A DNA stretch of 64,000 nt, taken from NCBI GenBank assembly GCA_021324365.1, contig JAJPJE010000085.1, forward strand, positions 62,001 through 126,000. The letters run 5' to 3'. The position numbers were made by a program, and so were the translations under genes. The notes under the pieces were generated by a model. The model was not told the origin of the DNA, ran no database searches, and saw nothing but the letters and a program-made list of their open reading frames with translations. Shown in pieces: positions 1 to 64,000 of the stretch; the stretch's first letter is position 1, and every line of letters starts with the position of its first letter. Source of the stretch: Terriglobia bacterium (GTDB taxonomy: Bacteria > Acidobacteriota > Terriglobia > Terriglobales > Acidobacteriaceae).

Positions 1-153
1 GCGCGAAGATTGCGATTGGAAAGCGGACGGTCAGGTTCGAGCAGACCCGAGGAATAGAGTGGAACCCGACAGCGAGACAAGGCATCTTCACGCGAGAAGT
101 CTGCCGACAAGTATTGCTTTCGAAAGAAAAATCGTCAAGGCTAGCGGCGCAGT
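1..153. other. left edge, no gene recognised
   Basis: This stretch lies downstream of the minus-strand GH130-like gene. Short reading frames enter it but none shows a recognisable domain, start signal or convincing composition. It may hold the end of a neighbouring gene outside the window. Confidence 0.3.
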
Positions 154-1128
154 TCAGGGGATTACCGACGCCTCGGCCACTCCTACGTACTTGTCCGCGC
201 CTCCGTAATAGAACAGGTATTTCGAGCCGTTCCGTACCATGCCTTCTACAAACACTACATTCGGCACCTGGCCAACTTTTTCCCACTGCAACTCGGGCGA
301 AAAGATGGGTTCATCGGTTCGCGACAGAAGCTTACGCGGATCGTTCGGATCAAAAACGGCTACTCCAGTGCGGTAGACGAGATGATCGTCCGCTCCGTTG
401 TAGATGAGTACGATGCCTTCAGGCGTGACAATTGGCGCGGGACCCGGTTCCACTACACGCGAATCGAATTTGCCGAGACGATGCGGAAGCACCGGCTGTT
501 TCAGCGCTTCGGTCCAGTGCACGAGATCGGTGGAATATGAAAGACCCATCTGGTCCGTTTTGTCCGTTCCCGTGCCGAGCCAATACATCCAGTATTTTCC
601 TGCGACCTTCTTCGGCACGATTGCGCCCGACTTCGTCCAGCCGACATTCCAATTGCCTTTGTACGCCGGCAGGATCACGCCTTTGCGGTCCCAGTGAATC
701 AGGTCTTTCGAGACAGCCAGGCAAAGCTGCGCGTCCTTCTTGTTGTAACCCGTGTAGGTGAGATAGTACGTGTCGCCGAACCGCGCCAGTCGCGGGTCCT
801 CCACGCCACCATCTTTTTCGTACACAGTTTCTGGCGCGAAGACCGGATCTGGCCTGCGGGTGAAGTGAACGCCATCGGTGCTTTCCGCATAGCCGAGACG
901 TGAAGTTCCAGCTTTGTCCTGCGCACGATAGAGCATCACGATTGTTCCATTGCGTATCACGACGGCCGGATTGAACGTTCCGGCAGACTCCCATCCATCT
1001 CCGTGAGGAGAGATAATGGGCTCCTGCGACAGGCGATGCCATGCGCCGAATGTCCAGATCGAAAGCGCAGCTGCGAAGGAGATAATGCTGCAAATCAGCG
1101 GACTCGATTTGAATAGCAGATTCTTCAC
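154..1128 (-). CDS. GH130-type glycoside hydrolase/phosphorylase, membrane-anchored or secreted
   Basis: A 324-residue protein with an N-terminal hydrophobic segment (about residues 8-30, signal peptide or anchor) followed by a five-bladed beta-propeller glycosidase fold. The stretch GGVEDPRL near residue 107 is the hallmark of GH130/GH43-like mannoside phosphorylases, and repeated blade motifs (YAESTDGVHF, LAVSKDLIHW, LSYSTDLVHW) show the propeller. GH130 enzymes phosphorolyse or hydrolyse beta-mannosides. The exported form here suggests hydrolysis outside the cytoplasm, which is inference. It stands alone, divergent from the TPR gene at 1332. Family assignment is good; substrate is unknown. 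Confidence 0.8.
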   Translation of the reverse strand: MKNLLFKSSPLICSIISFAAALSIWTFGAWHRLSQEPIISPHGDGWESAGTFNPAVVIRNGTIVMLYRAQDKAGTSRLGYAESTDGVHFTRRPDPVFAPETVYEKDGGVEDPRLARFGDTYYLTYTGYNKKDAQLCLAVSKDLIHWDRKGVILPAYKGNWNVGWTKSGAIVPKKVAGKYWMYWLGTGTDKTDQMGLSYSTDLVHWTEALKQPVLPHRLGKFDSRVVEPGPAPIVTPEGIVLIYNGADDHLVYRTGVAVFDPNDPRKLLSRTDEPIFSPELQWEKVGQVPNVVFVEGMVRNGSKYLFYYGGADKYVGVAEASVIP

Positions 1129-1230
1129 CGTGGTCCTGTGATTCGAAAGGATACTTCAAATCCGTGGTACCACCATTGCCCAGAATTCGATTGTGCAGGA
1201 TTTTCTACAGAGGCTGATTTCTGTCTACTA

Positions 1231-1254
1231 TGTCATCAATGGGATCAAATGACA
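1231..1254. promoter_or_regulatory. inverted repeat TGTCAT-N12-ATGACA in a divergent promoter region
   Basis: Six-base perfect arms TGTCAT (1231-1236) and ATGACA (1249-1254) lie between the divergent genes starting at 1128 and 1332. Position and symmetry suit a dimeric regulator site, but the arms are short and chance cannot be excluded. Confidence 0.25.
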
Positions 1255-1331
1255 TATGCCCGTGAGCATCGATAAGATCTTCGAGCGGAAAGATACGGTG
1301 TAACCTTCCTTCCAGCACAGGTGGGCCTGGT

Positions 1332-2372
1332 ATGCGTTTTATTTACCTAATTTCGCTGCTCCTGATATTACCTTTCGTTTTCGCACAATCCAATCAAACG
1401 CAATCATCCACTGACCTGCAAGCTCCTGTCGATCATCCCAGCATCGCGCATGCTACTCAACTGTTCAATGAAGGGAAGTATGGGGATGCAATTCCGGAGC
1501 TACAGGCGCTCGAGCGGGCACCCGATCACAAGGGAGTGGCGAATCTGCTGGGAACTTCCTATTACAAGGTCGGCGATTACCGTAACGCCGCGACTCAGTT
1601 GAAGCAGGCGCTTACAGAGGACGCGGGTGACAAGGAAGCGACCCAGTTGCTGGGTCTGACTTACTACTTTCTTGGCCGCCCCGCCGACGCGATTCCGTTG
1701 CTTTCGAAGGTGCAGTCGTGGTACCCGCGCGCAAACGTCGATGCGTCATATGTTCTGGGAATCTCGTACATCCGCGTGAAGGACTATGATTCGGCGCGTA
1801 AGGCATTTGCGACGATGTATGGAGTGCCGCCGGATTCGGCTGCCAGTCACCTTTTTGTCAGCCAGATGCTGCTGCGGCAGGGGTTCGATCCGATTGCAGA
1901 AGAAGAGGCAAAGAAGGCGCTAGCCATCGATCCGAAGTTACCCATGGCGCATTTTCTCCTGGGCGAGTTGTATATCTTCAAATCGCGTATTCCCGAGGCT
2001 ATTAGCGAGTTCGAAAGTGAAATGGGGATTAATCCTGCGTACGCTGCGACTTACTATCGGCTCGCGGATGCGTACACGCGCGTCGGGCGTTATGAAGATG
2101 CGGAGCGATTACTGCAGCGTTCGGTCTGGCTCGATTCCACTGCGAGCGGGCCGTACATCCTGATGGGCAAAGTGCTTCTGCACAAAAAAGAACCGGACCT
2201 GGCCAAGCGCAGCCTGGATCGCGCACTCAGCATGGATCCGAATAACTATGTTGGACACTACCTGATGGGCCAGGTCTACCAGGCTCAAGGGAAAACCGGC
2301 GACGCGGACAATGAATTCAAACTCTCCCAGCAGCTCGAGGCGATGCAGACCCACAGCCCAAACGAACAGTAG
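1332..2372 (+). CDS. secreted TPR-repeat protein
   Basis: A 346-residue protein with a clear Sec signal peptide (hydrophobic residues 3-17, ending FVFAQ) followed by tandem tetratricopeptide repeats from about residue 38 to 340, seen as recurring A..L...L..P blocks such as ATQLFNEGKYGDAIPELQAL. TPR arrays form protein-binding superhelices, so a periplasmic or envelope scaffold role is likely; the partner is unknown. It converges with the cytochrome/TPR gene, with stop codons only a few bases apart. A weak AGGTGG lies upstream of the ATG. Confidence 0.8.
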   Translation: MRFIYLISLLLILPFVFAQSNQTQSSTDLQAPVDHPSIAHATQLFNEGKYGDAIPELQALERAPDHKGVANLLGTSYYKVGDYRNAATQLKQALTEDAGDKEATQLLGLTYYFLGRPADAIPLLSKVQSWYPRANVDASYVLGISYIRVKDYDSARKAFATMYGVPPDSAASHLFVSQMLLRQGFDPIAEEEAKKALAIDPKLPMAHFLLGELYIFKSRIPEAISEFESEMGINPAYAATYYRLADAYTRVGRYEDAERLLQRSVWLDSTASGPYILMGKVLLHKKEPDLAKRSLDRALSMDPNNYVGHYLMGQVYQAQGKTGDADNEFKLSQQLEAMQTHSPNEQ

Positions 2373-2374
2373 AA

Positions 2375-4018
2375 CTAGCGCTTCGGTTGCGAAGCCGCGC
2401 ACTGTGACTCGTCAGAATTCATATTGCCCAGCAGCTTGCGCGCGCGTTGATCATCGGGATTGAACTTTAGTATCCGGGAGATGACTTCGCGAGCTTGCGC
2501 GATTTTTCCTGTCCCGCAGTAAGCGAACGCCAGGTTTAAGCCGATTGCACTTTGCCACGGAGCGCGTTGGAAAGCGTTTTGCCACAGACGGATGGCGTCG
2601 TCCAACTCGCCCGATTGAGCCTCGATGACGCCGAAATTCATCGCTGCGTCAAGACGATCGGGTTCGGATTTCAGAGCGCGCCGGTATTGATCGGCTGCGT
2701 CTTCTGTCTTCCCGCGGCGTTGCTCGATGAATCCCAATGCGGAAAGCAGAGCGGGGTCGGCCGGATTCTTCGTGATTGCCGATTGCAATCGGCGATACGC
2801 CTCCGTTGATGCACCCGGAACTCCACGCTCCGCAAGCGATTCCCACGCCAGCGCAAGTTCGCGTTCATTGTCGATGTTCCTCTTTGGAGGAAATGGAACG
2901 AGTTCTGGCGACAGATCGGCCTGGTCATTCAGTAGGGAGGCAACAGCCGGACGGCGGAGAATCCGGTGATCCGTTGCTTGCGTATGTGCAACGGCCGTGC
3001 CCATAGTGAAGGGCATATGACAGGGCGTGCAATCCGCTAGGTTGGCATGATGTCGCTTCGCGAAAGCCGCGCCGTGGCAGTTCAAACATTTTGCGCGATA
3101 GTAGTCAGCGCGTCCTTTCTTTGGCGGCGAGTAGTGCGGGTCGTGACAGCTCATGCATGACATGCGATCACCGCTCTTCTGCTTGCAAACGCTCTGTGCT
3201 ATCGCTTCGACCTGGCTGAGTGCGGGATTCCGGCTCGCGTTCTGAGTCTTCAGCACAAAGTACTGCATATAATCGCCGAGAGAGTCACCCGGACGGAAAT
3301 CATACAAATGCTTGCCGGGGCGAGAAATGGCAACCGTCCCCTCCAGATGACATTGCATGCAAATGGCGTCTCGCCGTTCCGGGGAAAGCGACGACGGATT
3401 AATGCTGCCACCCCGGTGTGACGCGTGACTCACGTCATCTCCATGGCAGCGCTCACAAGTAATGCCAAAATGAGTGATCGCTGGAGGCATGTAGCGATTC
3501 TCTGTTCCCGCCAGAGGTGGTTTCATGCCGCTGCTGTGACAAGTCAGGCAGTCGGGTGTGGCAGGCAGGTTGAGAGGAATTTCACGCGTGCCTTGATACG
3601 CAGGTGCCATGTCCCACAGACGCTTCTGTGCGTACCAGTTCACTGGCGATTCAAAGAGAAATCCATCTGTCGAAAACAGGTAGCTGCGCCCGGTGCGATT
3701 CGATCCGATGTAGTAGAGCAGTTCGCGCGTGCCGTTGATTGCTGAATCACTGACGCGCTCGTAACTGAGCCACGCCTTTCCGTCTTGCTGATAAATGCGA
3801 TAAATTACGCCGGAATTCTTGTGTACAAACTCGCCCGGAATCAGGCCTTGAATGGCTGGCCCGCTGGCATTTGCCATTGCGGTCTTCGCGTACGAATCAT
3901 AAATCTTCTGATGACAACCAGCGCAGGCTTCATTTCCATCTGCAGCTTCTCCCCTGCAAGAAGCTGCAAAGCACAAGAGCAGAGCAGTGAATAGAGCGAT
4001 TCGCCCCGGCGAAGGCAT
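2375..4018 (-). CDS. multihaem cytochrome c (7 CXXCH) fused to TPR repeats
   Basis: A 547-residue exported protein. The N-terminus (hydrophobic 7-20 ending AASC) fits a lipoprotein or Sec signal. Seven CXXCH haem sites start near residues 32, 157, 188, 220, 288, 311 and 330 (CAGCH, CLTCH, CERCH, CMQCH, CMSCH, CLNCH, CTPCH), resembling the cytochrome c554/DmsE-like multihaem group. Residues about 380-540 carry at least four TPR units. The haem part should transfer electrons in the periplasm; the TPR part should bind a partner. It is flanked by two TPR genes. Electron donor and acceptor cannot be told from sequence. No catalytic CXXCK or other enzyme motif was seen. Confidence 0.85.
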   Translation of the reverse strand: MPSPGRIALFTALLLCFAASCRGEAADGNEACAGCHQKIYDSYAKTAMANASGPAIQGLIPGEFVHKNSGVIYRIYQQDGKAWLSYERVSDSAINGTRELLYYIGSNRTGRSYLFSTDGFLFESPVNWYAQKRLWDMAPAYQGTREIPLNLPATPDCLTCHSSGMKPPLAGTENRYMPPAITHFGITCERCHGDDVSHASHRGGSINPSSLSPERRDAICMQCHLEGTVAISRPGKHLYDFRPGDSLGDYMQYFVLKTQNASRNPALSQVEAIAQSVCKQKSGDRMSCMSCHDPHYSPPKKGRADYYRAKCLNCHGAAFAKRHHANLADCTPCHMPFTMGTAVAHTQATDHRILRRPAVASLLNDQADLSPELVPFPPKRNIDNERELALAWESLAERGVPGASTEAYRRLQSAITKNPADPALLSALGFIEQRRGKTEDAADQYRRALKSEPDRLDAAMNFGVIEAQSGELDDAIRLWQNAFQRAPWQSAIGLNLAFAYCGTGKIAQAREVISRILKFNPDDQRARKLLGNMNSDESQCAASQPKR

Positions 4019-4082
4019 AGGTGGCCCAGCACAGCTTTGCGCATTGGCACCCGCGGGGTCAAGCGAGTTCTAGCCGCAATGC

Positions 4083-5906
4083 TTGAACGCGCACGCGCAC
4101 TCGAAGTACTCTTTCGAAATCGTGTCCCAGTTCCGTAGCAAGCGACTGAACCACGTTTTATGTTGTCACCTGTTGGTGATCTCTTTTGTCATCGCGGCTT
4201 CCTCCCAGACCTCTTCGCATCCCGCAACCCTCAACGCCGCTACTGAGTACAAGAGAGGCTTGATGGCAGCGCAAAGGGGAGACCTGAAAACGGCTCAAAA
4301 TGCGCTGGAAGCGGCCGCCAAACTCAGCCCGAGGAATGCCGATTACCAAAATGCGCTTGCGCAAGTCCTGTTGCAAACCGGCGATATTGATGGCGCGATT
4401 ACCCACTTCCGCCTTCTTACTCGACTGAAACCCACTGCTGCGTTGCCGCACGCCTATCTCGCACAGGCTTTGGTAGCAAAGGGATGGATCTCCGAAGCAG
4501 ACCTGGAGCTTCGTAAAGGACTCAAACTCGCGCCTCAGGATCCAGAGATGCATCGCCAACTCGCTCGCCTGCTAAGCCAGGAACACAAGGGTGATGATGC
4601 TATTCGCGAAATGCAAAGTGCCATTACGCTCGCTCCAAATCGTGCCGAGTTGCACGATGAGCTAGGGGTACTTCTCGCACAGAAATCGCAATTCGATGAA
4701 GCACAGAAAGAATTCCGCGCAGCGCTCACCATCACTCCCGACTACGAGCCTGCCATGTTTCACCTCGGGGTCGATCTGTTAAGGGCTGGCGATAACAATG
4801 GCGCACGCGAAATGCTGACGAAAGCGACGAGCGCGAATCGGAAGGACGGTCTAGCGCATTACTACCTTGGCATGGTTTTGGAGCCGCAGGACAACACGGG
4901 AGCTTTGCATGAGTATCAAGAAGCATCCGAGCTTCTCCCAGACATGGTCCCACTCCAACTTCGGCTCGGGATGCTGTTGCAAAAGTCCGGACATCTGGAA
5001 CAGGCAGCCGCGGCGTTTCGCAAAGCCTCGGAACTGCGACCGAACGATCCTGAGATTCACAATGACCTTGGTATCGCGCTCATGCAGCATGGCCAGGGTG
5101 CGGCAGCGATCAAGGAATTTCAAGCCGCTCTCCAACTCCGGCCAGATGACATTGGCTTCCGGCAGAATCTTGCCGTCACGCAGTTGCAGCAAGCTGACTT
5201 TGACGCCGCCGCGGAACAATTGCGCGAAGCTCTTAAATCGGCTCCCGCCAACGCATCGCTTCACTATGATTTGGGTCTGGCGCTCAAACTGAAGGATGAT
5301 CTGGCCGGCGCAATCCAGGAATTCGAGCAAGCAACGAAGCTGGATCCCTCGCTCGCCGATGCATATTACAGTCTGGGCGTCACGCTCTGGCAAAAAGGTG
5401 ACTTCCCGTTTGCGGTTGAGCAACTGAAACAGGCGGTGGCGACTAAGCCGGACTATGCAGAGGCATACTACACGCTGGGCACGGTGCAAAAGCAGATGAA
5501 CAAACTGTCAGATGCTGCTCAATCGCTTCGAGAGGCGATACGTTTACAGCCCGACTTTATGGGAGCGCATGCGACACTGGCCGCAGTATTGAGGCAAACC
5601 GGCAATACCGCGGATGCCGAAGCTGAAACTCACATCGCGGCGACGTTGAGCAAACAGAAAACCAGTCTGCAAGGCGCAACTTTTGCGACCAATTCCGGAA
5701 ACCGTTTACTGAGCGCAGGAGATCTGGACGGAGCGATTTCGCAATTCCGTAGCGCCGTGGAGCTGGCTCCAAATATGGCTTTGGCTCACTACCAGTTAGG
5801 AATCGCGCTGTGGCGCAAAGGGGCGAAGGATGAAGCTACGGAAGAGTTCGAGCGGGCTTCGGCGCTCGATCCGACACTGAAACCTCCAACCTCGTATCAG
5901 CCGTGA
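4083..5906 (+). CDS. large secreted TPR-repeat protein
   Basis: About 600 residues with a hydrophobic export segment (VLCCHLLVISFVIAASSQ, about residues 25-42) and then more than a dozen tandem TPRs up to the C-terminus (for example LDLGLALKLKDDLAGAIQEF-like units with P at the end of each helix pair). The start is uncertain: the frame opens with TTG at 4083 and an in-frame GTG at 4122 would give a more normal signal peptide. It is divergent from the cytochrome/TPR gene and probably acts as an envelope scaffold. No enzymatic domain is visible. Confidence 0.8.
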   Translation: MNAHAHSKYSFEIVSQFRSKRLNHVLCCHLLVISFVIAASSQTSSHPATLNAATEYKRGLMAAQRGDLKTAQNALEAAAKLSPRNADYQNALAQVLLQTGDIDGAITHFRLLTRLKPTAALPHAYLAQALVAKGWISEADLELRKGLKLAPQDPEMHRQLARLLSQEHKGDDAIREMQSAITLAPNRAELHDELGVLLAQKSQFDEAQKEFRAALTITPDYEPAMFHLGVDLLRAGDNNGAREMLTKATSANRKDGLAHYYLGMVLEPQDNTGALHEYQEASELLPDMVPLQLRLGMLLQKSGHLEQAAAAFRKASELRPNDPEIHNDLGIALMQHGQGAAAIKEFQAALQLRPDDIGFRQNLAVTQLQQADFDAAAEQLREALKSAPANASLHYDLGLALKLKDDLAGAIQEFEQATKLDPSLADAYYSLGVTLWQKGDFPFAVEQLKQAVATKPDYAEAYYTLGTVQKQMNKLSDAAQSLREAIRLQPDFMGAHATLAAVLRQTGNTADAEAETHIAATLSKQKTSLQGATFATNSGNRLLSAGDLDGAISQFRSAVELAPNMALAHYQLGIALWRKGAKDEATEEFERASALDPTLKPPTSYQP

Positions 5907-6074
5907 GAATCGCAAGTTCGCGTCACCAAGTTTTCTCCTCCCATTCTCCCGTAAGCGATCTCCAAGGCGCGGTCGCTTTGGATTCGCAAGGTGAGTCTCT
6001 GGTTGCCTAGTACAGAAAATCGATTTTTTAGGGACCTTTTAGGTGAAGTTTTTGTTTCCTCATTCAAAAATCTC

Positions 6075-6103
6075 TTGACAACAAAATTGCGCCGCCCTAA
6101 TCT
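6075..6103 (+). promoter_or_regulatory. probable sigma70-type promoter for the TonB-dependent receptor
   Basis: A perfect -35 hexamer TTGACA (6075-6080) is followed after 17 bases by TAATCT (6098-6103), a moderate -10. This predicts a transcript starting near 6110 with a 5' leader of about 200 bases before the ATG at 6314. The rest of the 5907-6313 gap shows no other gene. Confidence 0.55.
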
Positions 6104-6313
6104 TCGGCGTCACTTGTCGACGTGACGAAGATCACCAGCACAAGTGACAGATAGTGCGCGCTCTCTCGGAGAGTGTCATGCATTGTTTCTCCAGGGTCGT
6201 ACGCCGCAGCTCGCAAAGAAGAAAATCAGCGGACGATTCCCAAACCTGTAACCACTCCCAAAAAACTGAATATCCCGCACACTCAAGCAAGCAACAATGC
6301 AGTGGAGGACAAA

Positions 6314-9300
6314 ATGGCGAAATGCCGCTTTGCGCTAGGGGTAGCCATTCTTCTTGTTTTGATTACACCGTCGTTGTCATTGGGGCAGGCTGTTTTCGGA
6401 AACATTTTTGGCACCGTAACGGACCCGCAAGGAGCTGCGGTTCCGAACGCTACCGTAACTGTGACGGATGAGCAAAAGGGGACAGTCACCAACGTCAAGA
6501 CCAACGAGTCAGGAAATTATCAGGTCACGCACCTGATACCCGATACTTACTCAATAAAAGTTGAAGCGCCCGGATTCAGCACCTTTGAGCAGAAGGGAAT
6601 TCCGGTAGCTGCGGACACAACCCAGCACGTCGACGCCCAGGTAAAGATCGGCGAACGCGCTCAAACTGTCGAGGTCACGGGAGCGGCCCCCCAGTTGCAA
6701 ACTGAGAGTGCTGACGTAGCGACGACCTATAACGACCGGTACGTTGCCGACCTCCCTGTCCTGAATCGAAATTTCACTCAATTCGAGCTGCTCTCGCCCG
6801 GAACACAACAGCTAGCAGGCTGGAATCATGCGGCGACCGAGAACCCGCAGGGCGGTAAACAGATTTTCGTCAACGGCCAGCACTTCAGCGGCACCGCATT
6901 CGAGTTGGACGGCACTGATAACCAGGATGCCATCCTCGGAATCATTGTGGTGAACCCTAACCTGGATGCAATCACGGAAGCTAAGGTCGCGCTGCAGGAT
7001 TACGATGCTGAAATCGGCAAAGCGATTGCCGGTGTAGTCACGGCCCAGACCAAGTCAGGCACGAATGACCTGCATGGAAGTGGCTTCTGGTTCCGTCGCA
7101 CGGATGCGCTTCAAGCGCGCGATCCATTTACGCAATACGCACCCAATCCAATCACGCACCGCTACATTCCGCCGGATCACTGGAACCAGTACGGCGGCAC
7201 CATTGGCGGACCGATCATCAAGAACAAGTTGTTCTTCTTCGGCGATTATCAGGGTACGAAGGAAGTCACTGGCGTAACCAACCTCCTCACCGTTCCCACG
7301 TTGAAGGCGGAACAGACCTGTACCGCTGCTGCAGGAGTCTGCGACCTTAGCGATTACTTGAATCCCTCGATTAACGGCGGTGGTCAGATTTATTACCCGA
7401 ATCCAGGCAATGCGACGGGCACCGCGACCAGTACCATCGTCCCGGGCAACTTGATTCCGGTTTCACAACTGTCGCCGCAAGCGGTAGCAATCATGAAACT
7501 GTTCCCCGCGCCGACCAACAATAGCCTGCTTGGCAACTACGTTGCTTCCGGCTCGGGTGCCTACAAGCAAAACAGCTTCGATACTCGAATCGATTACACG
7601 ATGAGTTCGGCGTGGTCAATGTTCGGACGGTTCAGCCTTGCATATTTCAATCTGTCGGGCAATCCATCGCTCGGTAATCTTGGAGGCATTGGTTTCGGAC
7701 CCGGACCAGGATTGGCAGGAACCTCGACGGTCCACAACTACAGCTTAGCAATCGGCGCGACGCATGTGTTCAGCCCCTCGCTCGTAGGCGACTTCCGCTT
7801 CGGATGGTTCCGCTATAACCCGCAGACTGCATTCTGGGATCAGAGTGCGCAACCGGCAAACGCGTTTGGCATTCCGGGCCTGAACATTGCAGGAAATCCT
7901 TCCACCTATGGGCTGCCCTACTTCAATCTGGGCGGAAACAATCAACAGGGTAACCAGACAGTCTCCGACTTCGGAAACGGCCTCGGTGTACAGAGGTGCA
8001 ACTGCCCGTTGACAGAGCGCGAAAACGAAGATCAGTGGGTTGCCAATTTCACTAAGACCCATGGCAATCACTTGATCAAGTGGGGCGGAGATTTCCGTTA
8101 CGCAACCAACCTTCGAATTCCAAGCGACCAGAACCGCGCTGGAGAACTGACGTTCGCGCAGAACGGCACTTCGGATGGCGGAAATGGCGGCCTTGCTCTG
8201 GCCACATTCCTCTTCGGTGATGTGACTCATTTCGACCGGTATGCGAGCAGCAGTTTGAATGCGTCGGAGCACCAGTACCGTTTCTTCACCTACGGCCAGG
8301 ACACCTGGCGCATCACTCCGAAGCTGACGCTTAACCTCGGCCTGCGCTGGGAACTCTACACTCCTGAAGCGGTGAATGCAGCCGGAAATGGCGGCTTTGC
8401 GAATATTGTGCAAGGCATCATCCGCGTTGCCGGTTACGGTCCTTACGGACTGAACGGCAATATCACGAACAACCTCCACTCGTTTGCGCCGCGCTTCGGA
8501 ATCGCATATCAGCTACAGGAAAAGACCGTCATTCGAGCCGGCTTCGGAATGAGTTACGACATGGGCGTGTTCGGATCGAATTTCGGACATACCGTGACAC
8601 AGAACTTGCCGGTGTTGATCTCGCAACAGGTAAACGCCAGCACCTTCAATGGCAATTCCAACTCCGACAGCTATGCGCCAGCCTTCAACCTCGGGCCGGG
8701 CGGCTACCTGGCCACCGTGCCGGGTGTTATTACGGGTGCGCCCGCGCCAGTATTCCCGGCCATTCCCTCGAATGGGCAACTTCCGTTGCAAGGTCCGAAC
8801 GGACAGGTATCACCGCGAGTTCGTCCTCTCACGCAGGTGTTGCCTTACATCTACACCTATAACGTTACGCTGCAACATCAATTGACGAACTCGACATCGT
8901 TGCAGTTCGCTTACGTAGGCAACATAGGACGGCACGTATTCGCAGGTGACGGACCGACGTATAACGTCAACCAGCCTTACGCCAATGGCGTGCGTCCGCT
9001 GGCCGGGAGGTTCACCTATCCGGGATACGTGGATCCAGCAACAGGTGGCGTGCTTACCTGCTGCAACCAGGATATTGGCAACTACTTCGGCAACGCTGCT
9101 ACGTCGAACTACAACGCATTACAGGTCGAGGCAGAGAAGCGATTCACGCATGGCCTCCAGTTCATCACTCACTTCACGTGGTCACGAGCGCTGTTCTATG
9201 ACGCAAACTACTTCGTGAACGATCCGCGGGTTGCATATGGTCCCGACGACCAGAACCGGCCCAAGGTGTGGGTCATGAACGTTGTCTACGATCTGCCTTT

Positions 9301-9886
9301 CGGAAAGGGACGGCAGTTTGCGAGTAGCGCAGGCGGTTTCCTGAACCAGGTGATAGGCGGATGGGAAATTGCCAATACTACGAACTGGAGTAGCGGTCTG
9401 CCCTTCACCGCAACTCTAAACAACTGCGGTTCGGAGATTAACTCGGAGGCACCGTGCCGTCCGAACAAGGGGACGGGAACCTTCCCGCTGGGGACGAGTT
9501 CCTTGATTACTCCGGCGAGTGGCAGTCCGTACATCCAATACTTCAACCCAACGACTATCGGCGGCAAGTGGACAGATCCTGGCGCCGGAAATATCGGAAA
9601 TGCCGGCTTTGACAATCTCTACGGCCCGAGCCTGTTCTCGTCGGACGCGTCGATTGCGAAAGATTTCCTGCTGACCGAGCGCTTCCGCTTCCAGTTCCGG
9701 ATGGATGTATTCAACCTGTTCAATCACGTACCGTTGAACTTCTCCAACACTCAAACGGGAGGTGGGACGTGCGTGGCGTCCGGTCCCGTGACTGGCAATT
9801 GTGGTGCTTCAAACGGACGAATCACCGATATTGCGTTTGGCAGCACCATGAGAGAAGTGCAGTTTGGCCTGCACTTGTTCTTCTGA
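6314..9886 (+). CDS. Oar-like TonB-dependent outer-membrane receptor with carboxypeptidase-regulatory-like domain
   Basis: The frame opens at 6173, but the ATG at 6314 is preferred: it follows a strong GGAGG (6304-6308) and begins a good signal peptide (MAKCRFALGVAILLVLITPS). The mature protein (about 1165 residues) has an N-terminal CarboxypepD_reg-like Ig fold (first 90 residues, GTVTDPQGAAVPNATVTVT), a plug region, then a long beta-barrel, ending in the aromatic outer-membrane signature LHLFF. Such large Oar-like receptors are abundant in Acidobacteriota and are thought to import oligosaccharides or other large substrates. It faces the L-fucose operon across a shared terminator, so fucose-containing glycans are a possible but unproven substrate. 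No TonB/ExbBD is in the window. Confidence 0.9.
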   Translation: MAKCRFALGVAILLVLITPSLSLGQAVFGNIFGTVTDPQGAAVPNATVTVTDEQKGTVTNVKTNESGNYQVTHLIPDTYSIKVEAPGFSTFEQKGIPVAADTTQHVDAQVKIGERAQTVEVTGAAPQLQTESADVATTYNDRYVADLPVLNRNFTQFELLSPGTQQLAGWNHAATENPQGGKQIFVNGQHFSGTAFELDGTDNQDAILGIIVVNPNLDAITEAKVALQDYDAEIGKAIAGVVTAQTKSGTNDLHGSGFWFRRTDALQARDPFTQYAPNPITHRYIPPDHWNQYGGTIGGPIIKNKLFFFGDYQGTKEVTGVTNLLTVPTLKAEQTCTAAAGVCDLSDYLNPSINGGGQIYYPNPGNATGTATSTIVPGNLIPVSQLSPQAVAIMKLFPAPTNNSLLGNYVASGSGAYKQNSFDTRIDYTMSSAWSMFGRFSLAYFNLSGNPSLGNLGGIGFGPGPGLAGTSTVHNYSLAIGATHVFSPSLVGDFRFGWFRYNPQTAFWDQSAQPANAFGIPGLNIAGNPSTYGLPYFNLGGNNQQGNQTVSDFGNGLGVQRCNCPLTERENEDQWVANFTKTHGNHLIKWGGDFRYATNLRIPSDQNRAGELTFAQNGTSDGGNGGLALATFLFGDVTHFDRYASSSLNASEHQYRFFTYGQDTWRITPKLTLNLGLRWELYTPEAVNAAGNGGFANIVQGIIRVAGYGPYGLNGNITNNLHSFAPRFGIAYQLQEKTVIRAGFGMSYDMGVFGSNFGHTVTQNLPVLISQQVNASTFNGNSNSDSYAPAFNLGPGGYLATVPGVITGAPAPVFPAIPSNGQLPLQGPNGQVSPRVRPLTQVLPYIYTYNVTLQHQLTNSTSLQFAYVGNIGRHVFAGDGPTYNVNQPYANGVRPLAGRFTYPGYVDPATGGVLTCCNQDIGNYFGNAATSNYNALQVEAEKRFTHGLQFITHFTWSRALFYDANYFVNDPRVAYGPDDQNRPKVWVMNVVYDLPFGKGRQFASSAGGFLNQVIGGWEIANTTNWSSGLPFTATLNNCGSEINSEAPCRPNKGTGTFPLGTSSLITPASGSPYIQYFNPTTIGGKWTDPGAGNIGNAGFDNLYGPSLFSSDASIAKDFLLTERFRFQFRMDVFNLFNHVPLNFSNTQTGGGTCVASGPVTGNCGASNGRITDIAFGSTMREVQFGLHLFF

Positions 9887-9909
9887 CGTAGAGAAATCAA
9901 AAGAACGAA

Positions 9910-9931
9910 GAGGAAGTCTACGGGCTTCCTC
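9910..9931 (+). other. hairpin just after the TonB receptor gene
   Basis: A perfect 7-bp stem GAGGAAG (9910-9916) / CTTCCTC (9925-9931) with an 8-base loop lies 23 bases after the stop codon. It has no following T-run, so it may stabilise the 3' end rather than terminate. Confidence 0.35.
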
Positions 9932-9993
9932 TCATGGTTCGAACAAGCATCGTTGGAATTCAGGGCCGCTCCCGGAGCAAACAGAAAAGCAAA

Positions 9994-10044
9994 GCCCGAC
10001 CCAACGCCGGCTGCTAATCGCCGGCGGCAATGGGTTGGGTTTTT
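9994..10044. terminator. probable bidirectional rho-independent terminator
   Basis: CCCAACGCCGGC pairs with GCCGGC and GGGTTGGG across a short loop, followed on the plus strand by TTTTTG (from 10040). Read on the minus strand, the same hairpin is followed by the T-rich CTTTGCTTTT. It lies between the convergent TonB receptor (stop at 9886) and the fucose operon (last stop at 10119), so it can serve both. Confidence 0.7.
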
Positions 10045-10118
10045 GTTATGGAGATCACCGGCAAGGACACTCGTGTTGGCGGTGGCCTACTCAGTCCTGC
10101 CACCAAGGGTGTGGTGAG

Positions 10119-10454
10119 TTACTGCGCTTTCAACTGAAAGATGCGTTCCATTGGCATCCACTTGTGCCCGCTGGCGTTGTCGGGGACTTGCTGGAAGGTT
10201 TCCATCAAGCGCTCCCATTCCTGAAGACGAGGAGTCGCATCTGCTCTCGCCTTTTGTTCGAACGTAAAGCGATCGTTGACTTCCATGATCATGAACATGC
10301 GCGTGCCAACCAAATAGATTTCCATGTCCTCGACGCCGCACTCCCGGTAGCTTGACGCGACCTCGGGCCATATTTTTTCGTGGTGCTTCTTATAATCGGA
10401 GATCAGTTGTGGGTCTTCTTTCAGGTCAAGGGTGTAGCAATATCTGCGAGTCAT
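10119..10454 (-). CDS. L-rhamnose/L-fucose mutarotase (RhaM/DUF718 family)
   Basis: A 111-residue protein of the dimeric ferredoxin-like mutarotase family, the usual length. Family marks include RYCYTLDLKEDP at the N-terminus with its H24-containing helix (YKKHHEKIWPEV), and the C-terminal PMERIFQL. Family members interconvert alpha and beta anomers of 6-deoxy sugars. As last gene of a fucose operon, overlapping fucP by 4 bases (ATGA), it probably supplies the beta-L-fucose anomer for the dehydrogenase. It belongs to the RhaM fold, not to the unrelated FucU fold. Specificity is inferred from context. Confidence 0.85.
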   Translation of the reverse strand: MTRRYCYTLDLKEDPQLISDYKKHHEKIWPEVASSYRECGVEDMEIYLVGTRMFMIMEVNDRFTFEQKARADATPRLQEWERLMETFQQVPDNASGHKWMPMERIFQLKAQ

Positions 10455-11773
10455 TGTCCAATGTCGAGCGCGGCAATTCCGCGCGGATGTGATGCGAAGA
10501 ACGCGTAATACGCGATAAACAGATAAGCAAAAAGAGGCACGATATAGGCAATTGCGAGGCTGTGAGTGCGCTGTGAAATCAATCCCATGATCGGAGTAAG
10601 TACCGCACCGCCAACGATTGCCATGACCAGCAGCGAACCCGCAATCTTAGTATGATGGCCCAGACCTTTCAATCCGAGCGCGAAGATCGTCGGAAACATG
10701 AGTGACATGAAGAAGCTAGTCAGGAAGATGGCCCAAAGACCCGTTGGTCCCGGGAAGATCACGCCAACAATTACCAATAGGACATTGATTACGCTGTAGA
10801 GGCCCATCAATGTGTTCGGCGCCACAAATTTCATCAGGCTGGCGGAAACGAATCGTCCTACGCCAAACGCCGCCAAGGTGCCAGTCAAGAATAAGCCCGC
10901 AGCTTTTTCGGGTCGACGCGTGTATTCCTGGACGTATTGAATGAAGTAACTCCAGGTCCCTACTTGCGCGCCGACGTAGAGAAACTGTGCAATCACAGCG
11001 AGCACAAAATGCCGGTGGCGAAGTAGTTCGCCGCCGCGGACAGGCTGGGTCGCGCCTGCTTCATGCTCTCCTTGAACAGTCGGGAATCTCGTTAACGCAA
11101 TGAAAATCGCCCACAGAAAGGCAATCGTCCCGAGCACCACATAAGGGCGAACCACCCTCAAGATTTCGTGCTGCAAGTAGGGAGCGTATGTCCCGGCGGC
11201 CCGCATGCTTGCGATCTGCGGCGGAGTCAGTTCGATTCCGGAAAAGATGAAAACGGTGCCGACGAGAACTCCGGTAATGGTTCCCAGTGGGTTAAAGGCC
11301 TGCGAGAAGTTGAGGCGACGCTCTGAAGTCTCGGGATCGCCACACTGTGCAACGAAGGGGTTGGACGCCGTTTCCAGAAAAGATAGTCCGCTCGCGATCA
11401 CGAACAGGGCGAGCAGAAAGAAAACGTAGCGTCCAACCAGTGCCGCTGGCCAGAACAGAAATGCGCCGGTTCCAAACAACACTAACCCAATAATAAAACC
11501 GGCCTTGTAGCCAAGCCGGCGCATGATCAATCCAGCGGGGATCGCAAGAACGAAATATCCGAGGTAGAAGGCAAATTGGACGAGTCCGGCCTGAAAGCGA
11601 TTAATCTCGAACGACTTCATGAATTGCCGAATCAAGATGTCGTTTAGATTGTTTGGAACGCCCCATAGAAAGAAGAGGGCGGTTACCAGAAAGAACGGAA
11701 GAAAATTGCCCGCAGGGAAAAGCGAGTGCTTCTGAGGTTTGCCGACTGTGACAGATGTCTCTGGAGTTGCCAT
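10451..11773 (-). CDS. fucP: L-fucose:H+ symporter, MFS (FucP-like)
   Basis: A 440-residue polytopic protein with twelve hydrophobic segments and the FucP start pattern (LPFFLVTALFFLWGVPNNLNDILI), where the conserved acidic residue sits in helix 1 as expected for proton-coupled fucose transport. The conserved helix-loop FLETASNPFVAQ is also present. It should import L-fucose across the inner membrane. The SDR gene lies 6 bases upstream and the mutarotase overlaps downstream, so it is inside one operon. Glucose/galactose transporters of the same subfamily are an alternative, but the operon favours fucose. Confidence 0.88.
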   Translation of the reverse strand: MATPETSVTVGKPQKHSLFPAGNFLPFFLVTALFFLWGVPNNLNDILIRQFMKSFEINRFQAGLVQFAFYLGYFVLAIPAGLIMRRLGYKAGFIIGLVLFGTGAFLFWPAALVGRYVFFLLALFVIASGLSFLETASNPFVAQCGDPETSERRLNFSQAFNPLGTITGVLVGTVFIFSGIELTPPQIASMRAAGTYAPYLQHEILRVVRPYVVLGTIAFLWAIFIALTRFPTVQGEHEAGATQPVRGGELLRHRHFVLAVIAQFLYVGAQVGTWSYFIQYVQEYTRRPEKAAGLFLTGTLAAFGVGRFVSASLMKFVAPNTLMGLYSVINVLLVIVGVIFPGPTGLWAIFLTSFFMSLMFPTIFALGLKGLGHHTKIAGSLLVMAIVGGAVLTPIMGLISQRTHSLAIAYIVPLFAYLFIAYYAFFASHPRGIAALDIGQ

Positions 11774-11779
11774 GATCCT

Positions 11780-12550
11780 CTAGGTTAGAGCCCGGTCCAA
11801 GTGCACGTACCCGCCATCCACGTATATGTGTTGTCCGGTGACGTGAGAAGCGCGGGAAGAAAGTAAGAAAGTTACCATAGCGGCAATTTCGTCGGGCGTG
11901 GTCATCCGCTTCTGCAGCGGAATTTTGTGGAGAATGGATTCGAGTTTTTGCTGCGGATTATCAAACGTGTCGAGCCATTGCCGGTACAAGGGTGTCATCA
12001 CCTCGGCGGGCACGACTGCGTTCACGCGTATGCCGTATGGCAATAATTCCGCCGCCCATTCGCGTGTCAGCGCGAGGATCGCTCCCTTTGACGATGCGTA
12101 ACCCGAGGTGCCGGACTGACCGGTGACCGCCGTTTTTGAGCCAATATTGACGATGCACCCTTTCGACTGCTTTAAATGAGGAAGGCAATAGTGAGCCATG
12201 TTGTAGTAGTGAAGCAGGTTTCGCTCGAGTGATTGCACATACTGTTCCGGGCTACCATGTTCCAAGCCGACCTTGTCGTTTACGCCTGCATTGTTCACTA
12301 GCACATCAATGCGGCCGTAGTGCGCGATTGCCTGTTTGACTACGGATTCGCAATTAGCAGCCTTTGAAAGCTCCGTCACGATCACATATACATTGGCTAA
12401 CTCTTTCTGCAGAGCAGCCGCAGCCTCTGCATCGCGATCTACGATGACGGGAACTGCCTGTTCACTGGCGACCGATCGCGCAAGAGCCGCGCCAATTCCT
12501 TTGGCTCCTCCGGTGATAAGGACAACCTTGTCTTTCAGTTGAAGGTCCAC
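11780..12550 (-). CDS. SDR oxidoreductase, probable L-fucose dehydrogenase
   Basis: A 256-residue classical short-chain dehydrogenase: TGGAKGIG cofactor motif at residues 14-21, NNAG at 87-90, catalytic Ser with the YASSK motif (Tyr and Lys four apart), and a C-terminal VDGGYVHLDRA tail that I recognise from SDRs in fucose clusters. It most likely oxidises L-fucose to the lactone with NAD(P)+. The alternative in the same pathway is 2-keto-3-deoxy-L-fuconate 4-dehydrogenase, also an SDR; only one SDR is encoded here. The gene is 2 bases from the dehydratase gene and 6 from fucP. Confidence 0.82.
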   Translation of the reverse strand: MDLQLKDKVVLITGGAKGIGAALARSVASEQAVPVIVDRDAEAAAALQKELANVYVIVTELSKAANCESVVKQAIAHYGRIDVLVNNAGVNDKVGLEHGSPEQYVQSLERNLLHYYNMAHYCLPHLKQSKGCIVNIGSKTAVTGQSGTSGYASSKGAILALTREWAAELLPYGIRVNAVVPAEVMTPLYRQWLDTFDNPQQKLESILHKIPLQKRMTTPDEIAAMVTFLLSSRASHVTGQHIYVDGGYVHLDRALT

Positions 12551-12552
12551 GG

Positions 12553-14199
12553 TTAGAGAGACACCCCTCGTTTCCAGGGAATGAAATCCTCCTGGTTCTT
12601 CTGTTCCGCCTTGGTTCGTACCTCTCCGCTGGCCACTTGAACTACGAAATCCAGAATACGTTCGCCCATCTGCTTGATGTCCGATTCTCCGGTAACGATT
12701 GGGCCAGTGTCGAGGTCGATGATGTCAGGCATGCGTGTCGCGAGTGGAGTGTTGGTAGAAAGCTTAATGACAGGCGTGATCGGATTACCGGTCGGAGTTC
12801 CAAGTCCGGTGGTGAACAGAATAATGTTCGCGCCAGCGCCAACCTGTGCGGTGACAGACTCGACATCGCTACCGGGAGTGCACTGCAAGTTCAGGCCCGG
12901 AGTCGTAGCATATTCAGGATAATCGAGAGCCGCGGTGACCGGAGATGTCCCACCTTTCTTGGCTGCACCGGCAGATTTCATCGCATCGGTAAGCAGCCCA
13001 TCGCGCCTGTTCCCGGGTGAAGGATTCATGGCGAATGTGGCTCGCACTGCGCGAGCACGGTTGGCGTAGTCCTGCATGAGCTGCATGAAGCGCTGCGCGA
13101 CGGCATCTGTCGTACAACGATTGATGAGAGCCTGTTCGACACCGCATAGCTCGGGAAATTCGGAGAGGATGGTTCGCGCTCCAAGTGCGACGAGCACATC
13201 AGATGTGTAACCAATCGCAGGGTTCGCCGAGAGCCCAGAAAATCCGTCGGATCCACCACATTGCAAGCCCACGCATATCTGTGATAGAGGTGCAGGGGAT
13301 CTAGTGGCGTGATTCGCTTCCACCAGCCCTTCAAAGGTGCGCCGGATGGCTTCGGAAAGCATTGCTAATTCCGACCCGCTTTTTTGCTGCTCAAAAACGA
13401 AGAGCGGCTTGTCGAATTTCGGATTGAGTCGCTGAAGTTGTTCTCGCAGGATGTCGACCTGAGCGTGCTGACATCCCAGGCTGAGCACCGTTGCTCCGGC
13501 CACATTGGGATGATGGATATAACCTGCGATCAATCCGCACAGATTCTGGGCGTCTTCATGCGTACCACCGCATCCGCCCTCGTGTAAGAGGAAGCGAATG
13601 CCATCAACATTCTCGAAAACTTTAGGAGGCCGCGGCGGCGCGGTTTTGTTCTGAACCGTATCTGGAAATGTTTCAACATCGCTACCGTTCCGATACGCGT
13701 TCACCATCGCCGCGACCTGTTGACGATAGGCAGACGGAGCGGTAAAACCCAGTTCTTCCTCAAATGCCTGTTTCAGATTCAGGATGTTTCGGTTTTCGCA
13801 AAAAACTAAAGGAATCACAATCCAATAGTTGCGCGTTCCCACTTGCCCATCTGAACGACGGTATCCAAAAAATTGCCGGTGTTGCCACCGCGAAACATCG
13901 GGCGCCTTCCAGCGAAAGTCTCCTGTCCTGTCGGCGAACGGCGCAGATTCGTGTCGGAGGTTGTTGAGGGTGAGAAGTTCGCCCCGTCGCACAGGCTGCG
14001 ACGTCTTTCCGACCAGCACACCATACATGATTACGTCGGAAGCAACCGGAAGGTCAGCGGTGACAAACTTGTGTTTTGCCGGAACATTGGAGACAAGTGT
14101 ATACATGGTTCCCGCAAAATCGACTTGTTCGCCAATATTCAGATCCGTAAGTGCAATCAGCACATTGTCGCGGGGATCGAGTTGAAGAACCTTTTGCAT
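12553..14199 (-). CDS. UxaA-family altronate dehydratase homologue, probable L-fuconate dehydratase
   Basis: A 548-residue protein with an N-terminal SAF domain (about residues 1-90, LQLDPRDNVLIALTDL) and the large C-terminal UxaA domain. GTRNYW, GGCGGTHEDA, LGLQCGGSDGFSG-like and ANIILFTTGLGTPTGNPI segments are typical of the altronate/galactarate dehydratase superfamily, with conserved cysteines that may hold iron. It is longer than E. coli UxaA. In this operon it occupies the position of L-fuconate dehydratase, normally an enolase-superfamily enzyme, so a non-homologous replacement is inferred. The family is certain; the substrate is contextual. Confidence 0.85.
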   Translation of the reverse strand: MQKVLQLDPRDNVLIALTDLNIGEQVDFAGTMYTLVSNVPAKHKFVTADLPVASDVIMYGVLVGKTSQPVRRGELLTLNNLRHESAPFADRTGDFRWKAPDVSRWQHRQFFGYRRSDGQVGTRNYWIVIPLVFCENRNILNLKQAFEEELGFTAPSAYRQQVAAMVNAYRNGSDVETFPDTVQNKTAPPRPPKVFENVDGIRFLLHEGGCGGTHEDAQNLCGLIAGYIHHPNVAGATVLSLGCQHAQVDILREQLQRLNPKFDKPLFVFEQQKSGSELAMLSEAIRRTFEGLVEANHATRSPAPLSQICVGLQCGGSDGFSGLSANPAIGYTSDVLVALGARTILSEFPELCGVEQALINRCTTDAVAQRFMQLMQDYANRARAVRATFAMNPSPGNRRDGLLTDAMKSAGAAKKGGTSPVTAALDYPEYATTPGLNLQCTPGSDVESVTAQVGAGANIILFTTGLGTPTGNPITPVIKLSTNTPLATRMPDIIDLDTGPIVTGESDIKQMGERILDFVVQVASGEVRTKAEQKNQEDFIPWKRGVSL

Positions 14200-14207
14200 C
14201 TTATATC

Positions 14208-15068
14208 TCAGCCTGTCTGCGCCTGGCGCGACTGCCGGTTTCCCAAGTTCCAGAACCGTTCGGCATTGTCCCCGAGCACAGCATCGCGAACTAACTCAGG
14301 ATAATCTTTCAGATACTCGGTCAACAGATCCATGACAGCCGAATAGGATCCGGCTACCGTACAGACTGGCCAGTCCGAACCGATCAACAGCCTGTCGGGA
14401 CCGAAGCACTCCATTGCTACATCTATATATGGACGAAAGTGCTGTGGCTCCCAGTTGTTCCAGTCCGCCTCTGTGACCAGTCCAGACAATTTACAGTAAA
14501 CATTCGAAAATTGCGCCAGGCGGCGTAAATCACCTGCCCAGGGTTGCAAGGCGCCAGACTTGATAGGCGGCTTGGCCAGATGGTCGAGCACGAAGCGTTG
14601 CTTCGGAAAATGTCGCACAAACTCCGCTGCGACTTGCAGATGGCGCGAATAAATAAGGATATCGTAGGTCAGTCCGAACTCTTCCAGCGCGGCGATGCCC
14701 TGCAGAAAAGCCGGGCGTAGCAGAAATCGATCGTCCGGTTCACTTTGCACAACGTGCCGAACGCCAACCAGTTTTGGACTGCCAGCAAGTTCGGCGAGGG
14801 AAGAACGAAGATCCGGCGATTGAAGATCCACCCATCCGACAACACCCAGGATGAACGGATTTGCGGCAGCGAGTTGTAACAGCCACTTTGTCTCTGCTAG
14901 CGACTGTCGCGCCTGGACAGCTATTGTGCCGTCGATTCCCGCACCAGAAAGTTCAGGCGCAAGATGTTCCGGCAGGAAGTCGCGCCGGAGCGCCGGCATG
15001 GTGTCGTCGATCCAGTCGTACTCGTCCGGCTTGTACTTCCAAAAGTGCTGATGAGCGTCGATGCGCAT
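14208..15068 (-). CDS. amidohydrolase-2 family lactonase, probable L-fuconolactonase
   Basis: A 286-residue TIM-barrel hydrolase of the COG3618 group. The metal-binding N-terminal motif DAHQHFW (residues 4-10), VLDHLAKPP (strand with catalytic His, about residue 175) and IGSDWPVC near residue 240 are all present. These enzymes open 6-deoxy-sugar lactones such as L-fucono-1,4/1,5-lactone in the cytoplasm. It is the first of the tightly spaced fucose genes, 9 bases before the dehydratase and 20 bases after the alpha/beta-hydrolase. Confidence 0.85.
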   Translation of the reverse strand: MRIDAHQHFWKYKPDEYDWIDDTMPALRRDFLPEHLAPELSGAGIDGTIAVQARQSLAETKWLLQLAAANPFILGVVGWVDLQSPDLRSSLAELAGSPKLVGVRHVVQSEPDDRFLLRPAFLQGIAALEEFGLTYDILIYSRHLQVAAEFVRHFPKQRFVLDHLAKPPIKSGALQPWAGDLRRLAQFSNVYCKLSGLVTEADWNNWEPQHFRPYIDVAMECFGPDRLLIGSDWPVCTVAGSYSAVMDLLTEYLKDYPELVRDAVLGDNAERFWNLGNRQSRQAQTG

Positions 15069-15087
15069 GGCGTGAAGTTCCGCGTAA

Positions 15088-17109
15088 CTACTGTTCTCCG
15101 TTCGCGAGCAACCATTCTTGCTCGCCTCGCTGCAGCAGGGCGGGAAGATCCTCCGGCAACAGCCAGCGTTGTTTCACGAGATCTTCTGCCGCAGCTTTGT
15201 AACGCGCCAGATAGTCTTCGCGGCTTGTATATCGTTCCGCGACGGACTTGCGCGGATCGTGCATTTTCTCGCGTTCGGCTGCTGTTTTAGGAAACGGAAT
15301 GAACGACGCTTCGAACGACACACGTTGGTCCGGCGCTCCGATCGAAGGATCGCGCAGATTCCACGCAGCATACGTCGCCAGCGGGACGGTTAGCTCAGGC
15401 AAGCGAACGCCGTCGGTTTCATTTCCGTCAGCATTCACTTGTGGCACCAGCACCGGGAATGCTAGTCCGACTTTGGGAGGCTGAATACTCAAGATGCCCC
15501 TCGTCCAGTCTGGGCCGAAGTCCAGACGATAAGCTGCGTTTGCTTCGTGCGGGTTGTGAATGCCGGGGATGTCAGGAAACCGGTAATCGCGAAAAGGCAC
15601 CAGAGTGCCATCCGAAATCCTCGGATAGCTGCTCGGAGGCGGCAGTGTGTTGTCGCGAACCCAGGCATCCATGTTGGAAATCATCGCACGCCAGAAATAC
15701 TTGATTGGCAAGGGCGATTGCGGCTGCTGCCCGAACAAGTCGCCTTTTCCCTTCTGAGGCGGGAAAGGCCCTGAGAAATGCTGCAGCCCGGTGAAGTGAT
15801 AGATGCGAACATTGCTCCCGACCGTCGCATCCTGTTTTCCGTCCGCGCTTACGTGAATCAGTGCGCAAACGCGTCCCCAGTACTCGTATGATGTGTTCGA
15901 GAAGAAGATTTTCGGCACAACCTTGTCTTCCTTTGCGCGGTCGAGCAACCCGGCATTGCGGCCGGTTATCGGGTCACGCTCGGGTTCATCGGTGAAAGGG
16001 AAGATGTCGGTGGGAAAGAAAATCGATGACATTGGCTGCGCATCGCGGGAAGGCTGCGCGAACCGGTAATTGAAACTGCCTCGTCCGGCGCCCGCGACAT
16101 GGGCAAGAATACCATCCAGCGCGGGGCCGCCTTCTTCATCCGCGTTGAACCCCTCGTATAAGAAGTCGCGGAGAAAGCGCCCGTTCTGCGAAATGCCTTC
16201 TCCATAAACGCGCTTCGCGGGCGTAATGGAATCGATCGTGTGCTTCGCGTACGCGGCGAAATCCCGAACTGCTGCAAAGCCAAGGCCGGCAATTACCGGA
16301 TCGGCGACGGTATAAACATATTCATAAATCCTGCCCGGCTGAAAGCCCCCATTCAGATGGATCGCGTGACTGCTTGGTTGGAGCTTGCCATTGACGGTTT
16401 CTGCGAATTGCCATTGGCTCCGCGAAATTACAGTGCGGTCAGCTTCACGCGAATCTCGGACCGTCAGAACGTTTTGTGGGTCGTCGGGATTGGCAACTGG
16501 ATATTCGCTGCCGCCGATATTCCCTAGAATGAGGTGACCGAGCGGAATCTCGGACGTCGTTTTCCACGGCGTGAAGTCGCCCCGTAGAAGACCAGTGATC
16601 GTCTGGCCCTTTTCTTTCGCAATCGGAGCGAAGAGCTTTAGTACATCCGTCCCAACTGCATCCCATTGCCAGCCGAGACTAACAATTGTGAAGCCCTTGC
16701 GCAGCAACCAGCCGTCTCCGGCAGTGTTCCGGACGTCCCAGTCACCTCCGTCTACCAGGGCAACGATACGCGAACGTCCACGATTCGGGACTTCCAGTAG
16801 CAACGAGCCATTGCTCTTGTGTGCGTCCTTGGGCCGGACGGCTATGAAATCCGACGAGAATTCAACTTCTCCGTTCTTCAAATTCACTGCATTGCCAAGG
16901 TCAACGATATTCGCATTATGTGGATTCGCTAATGCGACAGAGAAATAGACTCGCCCGGTAATCCGCTCGTACACGCCGGAATTACCAAATGATTCACTGC
17001 TGAGAACATCGCTGCGCGATGTGATGTCGACACGAGTAACACGGGCGCTGAGCGGGAGAACAAAGTCGACGATGACGAAAGTCAGGACCAGTGCCGTGCG
17101 CAGGAGCAT
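15088..17109 (-). CDS. secreted alpha/beta-hydrolase domain protein
   Basis: A 673-residue exported protein (hydrophobic residues 2-20, then LSARVTRVDI). It matches the large, poorly characterised alpha/beta-hydrolase group (Abhydrolase_10-like) known from Acidobacteria and Proteobacteria. GEGISQNGRFLRDFLYEGFN (about residues 300-320) carries the GxSxxG nucleophile elbow with Ser. The enzyme should be an esterase or related hydrolase in the periplasm; its substrate is unknown. It lies only 20 bases upstream of the fuconolactonase gene on the same strand, so co-transcription with the fucose operon, perhaps acting on an esterified substrate, is possible. Confidence 0.75.
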   Translation of the reverse strand: MLLRTALVLTFVIVDFVLPLSARVTRVDITSRSDVLSSESFGNSGVYERITGRVYFSVALANPHNANIVDLGNAVNLKNGEVEFSSDFIAVRPKDAHKSNGSLLLEVPNRGRSRIVALVDGGDWDVRNTAGDGWLLRKGFTIVSLGWQWDAVGTDVLKLFAPIAKEKGQTITGLLRGDFTPWKTTSEIPLGHLILGNIGGSEYPVANPDDPQNVLTVRDSREADRTVISRSQWQFAETVNGKLQPSSHAIHLNGGFQPGRIYEYVYTVADPVIAGLGFAAVRDFAAYAKHTIDSITPAKRVYGEGISQNGRFLRDFLYEGFNADEEGGPALDGILAHVAGAGRGSFNYRFAQPSRDAQPMSSIFFPTDIFPFTDEPERDPITGRNAGLLDRAKEDKVVPKIFFSNTSYEYWGRVCALIHVSADGKQDATVGSNVRIYHFTGLQHFSGPFPPQKGKGDLFGQQPQSPLPIKYFWRAMISNMDAWVRDNTLPPPSSYPRISDGTLVPFRDYRFPDIPGIHNPHEANAAYRLDFGPDWTRGILSIQPPKVGLAFPVLVPQVNADGNETDGVRLPELTVPLATYAAWNLRDPSIGAPDQRVSFEASFIPFPKTAAEREKMHDPRKSVAERYTSREDYLARYKAAAEDLVKQRWLLPEDLPALLQRGEQEWLLANGEQ

Positions 17110-17201
17110 GCGCGGAAGAATAACACGCGAGCCATGCGCAAGTGGTAATCGAACGAAATCCTTCTACTCACCGCAACGATCACTTATTGTGGGCGATACA
17201 G

Positions 17202-18455
17202 CTACTCGTAGCGCAACGCCTCAATGGGGTCGAGGCGCGAGGCGCGCACTGCGGGGATCATGCCGCTGACTAATCCGACGAACGTCAGAATACTTGTTGC
17301 AACCAGCACGGTTACGGGAGAAATGATCAGCCGGATATCCCCCATTTCGCCGTGCTGCGCGAGTGCGCTATAAAACGTGAGGTCTCCCACAGAGAAGGAG
17401 ATGATGTAGGCGAGCACAATTCCCGCCAAGCCTCCAACGAAGGTGATCGCCAGCGCTTCGGATAGGAACTGGAGCAGGATGTCGAAGCGACGAGCGCCCA
17501 GAGCTTTCTCCACGCCGATCTCGCGAGTACGTTGGGTCACACTTACCAGCATGATGTTCATCAATCCAATGCCGCCGATTCCAAGAGTCAGCGCGCCGAT
17601 AAAGGCAAGCAGTACCTGCAGCGCCATGGTGATAATGCGGAACTGGGAGAGCTGTTCCATCAGGCTGAAGACGAAGAGGGCCCGCTTGTCGTCGGGGCGA
17701 AAATTGTGTTGCAGGCCCAACGTGTTGCGAACCGCCCGCTCCACTGACCCATAATCGTCGCCGAAAAAGTCGAGCCAGATCATGTCGATGTAATGCGTAT
17801 CGCGAAAATCGCTCAGGGTCGAGAAGGGAATGTAGACGACGCGATTGATGCTATTTTCGGTTCCCTCCTGCGGGCGAGGCTTGAGCACCCCGATCACTTC
17901 ATAGGGAATGCCGTTGATGCGAATTTTCTCGCCAAGCGCGAAGCGGCCTGAAAACAGCTTGTCCTTGGATTCGGAACCTAGGACGCACACGCGTGCCCGC
18001 AACTGCAGGTCTTCCGGACTATAGAAACGCCCTGCCGCGATCTGCAGATTCTGGACTTCCTGGAGATTGGAATTTCCACCGTGAACCTGCCACGTGTAAG
18101 AACGGCCCTCGTAACTGATCGGAGCATCATAAAACGATTCGGGAGTGATTCGCGTTACGCTCGGAACATTCGCAAGCACGCGATCGATATCGTCGCTCGT
18201 CAGGCGAATGCTGGTGCCCGCCTTGTTGCCGCCCGCCTGCATCGACGTGCGCCCCCCGGCAATGCCCATTGCCTGCATACTGGCGTATGCCTTGAATATG
18301 CTGATGATCGCGGTCGAGAATCCGGTGCCGTACGCCAATAACAGCACGACGGTAGCGATTCCCCATGCCATGCCAAGCATCGTGATCGCAGTGCGCTGGC
18401 GGTTATGCCTGAGGGCTCCGTAGGCTTCCTTGAACACATCTCTCGTCTGGATCAT
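17202..18455 (-). CDS. MacB/FtsX-type ABC transporter permease
   Basis: A 417-residue protein with one N-terminal transmembrane helix (about 25-45), a large periplasmic MacB_PCD domain, and three C-terminal helices (FtsX domain). The segment GIGLMNIMLVSVTQRTREIG followed by VEKALGAR is the typical cytoplasmic coupling region. It has no ATPase domain, whereas E. coli MacB does. It follows the second permease by 3 bases and probably forms a heterodimer with it. Such pairs act in mechanotransmission or efflux of peptides and lipophilic compounds. The ATP-binding subunit is not in the window. Confidence 0.88.
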   Translation of the reverse strand: MIQTRDVFKEAYGALRHNRQRTAITMLGMAWGIATVVLLLAYGTGFSTAIISIFKAYASMQAMGIAGGRTSMQAGGNKAGTSIRLTSDDIDRVLANVPSVTRITPESFYDAPISYEGRSYTWQVHGGNSNLQEVQNLQIAAGRFYSPEDLQLRARVCVLGSESKDKLFSGRFALGEKIRINGIPYEVIGVLKPRPQEGTENSINRVVYIPFSTLSDFRDTHYIDMIWLDFFGDDYGSVERAVRNTLGLQHNFRPDDKRALFVFSLMEQLSQFRIITMALQVLLAFIGALTLGIGGIGLMNIMLVSVTQRTREIGVEKALGARRFDILLQFLSEALAITFVGGLAGIVLAYIISFSVGDLTFYSALAQHGEMGDIRLIISPVTVLVATSILTFVGLVSGMIPAVRASRLDPIEALRYE

Positions 18456-18458
18456 TCG

Positions 18459-19703
18459 TTACTCCTGACGAAGTGCTTCCACCGGCGTGAGTAAAGCGGC
18501 ACGGCGTGCGGGGTAGAGTCCGGCGATGATGCCGGCGGTTGCGAGGCTGGTGATTGCGAGCACAGCCGTCGCGGGATAGATATGAGGCAGCTCAAAGCCA
18601 TCGATTGGCGGCACAAGGCCGAAAAGTTTGGTAGCTGCCCACGCTGCAACCACACCGATAGCGCCGCTGATCACCGTGAGCATCAGTCCTTCCAGGAAGA
18701 ACTGAAACAAGATGCTGCGGCGTGTCGCGCCCAAGGCCTTGCGCAATCCAATCTCGCGAGTTCGCTCGGTTACCGAAACCAGCATGATGTTGACAACTCC
18801 CATGGCTCCCAAAGCCAGGGTTACTAGACCAACTGCTCCAAGGAAGGTATCCATGGCGTCGGAGATCTTCCCGACCATCTCGGCACTTTCAATCGTGTCC
18901 CAGTCGTCGAAGGCGTCCGGTGTCTCAGCATCGAATCCGTGGTTTCGCGCAACGATGCTGCGGACCGCTTTTTTGGCCAACGCGTGCTGATCGCGAGCGA
19001 TGGGCTGGTAGGCTACGTACTTGATCGCGTTCTCGTTGCCCGCGCCCTGCATGGGGAAGAACGTCGCCATGGTGCTGAACGGCATCACCAGGCGCATGTT
19101 CTGGTCGTTATTATTTCCGTGGCCGATCTTCTTTATTGTTCCAATCACCGTGAAGGGAATACCGTTGATCAGCAGTCTGCTTCCTATCACTGGGCGGCCG
19201 GGGAACAATAACCGTACGAATTCGCTTCCGATTACGCAGACATTGTGACGCTGGCGCTCGTCATCCCAATTCATCCAGCGGCCCTGATCGACGGGTTGGT
19301 AGCGGATTTCGTAAAACTGCGGCTCCGAGCCGTCGACATAACCGTTGCTGCTGCCGTAATCGCTGACCAGGCGCAAGTCTCCGCGGTAGATCACCGGCGC
19401 GGCATTGCGGACAGAACCGGAACTGCGGACATCGAGATAATCCTTGTAATTCAGATAGTACTGTCGGGACGAAAGCTGGCTTCGGCCGATAGCAGGCACG
19501 CGCCCGTTGTAAATCTGCATGTAGTCTTCGCCAAAGCCGGCAAGGTTTTTCTCGGTTCCGGCGCGAAAGCCTTCGCCGAGCCCAACCAGGAGCAGAAGGG
19601 ATCCCACTCCCCAGGCAATGCCAAACATAGTGAGGAAGGAGCGCAGCTTGTGCGTCCACATGGCACGCAGGACTTGGCGGAAACTGTCCGAAAATCGCCG
19701 CAT
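18459..19703 (-). CDS. MacB/FtsX-type ABC transporter permease
   Basis: A 414-residue paralogue of the gene just downstream, with the same order: N-terminal helix (FLTMFGIAWGVGSLLLLVGL), periplasmic domain, and three C-terminal helices with MGVVNIMLVSVTERTREIG and LRKALGAT. It also lacks nucleotide-binding motifs. The gap of 3 bases to the next permease points to translational coupling; the RND pump gene ends about 200 bases upstream on the same strand, so the four genes may be one export locus. Confidence 0.88.
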   Translation of the reverse strand: MRRFSDSFRQVLRAMWTHKLRSFLTMFGIAWGVGSLLLLVGLGEGFRAGTEKNLAGFGEDYMQIYNGRVPAIGRSQLSSRQYYLNYKDYLDVRSSGSVRNAAPVIYRGDLRLVSDYGSSNGYVDGSEPQFYEIRYQPVDQGRWMNWDDERQRHNVCVIGSEFVRLLFPGRPVIGSRLLINGIPFTVIGTIKKIGHGNNNDQNMRLVMPFSTMATFFPMQGAGNENAIKYVAYQPIARDQHALAKKAVRSIVARNHGFDAETPDAFDDWDTIESAEMVGKISDAMDTFLGAVGLVTLALGAMGVVNIMLVSVTERTREIGLRKALGATRRSILFQFFLEGLMLTVISGAIGVVAAWAATKLFGLVPPIDGFELPHIYPATAVLAITSLATAGIIAGLYPARRAALLTPVEALRQE

Positions 19704-19905
19704 AAGTAACCTACGAACAATAGACGACCGAAGTTCCCGTTAGCTATCATTTTGAGCCGCTGCCGGCAGCAGTCGAGACGAATTGGCCACAAACTCTCCC
19801 GGAATGGGAACGACTGCGGACGCAAAATGCCCTACGAGCACGATTCCAAGTGGTGGACTTGCACGGAGTTGAGCCGGCACAGTTTTGAGATCGAAGATAC
19901 GAATC

Positions 19906-22900
19906 TCAGTTGTGATGCACGAGTTCGGCTTCGTCCAGTTGGCCGGAAAGCGGAGCACTTCGTTTACGCCGGTCTTTCCATCCGGTAAATCTCTTCTGAA
20001 CATGGTCCAGGTAGACGTAATACACCGGCGTGATATAGAGCGTCACAACCTGCGAAAACAGCAGGCCACCCACAACCGCCAGTCCCAGGCCGCGGCGCGA
20101 TTCTGCACCTGCGCCGATACCCATGGCGATCGGCAACGTTCCCATCAGGGCCGCTGCTGTCGTCATCATGATCGGACGGAAACGAATCAGAGCGCCCTGG
20201 TAGATCGACTCTTCCGGACTCTTCCCCTCGCTGCGTTCTGCGTCCAACGCGAAGTCGATCATCATGATGGCGTTCTTTTTCACGATGCCGATCAGCATGA
20301 TGATTCCCACAAACGAATAGAGGTTCAATTCCTGGTGGAAGATGATGAGCGTCAGCAGTGCCCCCACGCCTGCCGACGGCAGTCCAGAGAGAATCGTGAT
20401 GGGATGGACGAAGCTCTCGTACAAAATGCCGAGAATGATGTAAATGACGAGAACGGCGGCTACCAGCAGCAAGCCAAGTCCTACGAATGAACTCTGGAAC
20501 GCCTGCGCCGTACCCTGGAACGTGCCAGTTACGTCCGGGGGCATGATTTTGCGAACCTGCTCCTCAACGAACTTCGTAGCATCGCCCAATGCTACGCCGG
20601 GTTTCAGGTTGAAACTGACCGTCACTCCCGGCAACTGACCGAAATGATTCACCGTGAGCGGACCGGTCGAGGGGACGAGCCTGGCAAGCGTATCGAGCGG
20701 AATCAGCTTACCTGTACTCGAGTGGAGATACAGCTTCGAGAGTTCTGCCGGGTTGCTCTGGTACTGCGGCAACAGCTCCGTGATGACGGAGTACTCGTTG
20801 TTGGGCGTATAGATGAGCGAGGTCTGGCGGGTGCCGTACGCCGAGTACAACGCATTCGCAACCTGGTCCGGCGAAATGCCGAGTGCATACGCCTTATCGC
20901 GATCGACATCGACGGTGAGCTGCGGATTATTCACTTGCAGATCGCTGGTGACATCCTGAAGCAGCGAAGACTGCCGCAGCGCAGCTTCCACTTTGGGCGC
21001 GAGCGCGTAGAGCTTCTCCGTATCCGGAGTTTGCATCGTGTACTGATACTGGGACTTCGTCAGATTGCCGCCGATGCGGATGGTCGGCGGAATCTGCATG
21101 TACACATTGATTCCGGGAATCTTCGCCATCTTCGGGCGCAGTTCCTGGATGACCTGCTGTGCGCTCATGTGGTCGACGCGATCTTTCTTATCTTTCAAGC
21201 GGAAGAAGATACGCCCCTGATTCGTCGGCTGGCCGATCGAGGACATGGTGTTCAGCACACTCGGATCGCTGCGGACAATGTCGGTCACCTGCTGCTGCAG
21301 CTTCATCATGTCCCCGAACGCGATGCCTTGCTGCGCCTCGGTGAAGGCGAAAACCAGTCCCTGATCTTCGTCGGGAATAAAGCCGGTCTTCGATTGCGTG
21401 AACAGGTAATAAGTCAGTCCGATCACCGCGAACGAGATCAGCAGGGTAATGAAGCGGTGCCGTAGCACTCGCTTCAGCGACCAGTCGTAACCCCTCAGCC
21501 AGGAGTCGAAAACTTTTTCGCTGGCATTGTAGAAGCGCCCGTGCCGTTCCTTCTCCGAGTGCTTCAGGAAACGGCTGCAAAGCATGGGTGTCAGCGTCAG
21601 CGAGACAAATCCGGACACCAGAATGGAAACGCCAATGACGACTGCAAATTCGTGCAGCAACCTTCCAATGATGCCGGACATGAATAGCAACGGGATAAAT
21701 ACCGCAGCCAGCGAAAGTGTCATCGACACAATCGTGAAACCGATTTCGCCGGAGCCATCGATGGCGGCGCGCAATGGAGACTTCCCCATTTCCATGTGAC
21801 GGACGATGTTTTCGAGCATGACGATGGCATCGTCCACCACGAATCCCACCGAAAGCGTTAGAGCCATCAACGAGAGGTTGTCGACGCTATAGCCGAGCAG
21901 GTACATCGCCGAGAACGTGCCGATGATCGACATCGGCAGCGCCAGCGCTGGGATAATGGTTGCCGAAAGGTTCCGCAAGAACAGGAAGATCACCATCACG
22001 ACCAATGCAATGGTCAGCATGAGGGTGAATTTCACATCATCGACGGATGCTCGAATCGAGACCGACCGGTCGTAGAGCGTGTCGATTTGAATGGCCGCGG
22101 GAATCTGCTCGGCGAGTTGCGGCAGGAGCTTCTTGACGCTATCGACCACTTCTACGGTGTTGGTTCCCGGTTGCCGCAGGATCGCCAGCACGATGGCACG
22201 ATTGCCGTTGTACCAACTGGCCGACTTATCGTCCTGAACGCTGTCAACAGCGCGGCCAATGTCAGAGATGCGGACCGGAGCACCGTTGCGATAGGCCACA
22301 ATCATGCGGCTGAACTGCGCCGCGTTCTGCAGCTTTCCATTGGACAACAGTGTGAACGTCTTGTTGTTGCCCCACAGGGTTCCGGTAGGCACGTTCGTAT
22401 TGCCTGCGTTTACTGCATTCGTGACGTCGTCGATTCCGATCTGGCGAGAAGCCATTTCATTCGGATCGAGCTGCACGCGAACTGCATACTTCTGCGCGCC
22501 GTAGACCTGAACCTGTGCTACGCCGTCGACCATGGAGATGCGCTGCGCCATGGTAGTCTCGGCCGCTTCATCCACTTGCGAGAGCCTCAGGGTTGGGGAA
22601 CTGAGCGCGAGATATAAGATCGGCTGATCTGCCGGATTTACCTTGCGGAAAGAAGGGGGCGTAGGCATTTGGGGCGGGAGCTGTCCAGATGCCTGCGTGA
22701 TAGCAGCCTGCACATCGAGGGCAGCTCCGTCGAGGCTGCGGCTCAGGTTGAACTGGATGGTGATGCTGCTCTGCCCAAGGGAATTTGTCGAGGTCATCGA
22801 ATCGATGCCCGCGATGGTTGAGAACTGCTTCTCGAGCGGTGTCGCGACGGACGATGCCATCGTCTCCGGACTGGCGCCGGGAAGGGAAGCATTCACCTGG

Positions 22901-23034
22901 ATGGTTGGAAAATCCACATTGGGGAGGTCGCTGACAGGCAGGAATCGGTACGCGAAGATTCCGAAGATCAGGATGGCCGACATGATCAGCGTGGTCATGA
23001 TCGGCCGCTTGATGAATAGCTCCGGAATGCTCAC
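19906..23034 (-). CDS. RND efflux pump inner-membrane transporter (HAE1 family, MdtB/AcrB-like)
   Basis: A 1042-residue protein of full RND length. The start MSIPELFIKRPIMTTLIMS, the two large periplasmic loops, and twelve membrane helices are recognisable. The proton-relay Asp pair is intact in FVVDDAIVMLEN (about residue 400). GFIPDEDQGLVF marks the second loop. Family members export drugs, detergents or metabolites with proton motive force. The gene overlaps the upstream adaptor by 4 bases (ATGA). No outer-membrane TolC-type partner or TetR regulator is nearby. Confidence 0.93.
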   Translation of the reverse strand: MSIPELFIKRPIMTTLIMSAILIFGIFAYRFLPVSDLPNVDFPTIQVNASLPGASPETMASSVATPLEKQFSTIAGIDSMTSTNSLGQSSITIQFNLSRSLDGAALDVQAAITQASGQLPPQMPTPPSFRKVNPADQPILYLALSSPTLRLSQVDEAAETTMAQRISMVDGVAQVQVYGAQKYAVRVQLDPNEMASRQIGIDDVTNAVNAGNTNVPTGTLWGNNKTFTLLSNGKLQNAAQFSRMIVAYRNGAPVRISDIGRAVDSVQDDKSASWYNGNRAIVLAILRQPGTNTVEVVDSVKKLLPQLAEQIPAAIQIDTLYDRSVSIRASVDDVKFTLMLTIALVVMVIFLFLRNLSATIIPALALPMSIIGTFSAMYLLGYSVDNLSLMALTLSVGFVVDDAIVMLENIVRHMEMGKSPLRAAIDGSGEIGFTIVSMTLSLAAVFIPLLFMSGIIGRLLHEFAVVIGVSILVSGFVSLTLTPMLCSRFLKHSEKERHGRFYNASEKVFDSWLRGYDWSLKRVLRHRFITLLISFAVIGLTYYLFTQSKTGFIPDEDQGLVFAFTEAQQGIAFGDMMKLQQQVTDIVRSDPSVLNTMSSIGQPTNQGRIFFRLKDKKDRVDHMSAQQVIQELRPKMAKIPGINVYMQIPPTIRIGGNLTKSQYQYTMQTPDTEKLYALAPKVEAALRQSSLLQDVTSDLQVNNPQLTVDVDRDKAYALGISPDQVANALYSAYGTRQTSLIYTPNNEYSVITELLPQYQSNPAELSKLYLHSSTGKLIPLDTLARLVPSTGPLTVNHFGQLPGVTVSFNLKPGVALGDATKFVEEQVRKIMPPDVTGTFQGTAQAFQSSFVGLGLLLVAAVLVIYIILGILYESFVHPITILSGLPSAGVGALLTLIIFHQELNLYSFVGIIMLIGIVKKNAIMMIDFALDAERSEGKSPEESIYQGALIRFRPIMMTTAAALMGTLPIAMGIGAGAESRRGLGLAVVGGLLFSQVVTLYITPVYYVYLDHVQKRFTGWKDRRKRSAPLSGQLDEAELVHHN

Positions 23035-24215
23035 TGCCCGCCTCCGGATCCGGTTGCCGCGTCGCTGGAGTTAATGCCGCTTCCGACAACTGCGCTTGGC
23101 GGTAAAGAGCTTTGGATATTCACCTTGCTGTTTGGCGCGACGCGCAGCTGGCCATCGACGATCACTATGTCTCCCGGAGTCAGGCCACTCTTCACCAGTG
23201 TCAGATTCTGATAGGTGCCCGCGGTGGCTACCGGATGCGGGTCGGCAGTCCCATCCTTATTCACTACATAGACGTAATCGCCCTGCTGTCCGGTTTGAAC
23301 TGCCTTGGTGGGTACGGCAATGGCGTTCTTCATCGTGGACAGGTTCAGCACCACAGTTACGAATTCGCCGGGCCACAGGCGCTTGTCCTTATTCTGAAAG
23401 GTGGCCTTCAGCTTAACGGTGCCTGTCTGCGGATCGACGCCGTTATCAATGAACGTGAGCATCCCCTCTGGCGCCTTGCCCGTTTGACCTTTCGGAAACG
23501 CCAGGACTTTTAATCCCTTTGCGGCAAACTGCCGGACTTCCGCAAGCCGAGCTTCGGGAACGGTGAACGTTACAAAAATCGGCGTGATCTGGTTCAGTTG
23601 CACCAGGTACGGCGTGTCGTTTGCTTTGACGACATTACCTACGTTGATCATCAGCGCTCCCGTGCGGGCGTCGATGGGAGCGTAGATGTCGGTGTACTGC
23701 AACTGCACCTTGGCTGCGTCCACGGCAGCTTTGTCGGCATAGACGGCGGCGGCATTTGAACTCGCCTGCGTCCGCTGCTGATCCGCCTGCTCGCGCGAGA
23801 TTACGCCTTGGCCTTCCAGATCCGTGTAGCGATCAGCTTCCAGTTTGGCGTTGGCTGCCTGCGCTTCATCGCGCTTCAGGCTTCCCTCCGCCTGCTCGAG
23901 TGCTGCCTGGAATGGGCGTTTGTCCAGACTATAAAGAAGCTGGCCTTTGCGAACGTCGTCGCCTTCTTTGAAGTAGATCTTCTCGATCTGACCGTTTACC
24001 TGCGTGCGAACCTGAACCGTCTGATAAGCCTCGACATTGCCAATGGCGGTGATCTGAACCGGAACATCGCGCTGCTCGACCGTAGAAACGACCACCGGAG
24101 CCGGCGGCCGTCCGCTACCGGGGGCCGCCGCCTGAGCTGCTTGCTTGTTACCGCAAGCTGTTAACGAGAGAACCATGAAGCTGATAAGAACTAATGAATG
24201 TAGGCCTGTTTTCAA
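23031..24215 (-). CDS. RND periplasmic adaptor (membrane fusion lipoprotein, AcrA-like)
   Basis: The open frame reaches 24296, but a TTG at 24215 is the better start: GGAG lies 9 bases upstream and the product begins with a compact lipoprotein signal (LVLISFMVLSLTACG). The resulting 394-residue protein has the AcrA order of lipoyl/barrel-sandwich (VQVRTQVNGQIEKIYFKEGD), alpha-helical hairpin rich in A/E/Q, second half-lipoyl (YAPIDARTGALMINVGN), and beta-barrel domains, ending in a Gly/Ser-rich tail. It links the RND pump to an outer-membrane channel and is first in the operon. Confidence 0.9.
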   Translation of the reverse strand: MKTGLHSLVLISFMVLSLTACGNKQAAQAAAPGSGRPPAPVVVSTVEQRDVPVQITAIGNVEAYQTVQVRTQVNGQIEKIYFKEGDDVRKGQLLYSLDKRPFQAALEQAEGSLKRDEAQAANAKLEADRYTDLEGQGVISREQADQQRTQASSNAAAVYADKAAVDAAKVQLQYTDIYAPIDARTGALMINVGNVVKANDTPYLVQLNQITPIFVTFTVPEARLAEVRQFAAKGLKVLAFPKGQTGKAPEGMLTFIDNGVDPQTGTVKLKATFQNKDKRLWPGEFVTVVLNLSTMKNAIAVPTKAVQTGQQGDYVYVVNKDGTADPHPVATAGTYQNLTLVKSGLTPGDIVIVDGQLRVAPNSKVNIQSSLPPSAVVGSGINSSDAATGSGGGQ

Positions 24216-24318
24216 GGTATTTAGCTCCGACCCGCCATACTCAATATGAGACGTCTTGAATGCAAGAAGAGTACTTCTGTATTCAGACGGGTGCAACCGA
24301 GGAGAACATAAGCAGAAT

Positions 24319-24513
24319 TCATCTTAGCGCACCGGAATAGCTCATCCCCAGAGGCAGTTGCGCCTTTTGGGCCACTATGACGCCTCCCAAAGTGGCTTTC
24401 AGCTGTGCATAGTAATGGTTGCCAGTCAGCAGCAGCACAAGAACTGCGCCGGTGAGTGGGATCAAGACCGCGATCACATTCGAGGTGGGTTGGCGCGGAT
24501 AATAAAACCCCAC
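24319..24513 (-). CDS. possible small membrane protein
   Basis: A GTG-initiated frame of 64 codons in the gap between the phosphodiesterase and the adaptor gene. It encodes one convincing hydrophobic helix (VIAVLIPLTGAVLVLLLTG, about residues 13-31) followed by an amphipathic tail. No strong ribosome site is seen and I recognise no family, so it may be spurious. Confidence 0.3.
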   Translation of the reverse strand: MGFYYPRQPTSNVIAVLIPLTGAVLVLLLTGNHYYAQLKATLGGVIVAQKAQLPLGMSYSGALR

Positions 24514-24543
24514 GGGGCTCTTCGCCGCTAGTGCAGCGCTTCA

Positions 24544-25029
24544 TCAGCGTTGGGCGATTCGCAACTCGATGATCTCGCCCGAGATGTTTTTATCCAGAAT
24601 GCGAATCTTTCCAACACAGATAGGAAGATTGAAGCGGCGTGGTCCCGCACTGGCCGGGTTGAAGTAGAGTACCCCGTTGCGGAACTCGTTCATCGGTGAA
24701 TGGGAATGGCCTGAGATCACTGCAGAAAACCCTGCGGCTGCCGGGTTCAGGTCAAATCTATTGAGATCGTGAAGCATGTAAAGCGAGAGCCCGCCAACAT
24801 CCACGACTTCGATCAGAGGCAGTGATTTAGCCCAAGGTAATGTATCGACATTCCCGAGCACCGCCTTTACCGGGGCGATGAGCCGAAGTCGTTCGAGAAT
24901 CTCTGTCGATCCTATGTCGCCTGCGTGCAGAATGAGGTTAGAACCTTGCAGAGCTGCGATTGCTTCGGGCCGAAGCAACCCGTGCGTGTCAGCGATCACC
25001 CCGATAGTGATTTCCTTCTTGCGGCTCAC
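24544..25029 (-). CDS. metallophosphoesterase, MJ0936/YfcE-type
   Basis: A 161-residue compact calcineurin-like phosphoesterase. All metal-binding motifs are present in order: D-x-H in IADTHG (13-18), GD in HAGDIG, GN in GNVD, and GHSHS followed by NPAS. Family members hydrolyse phosphodiesters and have been linked to cyclic nucleotides and model substrates; the physiological substrate is unknown. It lies 28 bases downstream of the DUF2339-like membrane gene on the same strand. Confidence 0.88.
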   Translation of the reverse strand: MSRKKEITIGVIADTHGLLRPEAIAALQGSNLILHAGDIGSTEILERLRLIAPVKAVLGNVDTLPWAKSLPLIEVVDVGGLSLYMLHDLNRFDLNPAAAGFSAVISGHSHSPMNEFRNGVLYFNPASAGPRRFNLPICVGKIRILDKNISGEIIELRIAQR

Positions 25030-25057
25030 GTCAACAGTCTACGACTTCAACTCTGGA

Positions 25058-26788
25058 TCAGTGTGCTGCAGCCGCAGAAGCCTGGTTGCGCTTGCGTTGA
25101 GTGAATCGAGGAAGAATGATCAGGACAAGTCCGTAGAACAGGAGAGACAACACGAGCGATGCTGTACTGCCGAATCGTAGATCTTCAAAGAGGAGTTTCA
25201 AGCTTCCAAACACCACGGCCGTGTAGGCCACCCAGAGCAGTTCAGGACGTTTCCATCGCGATCCGAGCAGTCCCAAAACCAGGGCCAGCGCACAATTAAC
25301 CAACGTGCGGATGACTGACAACCGGGAGGCTGTCAGCTCGATGCGTCCTGATGCAGCACTCACCACCGCGGTCACCGTAAGCGAACCCGCAGCTACTGCC
25401 GTGAGAAGTGCGGGTACAAACCAGAGCATCCGGCGTGAACGCTCCACGGGCGCTACCCTTCCACCGATTCCGTAACACAGTGCAGCTGAAAGAGTGACGA
25501 TCCAAACCTGCCAGTCTGGTGAGTGCGATATGCCGCCGGTGAGAGCACCGGCAACAAATGCTGGCAGAGACGAAACCAACGCAGCAGCCAGCAGGAATAG
25601 TGAGATCTGCACGCCCATGCTGAACGTGGTGCTGCGGCGATATGCAAACGCAGCAGTCGACGCTGCAGCACACAAACAAGGAGCCTGCAGACTCGCGGGA
25701 AAAAGAAAGGCCACTCCTGCAACGAAAAATGTCGCCGCCCATATGGCGAAAACCCAGTGATTGCGTTTGTCTGTGTCTTCACGAAATCGCGCGAGTGCTC
25801 CCCAGTAGCAGACGATTGAGAGCACGAGAAAGAACATGCCAGATGCCGCCGCAGTCGACTGGTGAGTGGCACGATTGGCACCATACGTCGCGATGACAAA
25901 TGCAAGAATTGCCTGGCCAATTTCGAAAAGCGTGATTCGCCGCCGTTGCCAGAACACCCGAATTCCTATGCTCGCAGCGTATATCGCGAGCAGCGATACG
26001 CACAGGCCGGCGATGATAAGAGAACTAGAAGGATGATAGCCCTCCGGGACTCCTCCGGGAGAGGTCAGTAGATCGACGAGTATGAGGATCGCAATATCGG
26101 CTGCAAGTGCGGGAACTGCTCGAAGGCTGACGCGATGTCCGAAGGACACGCTTACCTCCGTCGCGAATGCCACGAATAAGACTGCCGCTACAAGTGGAAC
26201 GACTTCGTGCGTTGCAATGATCAACGCGAATGCCGCAATCACAGTTGTAGCTGCCACTATCCATGGAATTGTCTGCAACTGATCGCGCCATGCCAATGCA
26301 AAACCTAGCAGAACAAATGAGGTCAACACTACCGCGCTGAAACCGGGAGACAGGATTTGAAAGCGTACAGTCGACTCCCAAAGCAATGGCGCCATGATGA
26401 TCGCGGAAGTGACAGCAAAGGTCGCGCTGGCGAAGCGATTGATGACATGAATTCGAGCTGCCCAGACAATCCACACGGCGGCGTAGACGATGGCGACCAT
26501 CAGGACAGGCCGCTTCGGCACAACCGCCGATTCGGCGATCGCACGAAGCAAATAGGCACCGGCAATCGCGAGAACCGCTTTGCCCAGCACCGGTACTACG
26601 CGCGTAGGTAGTTCGGTTGAAGGCTCGCGCTCCGCGTGGGGAGTCTGTGCGAGGCCGGCTCTTGGCTTCGGCTGCGGAGAACCTGTTGGGAACTGTACTT
26701 CTAAGGCAGAGACTCGGCGTTCCAACTCGCGTATACGTTCCTCGAGTCGCTGCACTAAAGAAGAGGTCCCGTCGGAAGCTTCGCTCAT
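25058..26788 (-). CDS. polytopic membrane protein, DUF2339-like
   Basis: A 576-residue protein with an N-terminal coiled coil (about residues 10-35, LEERIRELERRVSALE), a short Pro-rich linker, and about 14-16 hydrophobic helices from residue 65 to the end. This layout is that of DUF2339 membrane proteins, whose function is unknown. The end is basic (FTQRKRNQ). It is divergent from the Gly/Ser-rich lipoprotein gene. No catalytic motif is visible. Confidence 0.75.
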   Translation of the reverse strand: MSEASDGTSSLVQRLEERIRELERRVSALEVQFPTGSPQPKPRAGLAQTPHAEREPSTELPTRVVPVLGKAVLAIAGAYLLRAIAESAVVPKRPVLMVAIVYAAVWIVWAARIHVINRFASATFAVTSAIIMAPLLWESTVRFQILSPGFSAVVLTSFVLLGFALAWRDQLQTIPWIVAATTVIAAFALIIATHEVVPLVAAVLFVAFATEVSVSFGHRVSLRAVPALAADIAILILVDLLTSPGGVPEGYHPSSSLIIAGLCVSLLAIYAASIGIRVFWQRRRITLFEIGQAILAFVIATYGANRATHQSTAAASGMFFLVLSIVCYWGALARFREDTDKRNHWVFAIWAATFFVAGVAFLFPASLQAPCLCAAASTAAFAYRRSTTFSMGVQISLFLLAAALVSSLPAFVAGALTGGISHSPDWQVWIVTLSAALCYGIGGRVAPVERSRRMLWFVPALLTAVAAGSLTVTAVVSAASGRIELTASRLSVIRTLVNCALALVLGLLGSRWKRPELLWVAYTAVVFGSLKLLFEDLRFGSTASLVLSLLFYGLVLIILPRFTQRKRNQASAAAAH

Positions 26789-27030
26789 CAGCGCCCAGCA
26801 GCTTGCCTCAAAGGCATGCGTTGTTCGTGTGTTCCGGGCATGGTAGGCCGCTTCCCGAGGTGCGTCAACGTCAGCTTAAAACCATTGTGCCCGCTCCGAA
26901 GGCGTGCAATCCGTGTACAAACCTCGACATTGCTAATTCGAATCACTTAGCCACTATGGGTTATGGCCACTGGCGCGGAGTTTGCGGCATCTGTCGTTCT
27001 GAAGTCCCGAATGTCACATTGGTGTGTTCT

Positions 27031-28035
27031 ATGCAGTTTCTCCTGGAACGCTGCTCGAAACTTGTGTCGGCTGTAGTTCTGTTTCTCTCGCTCGGAGTTT
27101 CTCTGTTTCTGTCGGGATGCGGAGGAAGCACCACTTCGACTTCAAGCAACAGTAGTCCGACCGCGCCCGGGAATCCGCCAGCGTCCGGTTCCAAAACGTC
27201 TGGTCCCAACAGTGGAGGCTCGGGAGGGTCTCCGGTATGACCGGGAACGGCAGCGGATCGACTAGCGGCACCACTGGTACAACTGGAAGCAGCGGGGGCT
27301 CCAGTGGTTCCGGAACGACTGGTTCCGGCAACAGCGGATCCGGATCAGCTAATAATGTTGGGTCGAGTGGAAGCGGATCAAGTGGCAGTAGCTCAGGCGG
27401 GAGTAGTTCCGGAGGTAGTGGCGGGTCAGGTACTGGCACTGGATCTGGCGGAACTGGATCTGGTGGCAGCGGATCGGCGGAAGCGGCGGGTCCAGTGGTA
27501 GCGGCGGAGGTGGCAGCACTGATATCACCGGCAGAGTCGTCGACAGCGCGACAGGGAATCCGATTCAGGGAACGGTCATTCTCGATCTGGAAGCGCCCGC
27601 TCCCGGAGATTACTTCACGTTCGGAGAAAGCACTGCCGACGCAGGCGGCAATTTCGTATTTAGAAGTCCCGCTCCGAACCACGCTTATGCAGTCGCGATT
27701 TCGGCGGTGAGTGGCAGTAACTACTACATCTCGAAACTGGTAGTCGGGGGAGGCAACGGCTCTCCCAACTCGGCGCCATGGTATGCTTCGGCCCCCATCG
27801 CTCCCGGAACCGATATCGGAACGATTGATACCCCACCGAGTATGCAGGCTTCAATCCGAGCGGTATGAAGTTTCAGACTTATCCCGGATACGGGCTGAAT
27901 ATCCGGGGAGCGGCGTTTGTGCCGAATAGCCAGACTACGGATTGCAATCCAAACGAGTTGGAAACTTATAATCTTCCTCTGAACCCTGGAGCGAATGAAA
28001 CGGCACAGAGCATGGACTTTTCTTCGTGTCAGTAG
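27031..28035 (+). pseudogene. Gly/Ser-rich lipoprotein with CarboxypepD-like domain, split by three frameshifts
   Basis: ATG at 27031 starts a good lipoprotein signal (FLSLGVSLFLSGCGGS). The frame closes at 27240, but coding continues without pause: Gly/Ser/Thr-rich sequence in the frame starting at 27237, then from about 27480 a third frame reading DITGRVVDSATGNPIQGTVI, a typical carboxypeptidase-regulatory-like Ig fold, and from about 27838 the first frame again (EYAGFNPSGMKFQTYPGYG) to a stop at 28035. Three shifts in 1 kb with otherwise good coding quality mean either recent decay or base-calling/assembly errors in the low-complexity stretch. If intact it would be a surface lipoprotein of about 335 residues. 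Confidence 0.7.
27170..27510 (+). repeat. low-complexity Gly/Ser/Thr-coding repeat
   Basis: The DNA is a degenerate array of GGC/GGA/AGC/AGT/TCC codons, reading Gly-Ser-Gly-Thr in frame. It holds two of the three frame changes of the lipoprotein gene, consistent with slippage or assembly error there. Confidence 0.75.
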
Positions 28036-28170
28036 ACATTTGTTTTGCACTTCGCAGTTAGTAAAGAGGGAGAGGCTCGGGGCATAGCAACAACACAGCA
28101 GCATCGGCCGTTTCGCAAATAGGTACCGAGCGCAATCGAAGGCGATACTACCGCGGATGCCGCAGCGCCG

Positions 28171-28626
28171 CTATTTCTTGAAGAGATTGTCGAAAGCTTT
28201 GCGAGCGTCTTCTACCCGGCTGCTCGGGCCATTGCTGTGTCCACTGCCAGTGGCGCTTCCACCGCTACCGGTTTCGCGTTCGACCATGACGCGAATAGCG
28301 TAAGACGTGCAGGTGTTCGCGGTGTCTTTGGGAGAGATGCGCGCCGGTATGGGCTGACGGCATTCGAACCGGCTGCTCGGATCGAAGTGGGTGCACTGTT
28401 TGCAGGAATGAAGGGCAAAGCCGCACTTCGGACATTTCGCCGCCATGCCGCCTAAATCCTGTAATACAGTTCCGCATTCGGCGCAGCGTGAAACCGACCG
28501 GGCACCTGGCATGTTGAGCACGCGCGGCCCGAACGTCTCTGCTTTCGGGCGAGATTGGCCTTTGGAAGGCGCTGCCTTTTCTCTGTCTTTGTCCATGTAG
28601 CCGTGCTGGCTATACTTTCTGTCCAT
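28171..28626 (-). CDS. small zinc-ribbon protein, function unknown
   Basis: A 151-residue soluble protein. Two CxxC knuckles, CAECG (near residue 48) and CPKCG (near 65), form a zinc ribbon, followed by a second cluster CKQCTHFD and further Cys residues up to about 107. The C-terminus has a Gly/Ser-rich linker and a short helix (VEDARKAFDNLFKK). I do not recognise a characterised relative; zinc-ribbon proteins of this size often act with RNA, DNA or ribosomes. The stop lies 135 bases after the frameshifted lipoprotein gene on the opposite strand. Confidence 0.65.
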   Translation of the reverse strand: MDRKYSQHGYMDKDREKAAPSKGQSRPKAETFGPRVLNMPGARSVSRCAECGTVLQDLGGMAAKCPKCGFALHSCKQCTHFDPSSRFECRQPIPARISPKDTANTCTSYAIRVMVERETGSGGSATGSGHSNGPSSRVEDARKAFDNLFKK

Positions 28627-28897
28627 TAATGGAAGCCTCCATTACGCGAAGTCCTCATCGTAATTTGTCTGAGTTCGGCATGCAGTTTCGAATCGCAAAT
28701 ACAACCAGGGTTAGTTTCCAATTGAGATATTCCAGAAATGGGAAGCAGGCACCGATTGTAAGGGTAATCGTATCAGAAGAATCAACGGGAGTTGTGCTCG
28801 AATGTGATGGTATAACATTAGGCACGAAACTCGAAAACTGCGGCCGGCAGAAGCTTTTTGCTTACCCCCCAGGTGCTGGCGTATGGAAGTGCTGCGC

Positions 28898-29233
28898 ATG
28901 GTAACTCCAAAACGAATCTCGGGGCGTTACGAACTTCGCTTTGAATTCACTGGAACCGTCCGGCGGTTTGGGAAAGAAAGTGTCTTTCGTGGCTGGTCGC
29001 GCGACCTGAGCGAGAGCGGCATGGGAGCCTACGTTCCCGTCGAATTGCGCGAAGGTGAACTGGTAGATCTGGATCTGCCGCTCGAGTCCGATGCACCGGC
29101 TCTGCGGGTCGCAGCCAAGGTCCGCCGTTCACACGGTTCGGAATACGGCTTCGAGTTCGTTACCTTGAGCGCCACACAGCGCGCTGCGATCGCGTCAGCC
29201 GTCGCTCACTGCGGCGACGCGCCTTACTTGTAA
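28898..29233 (+). CDS. single-domain PilZ protein, predicted c-di-GMP binding
   Basis: About 111 residues covering one PilZ domain. Both ligand motifs are intact: RxxxR (RISGR near the N-terminus) and DxSxxG (DLSESG), followed by beta strands and a terminal helix. PilZ proteins bind c-di-GMP and pass the signal on by protein contacts, for example in motility or exopolysaccharide control. An in-frame ATG at 28883 is possible, but 28898 has GGAAG upstream. No partner gene is adjacent; HD-GYP/GGDEF and a PilZ-fused regulator lie 12-16 kb away. Confidence 0.8.
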   Translation: MVTPKRISGRYELRFEFTGTVRRFGKESVFRGWSRDLSESGMGAYVPVELREGELVDLDLPLESDAPALRVAAKVRRSHGSEYGFEFVTLSATQRAAIASAVAHCGDAPYL

Positions 29234-29699
29234 AGAACTTCCGCTAGACTTTGACAGCTTTTCGCGGCAGCGCGTCCACGGCTGGATACGAGCGTGGTAC
29301 TGTTAAAGTACATTCCGGCCCACTGGCTGTGAGAGTGCTTGCGCCAGCATCTCGATGACCTGACCTGCGTTTTCGGGTACGAGCACCGTTGCGGCCGGGC
29401 AGTCCCTGTTATACCCAGAGCTGCCCGGTGTCGGGCATACCATCACAACCGGTGAAGGGAAGACTCAGCCATTTGTCGCGGATGCCACCATGGCGACTTG
29501 TGTTGCAAGCCTGTGCCGACCGCCACTCTCGGGTTGGTCGTGATGCGTGCCATGCTGGAGGATGATCTGAAGAAAAATCGGCGCTGATCCTTTCATTCCG
29601 TCTCCCAAAGGTACCTGGGTTTCACAACGGAACATGCTCGTAAGCCGCCAGTCATTTACAATTCCGAGCCGAGAGAATCTGTGCGAGACCAGGAGGCCT
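29234..29699. other. 466-base gap with possible gene remnant
   Basis: No intact gene is seen. On the minus strand about 29303-29450 reads open with plausible composition (TVLVPENAGQVIEMLAQALS before a stop at 29303), but stops and a frame change appear just upstream, so at most it is a decayed C-terminal fragment of an unrecognised gene. The last bases hold the ribosome site of the creatininase-like gene. Confidence 0.25.
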
Positions 29700-30596
29700 A
29701 TGAGTCGCGCAAAAAACGTTTTAACCCTGTTTTTCGCCGTCCTTGTGAGTGCTTCATTGTTTGCTCAAAACGAGTTGCCTGCCCGGTGGGAAGAACTCAC
29801 CGGACCGGATTTCGTGAAAGCGATTCAGAAGGCACAGGGTACTTGCATGCTGCCTTTCGGAATCATCGAGAAGCACGGGCCACATCTCCCGCTGGGCACC
29901 GACCTCATCGATGTCCGCTATGCCACCGACCAGGCTGCCAAGCAGGAATATGCCGTCATCTTCCCGCCTTACTATTTCGGCCAGATTTTTGAAGCTCGTC
30001 ATCAACCGGGCACCGTCGCCTACAGCCTGCAACTGCAGTTGCAATTACTGCAGGAAACGACGAATGAGATGTCACGAAATGGCTGCAAGAAAATCCTGAT
30101 CGTGAATGGCCACGGCGGGAACGAGAGTCTGCTGCCCCTGTTCGCACAATCGCAACTGGCCTCAAAGCGCGACTACGTCGTGTATGTGCTCGGTATTGGC
30201 GGTCGTCGTCGCGAAGGTGGACCGGCAGTGCGGGACAAGCTCGACATGCATGCCGGCGAATCCGAGACCTCAACCATGTTGATAGCCGCTCCCAACCTCG
30301 TTCATATGGATCGTGCGAAGGATCAGTCGGGCGCCGACCAGGCCCGCCTGAGCGCATTGCCGGAAAATCTATATACCGGAATTTGGTGGTATGCCCGATT
30401 CCCGAATCATTACTCGGGAGATGGCTCACTCGGCAATAGAGCGCTTGGCGAATTCGATATGAAGCAGTGGATTGCAGCCATTGCCGATAGCGTGAAAGGT
30501 ATCAAGGCCGACCAGACCAGCCTGAAGCTGCAAAACGAGTTCTTCGAGCAGGCGGAGCACCCACTCGATACCCCACAGCCCTTGCCTACGAAATAG
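29700..30596 (+). CDS. secreted creatininase-family amidohydrolase
   Basis: The frame opens at 29634, but ATG 29700 sits 3 bases after AGGAGG (29691-29696) and starts a signal peptide (LTLFFAVLVSASLFAQ). The 298-residue product has the creatininase metal site: IIEKHGPHLPLGTD (Glu, His), NGHGGNE and HAGESETS. Family members are metal-dependent amidohydrolases acting on cyclic amides such as creatinine or on flavin/mycofactocin intermediates. Periplasmic export is common in Acidobacteria homologues. The substrate is not known; the gene stands alone. Confidence 0.82.
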   Translation: MSRAKNVLTLFFAVLVSASLFAQNELPARWEELTGPDFVKAIQKAQGTCMLPFGIIEKHGPHLPLGTDLIDVRYATDQAAKQEYAVIFPPYYFGQIFEARHQPGTVAYSLQLQLQLLQETTNEMSRNGCKKILIVNGHGGNESLLPLFAQSQLASKRDYVVYVLGIGGRRREGGPAVRDKLDMHAGESETSTMLIAAPNLVHMDRAKDQSGADQARLSALPENLYTGIWWYARFPNHYSGDGSLGNRALGEFDMKQWIAAIADSVKGIKADQTSLKLQNEFFEQAEHPLDTPQPLPTK

Positions 30597-30760
30597 AGCG
30601 GCGGAGCTCAAGCTTCCAGAACCCTCTGCCGAAGTAGAAGATGCAGCCTCAAGTTAATAACTGAGGTTGCATCGTCTACCCGGCCATGGTTTTCCGTTAC
30701 CTCGCCAGCACGCGGCAGTCCCTGTACAAAGGGCATCAACCCCAACGGGAGGAAAAGCTC

Positions 30761-31261
30761 ATGTGGAAACCTGAGCCACTCGATGGCTCTGCCGCTGCCA
30801 GCAATAAGCCGCAAACGTTCCGGCCGGAAGATGGGCCGAAAGCCTCGGTCAACACACCCAACGCCGTTATCGGCAAGAACCTTATTATTAAGGGCGAGAT
30901 TTCAGGAACCGAACCGCTTCTGATCGAAGGACAGGTCGAGGGCACGGTCAACGTGCACGGCTGCTACCTTGGGATTGGACCGAGCGGCAGGATCAAGGCC
31001 AACGTGAATGCGGCCGAAGTCGTTGTGCGCGGCACCATCAATGGGAATTTGAACGTGAGCGAGCGCCTGGAAATCCGCAGTGGAGGCTCCGTTAATGGCG
31101 ATATCGTTACCCGCCGGCTGAGCATTGAAGAAGGCGCCTACTTCCACGGCACAATCGACATGCAGAAGTCGTCGGATCACAAGGGCGACAAGAAACCGCA
31201 CGTTCCAGAGGCGGAACCGGCGAAGGAACTGCCACGAGCTCCGGAATTGCAGCCCGTCTAG
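30761..31261 (+). CDS. bactofilin (polymer-forming cytoskeletal protein)
   Basis: Start chosen at ATG 30761 with GGGAGG (30748-30752) 8 bases upstream, although the frame opens at 30686. The 166-residue product has a disordered N-terminus, a right-handed beta-helix DUF583/bactofilin core (VIGKNLIIKGEISGTEPLLI, then VEGTVNVHG, INGNLNVSE and VNGDIVTRR turns), and a charged Pro-rich tail. Bactofilins polymerise without nucleotide at the membrane and position cell-wall enzymes, polar structures or chromosome segregation factors. The stop codon abuts that of the convergent VWA gene. Confidence 0.9.
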   Translation: MWKPEPLDGSAAASNKPQTFRPEDGPKASVNTPNAVIGKNLIIKGEISGTEPLLIEGQVEGTVNVHGCYLGIGPSGRIKANVNAAEVVVRGTINGNLNVSERLEIRSGGSVNGDIVTRRLSIEEGAYFHGTIDMQKSSDHKGDKKPHVPEAEPAKELPRAPELQPV

Positions 31262-32251
31262 CTAGTCTGGATTTTCACGCGGAGCAAAGTAACCGCGCCG
31301 ACACTGGATGTGAAGTTTCTCTCTGACCGGTTTCAACTCGATCGGCCGGAAGTTACCGTCCGGGCGAAAATCGGCTGGCTTGTAAGCAATCACGTACTGG
31401 CTGCGAAGCGCGTTCTCTACCTGGGCGAACGCCTTCGCAAGCTGGTGCGCCTCGCGTGCGCGCAGAATCTGGCCTCCCGCGTAGCGCGTCAGCAGATCCA
31501 ACACAGCCTCTCCTTTTGGATATTCTCCATCGTGCAACTCATTCGTGCTGAGCGCAAAAATTGCGGTCTCGGCTTTGGCCGCGGCCTGCTCCGCGTCCCC
31601 GAGGCTGCTGCGGCTGGTCGTGTCCGCGCCATCAGTGATTACGATCAGCACCTTGCGCACCAGTTGATCGTGGGGCCCACTCTGCAGTTTTCGGCAGGCA
31701 TATACGATCGCATCGTACAGCGATGTAGAGCCTCCCGCTTTCAGCTTCTGAACGGCTGAGGTCAGTTCCTTGGGATTGCCTGTTGCATCCTGGACCAGGT
31801 GAAGCTTCTGGTTGAAGCCGAGCACGAATGCCTGGTCGGTCTGCGCGCGCACCGTCTTTTTGAGAAACGTTGCGGCAGCCTTCTTCTCGAAATCAAACCG
31901 GTCGGTGATGGAAGTGCTTAAGTCAATCAGCAATCCGACGCGCAGCGGCAGATCGCTTTGCTGCTGGAACAAGCGGATGCTGTCGGGCGGTTTGTGATCG
32001 TCCAGCACCTGGAAATCGGATTCCGCCAGGTCGGTAACGAAATGCCCTTTGCGATCGGTGACAGTGAACAGCAGGTTGACTTCGTCTACCCGTGCGGAAA
32101 CGGTGAGCAAACCTTGGGTCGCGGGAGTGGCTAATCGCGCGGTGATGGCCGGGGCGCCGGCAAACTGCTGAGCGGCAACCGGCACAGCCGCTGCCAGCAG
32201 AAGCATGATCAGGGCCGAAACTCGAAGGGACCCAGAGCCGGTGGAATGCAT
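31262..32251 (-). CDS. secreted VWFA-related domain protein (Acidobacteria type)
   Basis: A 329-residue exported protein (signal peptide about 8-27, VPVAAQQ). After a beta-rich N-terminal domain (DEVNLLFTVTDRKGHFVTDL) comes a von Willebrand A domain with the MIDAS motif DLSTS (residues about 113-117) and a second conserved VITDGADTTS. This is the TIGR03436-like family expanded in Acidobacteria. It probably binds proteins or metal in the periplasm or at the surface. It ends exactly where the convergent bactofilin gene ends. Confidence 0.88.
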   Translation of the reverse strand: MHSTGSGSLRVSALIMLLLAAAVPVAAQQFAGAPAITARLATPATQGLLTVSARVDEVNLLFTVTDRKGHFVTDLAESDFQVLDDHKPPDSIRLFQQQSDLPLRVGLLIDLSTSITDRFDFEKKAAATFLKKTVRAQTDQAFVLGFNQKLHLVQDATGNPKELTSAVQKLKAGGSTSLYDAIVYACRKLQSGPHDQLVRKVLIVITDGADTTSRSSLGDAEQAAAKAETAIFALSTNELHDGEYPKGEAVLDLLTRYAGGQILRAREAHQLAKAFAQVENALRSQYVIAYKPADFRPDGNFRPIELKPVREKLHIQCRRGYFAPRENPD

Positions 32252-32480
32252 CGAGGAACCTCCTGGGGATGCATCGTGTTGTTGCTTAGGTTGATTTACA
32301 CGTAGTGAAGCTGATCGGAAGGTGCCATCCGCCCGCCCAAGATTCTAGCGCCGAAGACGGCCGCGAGTTGTAAAAAGATTGTTTGCAGAGCTGGTTTTGC
32401 GAACCCGGACCTTAGCCTTGGGCTGAGCGCGGGAAGTTGAATTCAGCCGTCAGAGGCGATGAAGTGTCCCGCAACTGCTT

Positions 32481-32489
32481 TGTTATAAT
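32481..32489 (+). promoter_or_regulatory. extended -10 promoter element of tRNA-Glu
   Basis: TGTTATAAT is a perfect extended -10 (TG at 32481-32482, TATAAT 32484-32489), 16 bases before the tRNA 5' end. No good -35 is seen at the usual distance, which fits the extended -10 type. Confidence 0.65.
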
Positions 32490-32505
32490 CGAGAAGTCCT
32501 CAGGC

Positions 32506-32580
32506 GGCGCTATCGTCTAGGGGTTAGGACGGAAGATTCTCAATCTTCAAACCCGGGTTCGATTCCCGGTAGCGCTACCA
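32506..32580 (+). tRNA. tRNA-Glu (anticodon CTC)
   Basis: Complete 75-base cloverleaf: acceptor GGCGCTA pairs with TAGCGCT (one G-U), anticodon stem GAAGA/TCTTC encloses loop TTCTCAA with anticodon CTC, T-arm CGGGTTCGATTCCCG, discriminator A and encoded CCA. It lies alone between the divergent VWA gene and the antiporter gene. Confidence 0.97.
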
Positions 32581-32663
32581 ACTACCGTTTGTTCTCGCGC
32601 CTGCTTCATCTTCCCGGGAGATGCCTTCCCACCCGAACCTTTCTGTCGCGTATCACACCTTTA

Positions 32664-33962
32664 CTATGCCGCCGCAATCGGCAGTTGATCCTTTACGGCC
32701 CCAGCCAATTCCGCTCTATCGGTGCTCAGCAATGGCCAGCCCTTGCGAAGGACATGTTCCAGCCATGCACCAGCAAACTGCGAGGTGAGCACCGCCGCGA
32801 GCACCAGCGTGGTGTAGAAGGTGGCGTTGATAATCCCCGCATCGAAAGCGACGCTGGCGAGAACGATACCGGGTCCGCCACGCGCATTGGTTGTGATAGC
32901 CAGGTTGAATAGGTCAAGGCTGCGGAAGCCGGCGAGCCATCCCGCGAGCCCGACAGAAAGCAATTTGATTACGCAGGTTCCTACGAGGAATACCAGCAGC
33001 ATCTCCCACGAGAACGCCTTCGCAAAATCGAGTTTGATCCCTACGATCGCGAAGTACACTGGGATGAAGAATGCAAATGACACTTTGCCGATTGCATCCA
33101 GTGCGTCGGCAAACAAGCGGCGTTTCTTATGCACAACCGCGAAACCGGCGAGAAATGCCGCAAACACCAGATTCACATCGAGTGCACCAGCGAGCACGCA
33201 GTATGCAAGCAAGACCGTCAGCGCATACGCGACCGGAGAATTCTTCGCCAGCACGTTGTACTTCCACTTGTTCAGCTTTTTTACGGCTCGCGGCAGGAGC
33301 GTCAGTCCAAGTACGAAGAACGCCACGGTCAGGAAGAGGTGGTTCGCCATTTGGCGGACGTGGAGCACCGTGGTACCGGCAACAGCCGTAGCGACGGCCA
33401 AAGCCGCCCAGAGCACGATGTCCTCGAGTACTGCAACTCCAAGTACCAATCGTGCGAAGCGCGTATGAAGAATCTTCAGGTCAGCGAAGATCTTCGAGAT
33501 GACCGGCACCGAAGTTACGGCCACACCTACTCCGATGATGATGACCAGCGACAGCTTGTTTCCTCTTGGACCAGCCAAGACTGGTCCCGCAAACATCGGT
33601 CCCAAGATCAAACCAATAAGAAAGGGAATTCCGGTTCCCACTGCCACCAGCCAACTGACTTCTTTGCGCTCTTCGCGAGTGAACAAATGCTTGGTTTCTG
33701 CTCCCGACATGAACATCAGGAGCAACAGTCCCATCCAGTACACGAAGCTAAGAATGGGAGCATGATGCTTCGATAGTTCAGGAAGTGACCAGCTGCCCAT
33801 CTGCAGCCGTCCTAAAATGCTGGGTCCGAGAACAATCCCGGCCAGAATCTCGCCAATCACTCTTGGCTGGCGCAATTTGACGAAGAAGTAACCCAACAAT
33901 TGCGCAAGGCCGACGAGGAGCAACAGTAAGAATAAGATTGTGGTCAGGTCTGAGTTGGACAC
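32664..33962 (-). CDS. cation:proton antiporter (CPA2/KefB-like membrane part)
   Basis: A 432-residue protein with about 12-13 hydrophobic segments in the Na+/H+ exchanger fold. Recognisable segments are RQPRVIGEILAGIVLGPSIL, the acidic MSGAETKHLF, and GPGIVLASVAFDAGIIN. It ends after the membrane domain, without the TrkA-N/USP regulatory domain many KefB proteins carry. It should exchange Na+ or K+ for protons across the inner membrane. It is divergent from the response-regulator gene at 34149 with a 186-base shared promoter region. Confidence 0.88.
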   Translation of the reverse strand: MSNSDLTTILFLLLLLVGLAQLLGYFFVKLRQPRVIGEILAGIVLGPSILGRLQMGSWSLPELSKHHAPILSFVYWMGLLLLMFMSGAETKHLFTREERKEVSWLVAVGTGIPFLIGLILGPMFAGPVLAGPRGNKLSLVIIIGVGVAVTSVPVISKIFADLKILHTRFARLVLGVAVLEDIVLWAALAVATAVAGTTVLHVRQMANHLFLTVAFFVLGLTLLPRAVKKLNKWKYNVLAKNSPVAYALTVLLAYCVLAGALDVNLVFAAFLAGFAVVHKKRRLFADALDAIGKVSFAFFIPVYFAIVGIKLDFAKAFSWEMLLVFLVGTCVIKLLSVGLAGWLAGFRSLDLFNLAITTNARGGPGIVLASVAFDAGIINATFYTTLVLAAVLTSQFAGAWLEHVLRKGWPLLSTDRAELAGAVKDQLPIAAA

Positions 33963-34148
33963 CCAAGTAGTGATGCGGAGAAGTCACTGATTGTTGTAAT
34001 TGGAAGAATTTCGTACGCTGCAGACGAGCAGCATAGACCGGCGGATTTCAAACGCAAACTGGCCCTTCCGTTAACTTTTATTAAGCACCTTCTACGCCTT
34101 TGACCCGGGGCTGCCAACTGCGGGAATATTCTTGTTTGAGGCTCTTCC

Positions 34149-34847
34149 ATGGCCGCTCCCAAGAACTCTGAAAGTTTGGCGCTCCTGCTGGTCGACGATG
34201 ATGCCGAACTCTGCGAGATGATGCGGGAGTTCTTCGTCGAAAACGGACATCGCCTCGACTGCGAGCACAACGGACGCGACGGCCTGGCCCGTGCTGTGGA
34301 GCGCGAATACGACCTGGTAATCCTCGACGTGATGTTGCCGGCGATTAGCGGCTTTACGCTGCTCCATCAGTTACGACGCCGCAGGGATGTGCCTGTCATC
34401 CTACTCACCGCGCGAACCGCTCCGCAGGATCGCATCATGGGGCTGGAAACCGGGGCCGACGATTATCTTCCTAAGCCATTTGATCCCGATGAACTGCTCG
34501 CGCGCATCCGTGCCGTGTTGCGACGGTCCGGCAAGCATTTGACCGAAGATTCTCCGCACATCATTGGGGAATTGCGCATCCATCCGCGAACCCGTGAAGT
34601 GTGGATGGGTAAGGAACTGGTCGACTTGACCGCCGTGGAATTCGACATCCTGGATCTTCTGGTGCGGTCGGCGGGCCGTGTGCTTGCGCGCGACGAAATT
34701 TCGCTGGCCATCCTGGAACGCCAACCCTCGCCGTATGATCGCTCGCTCGACGTTCACATCAGTCATTTGCGGAAGAAACTGGAGCAGGCCGGCGACTGTA
34801 TCCAGACCATCCGGGGGGTTGGATATCTGTTCACCAAGAGCCAATAG
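34149..34847 (+). CDS. OmpR/CpxR-type response regulator
   Basis: A 232-residue two-domain regulator. The receiver has the acidic pair in LLVDDDAE, phospho-acceptor Asp60 (VILDVMLP) and Lys109 (LPKPFDPDE). A winged-helix DNA-binding domain spans about 130-230 (IHPRTREVWMGKELVDLTAV and SLDVHISHLRKKLE). The sensor kinase gene starts 3 bases after its stop. By CpxR analogy it may respond to envelope stress, and the small secreted protein downstream is a plausible target, but that is inference. Confidence 0.93.
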   Translation: MAAPKNSESLALLLVDDDAELCEMMREFFVENGHRLDCEHNGRDGLARAVEREYDLVILDVMLPAISGFTLLHQLRRRRDVPVILLTARTAPQDRIMGLETGADDYLPKPFDPDELLARIRAVLRRSGKHLTEDSPHIIGELRIHPRTREVWMGKELVDLTAVEFDILDLLVRSAGRVLARDEISLAILERQPSPYDRSLDVHISHLRKKLEQAGDCIQTIRGVGYLFTKSQ

Positions 34848-34850
34848 CCC

Positions 34851-36191
34851 ATGCGCATGAAATCTCTCTATCTCGCGATTTTGCTGGCAATGGCTGGGAT
34901 CCTGTCGTTTTCCGTGGTGGTGTTCTTTGCCATCTCGCGCGGCATGGAGCAGAGATATTTCGTGCCCGTATTCGACGCCATGGACTCCGTGGAGGTGCAG
35001 GACGCGCGCGAGATGCTGGAGACGCGCGGCCCCGATGGCTTGGTCGAGTACATGCGCCGCCTGAATAAGGCATTTGGCGGAGTGCATTACCTGCTCGATG
35101 GCAATGGCCGGGATGTGCTTACCGGCGAAGACCTGTCCCGCTATCTGCCAAAGGCGCCGCTTACGAAATGGCGCGGGCATAAGTTCGGGAAGGCGCTCGT
35201 GACTCGCCGCTCGGATGATGGTCGCTACTGGTTTTTAGCCATTTCTCCCGCACAGCCCCGCAACGCGCCGTTTTATCACTATTACCTGCTGGTCGTGGGT
35301 GCCAGCGGAATTTTGTGCTGGCTGGCAGCTGTGTACGTCGTCTCTCCTATCAGGCAGATCGCCGCTACTATTAAGCGCTTTGGCGAAGGAGATCTGTCGG
35401 CCCGTGTGATAATGCAGCGTGGAGATGAGATTGGGTCACTCGGGCAGTCGTTCAACAGCATGGCGGAGCGAATGCAGAAGCTGTTGCTGAGCGAACAACG
35501 TCTTCTGGGCGATGTCTCTCATGAACTGAGATCGCCGCTTGCGCGCCTGAAATTCTCCGTTAAACTCGCGCGCACCGCACCGGACCGCGATGCTGCCCTT
35601 GATCGCGTAAAGCGTGACATCGATCGCCTTTCGACCCTTGTTTCCGGCCTGGTGGAAATGACCCGCGCGGAAGGCGATCCAACTTTGCGCAAATCGGAGA
35701 TGGTTTGCTTGAACGATGTTGTCGCCGAAACCGTGCGCGACAGCGTGGTGGAAGTCGAGGCGCGCGGGTGCAACATTCGCGTAACGGGACGGCTTGCTGC
35801 CAAGGTACCTGGCGATGCGGAGTTGCTGCGGCGGGCAGTGGAAAATGTTCTCCGCAATGCCATCCGCTACTCGCCGCCGAACGCGAATATTGATGTGGAA
35901 CTGAGCCAGTCGGATCGCGCCGTCCTTATCGCAATCCGCGATTATGGAACCGGAATTCCGGAAGAGTTCATGGACAGAATCTTCGATCCGTTTTTCCGCG
36001 TCGAAGAAGCACGCGATTCTGGCACGGGCGGGGTTGGGCTGGGACTATCTATCGCCAGGCGATCTGTTCAGTTACACGGCGGATCGATCGCAGCACGCAA
36101 TGCGCATCCGGGTTTGCGGGTTGAGATCAAGCTGCCTGCGGTTATCGTTGCCCAAAATGAAACCGCCGATCGCCTGCCCAATCCGGTGTAG
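34851..36191 (+). CDS. CpxA-like sensor histidine kinase
   Basis: A 446-residue membrane kinase with helices at about 5-28 and 145-165 enclosing a roughly 115-residue periplasmic sensor. A HAMP domain (YVVSPIRQIAATIKRFGEGD) leads to the dimerisation box with His224 (DVSHELRSPLARLKFS), then the N box (LRNAIRYSPPNA), D/G box (RDYGTGIPEE) and F box (FDPFFRVE). All catalytic boxes are intact. It should phosphorylate the regulator encoded just upstream. Confidence 0.93.
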   Translation: MRMKSLYLAILLAMAGILSFSVVVFFAISRGMEQRYFVPVFDAMDSVEVQDAREMLETRGPDGLVEYMRRLNKAFGGVHYLLDGNGRDVLTGEDLSRYLPKAPLTKWRGHKFGKALVTRRSDDGRYWFLAISPAQPRNAPFYHYYLLVVGASGILCWLAAVYVVSPIRQIAATIKRFGEGDLSARVIMQRGDEIGSLGQSFNSMAERMQKLLLSEQRLLGDVSHELRSPLARLKFSVKLARTAPDRDAALDRVKRDIDRLSTLVSGLVEMTRAEGDPTLRKSEMVCLNDVVAETVRDSVVEVEARGCNIRVTGRLAAKVPGDAELLRRAVENVLRNAIRYSPPNANIDVELSQSDRAVLIAIRDYGTGIPEEFMDRIFDPFFRVEEARDSGTGGVGLGLSIARRSVQLHGGSIAARNAHPGLRVEIKLPAVIVAQNETADRLPNPV

Positions 36192-36280
36192 CGATTAACA
36201 ATTCTTAAGTTTCGTTCAGCCTTGCTGATGCTGAAATAGGAAAGCGGGCGCCATCCCTACGACGCCAACAAGGAGATCGA

Positions 36281-36631
36281 ATGAAACGTTTCGCACTCAT
36301 GCTCGCTTTGCTAATTTTCTTTGTCAGCGGCCTTTCTGCTGCGTCCAAAAATTCCGCCAAGGTTGTCCTTGCCAATGCGGTAACCGTCGGCTCCACCACA
36401 ATCCCGGCAGGAGAGTACAAGGTCACATGGACAGAACCTGGGAAAGATTCGAAAGTCACGTTCTTACAAGGAAAGAAGAGTGTGGCGGTTGTTCCAGCTG
36501 CTGTTGTTGCTGAAGGAAATTCTCGGGAGAGCGTGATGACCACTTCCGAAGGCTCAACAAAAGTCTTGAACGGTTTACGGCTGAAGGATGTCACTGTGGA
36601 TTTTCGGAGCAGCCCGAAAAGCGGTGAGTAA
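36281..36631 (+). CDS. small secreted protein, Acidobacteria-type, unknown function
   Basis: A 116-residue protein with a signal peptide (ALMLALLIFFVSGLSAAS) and a beta-rich core (SAKVVLANAVTVGSTTIPAG, VTWTEPGKDSKVTFLQGKK). A GGAG (AAGGAGATCGA before ATG) supports the start. Homologous small exported proteins with an 'IPAGEYKVTW' block are common in Acidobacteria; no function is established. It follows the two-component genes by 89 bases and has its own terminator. Confidence 0.7.
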   Translation: MKRFALMLALLIFFVSGLSAASKNSAKVVLANAVTVGSTTIPAGEYKVTWTEPGKDSKVTFLQGKKSVAVVPAAVVAEGNSRESVMTTSEGSTKVLNGLRLKDVTVDFRSSPKSGE

Positions 36632-36699
36632 CGAATTTCGCTGAAAGCTGTTGAAGTCCGAACGAAGTTGCTGCTTTGGCAAGTCGATTGCCACCTCCA

Positions 36700-36747
36700 A
36701 CCTCCGCGTAATTCCTGAGTCGGGTTCAGTACGCGGAGGTCTTTTTT
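36700..36747 (+). terminator. rho-independent terminator
   Basis: A perfect 11-bp stem ACCTCCGCGTA (36700-36710) / TACGCGGAGGT (36730-36740) with a 19-base loop and a following run of six T (36742-36747). It ends the two-component/small secreted protein unit. Confidence 0.9.
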
Positions 36748-36787
36748 CTATCCACCGCATCTAATTCAGATCGCAGCAGGAGGAGAC

Positions 36788-36958
36788 GTGAGCACATTCA
36801 AAGACATCGTTCCCGATCCGGAAGATGAACGCGTCCGCAATGTCGAAGAAGGACTGCGCGAAGTGGAAGATCGCGGCAAAAAAATCGACGAGCAACTCAA
36901 GCGAGACGACGAGATCTATCAGCAACCCGTCCCGGAGCGAGACAAACCGGCGGCATAA
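36788..36958 (+). CDS. small acidic soluble protein (56 aa)
   Basis: GTG start at 36788 with a strong AGGAGG (36778-36783) 4 bases upstream. The product is highly charged and probably all-helical (PDPEDERVRNVEEGLREVE, KKIDEQLKRDDEI), with no membrane or signal segment. It was missed by a length or start-codon filter but its ribosome site, composition and clean stop argue that it is real. Function unknown. Confidence 0.6.
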   Translation: MSTFKDIVPDPEDERVRNVEEGLREVEDRGKKIDEQLKRDDEIYQQPVPERDKPAA

Positions 36959-37223
36959 ACGACAGACTTCGCCCTTCTCCTGAGATTACTCGGCCAGAGC
37001 CGCAGGCTCGCCCCTCTTTCGAGATAACCAGATTCGAGGACGTGGTGCAGGCGGGGCGAGGTCCCGCCTCTCCGCGCATGAAACAACTTGAGGGTTTTCC
37101 ATCGCTCCCACTTTGCGGAGGTGGTAGACCCAACTAAGGATGTTGTCTAGCGGCGATTTAGCGGAAGAATTCCCAAGACTTGAGCGTGTCCATCAGCGCT
37201 GGAGTTGATCGCTACGCCGTGAA
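36959..37223. other. gap with a GC-rich inverted repeat
   Basis: No gene seen. CTCGCCCC (37007-37014) and GGGGCGAG (37053-37060) are perfect inverted arms around a 38-base loop containing a smaller TTCGAG/ATTCGA element. There is no T-run, so it could be an extragenic repeat or a structured RNA. Confidence 0.3.
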
Positions 37224-37334
37224 TCATGCCTTCGCAAGTTCCTTTAGCTTCTTCATCGTGGACGCGACATAATCGGCGCGCTTGCCGGACTTGGCCCGGC
37301 GCTTCGGCTTTGAGCTATTTGTTTTTCTTGCCAT
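37224..37334 (-). CDS. tiny Lys/Arg-rich basic protein (36 aa)
   Basis: ATG at 37334 with GGAG 9 bases upstream, stop TGA at 37224. Of 36 residues 13 are Lys or Arg, with none wasted on hydrophobic runs (KPKRRAKSGKRADYV then the helix STMKKLKELAKA). The composition resembles nucleic-acid-binding tails of bacterial histone-like proteins. No homologue is known to me; the short length makes it a candidate, not a certainty. Confidence 0.5.
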   Translation of the reverse strand: MARKTNSSKPKRRAKSGKRADYVASTMKKLKELAKA

Positions 37335-37401
37335 CTGTCTTGTCTCCTAGCTTCCAATTCATTCTAACTATTCTAACTATACGAGCATTGATCTTCAGAG
37401 T

Positions 37402-37478
<77 letters not shown>

Positions 37479-37599
37479 ACTGTGTGGATGGAGCCGCTGA
37501 GGAGTCACAAAAATCTTAACATGTACACATCTGTGGTGTCCGTTTCTGGCAGGGCGTTTCCCGCGGGAAGCCTCAGGCAACGTCCGTCGAATGCGGGCG

Positions 37600-37733
37600 A
37601 TCGAATTCATCCCGAAGACATAGTTCTTATCCCGTGCGATCGCGCCAAACCTCCCACGAATCAGCCGTGGGGCTCGCGCTCGTTCTATTTTCGTGACCCA
37701 GATGGGAATCTGATCGACTTTATGCCCCGGTGA
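37600..37733 (+). pseudogene. C-terminal remnant of a VOC/glyoxalase-fold gene
   Basis: The frame ending at 37733 reads NQPWGSRSFYFRDPDGNLID followed by FMPR, the unmistakable last strand of a glyoxalase/bleomycin-resistance (VOC) protein, but nothing upstream restores the rest of the domain. Only about 30-40 residues remain, next to tRNA-Pro. It is a truncated leftover, perhaps of a past rearrangement at the tRNA. Confidence 0.6.
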
Positions 37734-37884
37734 AAACGCCATAGTAATGCCTGGAACCCCAGCGTGGGCAACTAATGGGGGTGAGCGGATCCATGCCCCG
37801 CTACAGATGGAATTTCAATGCCAGAGCGCAGAGAGATATTTGGAGTCCGTGCTGCTAGTGGAGACGAGCATCATTCAGCTTGCG

Positions 37885-38286
37885 TCACCACGCAGGTTTG
37901 CCGTTATCAAAGCGTAAGATCAGTTTATCTTCGCCCTTGGTGACTTCACGGGCGAGCGTCAAATCTGAGCCGTCCACCTTGACTCTGGACCCGGTCACTT
38001 GGATCTCATCCCCCTTCTTGAAGGTCACGCCCATGTCGTCGAGGAAAGATTTTGGACAGAGATATACCTGGACATCCTCTGTGCCCGACTTCAAAACCAA
38101 ACGCGCTTGCGGTTTTGGGCCGGAAGGCGGCAGCAATTGAAAGTCTTCCACAACGCCTTTGAGTTTTGTCTCTGTACTCACGTCATACTTCGGGGTTGCG
38201 GCGGCCTGCGCGAAAGCTGCTCCGGCGAGCAGCAAGGAAACTGACACCACACAAAGAACCCGACGGAAATGCAGCAAGATACGCAT
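37885..38286 (-). CDS. small secreted OB-fold-like protein, unknown function
   Basis: Open from 38337, but ATG 38286 with GGAGG (GGAGGACCTGCG before ATG) starts a clean signal peptide (VLCVVSVSLLLAGAAFAQ). The 133-residue product has a single beta-rich domain (LKGVVEDFQLLPPSGPKPQA, VQVYLCPKSF, IQVTGSRVKVDGSDLTLARE) resembling the DUF6152/BOF-type OB folds of exported proteins. Function unknown; no operon partner is adjacent. Confidence 0.65.
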   Translation of the reverse strand: MRILLHFRRVLCVVSVSLLLAGAAFAQAAATPKYDVSTETKLKGVVEDFQLLPPSGPKPQARLVLKSGTEDVQVYLCPKSFLDDMGVTFKKGDEIQVTGSRVKVDGSDLTLAREVTKGEDKLILRFDNGKPAW

Positions 38287-38439
38287 CGCAGGTCCTCCAT
38301 TCGCGCGCATGGTATTGCGAATAGAAAGCGGAGTCAATGTTTGGCATCACATAGGCCAGCGGTTTCAGGCGTCAGGAGGCTAGACTTTCCCGCGCCGGCT
38401 CGAACATGTGGCCGGTACTCCTGGCAACGCCGGCCCGTC

Positions 38440-38445
38440 TATAAT
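38440..38445 (+). promoter_or_regulatory. consensus -10 (TATAAT) in front of the 2H phosphoesterase gene
   Basis: TATAAT at 38440-38445 places transcription start near 38452, so only the ATG at 38456 (not 38408 or 38444) would be inside the mRNA, implying a nearly leaderless transcript. Confidence 0.4.
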
Positions 38446-38455
38446 GACGAATGGC

Positions 38456-39010
38456 ATGGAGACGGTACGCTACGCATTAGTGGCATATATCCGGAATGCG
38501 CTAGGCGAGTTTGTGGAGAACCTGCGTAGTGAGCTGCACCCACCTCATGCACACCTCCCCGCCCATATCACTATCCTTCCGCCCCGATGCCTGCGCGGAA
38601 CGGAACAGGAGGCGCTGGAACAGGTCGAAGCGGTCTGTCAGGGCGCCAATCCATTCATCGTCGAGTTGGGGGAAGTGGAAACCTTCATGCCGGTTACGCC
38701 CACCGTATTCATCCGGGTGGCGCATGCGGCCTACCGGATGCGCGAATTGCACGACCAGATGAACCGTGCTTCGCTTTGGGCTGAAGAGAACTGGCCCTAT
38801 ATGCCACATTTGACGATCGCGAAACTGGAGACGATCGAGGCAGCCCAGGAAGCGGAAAACACAGCACGCGAGCGCTGGAGCACATTTCGCGGGTCGCGCC
38901 TGGTTTGTATCGAGGAACTGACATTCGTCCGCGAGGCGTCCGAAGAACGCTGGACCGACCTGGCGCCCGTCCCGTTAGGCAAGCGCGTTGCCCCTATCGC
39001 CGATAAGTAG
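38456..39010 (+). CDS. 2'-5' RNA ligase/2H phosphoesterase family protein
   Basis: About 184 residues with the two HxT/S signature motifs of the 2H superfamily: HITI (about residue 37) and HLTI (about residue 122), plus the PTVFIRV strand. Family members cleave or form 2'-5' or cyclic phosphodiester bonds in RNA or ADP-ribose derivatives. The long frame starts at 38408, but a TATAAT at 38440 makes METVRYALVAYI at 38456 the likely start. Substrate unknown. Confidence 0.82.
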   Translation: METVRYALVAYIRNALGEFVENLRSELHPPHAHLPAHITILPPRCLRGTEQEALEQVEAVCQGANPFIVELGEVETFMPVTPTVFIRVAHAAYRMRELHDQMNRASLWAEENWPYMPHLTIAKLETIEAAQEAENTARERWSTFRGSRLVCIEELTFVREASEERWTDLAPVPLGKRVAPIADK

Positions 39011-39216
39011 GCGATTGTTTACCCTCGAGTAACTAATTTCCACCGACAAATAGCTATTCAGTTACTTGCGGCAAACTGCTGCACGACTGTACATGGCCTG
39101 AATTCGAATTGCGAATGAACTGTTGAAAACGCTACAACTTAGTCTCCGATAAAGGCTAAAGCCCTCCCCCAAGAGGCTTTGCCGGCAGTTTCACTTCGGC
39201 CGAAAGGAAATTCCGT

Positions 39217-40482
39217 ATGCATACCGCCGTGTATGGTTCCGGCTATCTGGGCACGATCATCTCCGCCTGTCTGGCGGATTTCGGATTGCCCGTAACGTGC
39301 TTCGATGAAGACAGTGCACGTTTAAAAGAAGTCGCGCAGGGAAACCTCGGATTCTACGAAAAGAATTTGGAAGAAGTTCTGCGACGCAATGTGCGTGCTG
39401 GCCGATTGATGTACTCGACCGAAGTGGCCGCCACGGCAGCAAAATCCAATGTGATCTTTCTTGCCGAAGACACGCACACCCAGGTTGAAGATCTTGCATT
39501 ACGGCTGGCGCAAATGACACGTCCCCGAACCGTCCTTGTGGTGAGTAGTCCGGTTCCGGTAGGTACCTGTGCTCGCATCGAGCGCCGCATCAAGGACGCC
39601 GGGCTGGCGATCACGATTGTTTCTCAGCCCATGTTCCTAACCAACGGCTGCGCGGTGGAAGACTTCAACTGGCCCGACCGCATTCTGCTGGGAACCAGTT
39701 CCAGCGAGGCTGTCATGACATTAAAGCAGACGTATCGGCCTCTGGTGATGCGCGGGGTGCCGGTCATCGTAACGAATCACGAAACCGCTGAATTGGTACG
39801 CGAAGCGTCGACAGCCTTTGTCGCAACGAAGATTGCGTTCATCAACGAAATCGCCAGCCTCAGCGAACGCGTGAAGGCTGATGCCATGGATTTGGCGTTG
39901 GCGCTCGGCTTGGACAAGAAGATCGGCCCGCGATGCTTGCAGCCGGGATCGGTATTCGCTGGACCATTTGCTGAAACGGAGATGGACTCGCTCGCTACTC
40001 TGGCCAGTGGGAATGGCGTTTCGCTGCGAATCCTCAGCGCAGCGCGCGAAGTGAATCGTTCACTGCCTGACCGTATCGTCGACAAGATCACCTCGCTGGT
40101 CGACAACATAAAGGGCAAAGAACTTGGAATCCTGGGCCTGGCGTTTAAGCCGAATACGAATTACATCGCCGGTTCTACTTCGCTGCTGCTGGCGCGTAAT
40201 CTCATTACGCAAGGTGCACACGTTCGCGCGTACGATCCGGTTGCCGTGTCGGAAGGGAACACCGAGCTGTCAGGTATTCACTGCTGCGTTTCGCCGTACG
40301 CCGCCGCAGAAGGCTCCGACGCTCTTGTGGTCGGCACCGGCTGGCCGGAGTTCCGCGCGCTTGATTTCGAGAAGATCAAGAAACTGCTGAAACGGCCCAT
40401 CATCATCGACACCAAAAACTTGCTCGACTCTGGAAGGCTTCGGTCGATGGGATACCAGTACGTCGGGGTGGGGCGAGCTTAG
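39217..40482 (+). CDS. UDP-glucose/GDP-mannose dehydrogenase homologue lacking catalytic Cys and Glu
   Basis: A 421-residue protein with the full UGDH layout: N-terminal Rossmann domain (VYGSGYLGT, residues 5-13), central helix (ATKIAFINEIASLSE, with conserved Lys205), and C-terminal NDP-sugar domain (LGLAFKPNTNYIAGS). The catalytic loop normally reading GxGFGGSCxPKD is here PGSVFAGPFAETE: Phe251 stands where the nucleophilic Cys should be and Thr254 where Lys is. The catalytic Glu of NPEFL is Met139 (QPMFL). It is therefore unlikely to oxidise UDP-sugars to uronates. A start after AAGGAA is well placed. It may be a sugar-nucleotide-binding or epimerase-like relative. Confidence 0.85.
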   Translation: MHTAVYGSGYLGTIISACLADFGLPVTCFDEDSARLKEVAQGNLGFYEKNLEEVLRRNVRAGRLMYSTEVAATAAKSNVIFLAEDTHTQVEDLALRLAQMTRPRTVLVVSSPVPVGTCARIERRIKDAGLAITIVSQPMFLTNGCAVEDFNWPDRILLGTSSSEAVMTLKQTYRPLVMRGVPVIVTNHETAELVREASTAFVATKIAFINEIASLSERVKADAMDLALALGLDKKIGPRCLQPGSVFAGPFAETEMDSLATLASGNGVSLRILSAAREVNRSLPDRIVDKITSLVDNIKGKELGILGLAFKPNTNYIAGSTSLLLARNLITQGAHVRAYDPVAVSEGNTELSGIHCCVSPYAAAEGSDALVVGTGWPEFRALDFEKIKKLLKRPIIIDTKNLLDSGRLRSMGYQYVGVGRA

Positions 40483-40508
40483 ATTTTCACAACGCATGTG
40501 TAGAACTT

Positions 40509-40537
40509 GATCCGCCGGCAACGGCGGATCTTTTTTT
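40509..40537 (+). terminator. rho-independent terminator
   Basis: Perfect 9-bp stem GATCCGCCG (40509-40517) / CGGCGGATC (40522-40530), loop GCAA, followed by seven T. It ends the UGDH-like gene. Confidence 0.95.
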
Positions 40538-40588
40538 CTGATGTTTTTGCTTCCGAGACTCGTGATGCGGACAGGCAAGTGACGCCGA

Positions 40589-40618
40589 CTGACATGGCTG
40601 TGTAGGGATTGCTATAAT
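40589..40618 (+). promoter_or_regulatory. promoter of tRNA-His
   Basis: CTGACA (40589-40594, 5 of 6 to consensus), 18-base spacer, then TGC-TATAAT (TATAAT 40613-40618) with the extended TG. It lies about 97 bases before the tRNA. Confidence 0.7.
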
Positions 40619-40623
40619 CCTAA

Positions 40624-40676
40624 TGCGGCAACCGTGACGATGCTCCTACGGCATGCCAGCCGAAATCATTGCCGCA
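40624..40676 (+). other. structured leader between promoter and tRNA-His
   Basis: Perfect arms TGCGGCAA (40624-40631) and TTGCCGCA (40669-40676) enclose 37 bases, just downstream of the promoter and upstream of the tRNA. It may be removed during processing or be a small RNA. Confidence 0.35.
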
Positions 40677-40714
40677 CACGGATGGGCCTGGGTCAGGTCC
40701 ATTTCTTCCCCGAT

Positions 40715-40790
40715 GGTGCCTGTAGTTCAGCGGTGGAACGCCGGACTGTGGCTCCGGATGACGTGGGTTCGAATCCCACCAGGCACCCCA
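40715..40790 (+). tRNA. tRNA-His (anticodon GTG)
   Basis: Acceptor GTGCCTG/CAGGCAC with the His-specific extra G-1 at 40715 and discriminator C, anticodon arm CCGGA-CTGTGGC-TCCGG (anticodon GTG), T-arm GTGGGTTCGAATCCCAC and encoded CCA. Confidence 0.97.
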
Positions 40791-40848
40791 TCTCTCCTGG
40801 GAAACACAAATTCGGTCTGAACACAGAAACGGCTGAATCGTATCCCGG

Positions 40849-42186
40849 CTAGTCTTGTGCAGACCAACCTTCCTCGGCAATTTTGCCAGTGATCCAGTCG
40901 TCCAAATGGCTCTCGCTCGTCGAATCCAGGCTGGTGAACTTGACACCGGCTTTGCCGTCGGCGCGCGACCACATCACGGTCCCCTTCGCCTCAATGGTGA
41001 ATCCATTTGGCAGGCAGATAACCAATTCGATAGCGCGATCTCGTCCGTAGAGTCGCGGGTTTAATTTCTGTAGACCCACGCCCGTCTTGCTCAAATTCGA
41101 TGCGACACAGGACGTTTCTCCGTTGGCCGAACGCACAAATACGGGAAACTCAGCATCGGCCCGGAAACACTGTTTTTGTTCACTGTTAAGAGTTCCTAGA
41201 GTATTTCCACTCAGCGGCTCGCTCTTTTTCTTGTATTCGCGTAAGCGCCTGCTCAACGTACGTCGCGAAATGCCGAGACGCTCCGCGGCACGGCCTTGAT
41301 GGCCGCCCGTGCTATCGAGCGCCTGCTGAATTGCGTCCCGCTCCAGCCGGGCGAGGTCGAAACCGGTACCGCGATCGTTTCTTCCGGTCAGGGGGAGAAT
41401 GCCATTGTCATTCACAATGCTGGCAGGCAGATGCTCTTTTCGAATCACCTCGGGGCCTGCGACGGTGGTGGCCTGAAAGACAAAGTTTCGCAGTTCGCGA
41501 ATGTTGCCGGGCCAGCGGTACGACAACAAGGCCTCCTTGGCGTCCTCGGAAAAAGTTGCGCCTGGAGCAATCTGCTGCAGATAGTTCTCGGCGATTGGAA
41601 GGATGTCTGCGACGCGTTCGCGAAGAGGCGGAATCTGCAACTTGAATTGGGCAAGACGATGATAGAGGTCCAAACGAAACTTTCCGTTCGAGTCACTGCC
41701 ATCCAGTGCCCGGTTCGTCGCGGAAATCACGCGAACATCAGTTACGATTTTCTGCTTGCCACCGAGACGATAATACGGGCTCCCATCCAGAACCCGCAGC
41801 AATTTCGCCTGAATCTTGCCGTCGATTTCACCGACTTCGTCGAGAAACAGCGTACCGTGGTTTGCCAATTCGAACATGCCAGGTTTTGACTGATCGGCTC
41901 CGCTAAACGCCCCTCGTTCGTAACCAAACAGTTCGCTTTCGATTAAATGTTCGGGAAGAGCAGCACAGTTCAGATCGATAAACGGACCATCGCGGCGCGA
42001 GGACCGTTGGTGAATCGATCGAGCAACCAACTCCTTGCCCGTCCCGGATTCGCCGGTTATCAGAACAGAACCGCGGCTGTTGGCGACGCGCTCGACTAAG
42101 AGCATCACGGAGCGCATACCCTCGCTGGCGACGATCATTCCCCAGTCGTTCGCGTCCGTTTTCGCTGGCGCTACTAAAGTGCTCAT
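40849..42186 (-). CDS. sigma54-type AAA+ activator with Fis HTH and C-terminal PilZ domain
   Basis: Start at ATG 42186 (AGGAG 7 bases upstream) rather than 42228. Residues about 20-265 form the AAA+ domain: Walker A GESGTGKE, Walker B LFLDEVGE, sensor R-finger region, and GAFSGA where sigma54 activators have GAFTGA. A Fis-type HTH (GHQGRAAERLGISRRTLSRRL) is at about 295-320, and residues about 340-445 resemble PilZ (FRADAEFPVFVRS, then NLSKTG in place of DxSxxG). There is no receiver or GAF sensor at the front. It could couple c-di-GMP to sigma54-dependent transcription. Because the PilZ motif is degenerate, binding is uncertain. Confidence 0.85.
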   Translation of the reverse strand: MSTLVAPAKTDANDWGMIVASEGMRSVMLLVERVANSRGSVLITGESGTGKELVARSIHQRSSRRDGPFIDLNCAALPEHLIESELFGYERGAFSGADQSKPGMFELANHGTLFLDEVGEIDGKIQAKLLRVLDGSPYYRLGGKQKIVTDVRVISATNRALDGSDSNGKFRLDLYHRLAQFKLQIPPLRERVADILPIAENYLQQIAPGATFSEDAKEALLSYRWPGNIRELRNFVFQATTVAGPEVIRKEHLPASIVNDNGILPLTGRNDRGTGFDLARLERDAIQQALDSTGGHQGRAAERLGISRRTLSRRLREYKKKSEPLSGNTLGTLNSEQKQCFRADAEFPVFVRSANGETSCVASNLSKTGVGLQKLNPRLYGRDRAIELVICLPNGFTIEAKGTVMWSRADGKAGVKFTSLDSTSESHLDDWITGKIAEEGWSAQD

Positions 42187-42368
42187 GGTCAGCTCCTCTG
42201 CCCATCCATAGTTGGGCGCCGAGGCCACTCTGGACGCAAAGGTCCGCTTGGGAGGTATAGCTTGCTTGCTAGACGGTACTAAAGGGGTTGGCGGGAAGCA
42301 ATGGACGGAAGAGAGCCGAGGTGACCAAAGTCATCAGTATGGCTGACGAAACCAGGTTTGAGAGCGTC

Positions 42369-43076
42369 CTAATCGGCTGCGACGGAGGCCATTCGACGCG
42401 GACTGAATGCAAAGTAGCCCTTGTAACAGTGGTAAACAGCGATCATGAGAGGCAGAACGAGCAAAGGCGCCTGCCACTCGAAGTGATGATTGAGCGAATC
42501 AAATATGGATGCCACTCCGGCGCTCAACAGGTAATAAGGAAAGGACCACAAGAAGATCCGGTACCAGATCTTGGTCAGTGCTCCGGCTTCAGTTAATGAA
42601 ATGATCGCCGAGACGGGGATTGTATTCGCCAGGAACAAGATTCCGGATGCAACGGACACCCGAAGAGCAGCCGCCAGGAAACTTGATTGGTGAATGGCAT
42701 GGTGAACGACGTAGTTTGCCAAACCAACCGATAGCGCCATATTGAAAAAATTGAACGCTACTTGCACCCATTCAATCTCCCTGCGGGGCTTCTTCAACGA
42801 TTGCACCATCGTTGAACCACATGCCACAAAGAGCGTCTGTAAGAGACCGAGTTCACTGACGCCGAGGAGGATGAACGGCAGATTGATTGACATGTTCCCG
42901 GTGATTCCAGGCAATTTCAGTTTCAACCAACCTGCCAGAAGCGCAACGCCCAGCAGAACGAGAAAGCGTGATGTGTCGCTGCTCTCGAAATGGATTGTGG
43001 CGTAGGCGAACGTCACGAACCCGCACATCACGATCATGATGACGAATGCTGCTGCCGATTTTGACATATCTCTCAT
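42369..43076 (-). CDS. stand-alone polytopic membrane domain, paralogue of the HD-GYP/GGDEF sensor
   Basis: A 235-residue protein with about 6-7 hydrophobic helices and no other domain. It is clearly related to the N-terminal 220 residues of the c-di-GMP protein at 45293: compare KLPGITGNMSINLPFILLG with TLPGINGTMSVNFLFILIG, and FLANTIPVSAIISLTE with FLANTIPVTAIISLTE, then LWSFPYYLLSAG with FWSFPYYLVGAG. No known MASE or MHYT family was recognised. A sensory or partner role in the membrane is inferred. It lies 43 bases downstream of the subtilisin gene on the same strand. Confidence 0.75.
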   Translation of the reverse strand: MRDMSKSAAAFVIMIVMCGFVTFAYATIHFESSDTSRFLVLLGVALLAGWLKLKLPGITGNMSINLPFILLGVSELGLLQTLFVACGSTMVQSLKKPRREIEWVQVAFNFFNMALSVGLANYVVHHAIHQSSFLAAALRVSVASGILFLANTIPVSAIISLTEAGALTKIWYRIFLWSFPYYLLSAGVASIFDSLNHHFEWQAPLLVLPLMIAVYHCYKGYFAFSPRRMASVAAD

Positions 43077-43119
43077 CGTCCTCAGTCAGTACGATCAGAC
43101 GTTCGAGTCAGCAACTGTC

Positions 43120-44901
43120 CTATTGGTCACCCGCTTCGGCAACGGACGTGCCCCAAATCACGCTGTCAGCCTGTCCGGATGTACCCCAAATCACGCTGTA
43201 CGCGTCGGCGGAGGTGCCCCAGATCACGCTGTACGCGCTAGCGGAAGCAGTCCCCCAGATCACCGAACTTCCCGCGAGCACCGACTGACCAGACGCATTG
43301 GTTCCCCATATTACCGATGTTCCCCAGATGACCGATGTTCCCCAAATCACTGAGTTGCCCCAGACCAGCGAGGGGTCCTGAACGATATAGACATTCCCCT
43401 GACCGTCAACGGCTGCGGTCGGGGACTTAGCTGAGCCGACCGCGGCAGGAGCGGTATCCGAGTTGTTAAGCGCTGCATTGATATTGAGATATCCGGCACC
43501 TACCGTGAATATGTCGTCCTGAATGTAGTAGGTAATGCCACTCGTCAAGTCGGTAACTGCGCTAGACGTGGGCAGATTCTTGTTGGCTGTCTTCATCAAG
43601 CGCGCCTTCACCTGGTCCGGTGTCAGGTTCGGGTTTTGCTGTAGAAGAAGAGCAACCGAGCCGCTGACCATGGGCGCCGCCATGCTCGTTCCACTCAGGC
43701 TGTAGTACTTGTTGGAAAAGCCAAAAGCGCCTGGCTGGTAGTAGGCCACCGGTACGCCATCGAGGCTAGGGGTGTAGAGAGTAGCGCTTGTCGAAGCAAG
43801 GTCCGAAACAATGCGATTTCCTGGGGCAACCAGATCAGGCTTGACGACATGGTCCACCAGAGTCGGTCCTTTTGAACTGTAGGTGGCCATCACGTCGTCC
43901 GCCGTCGTGTATGTCTGCTGCGTATTCATGGCACCGACAGTAATCACATACGGATCGTTGCCGGGCACCGTAATTGTGCCGTATCCGTTGTTGTTGTTTG
44001 AATTATCACGACCGTAGTTGCCGGCGGCTACGACTACAACGATGCCGGCCTTCCACGCGTTCTCGACTGCCTGATCCAGCGGATCTTGCGTGTAACTTTC
44101 AAATACACCACGACCAAGCGAGAGATTGATCACTCGAATGTTGTAGGTGTTCTTCAGTTGGATTGCGCGTTGAATAGCTGCGATGACTTGGCTATCCGAA
44201 CCTGACCCATTTCGATCAAGAACCTTCAGATCAATCAGGTTTACCCCAGGCGCTACGCCGTGAACTGGAGTGCAGTTCGGGCAAGATGACGAATTTCCGC
44301 CGCCGCCGATTATGCCGGCGACGTGTGTCCCGTGTCCGTAGAGGTCACCACTAACATCGGTGGTGAAGTTTTGGCTGTAGACAATGCGCTGATTGCCGGG
44401 ACCGCCTTGCAAGTCGGGTACGGTCGCGAGCCCGCTATCGATAACTGCTACTCCAACTCCCGCGCCGTTCCAACCGTAGCTTTGGGCAACGTCAGCACCG
44501 ATCGCCACCTGCGCATAATCCAGCGCGCCCTGAACCGGCCGGTCGGGGGAGACAAACTTGATATTCGGGTCGTTCGCCATTAAGTCATCGATCTTGTCGG
44601 CCGGCATCGTCAAAACCGTGCTATTGATGAGAGCCAGGCGACCGTGGAATTTTGCGCCCCTTCTCACGGCTTTGTCGTCGTTACTGCTGCTAGGAGCGTG
44701 TGCGTACTGGACGATGACTCTGACGGTCTTGCCCGTCGGAAGATTCTGCAAATCCCTCGATTTCCTGCCCGCAAATGCGAGAGTAGAGAGACATACCATG
44801 ACGAGAAGTACACGGACGGCGTTTCCGCCCCAGGCAGCGCTGTCCGCCAGCTTTTTGGGGCTCATTTCTTTCTTTTCAGCAGCGCCATCTCTGATTTCCA
44901 T
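43120..44901 (-). CDS. secreted subtilisin-like (S8) serine peptidase with C-terminal VIWGT repeats
   Basis: ATG 44901 (GGAG 8 bases upstream) is preferred to the GTG at 44934. The protein has an N-terminal export helix (VRVLLVMVCLSTLAFAG), an inhibitor-like propeptide (VRVIVQYAH...PDRPVQG), and an S8 catalytic domain with the full triad: Asp in VAVIDSGLA, His in GHGTHVAGIIGG, Ser in GTSMAAPMVSGS. The last 83 residues contain eight VWGN/VIWGT units, three in direct tandem. The repeats may be a surface anchor, glycosylation or secretion element. The enzyme should degrade proteins outside the cell. Flanked by two copies of one membrane domain. Confidence 0.9.
   Translation of the reverse strand: MEIRDGAAEKKEMSPKKLADSAAWGGNAVRVLLVMVCLSTLAFAGRKSRDLQNLPTGKTVRVIVQYAHAPSSSNDDKAVRRGAKFHGRLALINSTVLTMPADKIDDLMANDPNIKFVSPDRPVQGALDYAQVAIGADVAQSYGWNGAGVGVAVIDSGLATVPDLQGGPGNQRIVYSQNFTTDVSGDLYGHGTHVAGIIGGGGNSSSCPNCTPVHGVAPGVNLIDLKVLDRNGSGSDSQVIAAIQRAIQLKNTYNIRVINLSLGRGVFESYTQDPLDQAVENAWKAGIVVVVAAGNYGRDNSNNNNGYGTITVPGNDPYVITVGAMNTQQTYTTADDVMATYSSKGPTLVDHVVKPDLVAPGNRIVSDLASTSATLYTPSLDGVPVAYYQPGAFGFSNKYYSLSGTSMAAPMVSGSVALLLQQNPNLTPDQVKARLMKTANKNLPTSSAVTDLTSGITYYIQDDIFTVGAGYLNINAALNNSDTAPAAVGSAKSPTAAVDGQGNVYIVQDPSLVWGNSVIWGTSVIWGTSVIWGTNASGQSVLAGSSVIWGTASASAYSVIWGTSADAYSVIWGTSGQADSVIWGTSVAEAGDQ
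43147..43371 (-). repeat. eight VIWGT-coding repeats
   Basis: Codons for S-V-I-W-G-T recur: one SLVWGN then three direct SVIWGT (18-base period, 43300-43371), and four more separated by short Ala/Ser/Gly linkers. Codons vary between copies (ATCTGGGG and ATTTGGGG forms), so the repeat is maintained at protein level. Confidence 0.9.
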
Positions 44902-45292
44902 TTTCCTTGCTCCGTTAACCGTGCTTCGGCTCACGATTTACTTTCGCAAGTCTGATTGCACCGCCACTTCCAGAGTGCATTTCATTGAAAACAAGTGATT
45001 TCTCGGGTTGCCGGTTGCGCCAGAGTGTGCGCTTGTCCCATCGGTTGCGCCATTCTGTCTCATTTCGGAGAGTGAAACGTGTGCACCTCTTGCCCGGGGT
45101 AGTAGAAGCCATATAGGTCGCTCACGACTGCGGGACGATAGATTCAACAATCTCAATTCGCATTCTGGCGATTGTGACCTCGGTAATCTTTCCCGTCCTG
45201 CTCAAGTAGTTGATAACTCATCATTGGCGAGCTGTGCGCGCGAAAGACCTCCCACCAACGTGCAGCGGAGCAAGGACTGGTCTAAAGCGAGC
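44902..45292. promoter_or_regulatory. divergent regulatory region with an 11-base direct repeat
   Basis: The gap between the subtilisin gene and the c-di-GMP gene contains CGGTTGCGCCA at 45012-45022 and again at 45042-45052, 30 bases apart (about three helix turns). This is a plausible regulator site. No other gene or promoter consensus is clear. Confidence 0.35.
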
Positions 45293-47734
45293 ATGAACTG
45301 GAAAGCCCGTATTTTCGTGGCAGTTACCGCGACGGCAGGCTTCGTTATCGCCGCCTCGACCTTTTCGCATTGGCAGTCCAGCGACCCAGTCCGATTTTTC
45401 TTCTATTTCCTGATCGCCATGCTCGCGTCAGGAATGAAAGTCACTCTTCCTGGTATCAATGGCACGATGTCGGTGAATTTCCTTTTCATCCTCATCGGGC
45501 TGCTCGATATGAGCTATCCCGAGACCATGGCTTTGGGCTGTGCAGCTACGCTCGTGCAGTCGTTTTATGGTTCCTGGAAAAGGGTGAAACCTGTTCACGT
45601 CATCTTCAATGTCTTTAGTATGATGTGCACGGCGATCGCGGTCTCGCATTTCGTATACACGAAAGCGGCCATCATCTTTCACGGCAGCACTCAGCTGATG
45701 TTAATCAGCGCGGCTACTGCTTACTTCTTAGCAAACACGATTCCAGTCACGGCGATCATCTCTCTGACAGAGGAAAAGTCGTTCAAGCAACTTTGGTTGG
45801 AGTGCTACTTCTGGTCTTTTCCTTACTACCTGGTAGGAGCGGGCATCGCGGGTGCAATCAGTTTCTCCAGCCGCTATGTTGGCTGGCAGACTGCGCTTCT
45901 GGTTCTACCTATCGTCTACTGGATCTACCGCTCGTACCGCGTTTATCTGGGCCGGCTTGAGGATGAGCGGCGCCACGTTGAACAAATGGCAGCCCTTCAC
46001 TTAAGGACCATTGAAGCATTGGCGCTGGCAATCGAAGCAAAAGACCATACAACCCACGACCATCTCCAGCGCGTTACGGTATACGCCCTTGAAATCGGTA
46101 AGGAGATGGGACTCTCATCAGACGAGATCGAGGCATTGCGAGCTGCGGCACTACTGCACGATATCGGTAAACTAGCCGTTCCAGAACACATCATCAATAA
46201 ACCTGGAAAACTGACTGCGGAAGAATTCGAGAAGATGAAGATACATCCGCTCGTCGGGGCCGAAATTCTCGAGCGTGTTAGTTTTCCTTACCCAGTGGTG
46301 CCAATCGTGCTGGCACATCATGAAAAATGGGATGGCTCGGGATATCCAAACGGTCTCCGGGGAAAAGAAATACCGATAGGCGCCCGTATTCTTTCCGCGG
46401 TCGATTGCTTCGACGCGCTTGCCTCCGATCGGCAGTACCGGAAAGCACTGCCACTTACGGACGCGATGCAGATCATTCGCTTCCATGCCGGGTCTCAGTT
46501 CGATCCTGACGTCGTAGACGTGCTTTCGAGACGCTATCTCGACTTGGAAGCGCTGACGCAAAGCCAGGAGAAGCAGTCGCTACAACGGCTGTCCACCAAC
46601 ATCATGGTCCCCCGCGGAAGCGCCCCAGCGGCAGGATTGGATCAGTCGACCGCCGGAGAAGACACGCTGTCCGGCGACGCTGGCTTCCTCTCTTCCATTG
46701 CTGCTGCTCGCCAGGAAGCACAGATGCTGTATGAGTTGAGTCATGATTTGGGGAATTCGCTCAGTCTCGACGAAACCCTTTCCGTGTTTTCTGTTCGTTT
46801 GAAGAAGCTTGTGCCGTACGACTCCGCAGTCATTTACATCTGCCGTGAGGATCGTCTTATTCCGATGTACGCAACCGGCGACAACGCGCGCGTCTTATCG
46901 GCCATGGAAATCCCACTGGGCAACGGCGTGTCCGGATGGGTAGCGCAGAATCGCAAGCCGCTCATCAATGGCGATCCCACGCGCGAACCAGGAACCGTGG
47001 GTGACGACATTCGTCTCGGTGCATTGCGTTCTGCTCTCTCAGTGCCACTCTGCGGTTTGGACCAGAAGATCTTTGGCGTCCTCACACTCTACCGATCGGA
47101 GCAAGAAGCATTCACGCGCGACCACCTGCGCATCTTGCTCGCAATCAGTGCCAAAGTTGCACTTTCGATCGAGAATGCACAGCGATACCAGCAGGCGAAG
47201 GACTCAGCCGTTACAGATTTCCTTACCGGCCTTCCGAATGCGCGCTCTTTGTATTTGCACCTCAATCGTGAGCTTGCTCGCTGTTCTCGAGATGGGTTGT
47301 CGCTGGCACTGATGGTCTGCGATCTCGATGGATTCAAGCAGGTGAACGACCGCTTCGGTCATCAACATGGTGACAAGGTCCTGCGGCAGTTTGCTGGAAA
47401 GTTGATGCTGAACTTTCGAGAGTACGACTACGTTGCCAGAATGGGCGGAGACGAATTCGTGATGATTGTTCCGTCCCTCACTGAGTCGCACGTAAAACAG
47501 AAGGCTGCCTTGATCAGCCGACTTGCTACCGAGGCGGGGCGCGAGATCACGGGAGTCGATCTCATTTCCGCGAGCGTTGGAACCGCGTTTTTCGGCAGCG
47601 ACGGCTCTGATGCCGAAAAGTTACTCGCTACAGCAGATCAGCGCATGTACATGCTGAAACATGAGCAACGCGAGCGGAGTAAGAAACTGGGCCAAATCTC
47701 CCTCACACCCGAGAGTTCACTCACTGTGAACTAG
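45293..47734 (+). CDS. membrane HD-GYP + GAF + GGDEF c-di-GMP turnover protein
   Basis: Start ATG 45293 is chosen over 45008 because it begins the membrane domain. The 813-residue protein has six to seven helices (1-220), an HD-GYP phosphodiesterase (about 235-425, HD at 289-290, HHEKWDGSGYP at 342-352), a GAF domain (about 475-630) and a GGDEF cyclase (about 640-790). The cyclase site GGDEF (718-722) is intact and the inhibitory RxxD (REYD, 709-712) sits exactly five residues before it. Both opposing activities appear catalytically competent. The membrane domain also exists alone at 42369. The dpp-like operon starts 6 bases after the stop. Confidence 0.92.
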   Translation: MNWKARIFVAVTATAGFVIAASTFSHWQSSDPVRFFFYFLIAMLASGMKVTLPGINGTMSVNFLFILIGLLDMSYPETMALGCAATLVQSFYGSWKRVKPVHVIFNVFSMMCTAIAVSHFVYTKAAIIFHGSTQLMLISAATAYFLANTIPVTAIISLTEEKSFKQLWLECYFWSFPYYLVGAGIAGAISFSSRYVGWQTALLVLPIVYWIYRSYRVYLGRLEDERRHVEQMAALHLRTIEALALAIEAKDHTTHDHLQRVTVYALEIGKEMGLSSDEIEALRAAALLHDIGKLAVPEHIINKPGKLTAEEFEKMKIHPLVGAEILERVSFPYPVVPIVLAHHEKWDGSGYPNGLRGKEIPIGARILSAVDCFDALASDRQYRKALPLTDAMQIIRFHAGSQFDPDVVDVLSRRYLDLEALTQSQEKQSLQRLSTNIMVPRGSAPAAGLDQSTAGEDTLSGDAGFLSSIAAARQEAQMLYELSHDLGNSLSLDETLSVFSVRLKKLVPYDSAVIYICREDRLIPMYATGDNARVLSAMEIPLGNGVSGWVAQNRKPLINGDPTREPGTVGDDIRLGALRSALSVPLCGLDQKIFGVLTLYRSEQEAFTRDHLRILLAISAKVALSIENAQRYQQAKDSAVTDFLTGLPNARSLYLHLNRELARCSRDGLSLALMVCDLDGFKQVNDRFGHQHGDKVLRQFAGKLMLNFREYDYVARMGGDEFVMIVPSLTESHVKQKAALISRLATEAGREITGVDLISASVGTAFFGSDGSDAEKLLATADQRMYMLKHEQRERSKKLGQISLTPESSLTVN

Positions 47735-47740
47735 GCCACT

Positions 47741-48604
47741 ATGCTGAAGCGAATTGCAATCCGGATGGCCGCAATCGTAGTCACGATACTGATCGGATTG
47801 CTTGTCTCAGCGACTCTCGTGCGGATGGCGCCTGGTTTTGACTCCGACGAGCACCAACTTGACAGCCGCCTCAGCGCAGACACCATAGCCGCATTGAAGG
47901 CAGATAAATTAGCCAATCGGAATCTCCTTTCTTTCTATGCAACCTACATTGCGCATGCACTTCATGGTGATTTGGGCCGGTCAAGCGCCCTTGGCACACC
48001 AGTCAGTGAACTCATCCGGCAGAGAGCCGGGCAGACGTTTAGGACATGCGGCTCCGGGCTTGCTCTCGGATGCGGGATAGGTTTTCTATTCGCTTTTGCT
48101 ACCGGAATAGCCCGCGCGTCCGGATTGGACTTGCTGTTTGGATCGATAGCGACACTGTCCCTGTGCATTCCGATTGCCGCCCTCGCATTGATCTTCGTTT
48201 TGTTGCGGGTGCCTGCAGGCCTGGCGATTGCAACCGTGATCTATCCGGTTGTTTATCGTTATGCGCGCAACATTCTGGTGCGTACGCTCTCAATGCCGCA
48301 CGTCATTACGGCGCTGGCAAAAGGCTCCGGACCTATCCGCATTCTGATTTGTCACATTATCCCCGTATGTGCCGGACAGTTTCTTGCCATCGCGGGCATT
48401 AGCGTTAGCCTCGCGCTTAGTGCTTCGATCGCGATCGAATCTCTCTGTGGAATTCCTGGACTTGGCCAACTGGCCTGGCAATCGGCCCTCGCGCGGGATC
48501 TTCCAGTTTTGGTGACCCTGACCGCCCTCATCGCCGTCGTCACTATTCTCGCCAATTCGCTTTCCGATCTGGTACCTCCGACCGTGCGGAGCCAGGGCTC
48601 ATGA
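47741..48604 (+). CDS. peptide/oligopeptide ABC permease (DppB-like)
   Basis: A 287-residue inner-membrane protein with about six helices; the periplasmic segment after helix 1 and the coupling region (LAKGSGPIRILICHIIPVC) are typical of BPD permeases of the DppB/OppB kind. It starts 6 bases after the c-di-GMP gene and its last codons overlap the next permease by 4 bases. It is slightly shorter than the usual ~310 residues. It should form the channel for peptides or related solutes. Confidence 0.88.
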   Translation: MLKRIAIRMAAIVVTILIGLLVSATLVRMAPGFDSDEHQLDSRLSADTIAALKADKLANRNLLSFYATYIAHALHGDLGRSSALGTPVSELIRQRAGQTFRTCGSGLALGCGIGFLFAFATGIARASGLDLLFGSIATLSLCIPIAALALIFVLLRVPAGLAIATVIYPVVYRYARNILVRTLSMPHVITALAKGSGPIRILICHIIPVCAGQFLAIAGISVSLALSASIAIESLCGIPGLGQLAWQSALARDLPVLVTLTALIAVVTILANSLSDLVPPTVRSQGS

Positions 48605-49407
48605 AAGTGGCGCGAGCAATCGCTGTAGCGGTACTCCTCGTGGTGAGCCTGTGTGCTCTTTTCGCGGGCAAGCTTTCATCGCCAGATTACGCTTTCCAGT
48701 ATCGTGAGGTTCCGGATGCAGCCCCTTCCAGTGCACATCTGCTGGGGACTGATGATCTGGGCCGCGATCGGCTTTCACGGACTCTCTACGGGACACGTAT
48801 TTCGCTTTCTCTTGCGCCTATCGCAGCACTCATATCAATTTCCCTGGCCAGTTTGATAGGTGGCCTGGCAGGCTTTCTCGGAGGGTGGCCAGAACGAATC
48901 ACGATGGCTGTCACAGACCTGTTTCTTTGCTTGCCGTGGCTCTTTTTATTGTTGATAGCTCGTTCGCTATTGCCGCTAAACGCCGCCCCATTAACCTCCG
49001 TCCTGATCACCTTTTTGACTCTCGGGCTCCTGGGATGGGCGGCAGCAGCACGAGTCATCTGCACGGAAGCTCGTGAATTCCGCACTAGTGACATTCTGCT
49101 GCAAGCTCGAGCAACGGGTCAGCATGGTTGGCGCCTCTTGACGATGCAGTTCGTTCCGAGACTGCGCCCGGTTCTTTTTGCACAGTTTCTGATTTCCATT
49201 CCGGTTTTCATCCTGAGCGAAGCCAACCTGGGCATTCTTGGAATGGGAGTCGCGGAGCCGCTCCCTTCATGGGGTAGCTCGTTGCGCGAGTTGGAATCGT
49301 TCTCAAGTTTCAGTGGAGAGTGGTGGAAGCTTGTTCCTTTTACGTTACTCGTCCTGGTTGTAGTCAGTTTCCAAGTGTTGCTTAGTCGAGAGGAAATATC
49401 GCTGTGA
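48601..49407 (+). CDS. peptide/oligopeptide ABC permease (DppC-like)
   Basis: A 268-residue permease with the DppC N-terminal helix, the conserved HLLGTDDLGRDRLSRTLYG stretch (residues about 41-60) and the coupling region (LLQARATGQHGWRLLTMQF). Overlaps the upstream permease (ATGA) and the binding-protein gene (GTGA) by 4 bases each, so translation is coupled. Confidence 0.9.
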   Translation: MKVARAIAVAVLLVVSLCALFAGKLSSPDYAFQYREVPDAAPSSAHLLGTDDLGRDRLSRTLYGTRISLSLAPIAALISISLASLIGGLAGFLGGWPERITMAVTDLFLCLPWLFLLLIARSLLPLNAAPLTSVLITFLTLGLLGWAAAARVICTEAREFRTSDILLQARATGQHGWRLLTMQFVPRLRPVLFAQFLISIPVFILSEANLGILGMGVAEPLPSWGSSLRELESFSSFSGEWWKLVPFTLLVLVVVSFQVLLSREEISL

Positions 49408-51002
49408 GAAGGGCAAGTGCAATCATAGTACTTCTTCTCGTGTTCATTGCGAACGCCTGGGCGCAGGCAGGTGAGTTGCGCCTTTGTCTACACGCAGAAC
49501 CGAAGACCTTCAATCCGATACAGGTCGTCGATGAGCCTTCAGAAACAATTCGTTATTTGACCGGCGGTGTACTTCTGCGTGTTAATCGGACGACGCAGCA
49601 GCTGCAACCTGAGTTGGCGACCTCGTGGCGAGTCTCCAAAGATGGACGAACCATCACCTTCAGGTTGCGCGACCACATCTATTTCTCCGATGGGACACCG
49701 TTCAGCTCCGCTGACGTCGAGTACACCGTAAAGCAGATGATGGATCCGGCTGCGCATTCCCCAACCGGAGACGCCTTCCGATCAGGCCCGGGAGACGTCA
49801 TCACAAATGTCATTTCGCCAACGGAGATTTCGATCACATTTCCTGCGCCCGTCGCCAGTCTTGATCGCCAGTTCGATCAGGTGGCGATCATGTCGGCTCA
49901 TTCGCCGAAGAAGGAGTTGGCGGTCCTCGGGCCGTTTTACCTGGCAGATTACAAACCGGGTGCTTACGTGCTGCTCAACCGAAATCCGAATTATTGGAAG
50001 AAAGACGCCTCCGGAAGGCAGCTGCCGTATTTGAATTCCATTCGTTTGGAGGTTCAGCCGAATCGCGATATCGAAACCTTGGAGCTGCGCCGCGGCGACA
50101 TCGATCTCATAAACTCCATAGACGCCGAGTCTTACGACAAACTCAACGCGGCGGCTCCGCAGCTTACGCACGATTCGGGCCAGTCCTTTGACACAGAGCA
50201 GATGTGGTTCAACCAGGTCGCGAAAGCTCCAGTCCCCGACTACAAAAAAGCCTGGTTTCGTTCCACAGCGTTTCGACGAGCTGTTTCAGAGGCAATCAAT
50301 CGTTCCGACCTGTGTCGAATTGCCTTCTTAGGAAGAGCCACTCCTGCGATTGGTCCTGTTTCACCCGCAAACCACTTTTGGTTTAATGCCAAACTCGTTC
50401 CGATATCTTACGATCCTGCCGCTGCATTAACGCAATTACAAGGAGATGGCTTTCGGAAGGAAGGGGGAACTCTTGAGGATCGCGCCGGCAATCCGGTCGA
50501 GTTTTCGATCGTCACCAACGCCGGGAATAAGTATCGCGAGCGTATGGCGACGATGATTCAGCAGGACCTCGCAAAGCTCGGAATGAAGGTCAATGTCGTC
50601 CCGCTGGACTTCCCATCCCTCATCGAGCGTATCACGCAGACGTTCAACTACGAGGCAGTATTGCTAGGTCTTACCAATGTCGATTGGGATCCGAACGGGC
50701 AGATGAACGTCTGGCTGAGTTCTTCCGAAAATCATCAATGGAACCCTAAGGAAGCGGCTCCAGAGACTCCATGGGAGGCGCAACTCGATCGCCTCGTTCG
50801 TGCTCAGGCGCAATCGATGGACCCCAAAAAGAGGAAGCAATACTTCGATCAAGTGCAAGAGATCGTGTACGATCATGCGCCGTTCATCTATCTGGTAAAT
50901 AAGAACGCATTATCGGCGTACTCGACGTCGCTCACCGGGATGCAGCCGTCCGTCTTGCGGCCGCAGACATATTGGAACATTGAGACTATCGCCAAGCGAT
51001 GA
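49404..51002 (+). CDS. peptide-binding protein of ABC transporter (DppA/OppA-like, SBP_bac_5)
   Basis: GTG start, signal peptide (IIVLLLVFIANAWAQ) and a 532-residue family-5 solute-binding protein. The usual blocks are LATSWRVSKDGRTITFRLRD, FSDGTPFSSADVEYTVKQM and the C-terminal DHAPFIYLVNKNALSAY. No lipobox Cys, so it is a soluble periplasmic protein. It should deliver oligopeptides (or nickel/other ligands) to the permeases. Overlaps both neighbours by 4 bases. Confidence 0.9.
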   Translation: MRRASAIIVLLLVFIANAWAQAGELRLCLHAEPKTFNPIQVVDEPSETIRYLTGGVLLRVNRTTQQLQPELATSWRVSKDGRTITFRLRDHIYFSDGTPFSSADVEYTVKQMMDPAAHSPTGDAFRSGPGDVITNVISPTEISITFPAPVASLDRQFDQVAIMSAHSPKKELAVLGPFYLADYKPGAYVLLNRNPNYWKKDASGRQLPYLNSIRLEVQPNRDIETLELRRGDIDLINSIDAESYDKLNAAAPQLTHDSGQSFDTEQMWFNQVAKAPVPDYKKAWFRSTAFRRAVSEAINRSDLCRIAFLGRATPAIGPVSPANHFWFNAKLVPISYDPAAALTQLQGDGFRKEGGTLEDRAGNPVEFSIVTNAGNKYRERMATMIQQDLAKLGMKVNVVPLDFPSLIERITQTFNYEAVLLGLTNVDWDPNGQMNVWLSSSENHQWNPKEAAPETPWEAQLDRLVRAQAQSMDPKKRKQYFDQVQEIVYDHAPFIYLVNKNALSAYSTSLTGMQPSVLRPQTYWNIETIAKR

Positions 51003-51784
51003 ATGCCGAACATACATCTTTGCTGAGCCTTCGGGTATCGGTGGACTACGCCAACCAGCAGGGCGTGTTACAAGACGTGTGTCTGGAACTCAAGCGAGGA
51101 GAAATCCTCGGCCTGGTTGGTCAGAGTGGCTCCGGTAAAAGCACCATCGCACTGTCGATCCTCCGGTTGTTGCATATGAAGAAAGGTGTAGCTCGAGGTC
51201 TCATCAATTTCAGTGGACGGAACCTTCTGGATCTCTCCGAACGTGAGATGCGCTCGCTGCGCGGCAAAGAGATTGGGCTTGTATTACAGAGCCCACTGTC
51301 TTCCTTGAACCCTGTCCTAAGCATTGGAAAACAATTGCGAGAAGCCTGGCGAATTCACGCTGAGGGAGATTCGAAACTATGTTCGGATGTGATCGCTCAG
51401 ACACTCTCGAGTGTCGCGTTGCCCCATGATAAAGATTTCCTCCGGCGTCGAGTTTCTCAAATCAGCGTAGGTCAAGCGCAGCGTGTACTCATTGCGATGG
51501 CTGTGTTGCATCATCCTTCACTTCTCATAGCTGATGAGCCGACAAGTGCTCTGGATGTTGTAACGCAAACCGAGATCCTTGACCTTTTTCGTAAGTTGAA
51601 CCAAAAGCTTGGAATTGCCATTCTTTACATCTCTCATGATCTGCTCTCCGTAGGAGCAATCTGCGACCGAATCGCGGTGCTCGTTGCTGGAAAGATTGTC
51701 GAAGAACTGCCGGTTACCCAGGAACTTAGAACTACTTCTTGTGCTTATCTGCAGCAATTGTCCGGATTCATTCGAACGCCCTAG
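50999..51784 (+). CDS. peptide ABC transporter ATP-binding protein (DppD/OppD-like)
   Basis: A 261-residue ATPase with Walker A (GQSGSGKST), Q-loop (VLQSPLSSLNP), signature helix ISVGQAQR (usually LSGGQ.QR) and Walker B (LLIADEPTSALD), H-loop (YISHDL). It lacks the extra C-terminal oligopeptide/iron-sulphur domain that DppD has. Only one ATPase gene is present where Dpp/Opp systems normally have two, so it may form a homodimer or pair with a distant subunit. The altered signature is Leu-Ser-Gly-Gly to Ile-Ser-Val-Gly. Confidence 0.9.
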   Translation: MNAEHTSLLSLRVSVDYANQQGVLQDVCLELKRGEILGLVGQSGSGKSTIALSILRLLHMKKGVARGLINFSGRNLLDLSEREMRSLRGKEIGLVLQSPLSSLNPVLSIGKQLREAWRIHAEGDSKLCSDVIAQTLSSVALPHDKDFLRRRVSQISVGQAQRVLIAMAVLHHPSLLIADEPTSALDVVTQTEILDLFRKLNQKLGIAILYISHDLLSVGAICDRIAVLVAGKIVEELPVTQELRTTSCAYLQQLSGFIRTP

Positions 51785-52560
51785 GTTTCGAGATCTGATA
51801 ACGCCAAAGTTCCATTGCTGTCGCGAGGCGGAGTTGGCGGCGAGAATCAACATCATGAATAGAGCGATCTGATTACTCCGAATCCGACCCGCCCGCGGGC
51901 ACTCCCGATCACCAGTTCCGGCACTCTTTGCCCAGACCAGCGGCGAGTGGCAGGTCGCGTCAGCATTACCTGCCGACTCGTCTTCACCGATGGCGCCGGT
52001 ATCATTCCAACGCATTGTGAGTCGCACCGCACCTGATCCTCTCGATACCAGCATTGGATATGCCAGCGTATCAGGATACGAAGCCTTCTCGGGCGATACC
52101 GACGGACATGTGATCAGGTTCGATCAATATGGAACATCATGGGTTTCCATTGATAACGGATTACCCGATGTGCCGGCAAACGACATCGTCGTGGGCCCCG
52201 GCCTGCCGAATACTCTCTACGTGGCCACGGATGTCGGCGTATTCGTGACAACCGACGGAGGTGCTCTCGATGGCGCTGCTCCTCATGTTATCGTGCGGTG
52301 GGCGGATCATCTAATACCGCTTCATCATCAATGCCCGGCTCCCCCCTCTACACCCGTCTGTCAACACCTTGACGGTCAATGCCCTATCAGGCTCTCTGCA
52401 GCATTCAGCAACCCTTGCCGTTACTTTGCGATGAAATCCTTTCTTCGAATCTGCAGAGTCCGGCCGGGAATCAGTACTTACCGGTAGTGGGTTAACTTAT
52501 CCCTGGGGAGTTTATCTGGGCAGATCGGCCCGCTACTCCTGATTTCGGTTCATGCTAAAC
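51785..52560 (+). pseudogene. decayed secreted beta-propeller/Ig-like protein remnant
   Basis: The frame 51990-52300 reads DTSIGYASVSGYEAFSGDTD, then TSWVSIDNGLPDVPANDIVV and NTLYVATDVGVFVTTDGG: the BNR/VPS10-type propeller repeats of large secreted proteins in Acidobacteria. It has no start, is cut after about 100 residues, and a different frame at about 52363 reads NTLTVNALSGSLQHSATLAV, an Ig-like C-terminal piece. No complete gene remains. Decay probably removed an exported protein next to the peptide transporter. Confidence 0.65.
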
Positions 52561-52570
52561 TAGGCACCCC

Positions 52571-52843
52571 ATGCAGCAATTTGTCATTGAGCGCGAAGTT
52601 CCCGGGGCTGGAAAGCTGTCGGAGTCCGAAATTCAGGACCTCTCGATGCGCTCTCTCGAAGCGCTGAGAGAGATGGGGCCGAAGATCCAGTGGCTCCACA
52701 GTTATGTCACTGAAGATAAGGTCTACTGCGTCTACCTGGCTCCTGATGAGAACACGATCCGAGAGCACGCCCGACGAGTGGGTCTCCCCGCGGATCGAGT
52801 GTCCGCTGTCCGTCGCCTTATTGACCCTGCCAAGTTGAAGTAG
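52571..52843 (+). CDS. DUF4242 family small protein
   Basis: A 90-residue ferredoxin-like fold protein ([60 protein letters not shown]). This matches the DUF4242 family, some of which bind nickel; metal binding here is untested. Its last 26 bases overlap the end of the convergent regulator gene. Confidence 0.82.
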
Positions 52844-55406
52844 CTGACAGCGGATCTTCCAGGGAGTATTGAATAGCCTTTTCGATGCTCATGGAGAGGC
52901 CTTCGGACCATGCCTGCTCCCCTTCCTTTTTGTTGACTTGACCCCAGGCCGTTGTGAGTTTCTGGTCGAGTTTTGACTGCTCTGCCTGGGTGAGCGGAGC
53001 ACAGATCAATCGCCGCAAATGCGCTGCTGCCGCAGCGAGCCTCAAGGCTCGTTTCGCATGGCCCTGTGTAGCGGCAAGGCACGCAGAACCCTCAAATGCA
53101 CGAGCGATTCCACGGCGGTGCCCGAGCTCAGCAAAGATCTCCAAAGCCTCTTTATAAGCCGTGTGCGCGGGTTCGTGCTCACCTTGCTCGCAATAAACGA
53201 AACCGAGATCAGCCAGCGACCTTGCTGCGCCCCATCGGTCGCCGATACCACGGAATGCCGAGAGCGCATTCTGGTAGAACTCACGTGCGGCAACAAGATC
53301 TCCTTGTTCCCGAGCTACATCTCCCCGCTGATTAACAGACCAGGCAGCTCCGCTACGGTCGCCGAGCCGTTCGAAGAGACCCGCGGCTTCACGAAGCGCG
53401 ACCTGAGCGCTCGCAAAATTGCCGCGCACTCGTACCACATTGGCAAGATTGTGAAGGCAACGTGCGATGGACAAATCGTCCGCCAAAGCGCGCCAACAAG
53501 CGAGGCTGCGCTCGAGGTGTTTCTGTGCCGACTCGTAGTCTCCACTGTCTCGGCTTGAAATTCCTAGCGCATTGAGGGAAGCAGCGATGCCCCAGTCGTC
53601 CTGTAGTTCTTCGTAAAGAAGAAGGCTCTGTTCAAGGGCGCGCCGCGCTGCAGGGAAATCGCCCTCAGCGGTGGCCAAGGCTCCGAGAAAAATGGAAATC
53701 TTGGCGCGTTCCTTCAGGTGACCGGCTCCTGCTAGGCGCACGACAGTTTCCAGACGCGCACGCCCCTCGATCAAATGTTCTCGCATATCCCAGAATCGAA
53801 ATAGAGCGGTACAGAGACGGAGCCCCCAGTTGAGTTCACGCTTCTCAAAGAGCCAATCCAGAGCGCAACGGAAGTTGTCGATCTCGATGTCGCACCTTGT
53901 GAGCCAAGCAACGCGCTCCTCCGGAGTCAGCTCCGGGTTTCCTTCTTCTGCAAGGACGAGACAATATGCGGCGTGCGCTCGACGTGTTGCGGGCTCCTCG
54001 CCGCTGACGATCAGACGCTCCAGCGCATATTCGCGAATCGTTTCGAGCATCGTGAAATGGGGCTCTGGAGTCAGCCAGTCGACCCTCTGGATTAAATTCT
54101 TATCGAGGAGGGACGAGAGGCCTTCAAATAAATCGATCCCGAGATCGGAAGCTGTATTGCAGACGGCTTCGGCTGCCTCCATGGTGCAGCTGCCAACAAA
54201 GGCCGAGAGTCTGCGGAATAGCTTCTGTTCCGGTTCATTCAGCAGGCTGTGGCTCCAATCTATCGTGTTGCGAAGTGTCTGCTGTCTCGCGGGCAGATCG
54301 AGCGCACCCCCCGTCAGCAAGTGGAGGCGGTTCTGTAAACGATCAAGGATGGCACCGGGCGACAGCACCTTGGTTCGCGCAGCCGCCAATTCAATGGCCA
54401 GCGGCAGGCCGTCGAGCCTGGCGCAGATCGCGCGAATTGCCTCCATGTTCTGTTCTGTTAACGAGAAGTTAGGGCGAACGGCTGCTGCTCGTTGCACGAA
54501 CAACTCAACGGCTGCGTTCTGCTGCAGCGGTGCGACCGGATATTCCTGCTCGCCATAAATGCGAAGACCAGAGCGGCTCGTCACAAGAATTTTCAAAGAT
54601 GGACATGCAGCCAATATTTCAGACAGCACAGTCGCAGCCGGCAACACCTGCTCGAAATTATCGAGTACAAGCAGGAAGGAGCCCAAGTCACGCAGTCGAT
54701 CGCTGATAAGTTCCGATATCGTGCGATTTCCGGTTTGCTGAGTGCCAAGCGATTTCGCAATGGCGGCCGCAACCATGTCGGGGCAATTCAACGAAGCCAG
54801 GCCAACAAATTGCGCACCTGCCTGAAAGCGTTCGGCAACCGTCTGCGCAATAGCAATTGCCAGGCGCGTTTTCCCTGCGCCTCCGGCGCCAGTCAGCGTC
54901 AAGAGCCGGACGTCGGTGCGCAGCAGCAACTCAGCTCCATCCGCAACCTCCTGTGCTCGGCCGATCAGCGACGTTCGCGGAGTCGGCAGATCTACTTGTT
55001 TCCTGACGAGATTCGCAAAGTCAGTGCTATCAGCCTCGTCCGACAATCCAAGTGGACCCGCACGCGACGAGTCATCCATTGCCGAAGAGGATTGCTTGAC
55101 CTGGGCCGTGAAGATATAACCCCGACGAGGCACCGTCTTCAGCAATTGCTGGTCGCGATCATCGAGAGCGCGGCGCAGTTCTACCGTGCACTGCACTAGA
55201 GAATCGTCTGTAACAAAGCTGTCGGGCCAGACTGCTTGAATCAGTTCTTGCTTGCTGATGAGGCGACCTGGGTTTTCCACCAGGTACCTCAGCGCCTCAT
55301 AAACCTTCGGACGCAGCTTGATCTCTTCTCCGGCCCGGAGCACAGCTCCCATGGACACGTCGAGCACGAAGTCGCCGAAGTGATAAATCAGGGAACGCGA
55401 ATGCAA
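52818..55406 (-). CDS. OmpR-type wHTH + NB-ARC ATPase + TPR transcriptional regulator
   Basis: An 862-residue regulator. Residues about 5-105 are a winged helix DNA-binding domain ([17 protein letters not shown] and [11 protein letters not shown], as in CadC/ToxR). After a linker comes a P-loop ATPase of the STAND/NB-ARC type with Walker [11 protein letters not shown] (171-180) and [10 protein letters not shown] (Walker B). Residues about 550-860 carry TPR repeats. Such proteins switch on transcription when the TPR/NB-ARC part binds a ligand. It is divergent from the methyltransferase gene, a possible target. No receiver domain is present, so no phosphorylation is expected. Confidence 0.88.
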
Positions 55407-55647
55407 GGGCTAGATCTCCCACCAGCTAAATAGCTGCCATCGCCAATTTTTTGGCTTTTCTTTGGCGCTGTTTCGTTACGCCAATCCTCGAGATTGCTAC
55501 TTTGACCTGTGTCCGAGGTCCAGCACCTCGAGGCCTTCCGCAGCTCAGGGACGCAGAGTTAGTGCGGATTCTAGCAAAGCAGCCGTCTCGAAAGAAGCAG
55601 TTCGAGGGCGGCATGGAAAGAAGCCAATTGGCAAAGGAGAAAAAATC

Positions 55648-56721
55648 ATGAGTACAGCGCATGCTCCCGCAATCGACATGAACAGATTGAACGCATTTAT
55701 CGGCCAGTTCGTGACTGACCTGGGTGCATCGGTGCACGCAGGCATGGTCGTGATCGGTGAGAAGTTGGGCCTCTATAAGGCTCTCGCAACCGGACCGATG
55801 AAGTCGACGGAACTGGCGGCAAAGACAGGAACGGACGAGCGCTATCTTCGAGAATGGCTGGCTTCGCAGGCAGCAGGAGGGTACATCACCTATGACGAAA
55901 GTACGGACAGATTTTCCCTCAGCGAGGAACAGGCGTTCACGCTTGCGAATGAAGACAGCCCGGCGTACCTGCCCGGGGCTTTCGAGTTGGCGTTGGGCTC
56001 CCTTGCCGCGGTGCCGCGCATCGTGGACTCGTTCCGTACCGGCGCTGGGATGGGCTGGCATGAGCACGAAGACGGCGTCTTTCACGGATGCGAAAAGTTC
56101 TTCCGTCCCGGCTATGCGGCGAACCTGGTGAGTTCCTGGATTCCATCATTGCAGGATGTGACGCAGAAGCTTACGGCGGGGGCGCGGGTGGCAGATGTCG
56201 GCTGCGGCAAAGGGGCCTCGACTTTGCTTATGGCGAAAGCGTTTCCGAAGTCACGGTTCTATGGATTCGATTATCACAGCAAGTCGATCGAGGCAGCGCG
56301 TGAATCTGCCCGCCGGGAAGGCGTTTCCGATCGGGTCACGTTCGAGGTTTCCAAGGCAAAGGAGTACCCCGGTGAAGGCTATGACTTCGTTGCCGTTTTC
56401 GATTGCCTGCATGACATGGGTGACCCGGTAGGCGCAGCTGCTCACGTGCGGGAATCGCTGGCCAATGACGGAACGTGGATGATTGTCGAACCGTACGCCA
56501 ACGACAAGTTAAGCGAGAACCTCAACCCTGTAGGGCGCGTTTACTACTCCTTCTCCACGCTGCTGTGTACGCCTTGCTCGCGATCCCAGGAGGTTGCCAT
56601 GTGCCTGGGAGCGCAGGCTGGTGAGAAACGCATTCGAGACGTCGTCACGGCCGCGGGATTCGGTCGTTTCCGCCGCGCCACCGAAACACCTTTCAACATC
56701 GTTTACGAAGCTCGACCGTAG
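55648..56721 (+). CDS. SAM-dependent methyltransferase with N-terminal wHTH (Rv2258c-like)
   Basis: Start at ATG 55648 with AGGAG (55635-55639) 8 bases upstream; the longer frame from 55462 is not coding-like. The 357-residue product has a winged-helix domain (about residues 30-100, STELAAKTGTDERYLREWLA) and a class I Rossmann methyltransferase domain with SAM motif ADVGCGKGAS (near 190) and post motif VAVFDCLHDMGDP. The methyl acceptor is unknown. It is preceded by the divergent regulator gene and followed by an acyl-CoA dehydrogenase. Confidence 0.85.
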   Translation: MSTAHAPAIDMNRLNAFIGQFVTDLGASVHAGMVVIGEKLGLYKALATGPMKSTELAAKTGTDERYLREWLASQAAGGYITYDESTDRFSLSEEQAFTLANEDSPAYLPGAFELALGSLAAVPRIVDSFRTGAGMGWHEHEDGVFHGCEKFFRPGYAANLVSSWIPSLQDVTQKLTAGARVADVGCGKGASTLLMAKAFPKSRFYGFDYHSKSIEAARESARREGVSDRVTFEVSKAKEYPGEGYDFVAVFDCLHDMGDPVGAAAHVRESLANDGTWMIVEPYANDKLSENLNPVGRVYYSFSTLLCTPCSRSQEVAMCLGAQAGEKRIRDVVTAAGFGRFRRATETPFNIVYEARP

Positions 56722-56834
56722 AAACAGGGAACTGGGCGGCGCCTGCCCGCCGAAAAAGCTTGCAGGCGCAACTCAGTTAGGCAGAATATCTTGCACGATT
56801 CGCATTGCGGAATCTGGTGGGGATGGGGGAACAG

Positions 56835-58091
56835 ATGAGATCAGCAACAAAAGAGAGCCTTTCGCAAAGGTCTCGGAGCAATTCCAATGACGAACGGCGA
56901 ATGGTAACGATTACAAAAAGATCGGTGGAGAACGTTCTGGACAGCAGTATGTTAGAGCGGTTTCACGCACGCGCTTCAACCTACGACCGCGAGAACCGTT
57001 TCTTCGAGGAGGACTTCGAAGAACTGCGTGCTGCACAGTACCTGCTATTACCCGTGCCGAAGGAGCTAGGCGGCCTGGGTTTTTCGCTTGCTGAGTCATG
57101 TCGCGAACAGCGGCACTTGGCCTACTACGCACCCGCGACTGCCCTCGCGGTTAATATGCACATCTATTGGCTCGGTGTTGCCGCGGATCTCTGGAGACGA
57201 GGGGACAGATCTCTGGAGTGGATGCTGCGCGAAGCGGTGGCTGGGGAGGTCTTTGCTGCCGGACATGCGGAAAGCGGCAACGATATACCAATTTTGCTCT
57301 CCACCACGAAAGCAGAGCGCGTTGATGGCGGCTACCGTTTCTCCGGACGAAAACAGTTCGGCAGTTTGACACCAGTCTGGAGTCGATTGGGAATCCATGG
57401 AATGGATGTCGGCGACCCACATCATCCGAAAATCGTGCATGCCTTTCTGCCGCGGGATAGCGCGGGATATATCATCAAGGAAACTTGGGATGTTCTGGGA
57501 ATGCGAGCAACTCGCAGCGATGACACGATCCTGGAAAATGCCTTCATTCCAGACCATTATGTGGCTCGAGTCGTCCCGGCGGGAGGCGCAGGGATTGATC
57601 CCTTTGTGCTTTCGATTTTTGCATGGGGCCTTCTGGGCTTCGGTAATGTGTATTACGGTTTAGCCCAGCGCGCGCTTGACATCGCCATTACTTCCGTAAA
57701 GGACAAACGTTCGTTGGCACTCACTCGTCCAATGGCGCATCACCCCGAAATCCAGCACACGATTGCCGAAATGGTAATCGAGCTTGAATCCATTGGACCT
57801 CATCTCGATCGCATCGCTGAGGATTGGTCGAACGGAGTTGACCATGGCGCGCAGTGGCCCTCGAAAATATTCGCCGCGAAATACCGAGCCGTGGAAGGAG
57901 CCTGGCGGGTTGTGGATCGAGGGCTCGATGTCTTTGGCGGGTTTGGCATTTTCCGCTCAGCCGGATACGAACGCTTGGTGCGTGATGCACGCCTCGGTCG
58001 CATTCATCCGGCCAATTCGTTTCTCACGCACGAGGTAGTTGCCAAGACAGCATTGGGAATCAGCCTTGATGATCAGCCGCGCTGGGGATAA
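56835..58091 (+). CDS. acyl-CoA dehydrogenase family flavoprotein
   Basis: About 418 residues with the ACAD fold: N-terminal helical domain, central beta domain (GRKQFGSLTPVW, WDVLGMRATRSDDTILENAF), and C-terminal four-helix bundle (FGGFGIFRSAGYERLVRDAR). ATG 56835 follows GGGGGA (56825-56830); ATG 56901 is an alternative that removes a Ser-rich extension. It oxidises acyl thioesters using FAD; the exact chain is unknown. A catalytic Glu position is not secure. No ETF or other beta-oxidation genes are nearby. It lies 114 bases after the methyltransferase gene. Confidence 0.85.
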   Translation: MRSATKESLSQRSRSNSNDERRMVTITKRSVENVLDSSMLERFHARASTYDRENRFFEEDFEELRAAQYLLLPVPKELGGLGFSLAESCREQRHLAYYAPATALAVNMHIYWLGVAADLWRRGDRSLEWMLREAVAGEVFAAGHAESGNDIPILLSTTKAERVDGGYRFSGRKQFGSLTPVWSRLGIHGMDVGDPHHPKIVHAFLPRDSAGYIIKETWDVLGMRATRSDDTILENAFIPDHYVARVVPAGGAGIDPFVLSIFAWGLLGFGNVYYGLAQRALDIAITSVKDKRSLALTRPMAHHPEIQHTIAEMVIELESIGPHLDRIAEDWSNGVDHGAQWPSKIFAAKYRAVEGAWRVVDRGLDVFGGFGIFRSAGYERLVRDARLGRIHPANSFLTHEVVAKTALGISLDDQPRWG

Positions 58092-58263
58092 TCGCGTTCT
58101 GTCAGAGTGCGAACTGATATCTTCGCGCGAAGCCGCCATCTCGGCGGCCTCGCTTTCTTGAAAGACCCGCTACTATTGCTCGGTTGTTTCCATATGCAAT
58201 CCGCAGCGTGACCCCATATAATGGCGCGTTTTCATGCAAGTCTACCTATAGGAGCTGCACCTC

Positions 58264-60942
58264 ATGTCATTTGCGCGTATTCGTGTGCTGTTGAGCACTG
58301 TCTTGTGCGTTGGTTTCGCGGTCATTGGGGCATATGCCCAGCAACAATCCACTACGCAGCCGGCCTATAAGAATCCGTCGCTTCCGATTAATGAGCGCGT
58401 GAAGGATCTGATCGGGCGCATGACGCTGGAAGAGAAAGTGGGCCAGATGCAGGACCACTCGCCGGCCATTCCGAGGCTGGATGTCCCAAAGTATGACTGG
58501 TGGAACGAGGGTCTGCATGGCGTGGCCTTTGCCGGTTACGCGACCAACTTTCCGCAGGTAATCGGAATGGCGGCGACATGGGATACCGATCTCGTGCACA
58601 CCATGGCGCAGACGATCTCGACGGAGGCGCGGGCCAAGTACGACGAGGCCATGCGTAACAACCAGCATGAGATGTTCTTTGGGCTCACCTTCTGGGCTCC
58701 CAACATCAACATTTTTCGAGACCCACGCTGGGGACGCGGGCAGGAAACTTACGGCGAAGATCCTTTCCTGACTGGCCGCATGGCTGTGGCATTCGTTTCC
58801 GGGATGCAGGGTACCGATCCCAAGTACTTGAAGGTGGTTTCGACTCCGAAACATTATGCTGTGCATAGCGGGCCCGAGCCTCTACGCCACCAGTTCAATG
58901 TCGACGTATCGCCACACGATCTTGAGGACACGTACCTTCCGGCGTTTCGCGCTGCGGTAACGGAAGCGAACGCTCAGTCGGTGATGTGCGCTTACAACGC
59001 CATTGATGGTGCGCCGGCATGCGCGAATACGATGCTGTTGCGCGATTACCTGCGCAATGCCTGGCACTTCAGCGGATACGTAGTTAGCGATTGCGCTGCG
59101 GTTGCCGATGTCAACACCGGACATCACTACGCGAAGGACATGGCGCACGCGGCGGCAGATGCCGTGAAGGCTGGTACTGATCTCGAGTGCGGCTACGGGG
59201 AAGGCAAGGCATTTCCAGCACTCGTTCAGGCAGTTCATGAGAATCTGATCACAGAGGCTGACCTCGACACCGCTCTTACCCGCTTGTTTCGCGCCCGATT
59301 CGAACTGGGCATGTTCGATCCACCATCGAGCTACGCCTACGGTCGTATTCCTTTCAGTGAGGTGAATTCGCCGGAGCATCGGAAGCTCTCGATCAAGGCA
59401 GCACGCGAATCGATGGTCCTGCTGAAGAATGATGGCGCTCTCCCGCTGAAATCGAATGTCGCGAGCATCGCCGTGATCGGACCGACGGCCGAACTGGTGC
59501 AGTCTCTGCAAGGCAACTACAACGGACCGCCGCCATCGCCCGTGTACCCGCTGACTGGCATCGAAAAGCGATTTTTGTCGGCGAAAGTCAGCTATGCGCA
59601 AGGCTCGACTCTTGTGGAAGGGCTTGCCATGCCGATCGAGCACACCGCGCTGCATCCGGCAAAGGGTTCGGGCTACGGACTTACCGGCGAATACTTCAAA
59701 ACTGCAGATTTGAGCGGCACGCCTGTGCTCACGCGCACCGACCGCAACGTCAACTTCAACTGGGATAAGGTTGTGCCCGTGCCGGGCCTCCAGCGCAATA
59801 ACTACTCGGTGCGCTGGAGCGGTACATTCACGCCGCCGGCTCCCGGCGACTACAAGCTTGGCGTGCGCGTGAACTACTGCTACGCCTGCGAAAACGCAGA
59901 AGGATTCCGTCTGTTTCTCGGCGACAAGCTTATCGTTTCCAGCAGCAATAACGAAAAGACCCCCGAACGCGGCACGGTGATCGACGCTGCCGTTCATTTC
60001 GACAACACGCAACCACACGCGATTCGCCTCGAATATCTCCACGGCACCGGCAGCGCAGGTATCGACCTGACCTGGCAGGCGCCTGCGGACGTGCTTCGCG
60101 ACGAAGCGATAAAAGCGGCACAACAGTCGGATGTCATCGTCGCGACCGTCGGTCTGTCGCCTTCGCTCGAAGGCGAAGAGATGCCGGTGAAACTCGAGGG
60201 CTTCAGCGGCGGCGACCGCACGAGCATCGATCTGCCGAAGGCGCAGGAAGATCTTTTGAAAGCACTGGGCGCAACCGGCAAACCTCTGATCGTCGTTCTG
60301 CACAACGGCAGCGCGCTGGCCGTGAACTGGGCCCAGGAGCACGCGAATGCGATTCTCGAAGCCTGGTATCCGGGAGAGGAAGGTGGAACTGCAATCGCAG
60401 AAACGCTAGCGGGGGATAACAATCCCGCTGGTCGCCTGCCCCTGACCTTCTATTCATCGCTCGGCGAGGTGCCGCCGTTTGAGAACTACGCGATGCAAGG
60501 CCGCACCTACCGCTATTTCGACGGCAAGCCGCTGTATGGTTTCGGTTACGGACTTAGCTACACCACGTTTGCCTACAGCAACGTGAAGGTTTCGCAACAG
60601 ATTAAGGCTGGCGAGCCTCTCAACGTGACAGCCGATGTGAAGAACACCGGATCGCGGGCTGGCGATGAAGTTGTGGAAGTTTATGTGACGCAACCGAAAT
60701 TGTTTGAAACGCCATTGCGCGTGCTCGCTGCCTTCAAGAGAATCCACCTGAAGCCAGGCGAGACAGGACACATAAGCTTGAAAGTGGACCCGCGTTCTAT
60801 CGGCCAGGTCGACGAAAAAGGCAATCGCGTGATCGTTCCCGGTGAGTACGTCATTTCGGTCGGAGGTTCACAGCCGGGAGAAACGCCGTCCGTTCAAAAT
60901 GCCAAGTTCATCGTCATCGGACAGACGGTGCTTCCGAAATAA
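58264..60942 (+). CDS. secreted GH3 beta-glucosidase/beta-xylosidase with PA14 insertion
   Basis: A start at 58264 with AGGAG 9-10 bases upstream and a signal peptide (VLLSTVLCVGFAVIGAYAQ). The 892-residue enzyme has the GH3 N-terminal barrel with nucleophile Asp276 in GYVVSDCAAV, GQETYGEDP and KHYAVHSGPEP, a PA14 domain within the C-terminal domain (about 465-600, GYGLTGEYFKTADL), and a C-terminal fibronectin-III-like domain (about 800-890). It should release glucose or xylose from plant oligosaccharides in the periplasm. PA14 probably binds carbohydrate and shapes specificity. Confidence 0.93.
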   Translation: MSFARIRVLLSTVLCVGFAVIGAYAQQQSTTQPAYKNPSLPINERVKDLIGRMTLEEKVGQMQDHSPAIPRLDVPKYDWWNEGLHGVAFAGYATNFPQVIGMAATWDTDLVHTMAQTISTEARAKYDEAMRNNQHEMFFGLTFWAPNINIFRDPRWGRGQETYGEDPFLTGRMAVAFVSGMQGTDPKYLKVVSTPKHYAVHSGPEPLRHQFNVDVSPHDLEDTYLPAFRAAVTEANAQSVMCAYNAIDGAPACANTMLLRDYLRNAWHFSGYVVSDCAAVADVNTGHHYAKDMAHAAADAVKAGTDLECGYGEGKAFPALVQAVHENLITEADLDTALTRLFRARFELGMFDPPSSYAYGRIPFSEVNSPEHRKLSIKAARESMVLLKNDGALPLKSNVASIAVIGPTAELVQSLQGNYNGPPPSPVYPLTGIEKRFLSAKVSYAQGSTLVEGLAMPIEHTALHPAKGSGYGLTGEYFKTADLSGTPVLTRTDRNVNFNWDKVVPVPGLQRNNYSVRWSGTFTPPAPGDYKLGVRVNYCYACENAEGFRLFLGDKLIVSSSNNEKTPERGTVIDAAVHFDNTQPHAIRLEYLHGTGSAGIDLTWQAPADVLRDEAIKAAQQSDVIVATVGLSPSLEGEEMPVKLEGFSGGDRTSIDLPKAQEDLLKALGATGKPLIVVLHNGSALAVNWAQEHANAILEAWYPGEEGGTAIAETLAGDNNPAGRLPLTFYSSLGEVPPFENYAMQGRTYRYFDGKPLYGFGYGLSYTTFAYSNVKVSQQIKAGEPLNVTADVKNTGSRAGDEVVEVYVTQPKLFETPLRVLAAFKRIHLKPGETGHISLKVDPRSIGQVDEKGNRVIVPGEYVISVGGSQPGETPSVQNAKFIVIGQTVLPK

Positions 60943-61021
60943 ACGGCAGTCGCGTTATTCCCGGTTCACCTCCTACCCTCGGCCCGAAACGGCAGAGGGT
61001 GGGGTACCGGACCCGACAATC

Positions 61022-61585
61022 TCAGACGCGTAGCGCGCCCCGGAATCCCCTGGCGGCATAGTACGACTCCGCGCCGTTGTGATACGTGAACACAGTGTCG
61101 AAGCGGCGATCGCAAAAGAGCGCGCCCCCGAGTTCTCTGATTCGCGACGGTGTTTTCACCCAACTCGAGGTTTTGGTATCAAATTGTCCGAATCTCTGTA
61201 ATTCTCGATATTGTTCTTCGGTTAAGAGTTGGATACCGATTGCGGCAGCCATATCCGTAGCGCTTCCTGCGGGTTTATTTTCTTTTCGCGATTGCAGCGC
61301 TTCGCCGTCGTAGCAAAGACTCCTGCGGCCCTTCGGGCTTTCCGCCGAGCAGTCATAGAAAATGTATTCGCTCGTTTTGTTATCGCGACCGACTACATCC
61401 GGTTCACCGCCGGAGCGTTCCATCTCATTCAGCGACCAGAGCATTGCCGGCTTTGCTTCCAGCCTCGCTTGCACATCCGCCCAAGAAAGGCCTTTGTGCC
61501 GGTTCATGTTCTTCTCGAAACGCGCCTTCAGCGTCCCAAGCAGTTCTTCGCGCTGTTTCGACGACAGCTCCGTCTTTGTTTTCAT
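61022..61585 (-). CDS. DUF4256 family protein
   Basis: A 187-residue soluble protein matching DUF4256 (SKQREELLGTLKARFEKNMN, RHKGLSWADVQARLEA, GGEPDVVGRD, YDCSAESPKGRRSLCYDGEA, TFYTYHNGAESYYAARGF-like end). No known function. It is the last gene of the ArsR/VOC/SRPBCC cluster, 25 bases after the SRPBCC gene, so likely co-transcribed. Confidence 0.8.
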   Translation of the reverse strand: MKTKTELSSKQREELLGTLKARFEKNMNRHKGLSWADVQARLEAKPAMLWSLNEMERSGGEPDVVGRDNKTSEYIFYDCSAESPKGRRSLCYDGEALQSRKENKPAGSATDMAAAIGIQLLTEEQYRELQRFGQFDTKTSSWVKTPSRIRELGGALFCDRRFDTVFTYHNGAESYYAARGFRGALRV

Positions 61586-61610
61586 GAATTTCGTCCGTTC
61601 CTTTCTTTCG

Positions 61611-62138
61611 CTACGAGCGGGGCTCTTCTGCTCCGAATTGCGCCGCGTATTCGGCTTTCAATCTCTGCCATGCTTCCGACTTCATGGCGTCTGTTAAGCG
61701 ACCGATGGGAGCACCGCTGAGCAGATGATCCAGGACGTCGAACGCAATATGCCAGCCCGCGGCTCCCCACGAGACAAAGCGGCGATCGATGTTGGCCCAG
61801 AGGGTCAGCCGCGTTCCCCCGGCAAATGGTTCCAGTTCCCAGCGGATGTCACCGTACTCGAGAAAATTCGGGGCTTCGGCCCGGGTGATCTTCGTATCGA
61901 TCGGCATGGGATTGCCCACCCAGGTGAGTTTCACATTCTTACCTGCGGTTGCCAGGCTTCCGTCAACGTCGAACGGAGCCCACTCGCGCAGTTGCACCGG
62001 ATCAGTCAGCGCCTGCCAGACTCTCTCGGGAGAATGGCGCAACTGCCGGACGAGAATCAGCGTCCACTTATCTCCATCTCTCTTCTCGACCCGTGCCCCG
62101 CTCGCCGGACCCGGTGTGTACTGCTCGCGATCAAACAC
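61611..62138 (-). CDS. SRPBCC/AHSA1-type START-fold protein
   Basis: A GTG at 62138 with AGGAG 6 bases before is preferred over the upstream start at 62177. The 175-residue product has the AHSA1 pattern (VRQLRHSPERVWQALTDPVQ near the N-terminus, then FLEYGDIRWELEPFAGGTRL and W-H-I). These helix-grip proteins bind hydrophobic ligands and often sit beside ArsR regulators. Function unknown; between VOC and DUF4256. Confidence 0.85.
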   Translation of the reverse strand: MFDREQYTPGPASGARVEKRDGDKWTLILVRQLRHSPERVWQALTDPVQLREWAPFDVDGSLATAGKNVKLTWVGNPMPIDTKITRAEAPNFLEYGDIRWELEPFAGGTRLTLWANIDRRFVSWGAAGWHIAFDVLDHLLSGAPIGRLTDAMKSEAWQRLKAEYAAQFGAEEPRS

Positions 62139-62176
62139 GCTTATCTCCTGCTTGCAAGAACAGATACCCACCCGCA

Positions 62177-62569
62177 CTACCAGCGTGCCAACTGCGTCAT
62201 CTGGATGAGATTGCCGCAGGTGTCTTTCAGCATTGCAATCGTCGAGCCAGTCACGTCAGTGGGCGGCATCGTGAACTCTGCACCACGGGCTTTAATGCGC
62301 TCATAGTCATCCTTGATGTCTTCGGTGAAGAACATCACTGCGGGCTGACCCTGTTCGAAAATCGCCTGCTGATACGCCTTCGCGGCGGGATTGCTATTGA
62401 GCGCCAACTGCAATTCGGTGCCGCTTGGTTCCTCTGGTGAGGTTACTGTCAGCCAGCGATATGGCCCGTTGCTGAAGTCGGTCTTCTTTTTCAATCCGAG
62501 TACATCGGTATAGAAGCGTAACGCTTTTTCCTGATCGTCAACGTAAATGCTGGTGACCTTAATTTTCAT
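62177..62569 (-). CDS. VOC/glyoxalase-fold protein
   Basis: ATG 62569 with AAGGAG 7 bases upstream starts a 130-residue VOC protein (MKIKVTSIYVDDQEKALRFY, VLGLKKKTDF, then AEFTMPPTDVTGSTIAML). VOC proteins include glyoxalase and antibiotic-resistance enzymes; the usual metal ligands are not confidently assigned. The gene starts 2 bases upstream of the ArsR stop codon, so it is translationally coupled. Confidence 0.87.
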   Translation of the reverse strand: MKIKVTSIYVDDQEKALRFYTDVLGLKKKTDFSNGPYRWLTVTSPEEPSGTELQLALNSNPAAKAYQQAIFEQGQPAVMFFTEDIKDDYERIKARGAEFTMPPTDVTGSTIAMLKDTCGNLIQMTQLARW

Positions 62570-62570
62570 T

Positions 62571-62954
62571 TCACTTCTCCTTCTTGCGGTCTGAACCGCG
62601 TCGTTTGTTGTTAGTGTTCTTTTTCGCAGGTTTTGCATGCTCCATGCGATCGAGGTAGCGTTCAAGGGCGTCAACGTGCGCGGACCAGAAGCGGCGATAG
62701 GCTTCGAGCCAGCCGGCGGCTTCTTTTAGCGGCGCCGCGTCCAGCCGGCAGGGACGCCATTGCGCTTCACGGCCGCGCGCGACCAGTCCGGCGCGCTCCA
62801 GCACTTTCAGGTGCTTGGAAACAGCGGGCATCGACATCTGAAAAGGTTCGGCGAGTTCGGTGACCGACGTCTCGCCCATGGCCAGACGGGCCAGGATCGC
62901 GCGGCGCGTCGGGTCGGCAAGTGCTGCAAAAGTAGCGCTGAGTTGATCTTCCAT
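62571..62954 (-). CDS. ArsR-family transcriptional repressor
   Basis: A 127-residue winged-helix repressor starting at ATG 62954 (TTG 62960 is possible). LADPTRRAILARLAMGETSV, VTELAEPFQMSMPAVSKHLK and VLERAGLVARGREAQWRPC form the ArsR/SmtB DNA-binding domain. The N-terminal ligand cysteines are absent, so it is not a classical metal sensor; it belongs to the SRPBCC-associated subgroup. The basic tail (KKNTNNKRRGSDRKKEK) is unusual. The operator lies directly upstream and no ribosome site fits, hinting at a leaderless mRNA. Confidence 0.9.
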   Translation of the reverse strand: MEDQLSATFAALADPTRRAILARLAMGETSVTELAEPFQMSMPAVSKHLKVLERAGLVARGREAQWRPCRLDAAPLKEAAGWLEAYRRFWSAHVDALERYLDRMEHAKPAKKNTNNKRRGSDRKKEK

Positions 62955-62962
62955 CTGCAATA

Positions 62963-62990
62963 AACCAATAGGTTATATAACCTATTGGTT
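62963..62990. promoter_or_regulatory. perfect 28-bp palindrome, ArsR operator
   Basis: AACCAATAGGTTAT (62963-62976) and its exact reverse complement ATAACCTATTGGTT (62977-62990). It contains two nested AACC-N4-GGTT sites, typical of ArsR repressors of this kind, and ends 8 bases from the start codon. A TATATA-like -10 lies in its centre, so repressor binding would block the polymerase. Confidence 0.85.
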
Positions 62991-63070
62991 AAATATTAGG
63001 GGGCATTGCGATGGTTGTCAAGAGGCTATTTTTTCGCGCGGTCTTGTCGGGCTCCGGGGCGAAGCCAGAG

Positions 63071-63102
63071 AAAAAAATGCCGCGTATGCTGAGCACGCGG
63101 CA
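63071..63102 (-). terminator. rho-independent terminator of the GH52-like gene
   Basis: TGCCGCGT (63078-63085) pairs with ACGCGGCA (63095-63102), and on the minus strand seven T follow (63071-63077). It is 29 bases after the stop of the minus-strand gene. Confidence 0.9.
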
Positions 63103-63130
63103 GTCCTGACACTGGAAGCAGTGGATCGGT

Positions 63131-64000
63131 TTAGTCCATCCACAACGCGCTGGTGATGATTCGCGGATAGTAGCGGCTCGCCTTCCCTTCTCCGGACACG
63201 ATCTGATCGCAGCAAGCCCAGTAGGAGCTTCCCTCGGTTTGCCACTTCACGTGCGCCGCATCCGCTTTCTTGAACACTTCGGAGACTCCCGGATCCTGAT
63301 CGAGATGGAATACCTTGCGCGTCACGTGCATGAAGATGGAGATCTTGCTCATCCACGAGTTGTTGCTTGTCGACGAGAGCTTGATGCCCCCATCCGCGAA
63401 GAGATTCCGGCGTTGCGGATCGAGAAGTAGCTTGCGCGTGTGCTCCTTGAGCACGTCGTACATACGCTTTTCAGATGGCGTACCAAATACCTGGTCGAGC
63501 GTCTTCTTTGCCCACTTCGTCTTCACGAAGTACAGTGGATAAGCGCATCCCTCGATTGCCGGGAGAATGCGCGAATTGTAGCCAGGGTTCCCTTTCTCGA
63601 AGATGGCGGGAAGCACGCCATCGACGGCCTGGTCGGCGACCGTTCCCGCCACTTTCACCGCCAGTTCCTCGCAGCGTTTCTGCTCCGCCGAAGCTCCAAG
63701 ATCGCGGAAGAGAAGAGCGAGCGCCCGATAGCTGCCCCAACTCTTCACGGCGATATAGACATTGTTGCGCGTCTGCGCGAGCGAATGATCGAGCGAGTCG
63801 TAGGTCGTGATCTCCTGCCCGCCAGCCGTCTTCGTGCTGTCGTACTGCGCAAAGCCGACATCACCGCCGCGGTTGATCATGCTCTGTAAACACGCTTTCA
63901 CCACATTCTTATTACGCTTCAGCCAGGCCAGATCGCGCGTCTTCGCGACATAGCACGCAGCCGTCAGGATCCAGTTGCACAATTGCTCCTGCGTCATGTA
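63131..64000 (-). CDS. C-terminal part of a GH52-like beta-xylosidase (partial)
   Basis: A 288-residue piece that runs off the right edge of the window with no convincing start; the true N-terminus is outside. It has an (alpha/alpha) helical character and EITTYDSLDHSLAQTRNNVY, then SYWACCDQIVSGEGKASRYY and PRIITSALWMD at the end. I recall similar sequence in GH52 beta-xylosidases, but the assignment rests on memory of a few motifs and should be treated as tentative; glucosylceramidase-like families are the alternative. It has its own terminator. Confidence 0.6.
   Translation of the reverse strand, partial: YMTQEQLCNWILTAACYVAKTRDLAWLKRNKNVVKACLQSMINRGGDVGFAQYDSTKTAGGQEITTYDSLDHSLAQTRNNVYIAVKSWGSYRALALLFRDLGASAEQKRCEELAVKVAGTVADQAVDGVLPAIFEKGNPGYNSRILPAIEGCAYPLYFVKTKWAKKTLDQVFGTPSEKRMYDVLKEHTRKLLLDPQRRNLFADGGIKLSSTSNNSWMSKISIFMHVTRKVFHLDQDPGVSEVFKKADAAHVKWQTEGSSYWACCDQIVSGEGKASRYYPRIITSALWMD

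Follow-up and report, generated by a model that had tools for sequence, protein, structure and literature searches.

Which role could be played by a protein that has the fold of a UDP-glucose dehydrogenase (UGDH) and carries phenylalanine in place of the catalytic cysteine? Such a protein is encoded within the 64,000 nt stretch of Acidobacteriota DNA analysed here (the window; Table 1). We considered whether it is a maintained protein, which of the catalytic residues are left, and whether it still depends on a catalytic UGDH.

Table 1. Positions of the gene and of the neighbouring features within the window
Feature	Position	Strand	Remarks
UGDH-fold protein, active site replaced (Pro112, Met139, Arg195, Thr199, Phe251, Thr254, Lys400)	39217..40482	+	421 aa
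Codons 243-255, PGSVFAGPFAETE; former GxGxGGSCxPKD loop with Phe251 at the catalytic Cys position	39943..39981	+	calculated from the reading frame
Conserved promoter-like element: GTACATGGCC, 10 nt, TTGCGA (-35-like, 39109-39114), 18 nt, TACAAC (-10-like, 39133-39138)	39089..39138	+	upstream alignments and whole-genome pattern scan
2H phosphoesterase / 2'-5' RNA ligase superfamily protein	38408..39010	+	both HxTx motifs (PF13563); true start maybe downstream, e.g. 38447
tRNA-His	40716..40790	+	syntenic downstream gene; own -10-like box in relatives

A complete protein of the UGDH fold

The open reading frame starts at an ATG, is complete and contains no frameshift. The NAD-binding, central and UDP-binding domains (PF03721, PF00984 and PF03720) were all found well above the Pfam cut-off in the 421-aa protein. 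With the NCBIfam models it reached 286 bits for the nucleotide sugar dehydrogenase subfamily TIGR03026 (cut-off 190) and missed every equivalog cut-off, for example that of TuaD with 298 versus 700 bits. Its best solved relative found by Foldseek is UgdG (4a7p, 36% identity), to which the predicted model (mean pLDDT 82) aligns with a TM score of about 0.85; the model is weak at residues 142-151 (pLDDT <50). The protein is a member of the UDPG/MGDP dehydrogenase superfamily fold, and the claim of an earlier note on this DNA that the fold is kept was confirmed.

Replacement of the catalytic residues

We take Glu161, Glu165 and Lys279 (human numbering) to be residues of the UGDH catalytic site. 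The catalytic positions were mapped by alignment with 4a7p and in an alignment that also contained 28 UGDHs from Acidobacteriota; the orthologue set consisted of 110 full-length rows from genomes of the GTDB family and from genome_contigs, some genomes being entered twice. The roles of most residues follow the description of human UGDH (PMC3184952).

All 28 Acidobacteriota UGDHs were canonical at every catalytic position. In the window protein PGSVFAGPFAETE forms the loop and QPMFL takes the place of the NPEFL motif, as the earlier note had described, with Phe251 at the position of Cys276. This position is Phe in 110/110 orthologue rows versus Cys in 28/28 active controls, and Phe251 is therefore due neither to chance nor to a sequencing artefact. 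The loop consensus of the orthologue family is PRCLQPGAGMGGxFAESDMDSL, the loop of the window protein being slightly atypical.

Most of the remaining catalytic positions are replaced as well. Pro112 stands for Thr131, Thr199 for Asn224, the partner of Lys220, and Lys400 for the Arg of the DGRN motif (DTKN), each in all 110 rows. Lys220 itself (ELIKYAANAF in the human enzyme) corresponds to Arg195 (AELVREASTAF; Arg in 109/110); Lys205, which had been named as the retained catalytic lysine, turned out to be a different one (ATKIAFINE). Glu161 is replaced by Met139 (M, V, I or L across the family), Glu165 by Asn143 (mostly D, P or N) and Lys279 by Thr254 (mostly Ser). Moreover, the Arg of DxRES is Ala318 in the window protein, and Arg260, which in human UGDH extends into the adjacent subunit (PMC3184952), is Lys235. 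The position of Asp280, which is thought to activate the catalytic water (PMC3184952), stays acidic in the family (102 D, 6 E and 2 Q) and is Glu255 in the window protein.

No catalytic cysteine has moved to another position of the loop; the nearest invariant cysteines by sequence are Cys145 and Cys240. Together with Trp152, Arg277, Cys357 and Asp85 they are new invariant residues of the orthologue family. Two-step (thioester-type) oxidation is impossible without the cysteine, and the proposal that this chemistry has been lost was correct; UDP-glucuronate formation is very probably lost with it. Since Pro112, Thr199, Phe251 and Lys400 are invariant and Arg195 nearly so, the pocket has been re-specialised and is not drifting. 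Judged from the alignments, the catalytic set is nearly wholly exchanged for fixed alternatives, with the three-domain architecture retained.

Conservation of the two halves

The mean column entropy in the Phe251-bearing clade was 0.85 for the NAD domain, 0.71 for the central and 0.63 for the UDP-binding domain, compared to 1.11, 1.03 and 1.24, respectively, in the active relatives, where the UDP-binding domain is the most variable; because the two clades differ in depth, only the ordering of the domains was used from this comparison. In the Rossmann motif, which had been described as kept, Gly7 and Gly9 of GxGYxG are retained, Tyr10 is present in 104/110 rows, and the window protein has the NAD ribose acid Asp30. 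Gly12 is found in 91/110 rows, and the ribose acid is lost in 94/110, with His in 93 and Asp in 16, the window protein included. Position 86 (Thr86) varies freely among the 110 rows. Phe310-Lys311, Leu241 and Gly248-Gly249 are kept in the orthologue family. We infer that the NAD half is eroding and that the function rests with the nucleotide-sugar half. As GxGY is mostly kept and the acid at the Asp280 position is retained, NAD binding and some redox or acid–base chemistry would nevertheless be possible.

Distribution, ancestry and selection

An orthologue was present in 67 of the 150 sampled genomes of the GTDB family to which the window belongs and was thus absent from about half of them. 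From genome_contigs came 80 orthologue loci, whose labels give either Acidobacteriota of a Terriglobia/Acidobacteriales type or no more than Acidobacteria. The 110 rows show identities of 57-75% and all lie within one Terriglobales family. No orthologues were found outside this family among the sampled genomes, 396 from the phylum and 299 from the class, the sampling of other phyla being short of saturation; matches outside the family were about 40% identical, and all inspected ones carry the cysteine. Plasmids contained no orthologue (best match 38% identity).

The suggestion to check if homologues with the same loop form a clade was followed with a tree, in which the 23 sampled proteins of this type lie on one side of a branch with a support of 100/100 and thus form a single clade; its stem is long, at 1.65 changes per column. 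The median pairwise dN/dS was 0.11 (516 unsaturated pairs), in agreement with the earlier view of a maintained protein, and the protein length is near-constant across the orthologues. These values indicate that the gene is held under strong purifying selection in soil Acidobacteriota of one family. One orthologue (G053:C168:15509-16252) has an internal TAA stop, possibly by decay or by an assembly error.

Neighbourhood and promoter-like element

The gene lies in a stable syntenic block together with tRNA-Pro and tRNA-His genes. In 96/110 loci it is preceded on the same strand by the 2H phosphoesterase gene, typically with a gap of about 207 nt. The tRNA-His gene follows on the same strand in 83/110 loci, and tRNA-Pro (37402-37478 in the window) lies upstream on the opposite strand in 52/110. 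In the 150 genomes both protein genes occurred together in 60, the UGDH-fold gene alone in 7, the 2H gene alone in 10 and neither in 73, an association that is inflated by shared ancestry and synteny and is no proof of a common pathway. The 2H protein is distantly related to BSU11850 of B. subtilis (PDB 2d4g).

The window and eleven further regions of 13-16 kb, most of them read by eye, revealed neither a consistent polysaccharide or EPS context nor consistently linked pathway genes, and tRNAs were the only Rfam elements in the intergenic region. In a single genome (L093 2167-7269, the same region as L158), as read by eye, the gene follows genes for a putative uronate isomerase, an SDR protein and a hexuronate transporter, probably a uronate-catabolism cluster. 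Further downstream in the window are a sigma-54 activator (40849-42228) with an AAA+ domain, a Fis-type HTH and a C-terminal PilZ domain, without a receiver domain, and a 235-aa protein without Pfam or NCBIfam match (42369-43076), which adjoins a subtilase gene.

A conserved block lies about 125 nt ahead of the start codon; it has the pattern GTACATGTMC-N10-TTGC, and a TAnAnT-like box comes 17-18 nt after it. The copy in the window, GTACATGGCC at 39089, has one mismatch to the strict pattern. The block is also present in three genomes in which the 2H gene was not found (G050, G105 and G133). The exact pattern occurred 29 times in the 150 genomes, 19 times before the UGDH-fold gene and 10 times elsewhere; by chance about 0.0001 matches are expected before this gene and, under uniform composition, 9.8 elsewhere, and a reversed control pattern gave 8. 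A regulon sharing this motif was considered and rejected, the other genome matches being at chance level. By these counts the gene has its own promoter-like element and apparently no shared regulon.

Relation to catalytic UGDH (INDEPENDENCE FROM UGDH)

It is conceivable that the protein is a catalytically dead subunit which assembles with a true UGDH and tunes it. UGDHs are dimers or hexamers whose active site is shared between subunits (PMC3184952), most family genomes carrying the gene also hold a canonical UGDH, and the genome of the window holds two. These are, however, encoded on other contigs, and identity between the protein and the resident UGDHs is as low as about 33-36%. In addition, the genomes G060 (100% complete) and G090 (98%) contain it as the only UDPG_MGDP_dh match, although in these fragmented assemblies a further copy may have been missed. 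A role solely as UGDH subunit is therefore unlikely.

Possible role of the protein

The evidence leans towards a nucleotide- or nucleotide-sugar-binding pseudo-dehydrogenase of the UGDH fold, which would be ligand-responsive or serve as a scaffold. As part of this explanation, and at the same modest level of confidence for the whole, the protein is seen as lineage-specific and vertically inherited. Probably it still binds a ligand and does a different job. The former UDP-sugar cleft would bind a nucleotide or nucleotide-sugar through Phe310-Lys311, Leu241 and Gly248-Gly249, with Arg260 changed to Lys235 and DGR to DTK400; this binding is deduced from residue conservation alone. The ligand would not be oxidised, and the protein would act as a sensory or scaffolding protein, made from its own promoter and working independently of catalytic UGDH. 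Among the roles suggested by the earlier note, a regulatory or non-catalytic binding role fits best. A pathway shared with the adjacent 2H phosphoesterase may be envisaged. More speculatively, a nucleotide-sugar sensor or neo-enzyme of this one Acidobacteriota family could work with the 2H protein on one and the same nucleotide metabolite, as yet unrecognised, and be expressed from a promoter element devoted to this one gene; we regard this as rather doubtful.

The alternative that the cleft was rebuilt for a new reaction, be it a single oxidation or reduction, an epimerisation, an isomerisation or a hydrolysis using the acid at position 255 together with Arg195, Cys145 and Cys240, is a possible but less probable one. 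It is conceivable because the acid is kept (Asp or Glu in 108/110) and new invariant residues are grouped around the old site in the sequence, Cys145 and Cys240 being close in sequence to the former NPEFL motif and the former UDP-sugar loop; the fixed replacements and the mostly kept GxGY also agree with it. A dinucleotide-dependent reaction is nevertheless doubtful, as the NAD ribose acid is mostly lost and position 86 is free. Lys220 and Asn224 have been replaced too, and consistently linked pathway genes are missing. The single oxidation considered earlier is made less likely by the replacement of Lys220, Asn224 and Thr131 and by the His that mostly stands for the ribose acid, though the retained acid at the Asp280 position leaves some room for it; epimerisation found no specific support. 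That the gene is a functionless former UGDH on its way to a pseudogene is very improbable. The lost catalytic residues, the absence from about half of the genomes and the G053 copy with its internal stop would agree with decay, but purifying selection acts across many genera, the length is nearly constant, the replacements are invariant, and the promoter-like element is retained even where the gene order has changed.

Comparison with known systems

A nucleotide-sugar dehydrogenase is, as a matter of routine, annotated as an enzyme that makes UDP-glucuronate, and since the clade passes the TIGR03026 cut-off it would be mis-annotated in this way. Pathway predictions for soil Acidobacteriota would then be wrong wherever this protein is the sole copy. 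The clade may offer a clean natural case of a dehydrogenase fold put to another use, with an eroding NAD half and a UDP-binding half that is held, and it yields a testable prediction of ligand binding. In the open-access literature, subscription journals being mostly outside this scope, we found no description of a UGDH-fold pseudoenzyme or of such a family.

GDP-mannose and UDP-ManNAc dehydrogenases rely on a catalytic cysteine. These enzymes (AlgD, 1mfz; WecC and WbpA types) belong to the same superfamily and give weaker full-length matches, the protein scoring 66-96 bits there versus 286 for TIGR03026. The UDP-glucose 6-dehydrogenases of the TuaD/UgdG type (TIGR03026, NF047673; 4a7p) share the full-length three-domain fold and 36% identity to 4a7p; in contrast to them the protein has lost the catalytic Thr, Asn and Cys together with both Glu and both Lys to other residues, DGR is changed to DTK, and the ribose acid of its family is mostly His. 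With pseudoenzymes in general it has in common that the ancestral fold is retained under selection and the catalytic set is lost. The clade is an uncharacterised variant or subfamily of a known fold and not a new kind of system.
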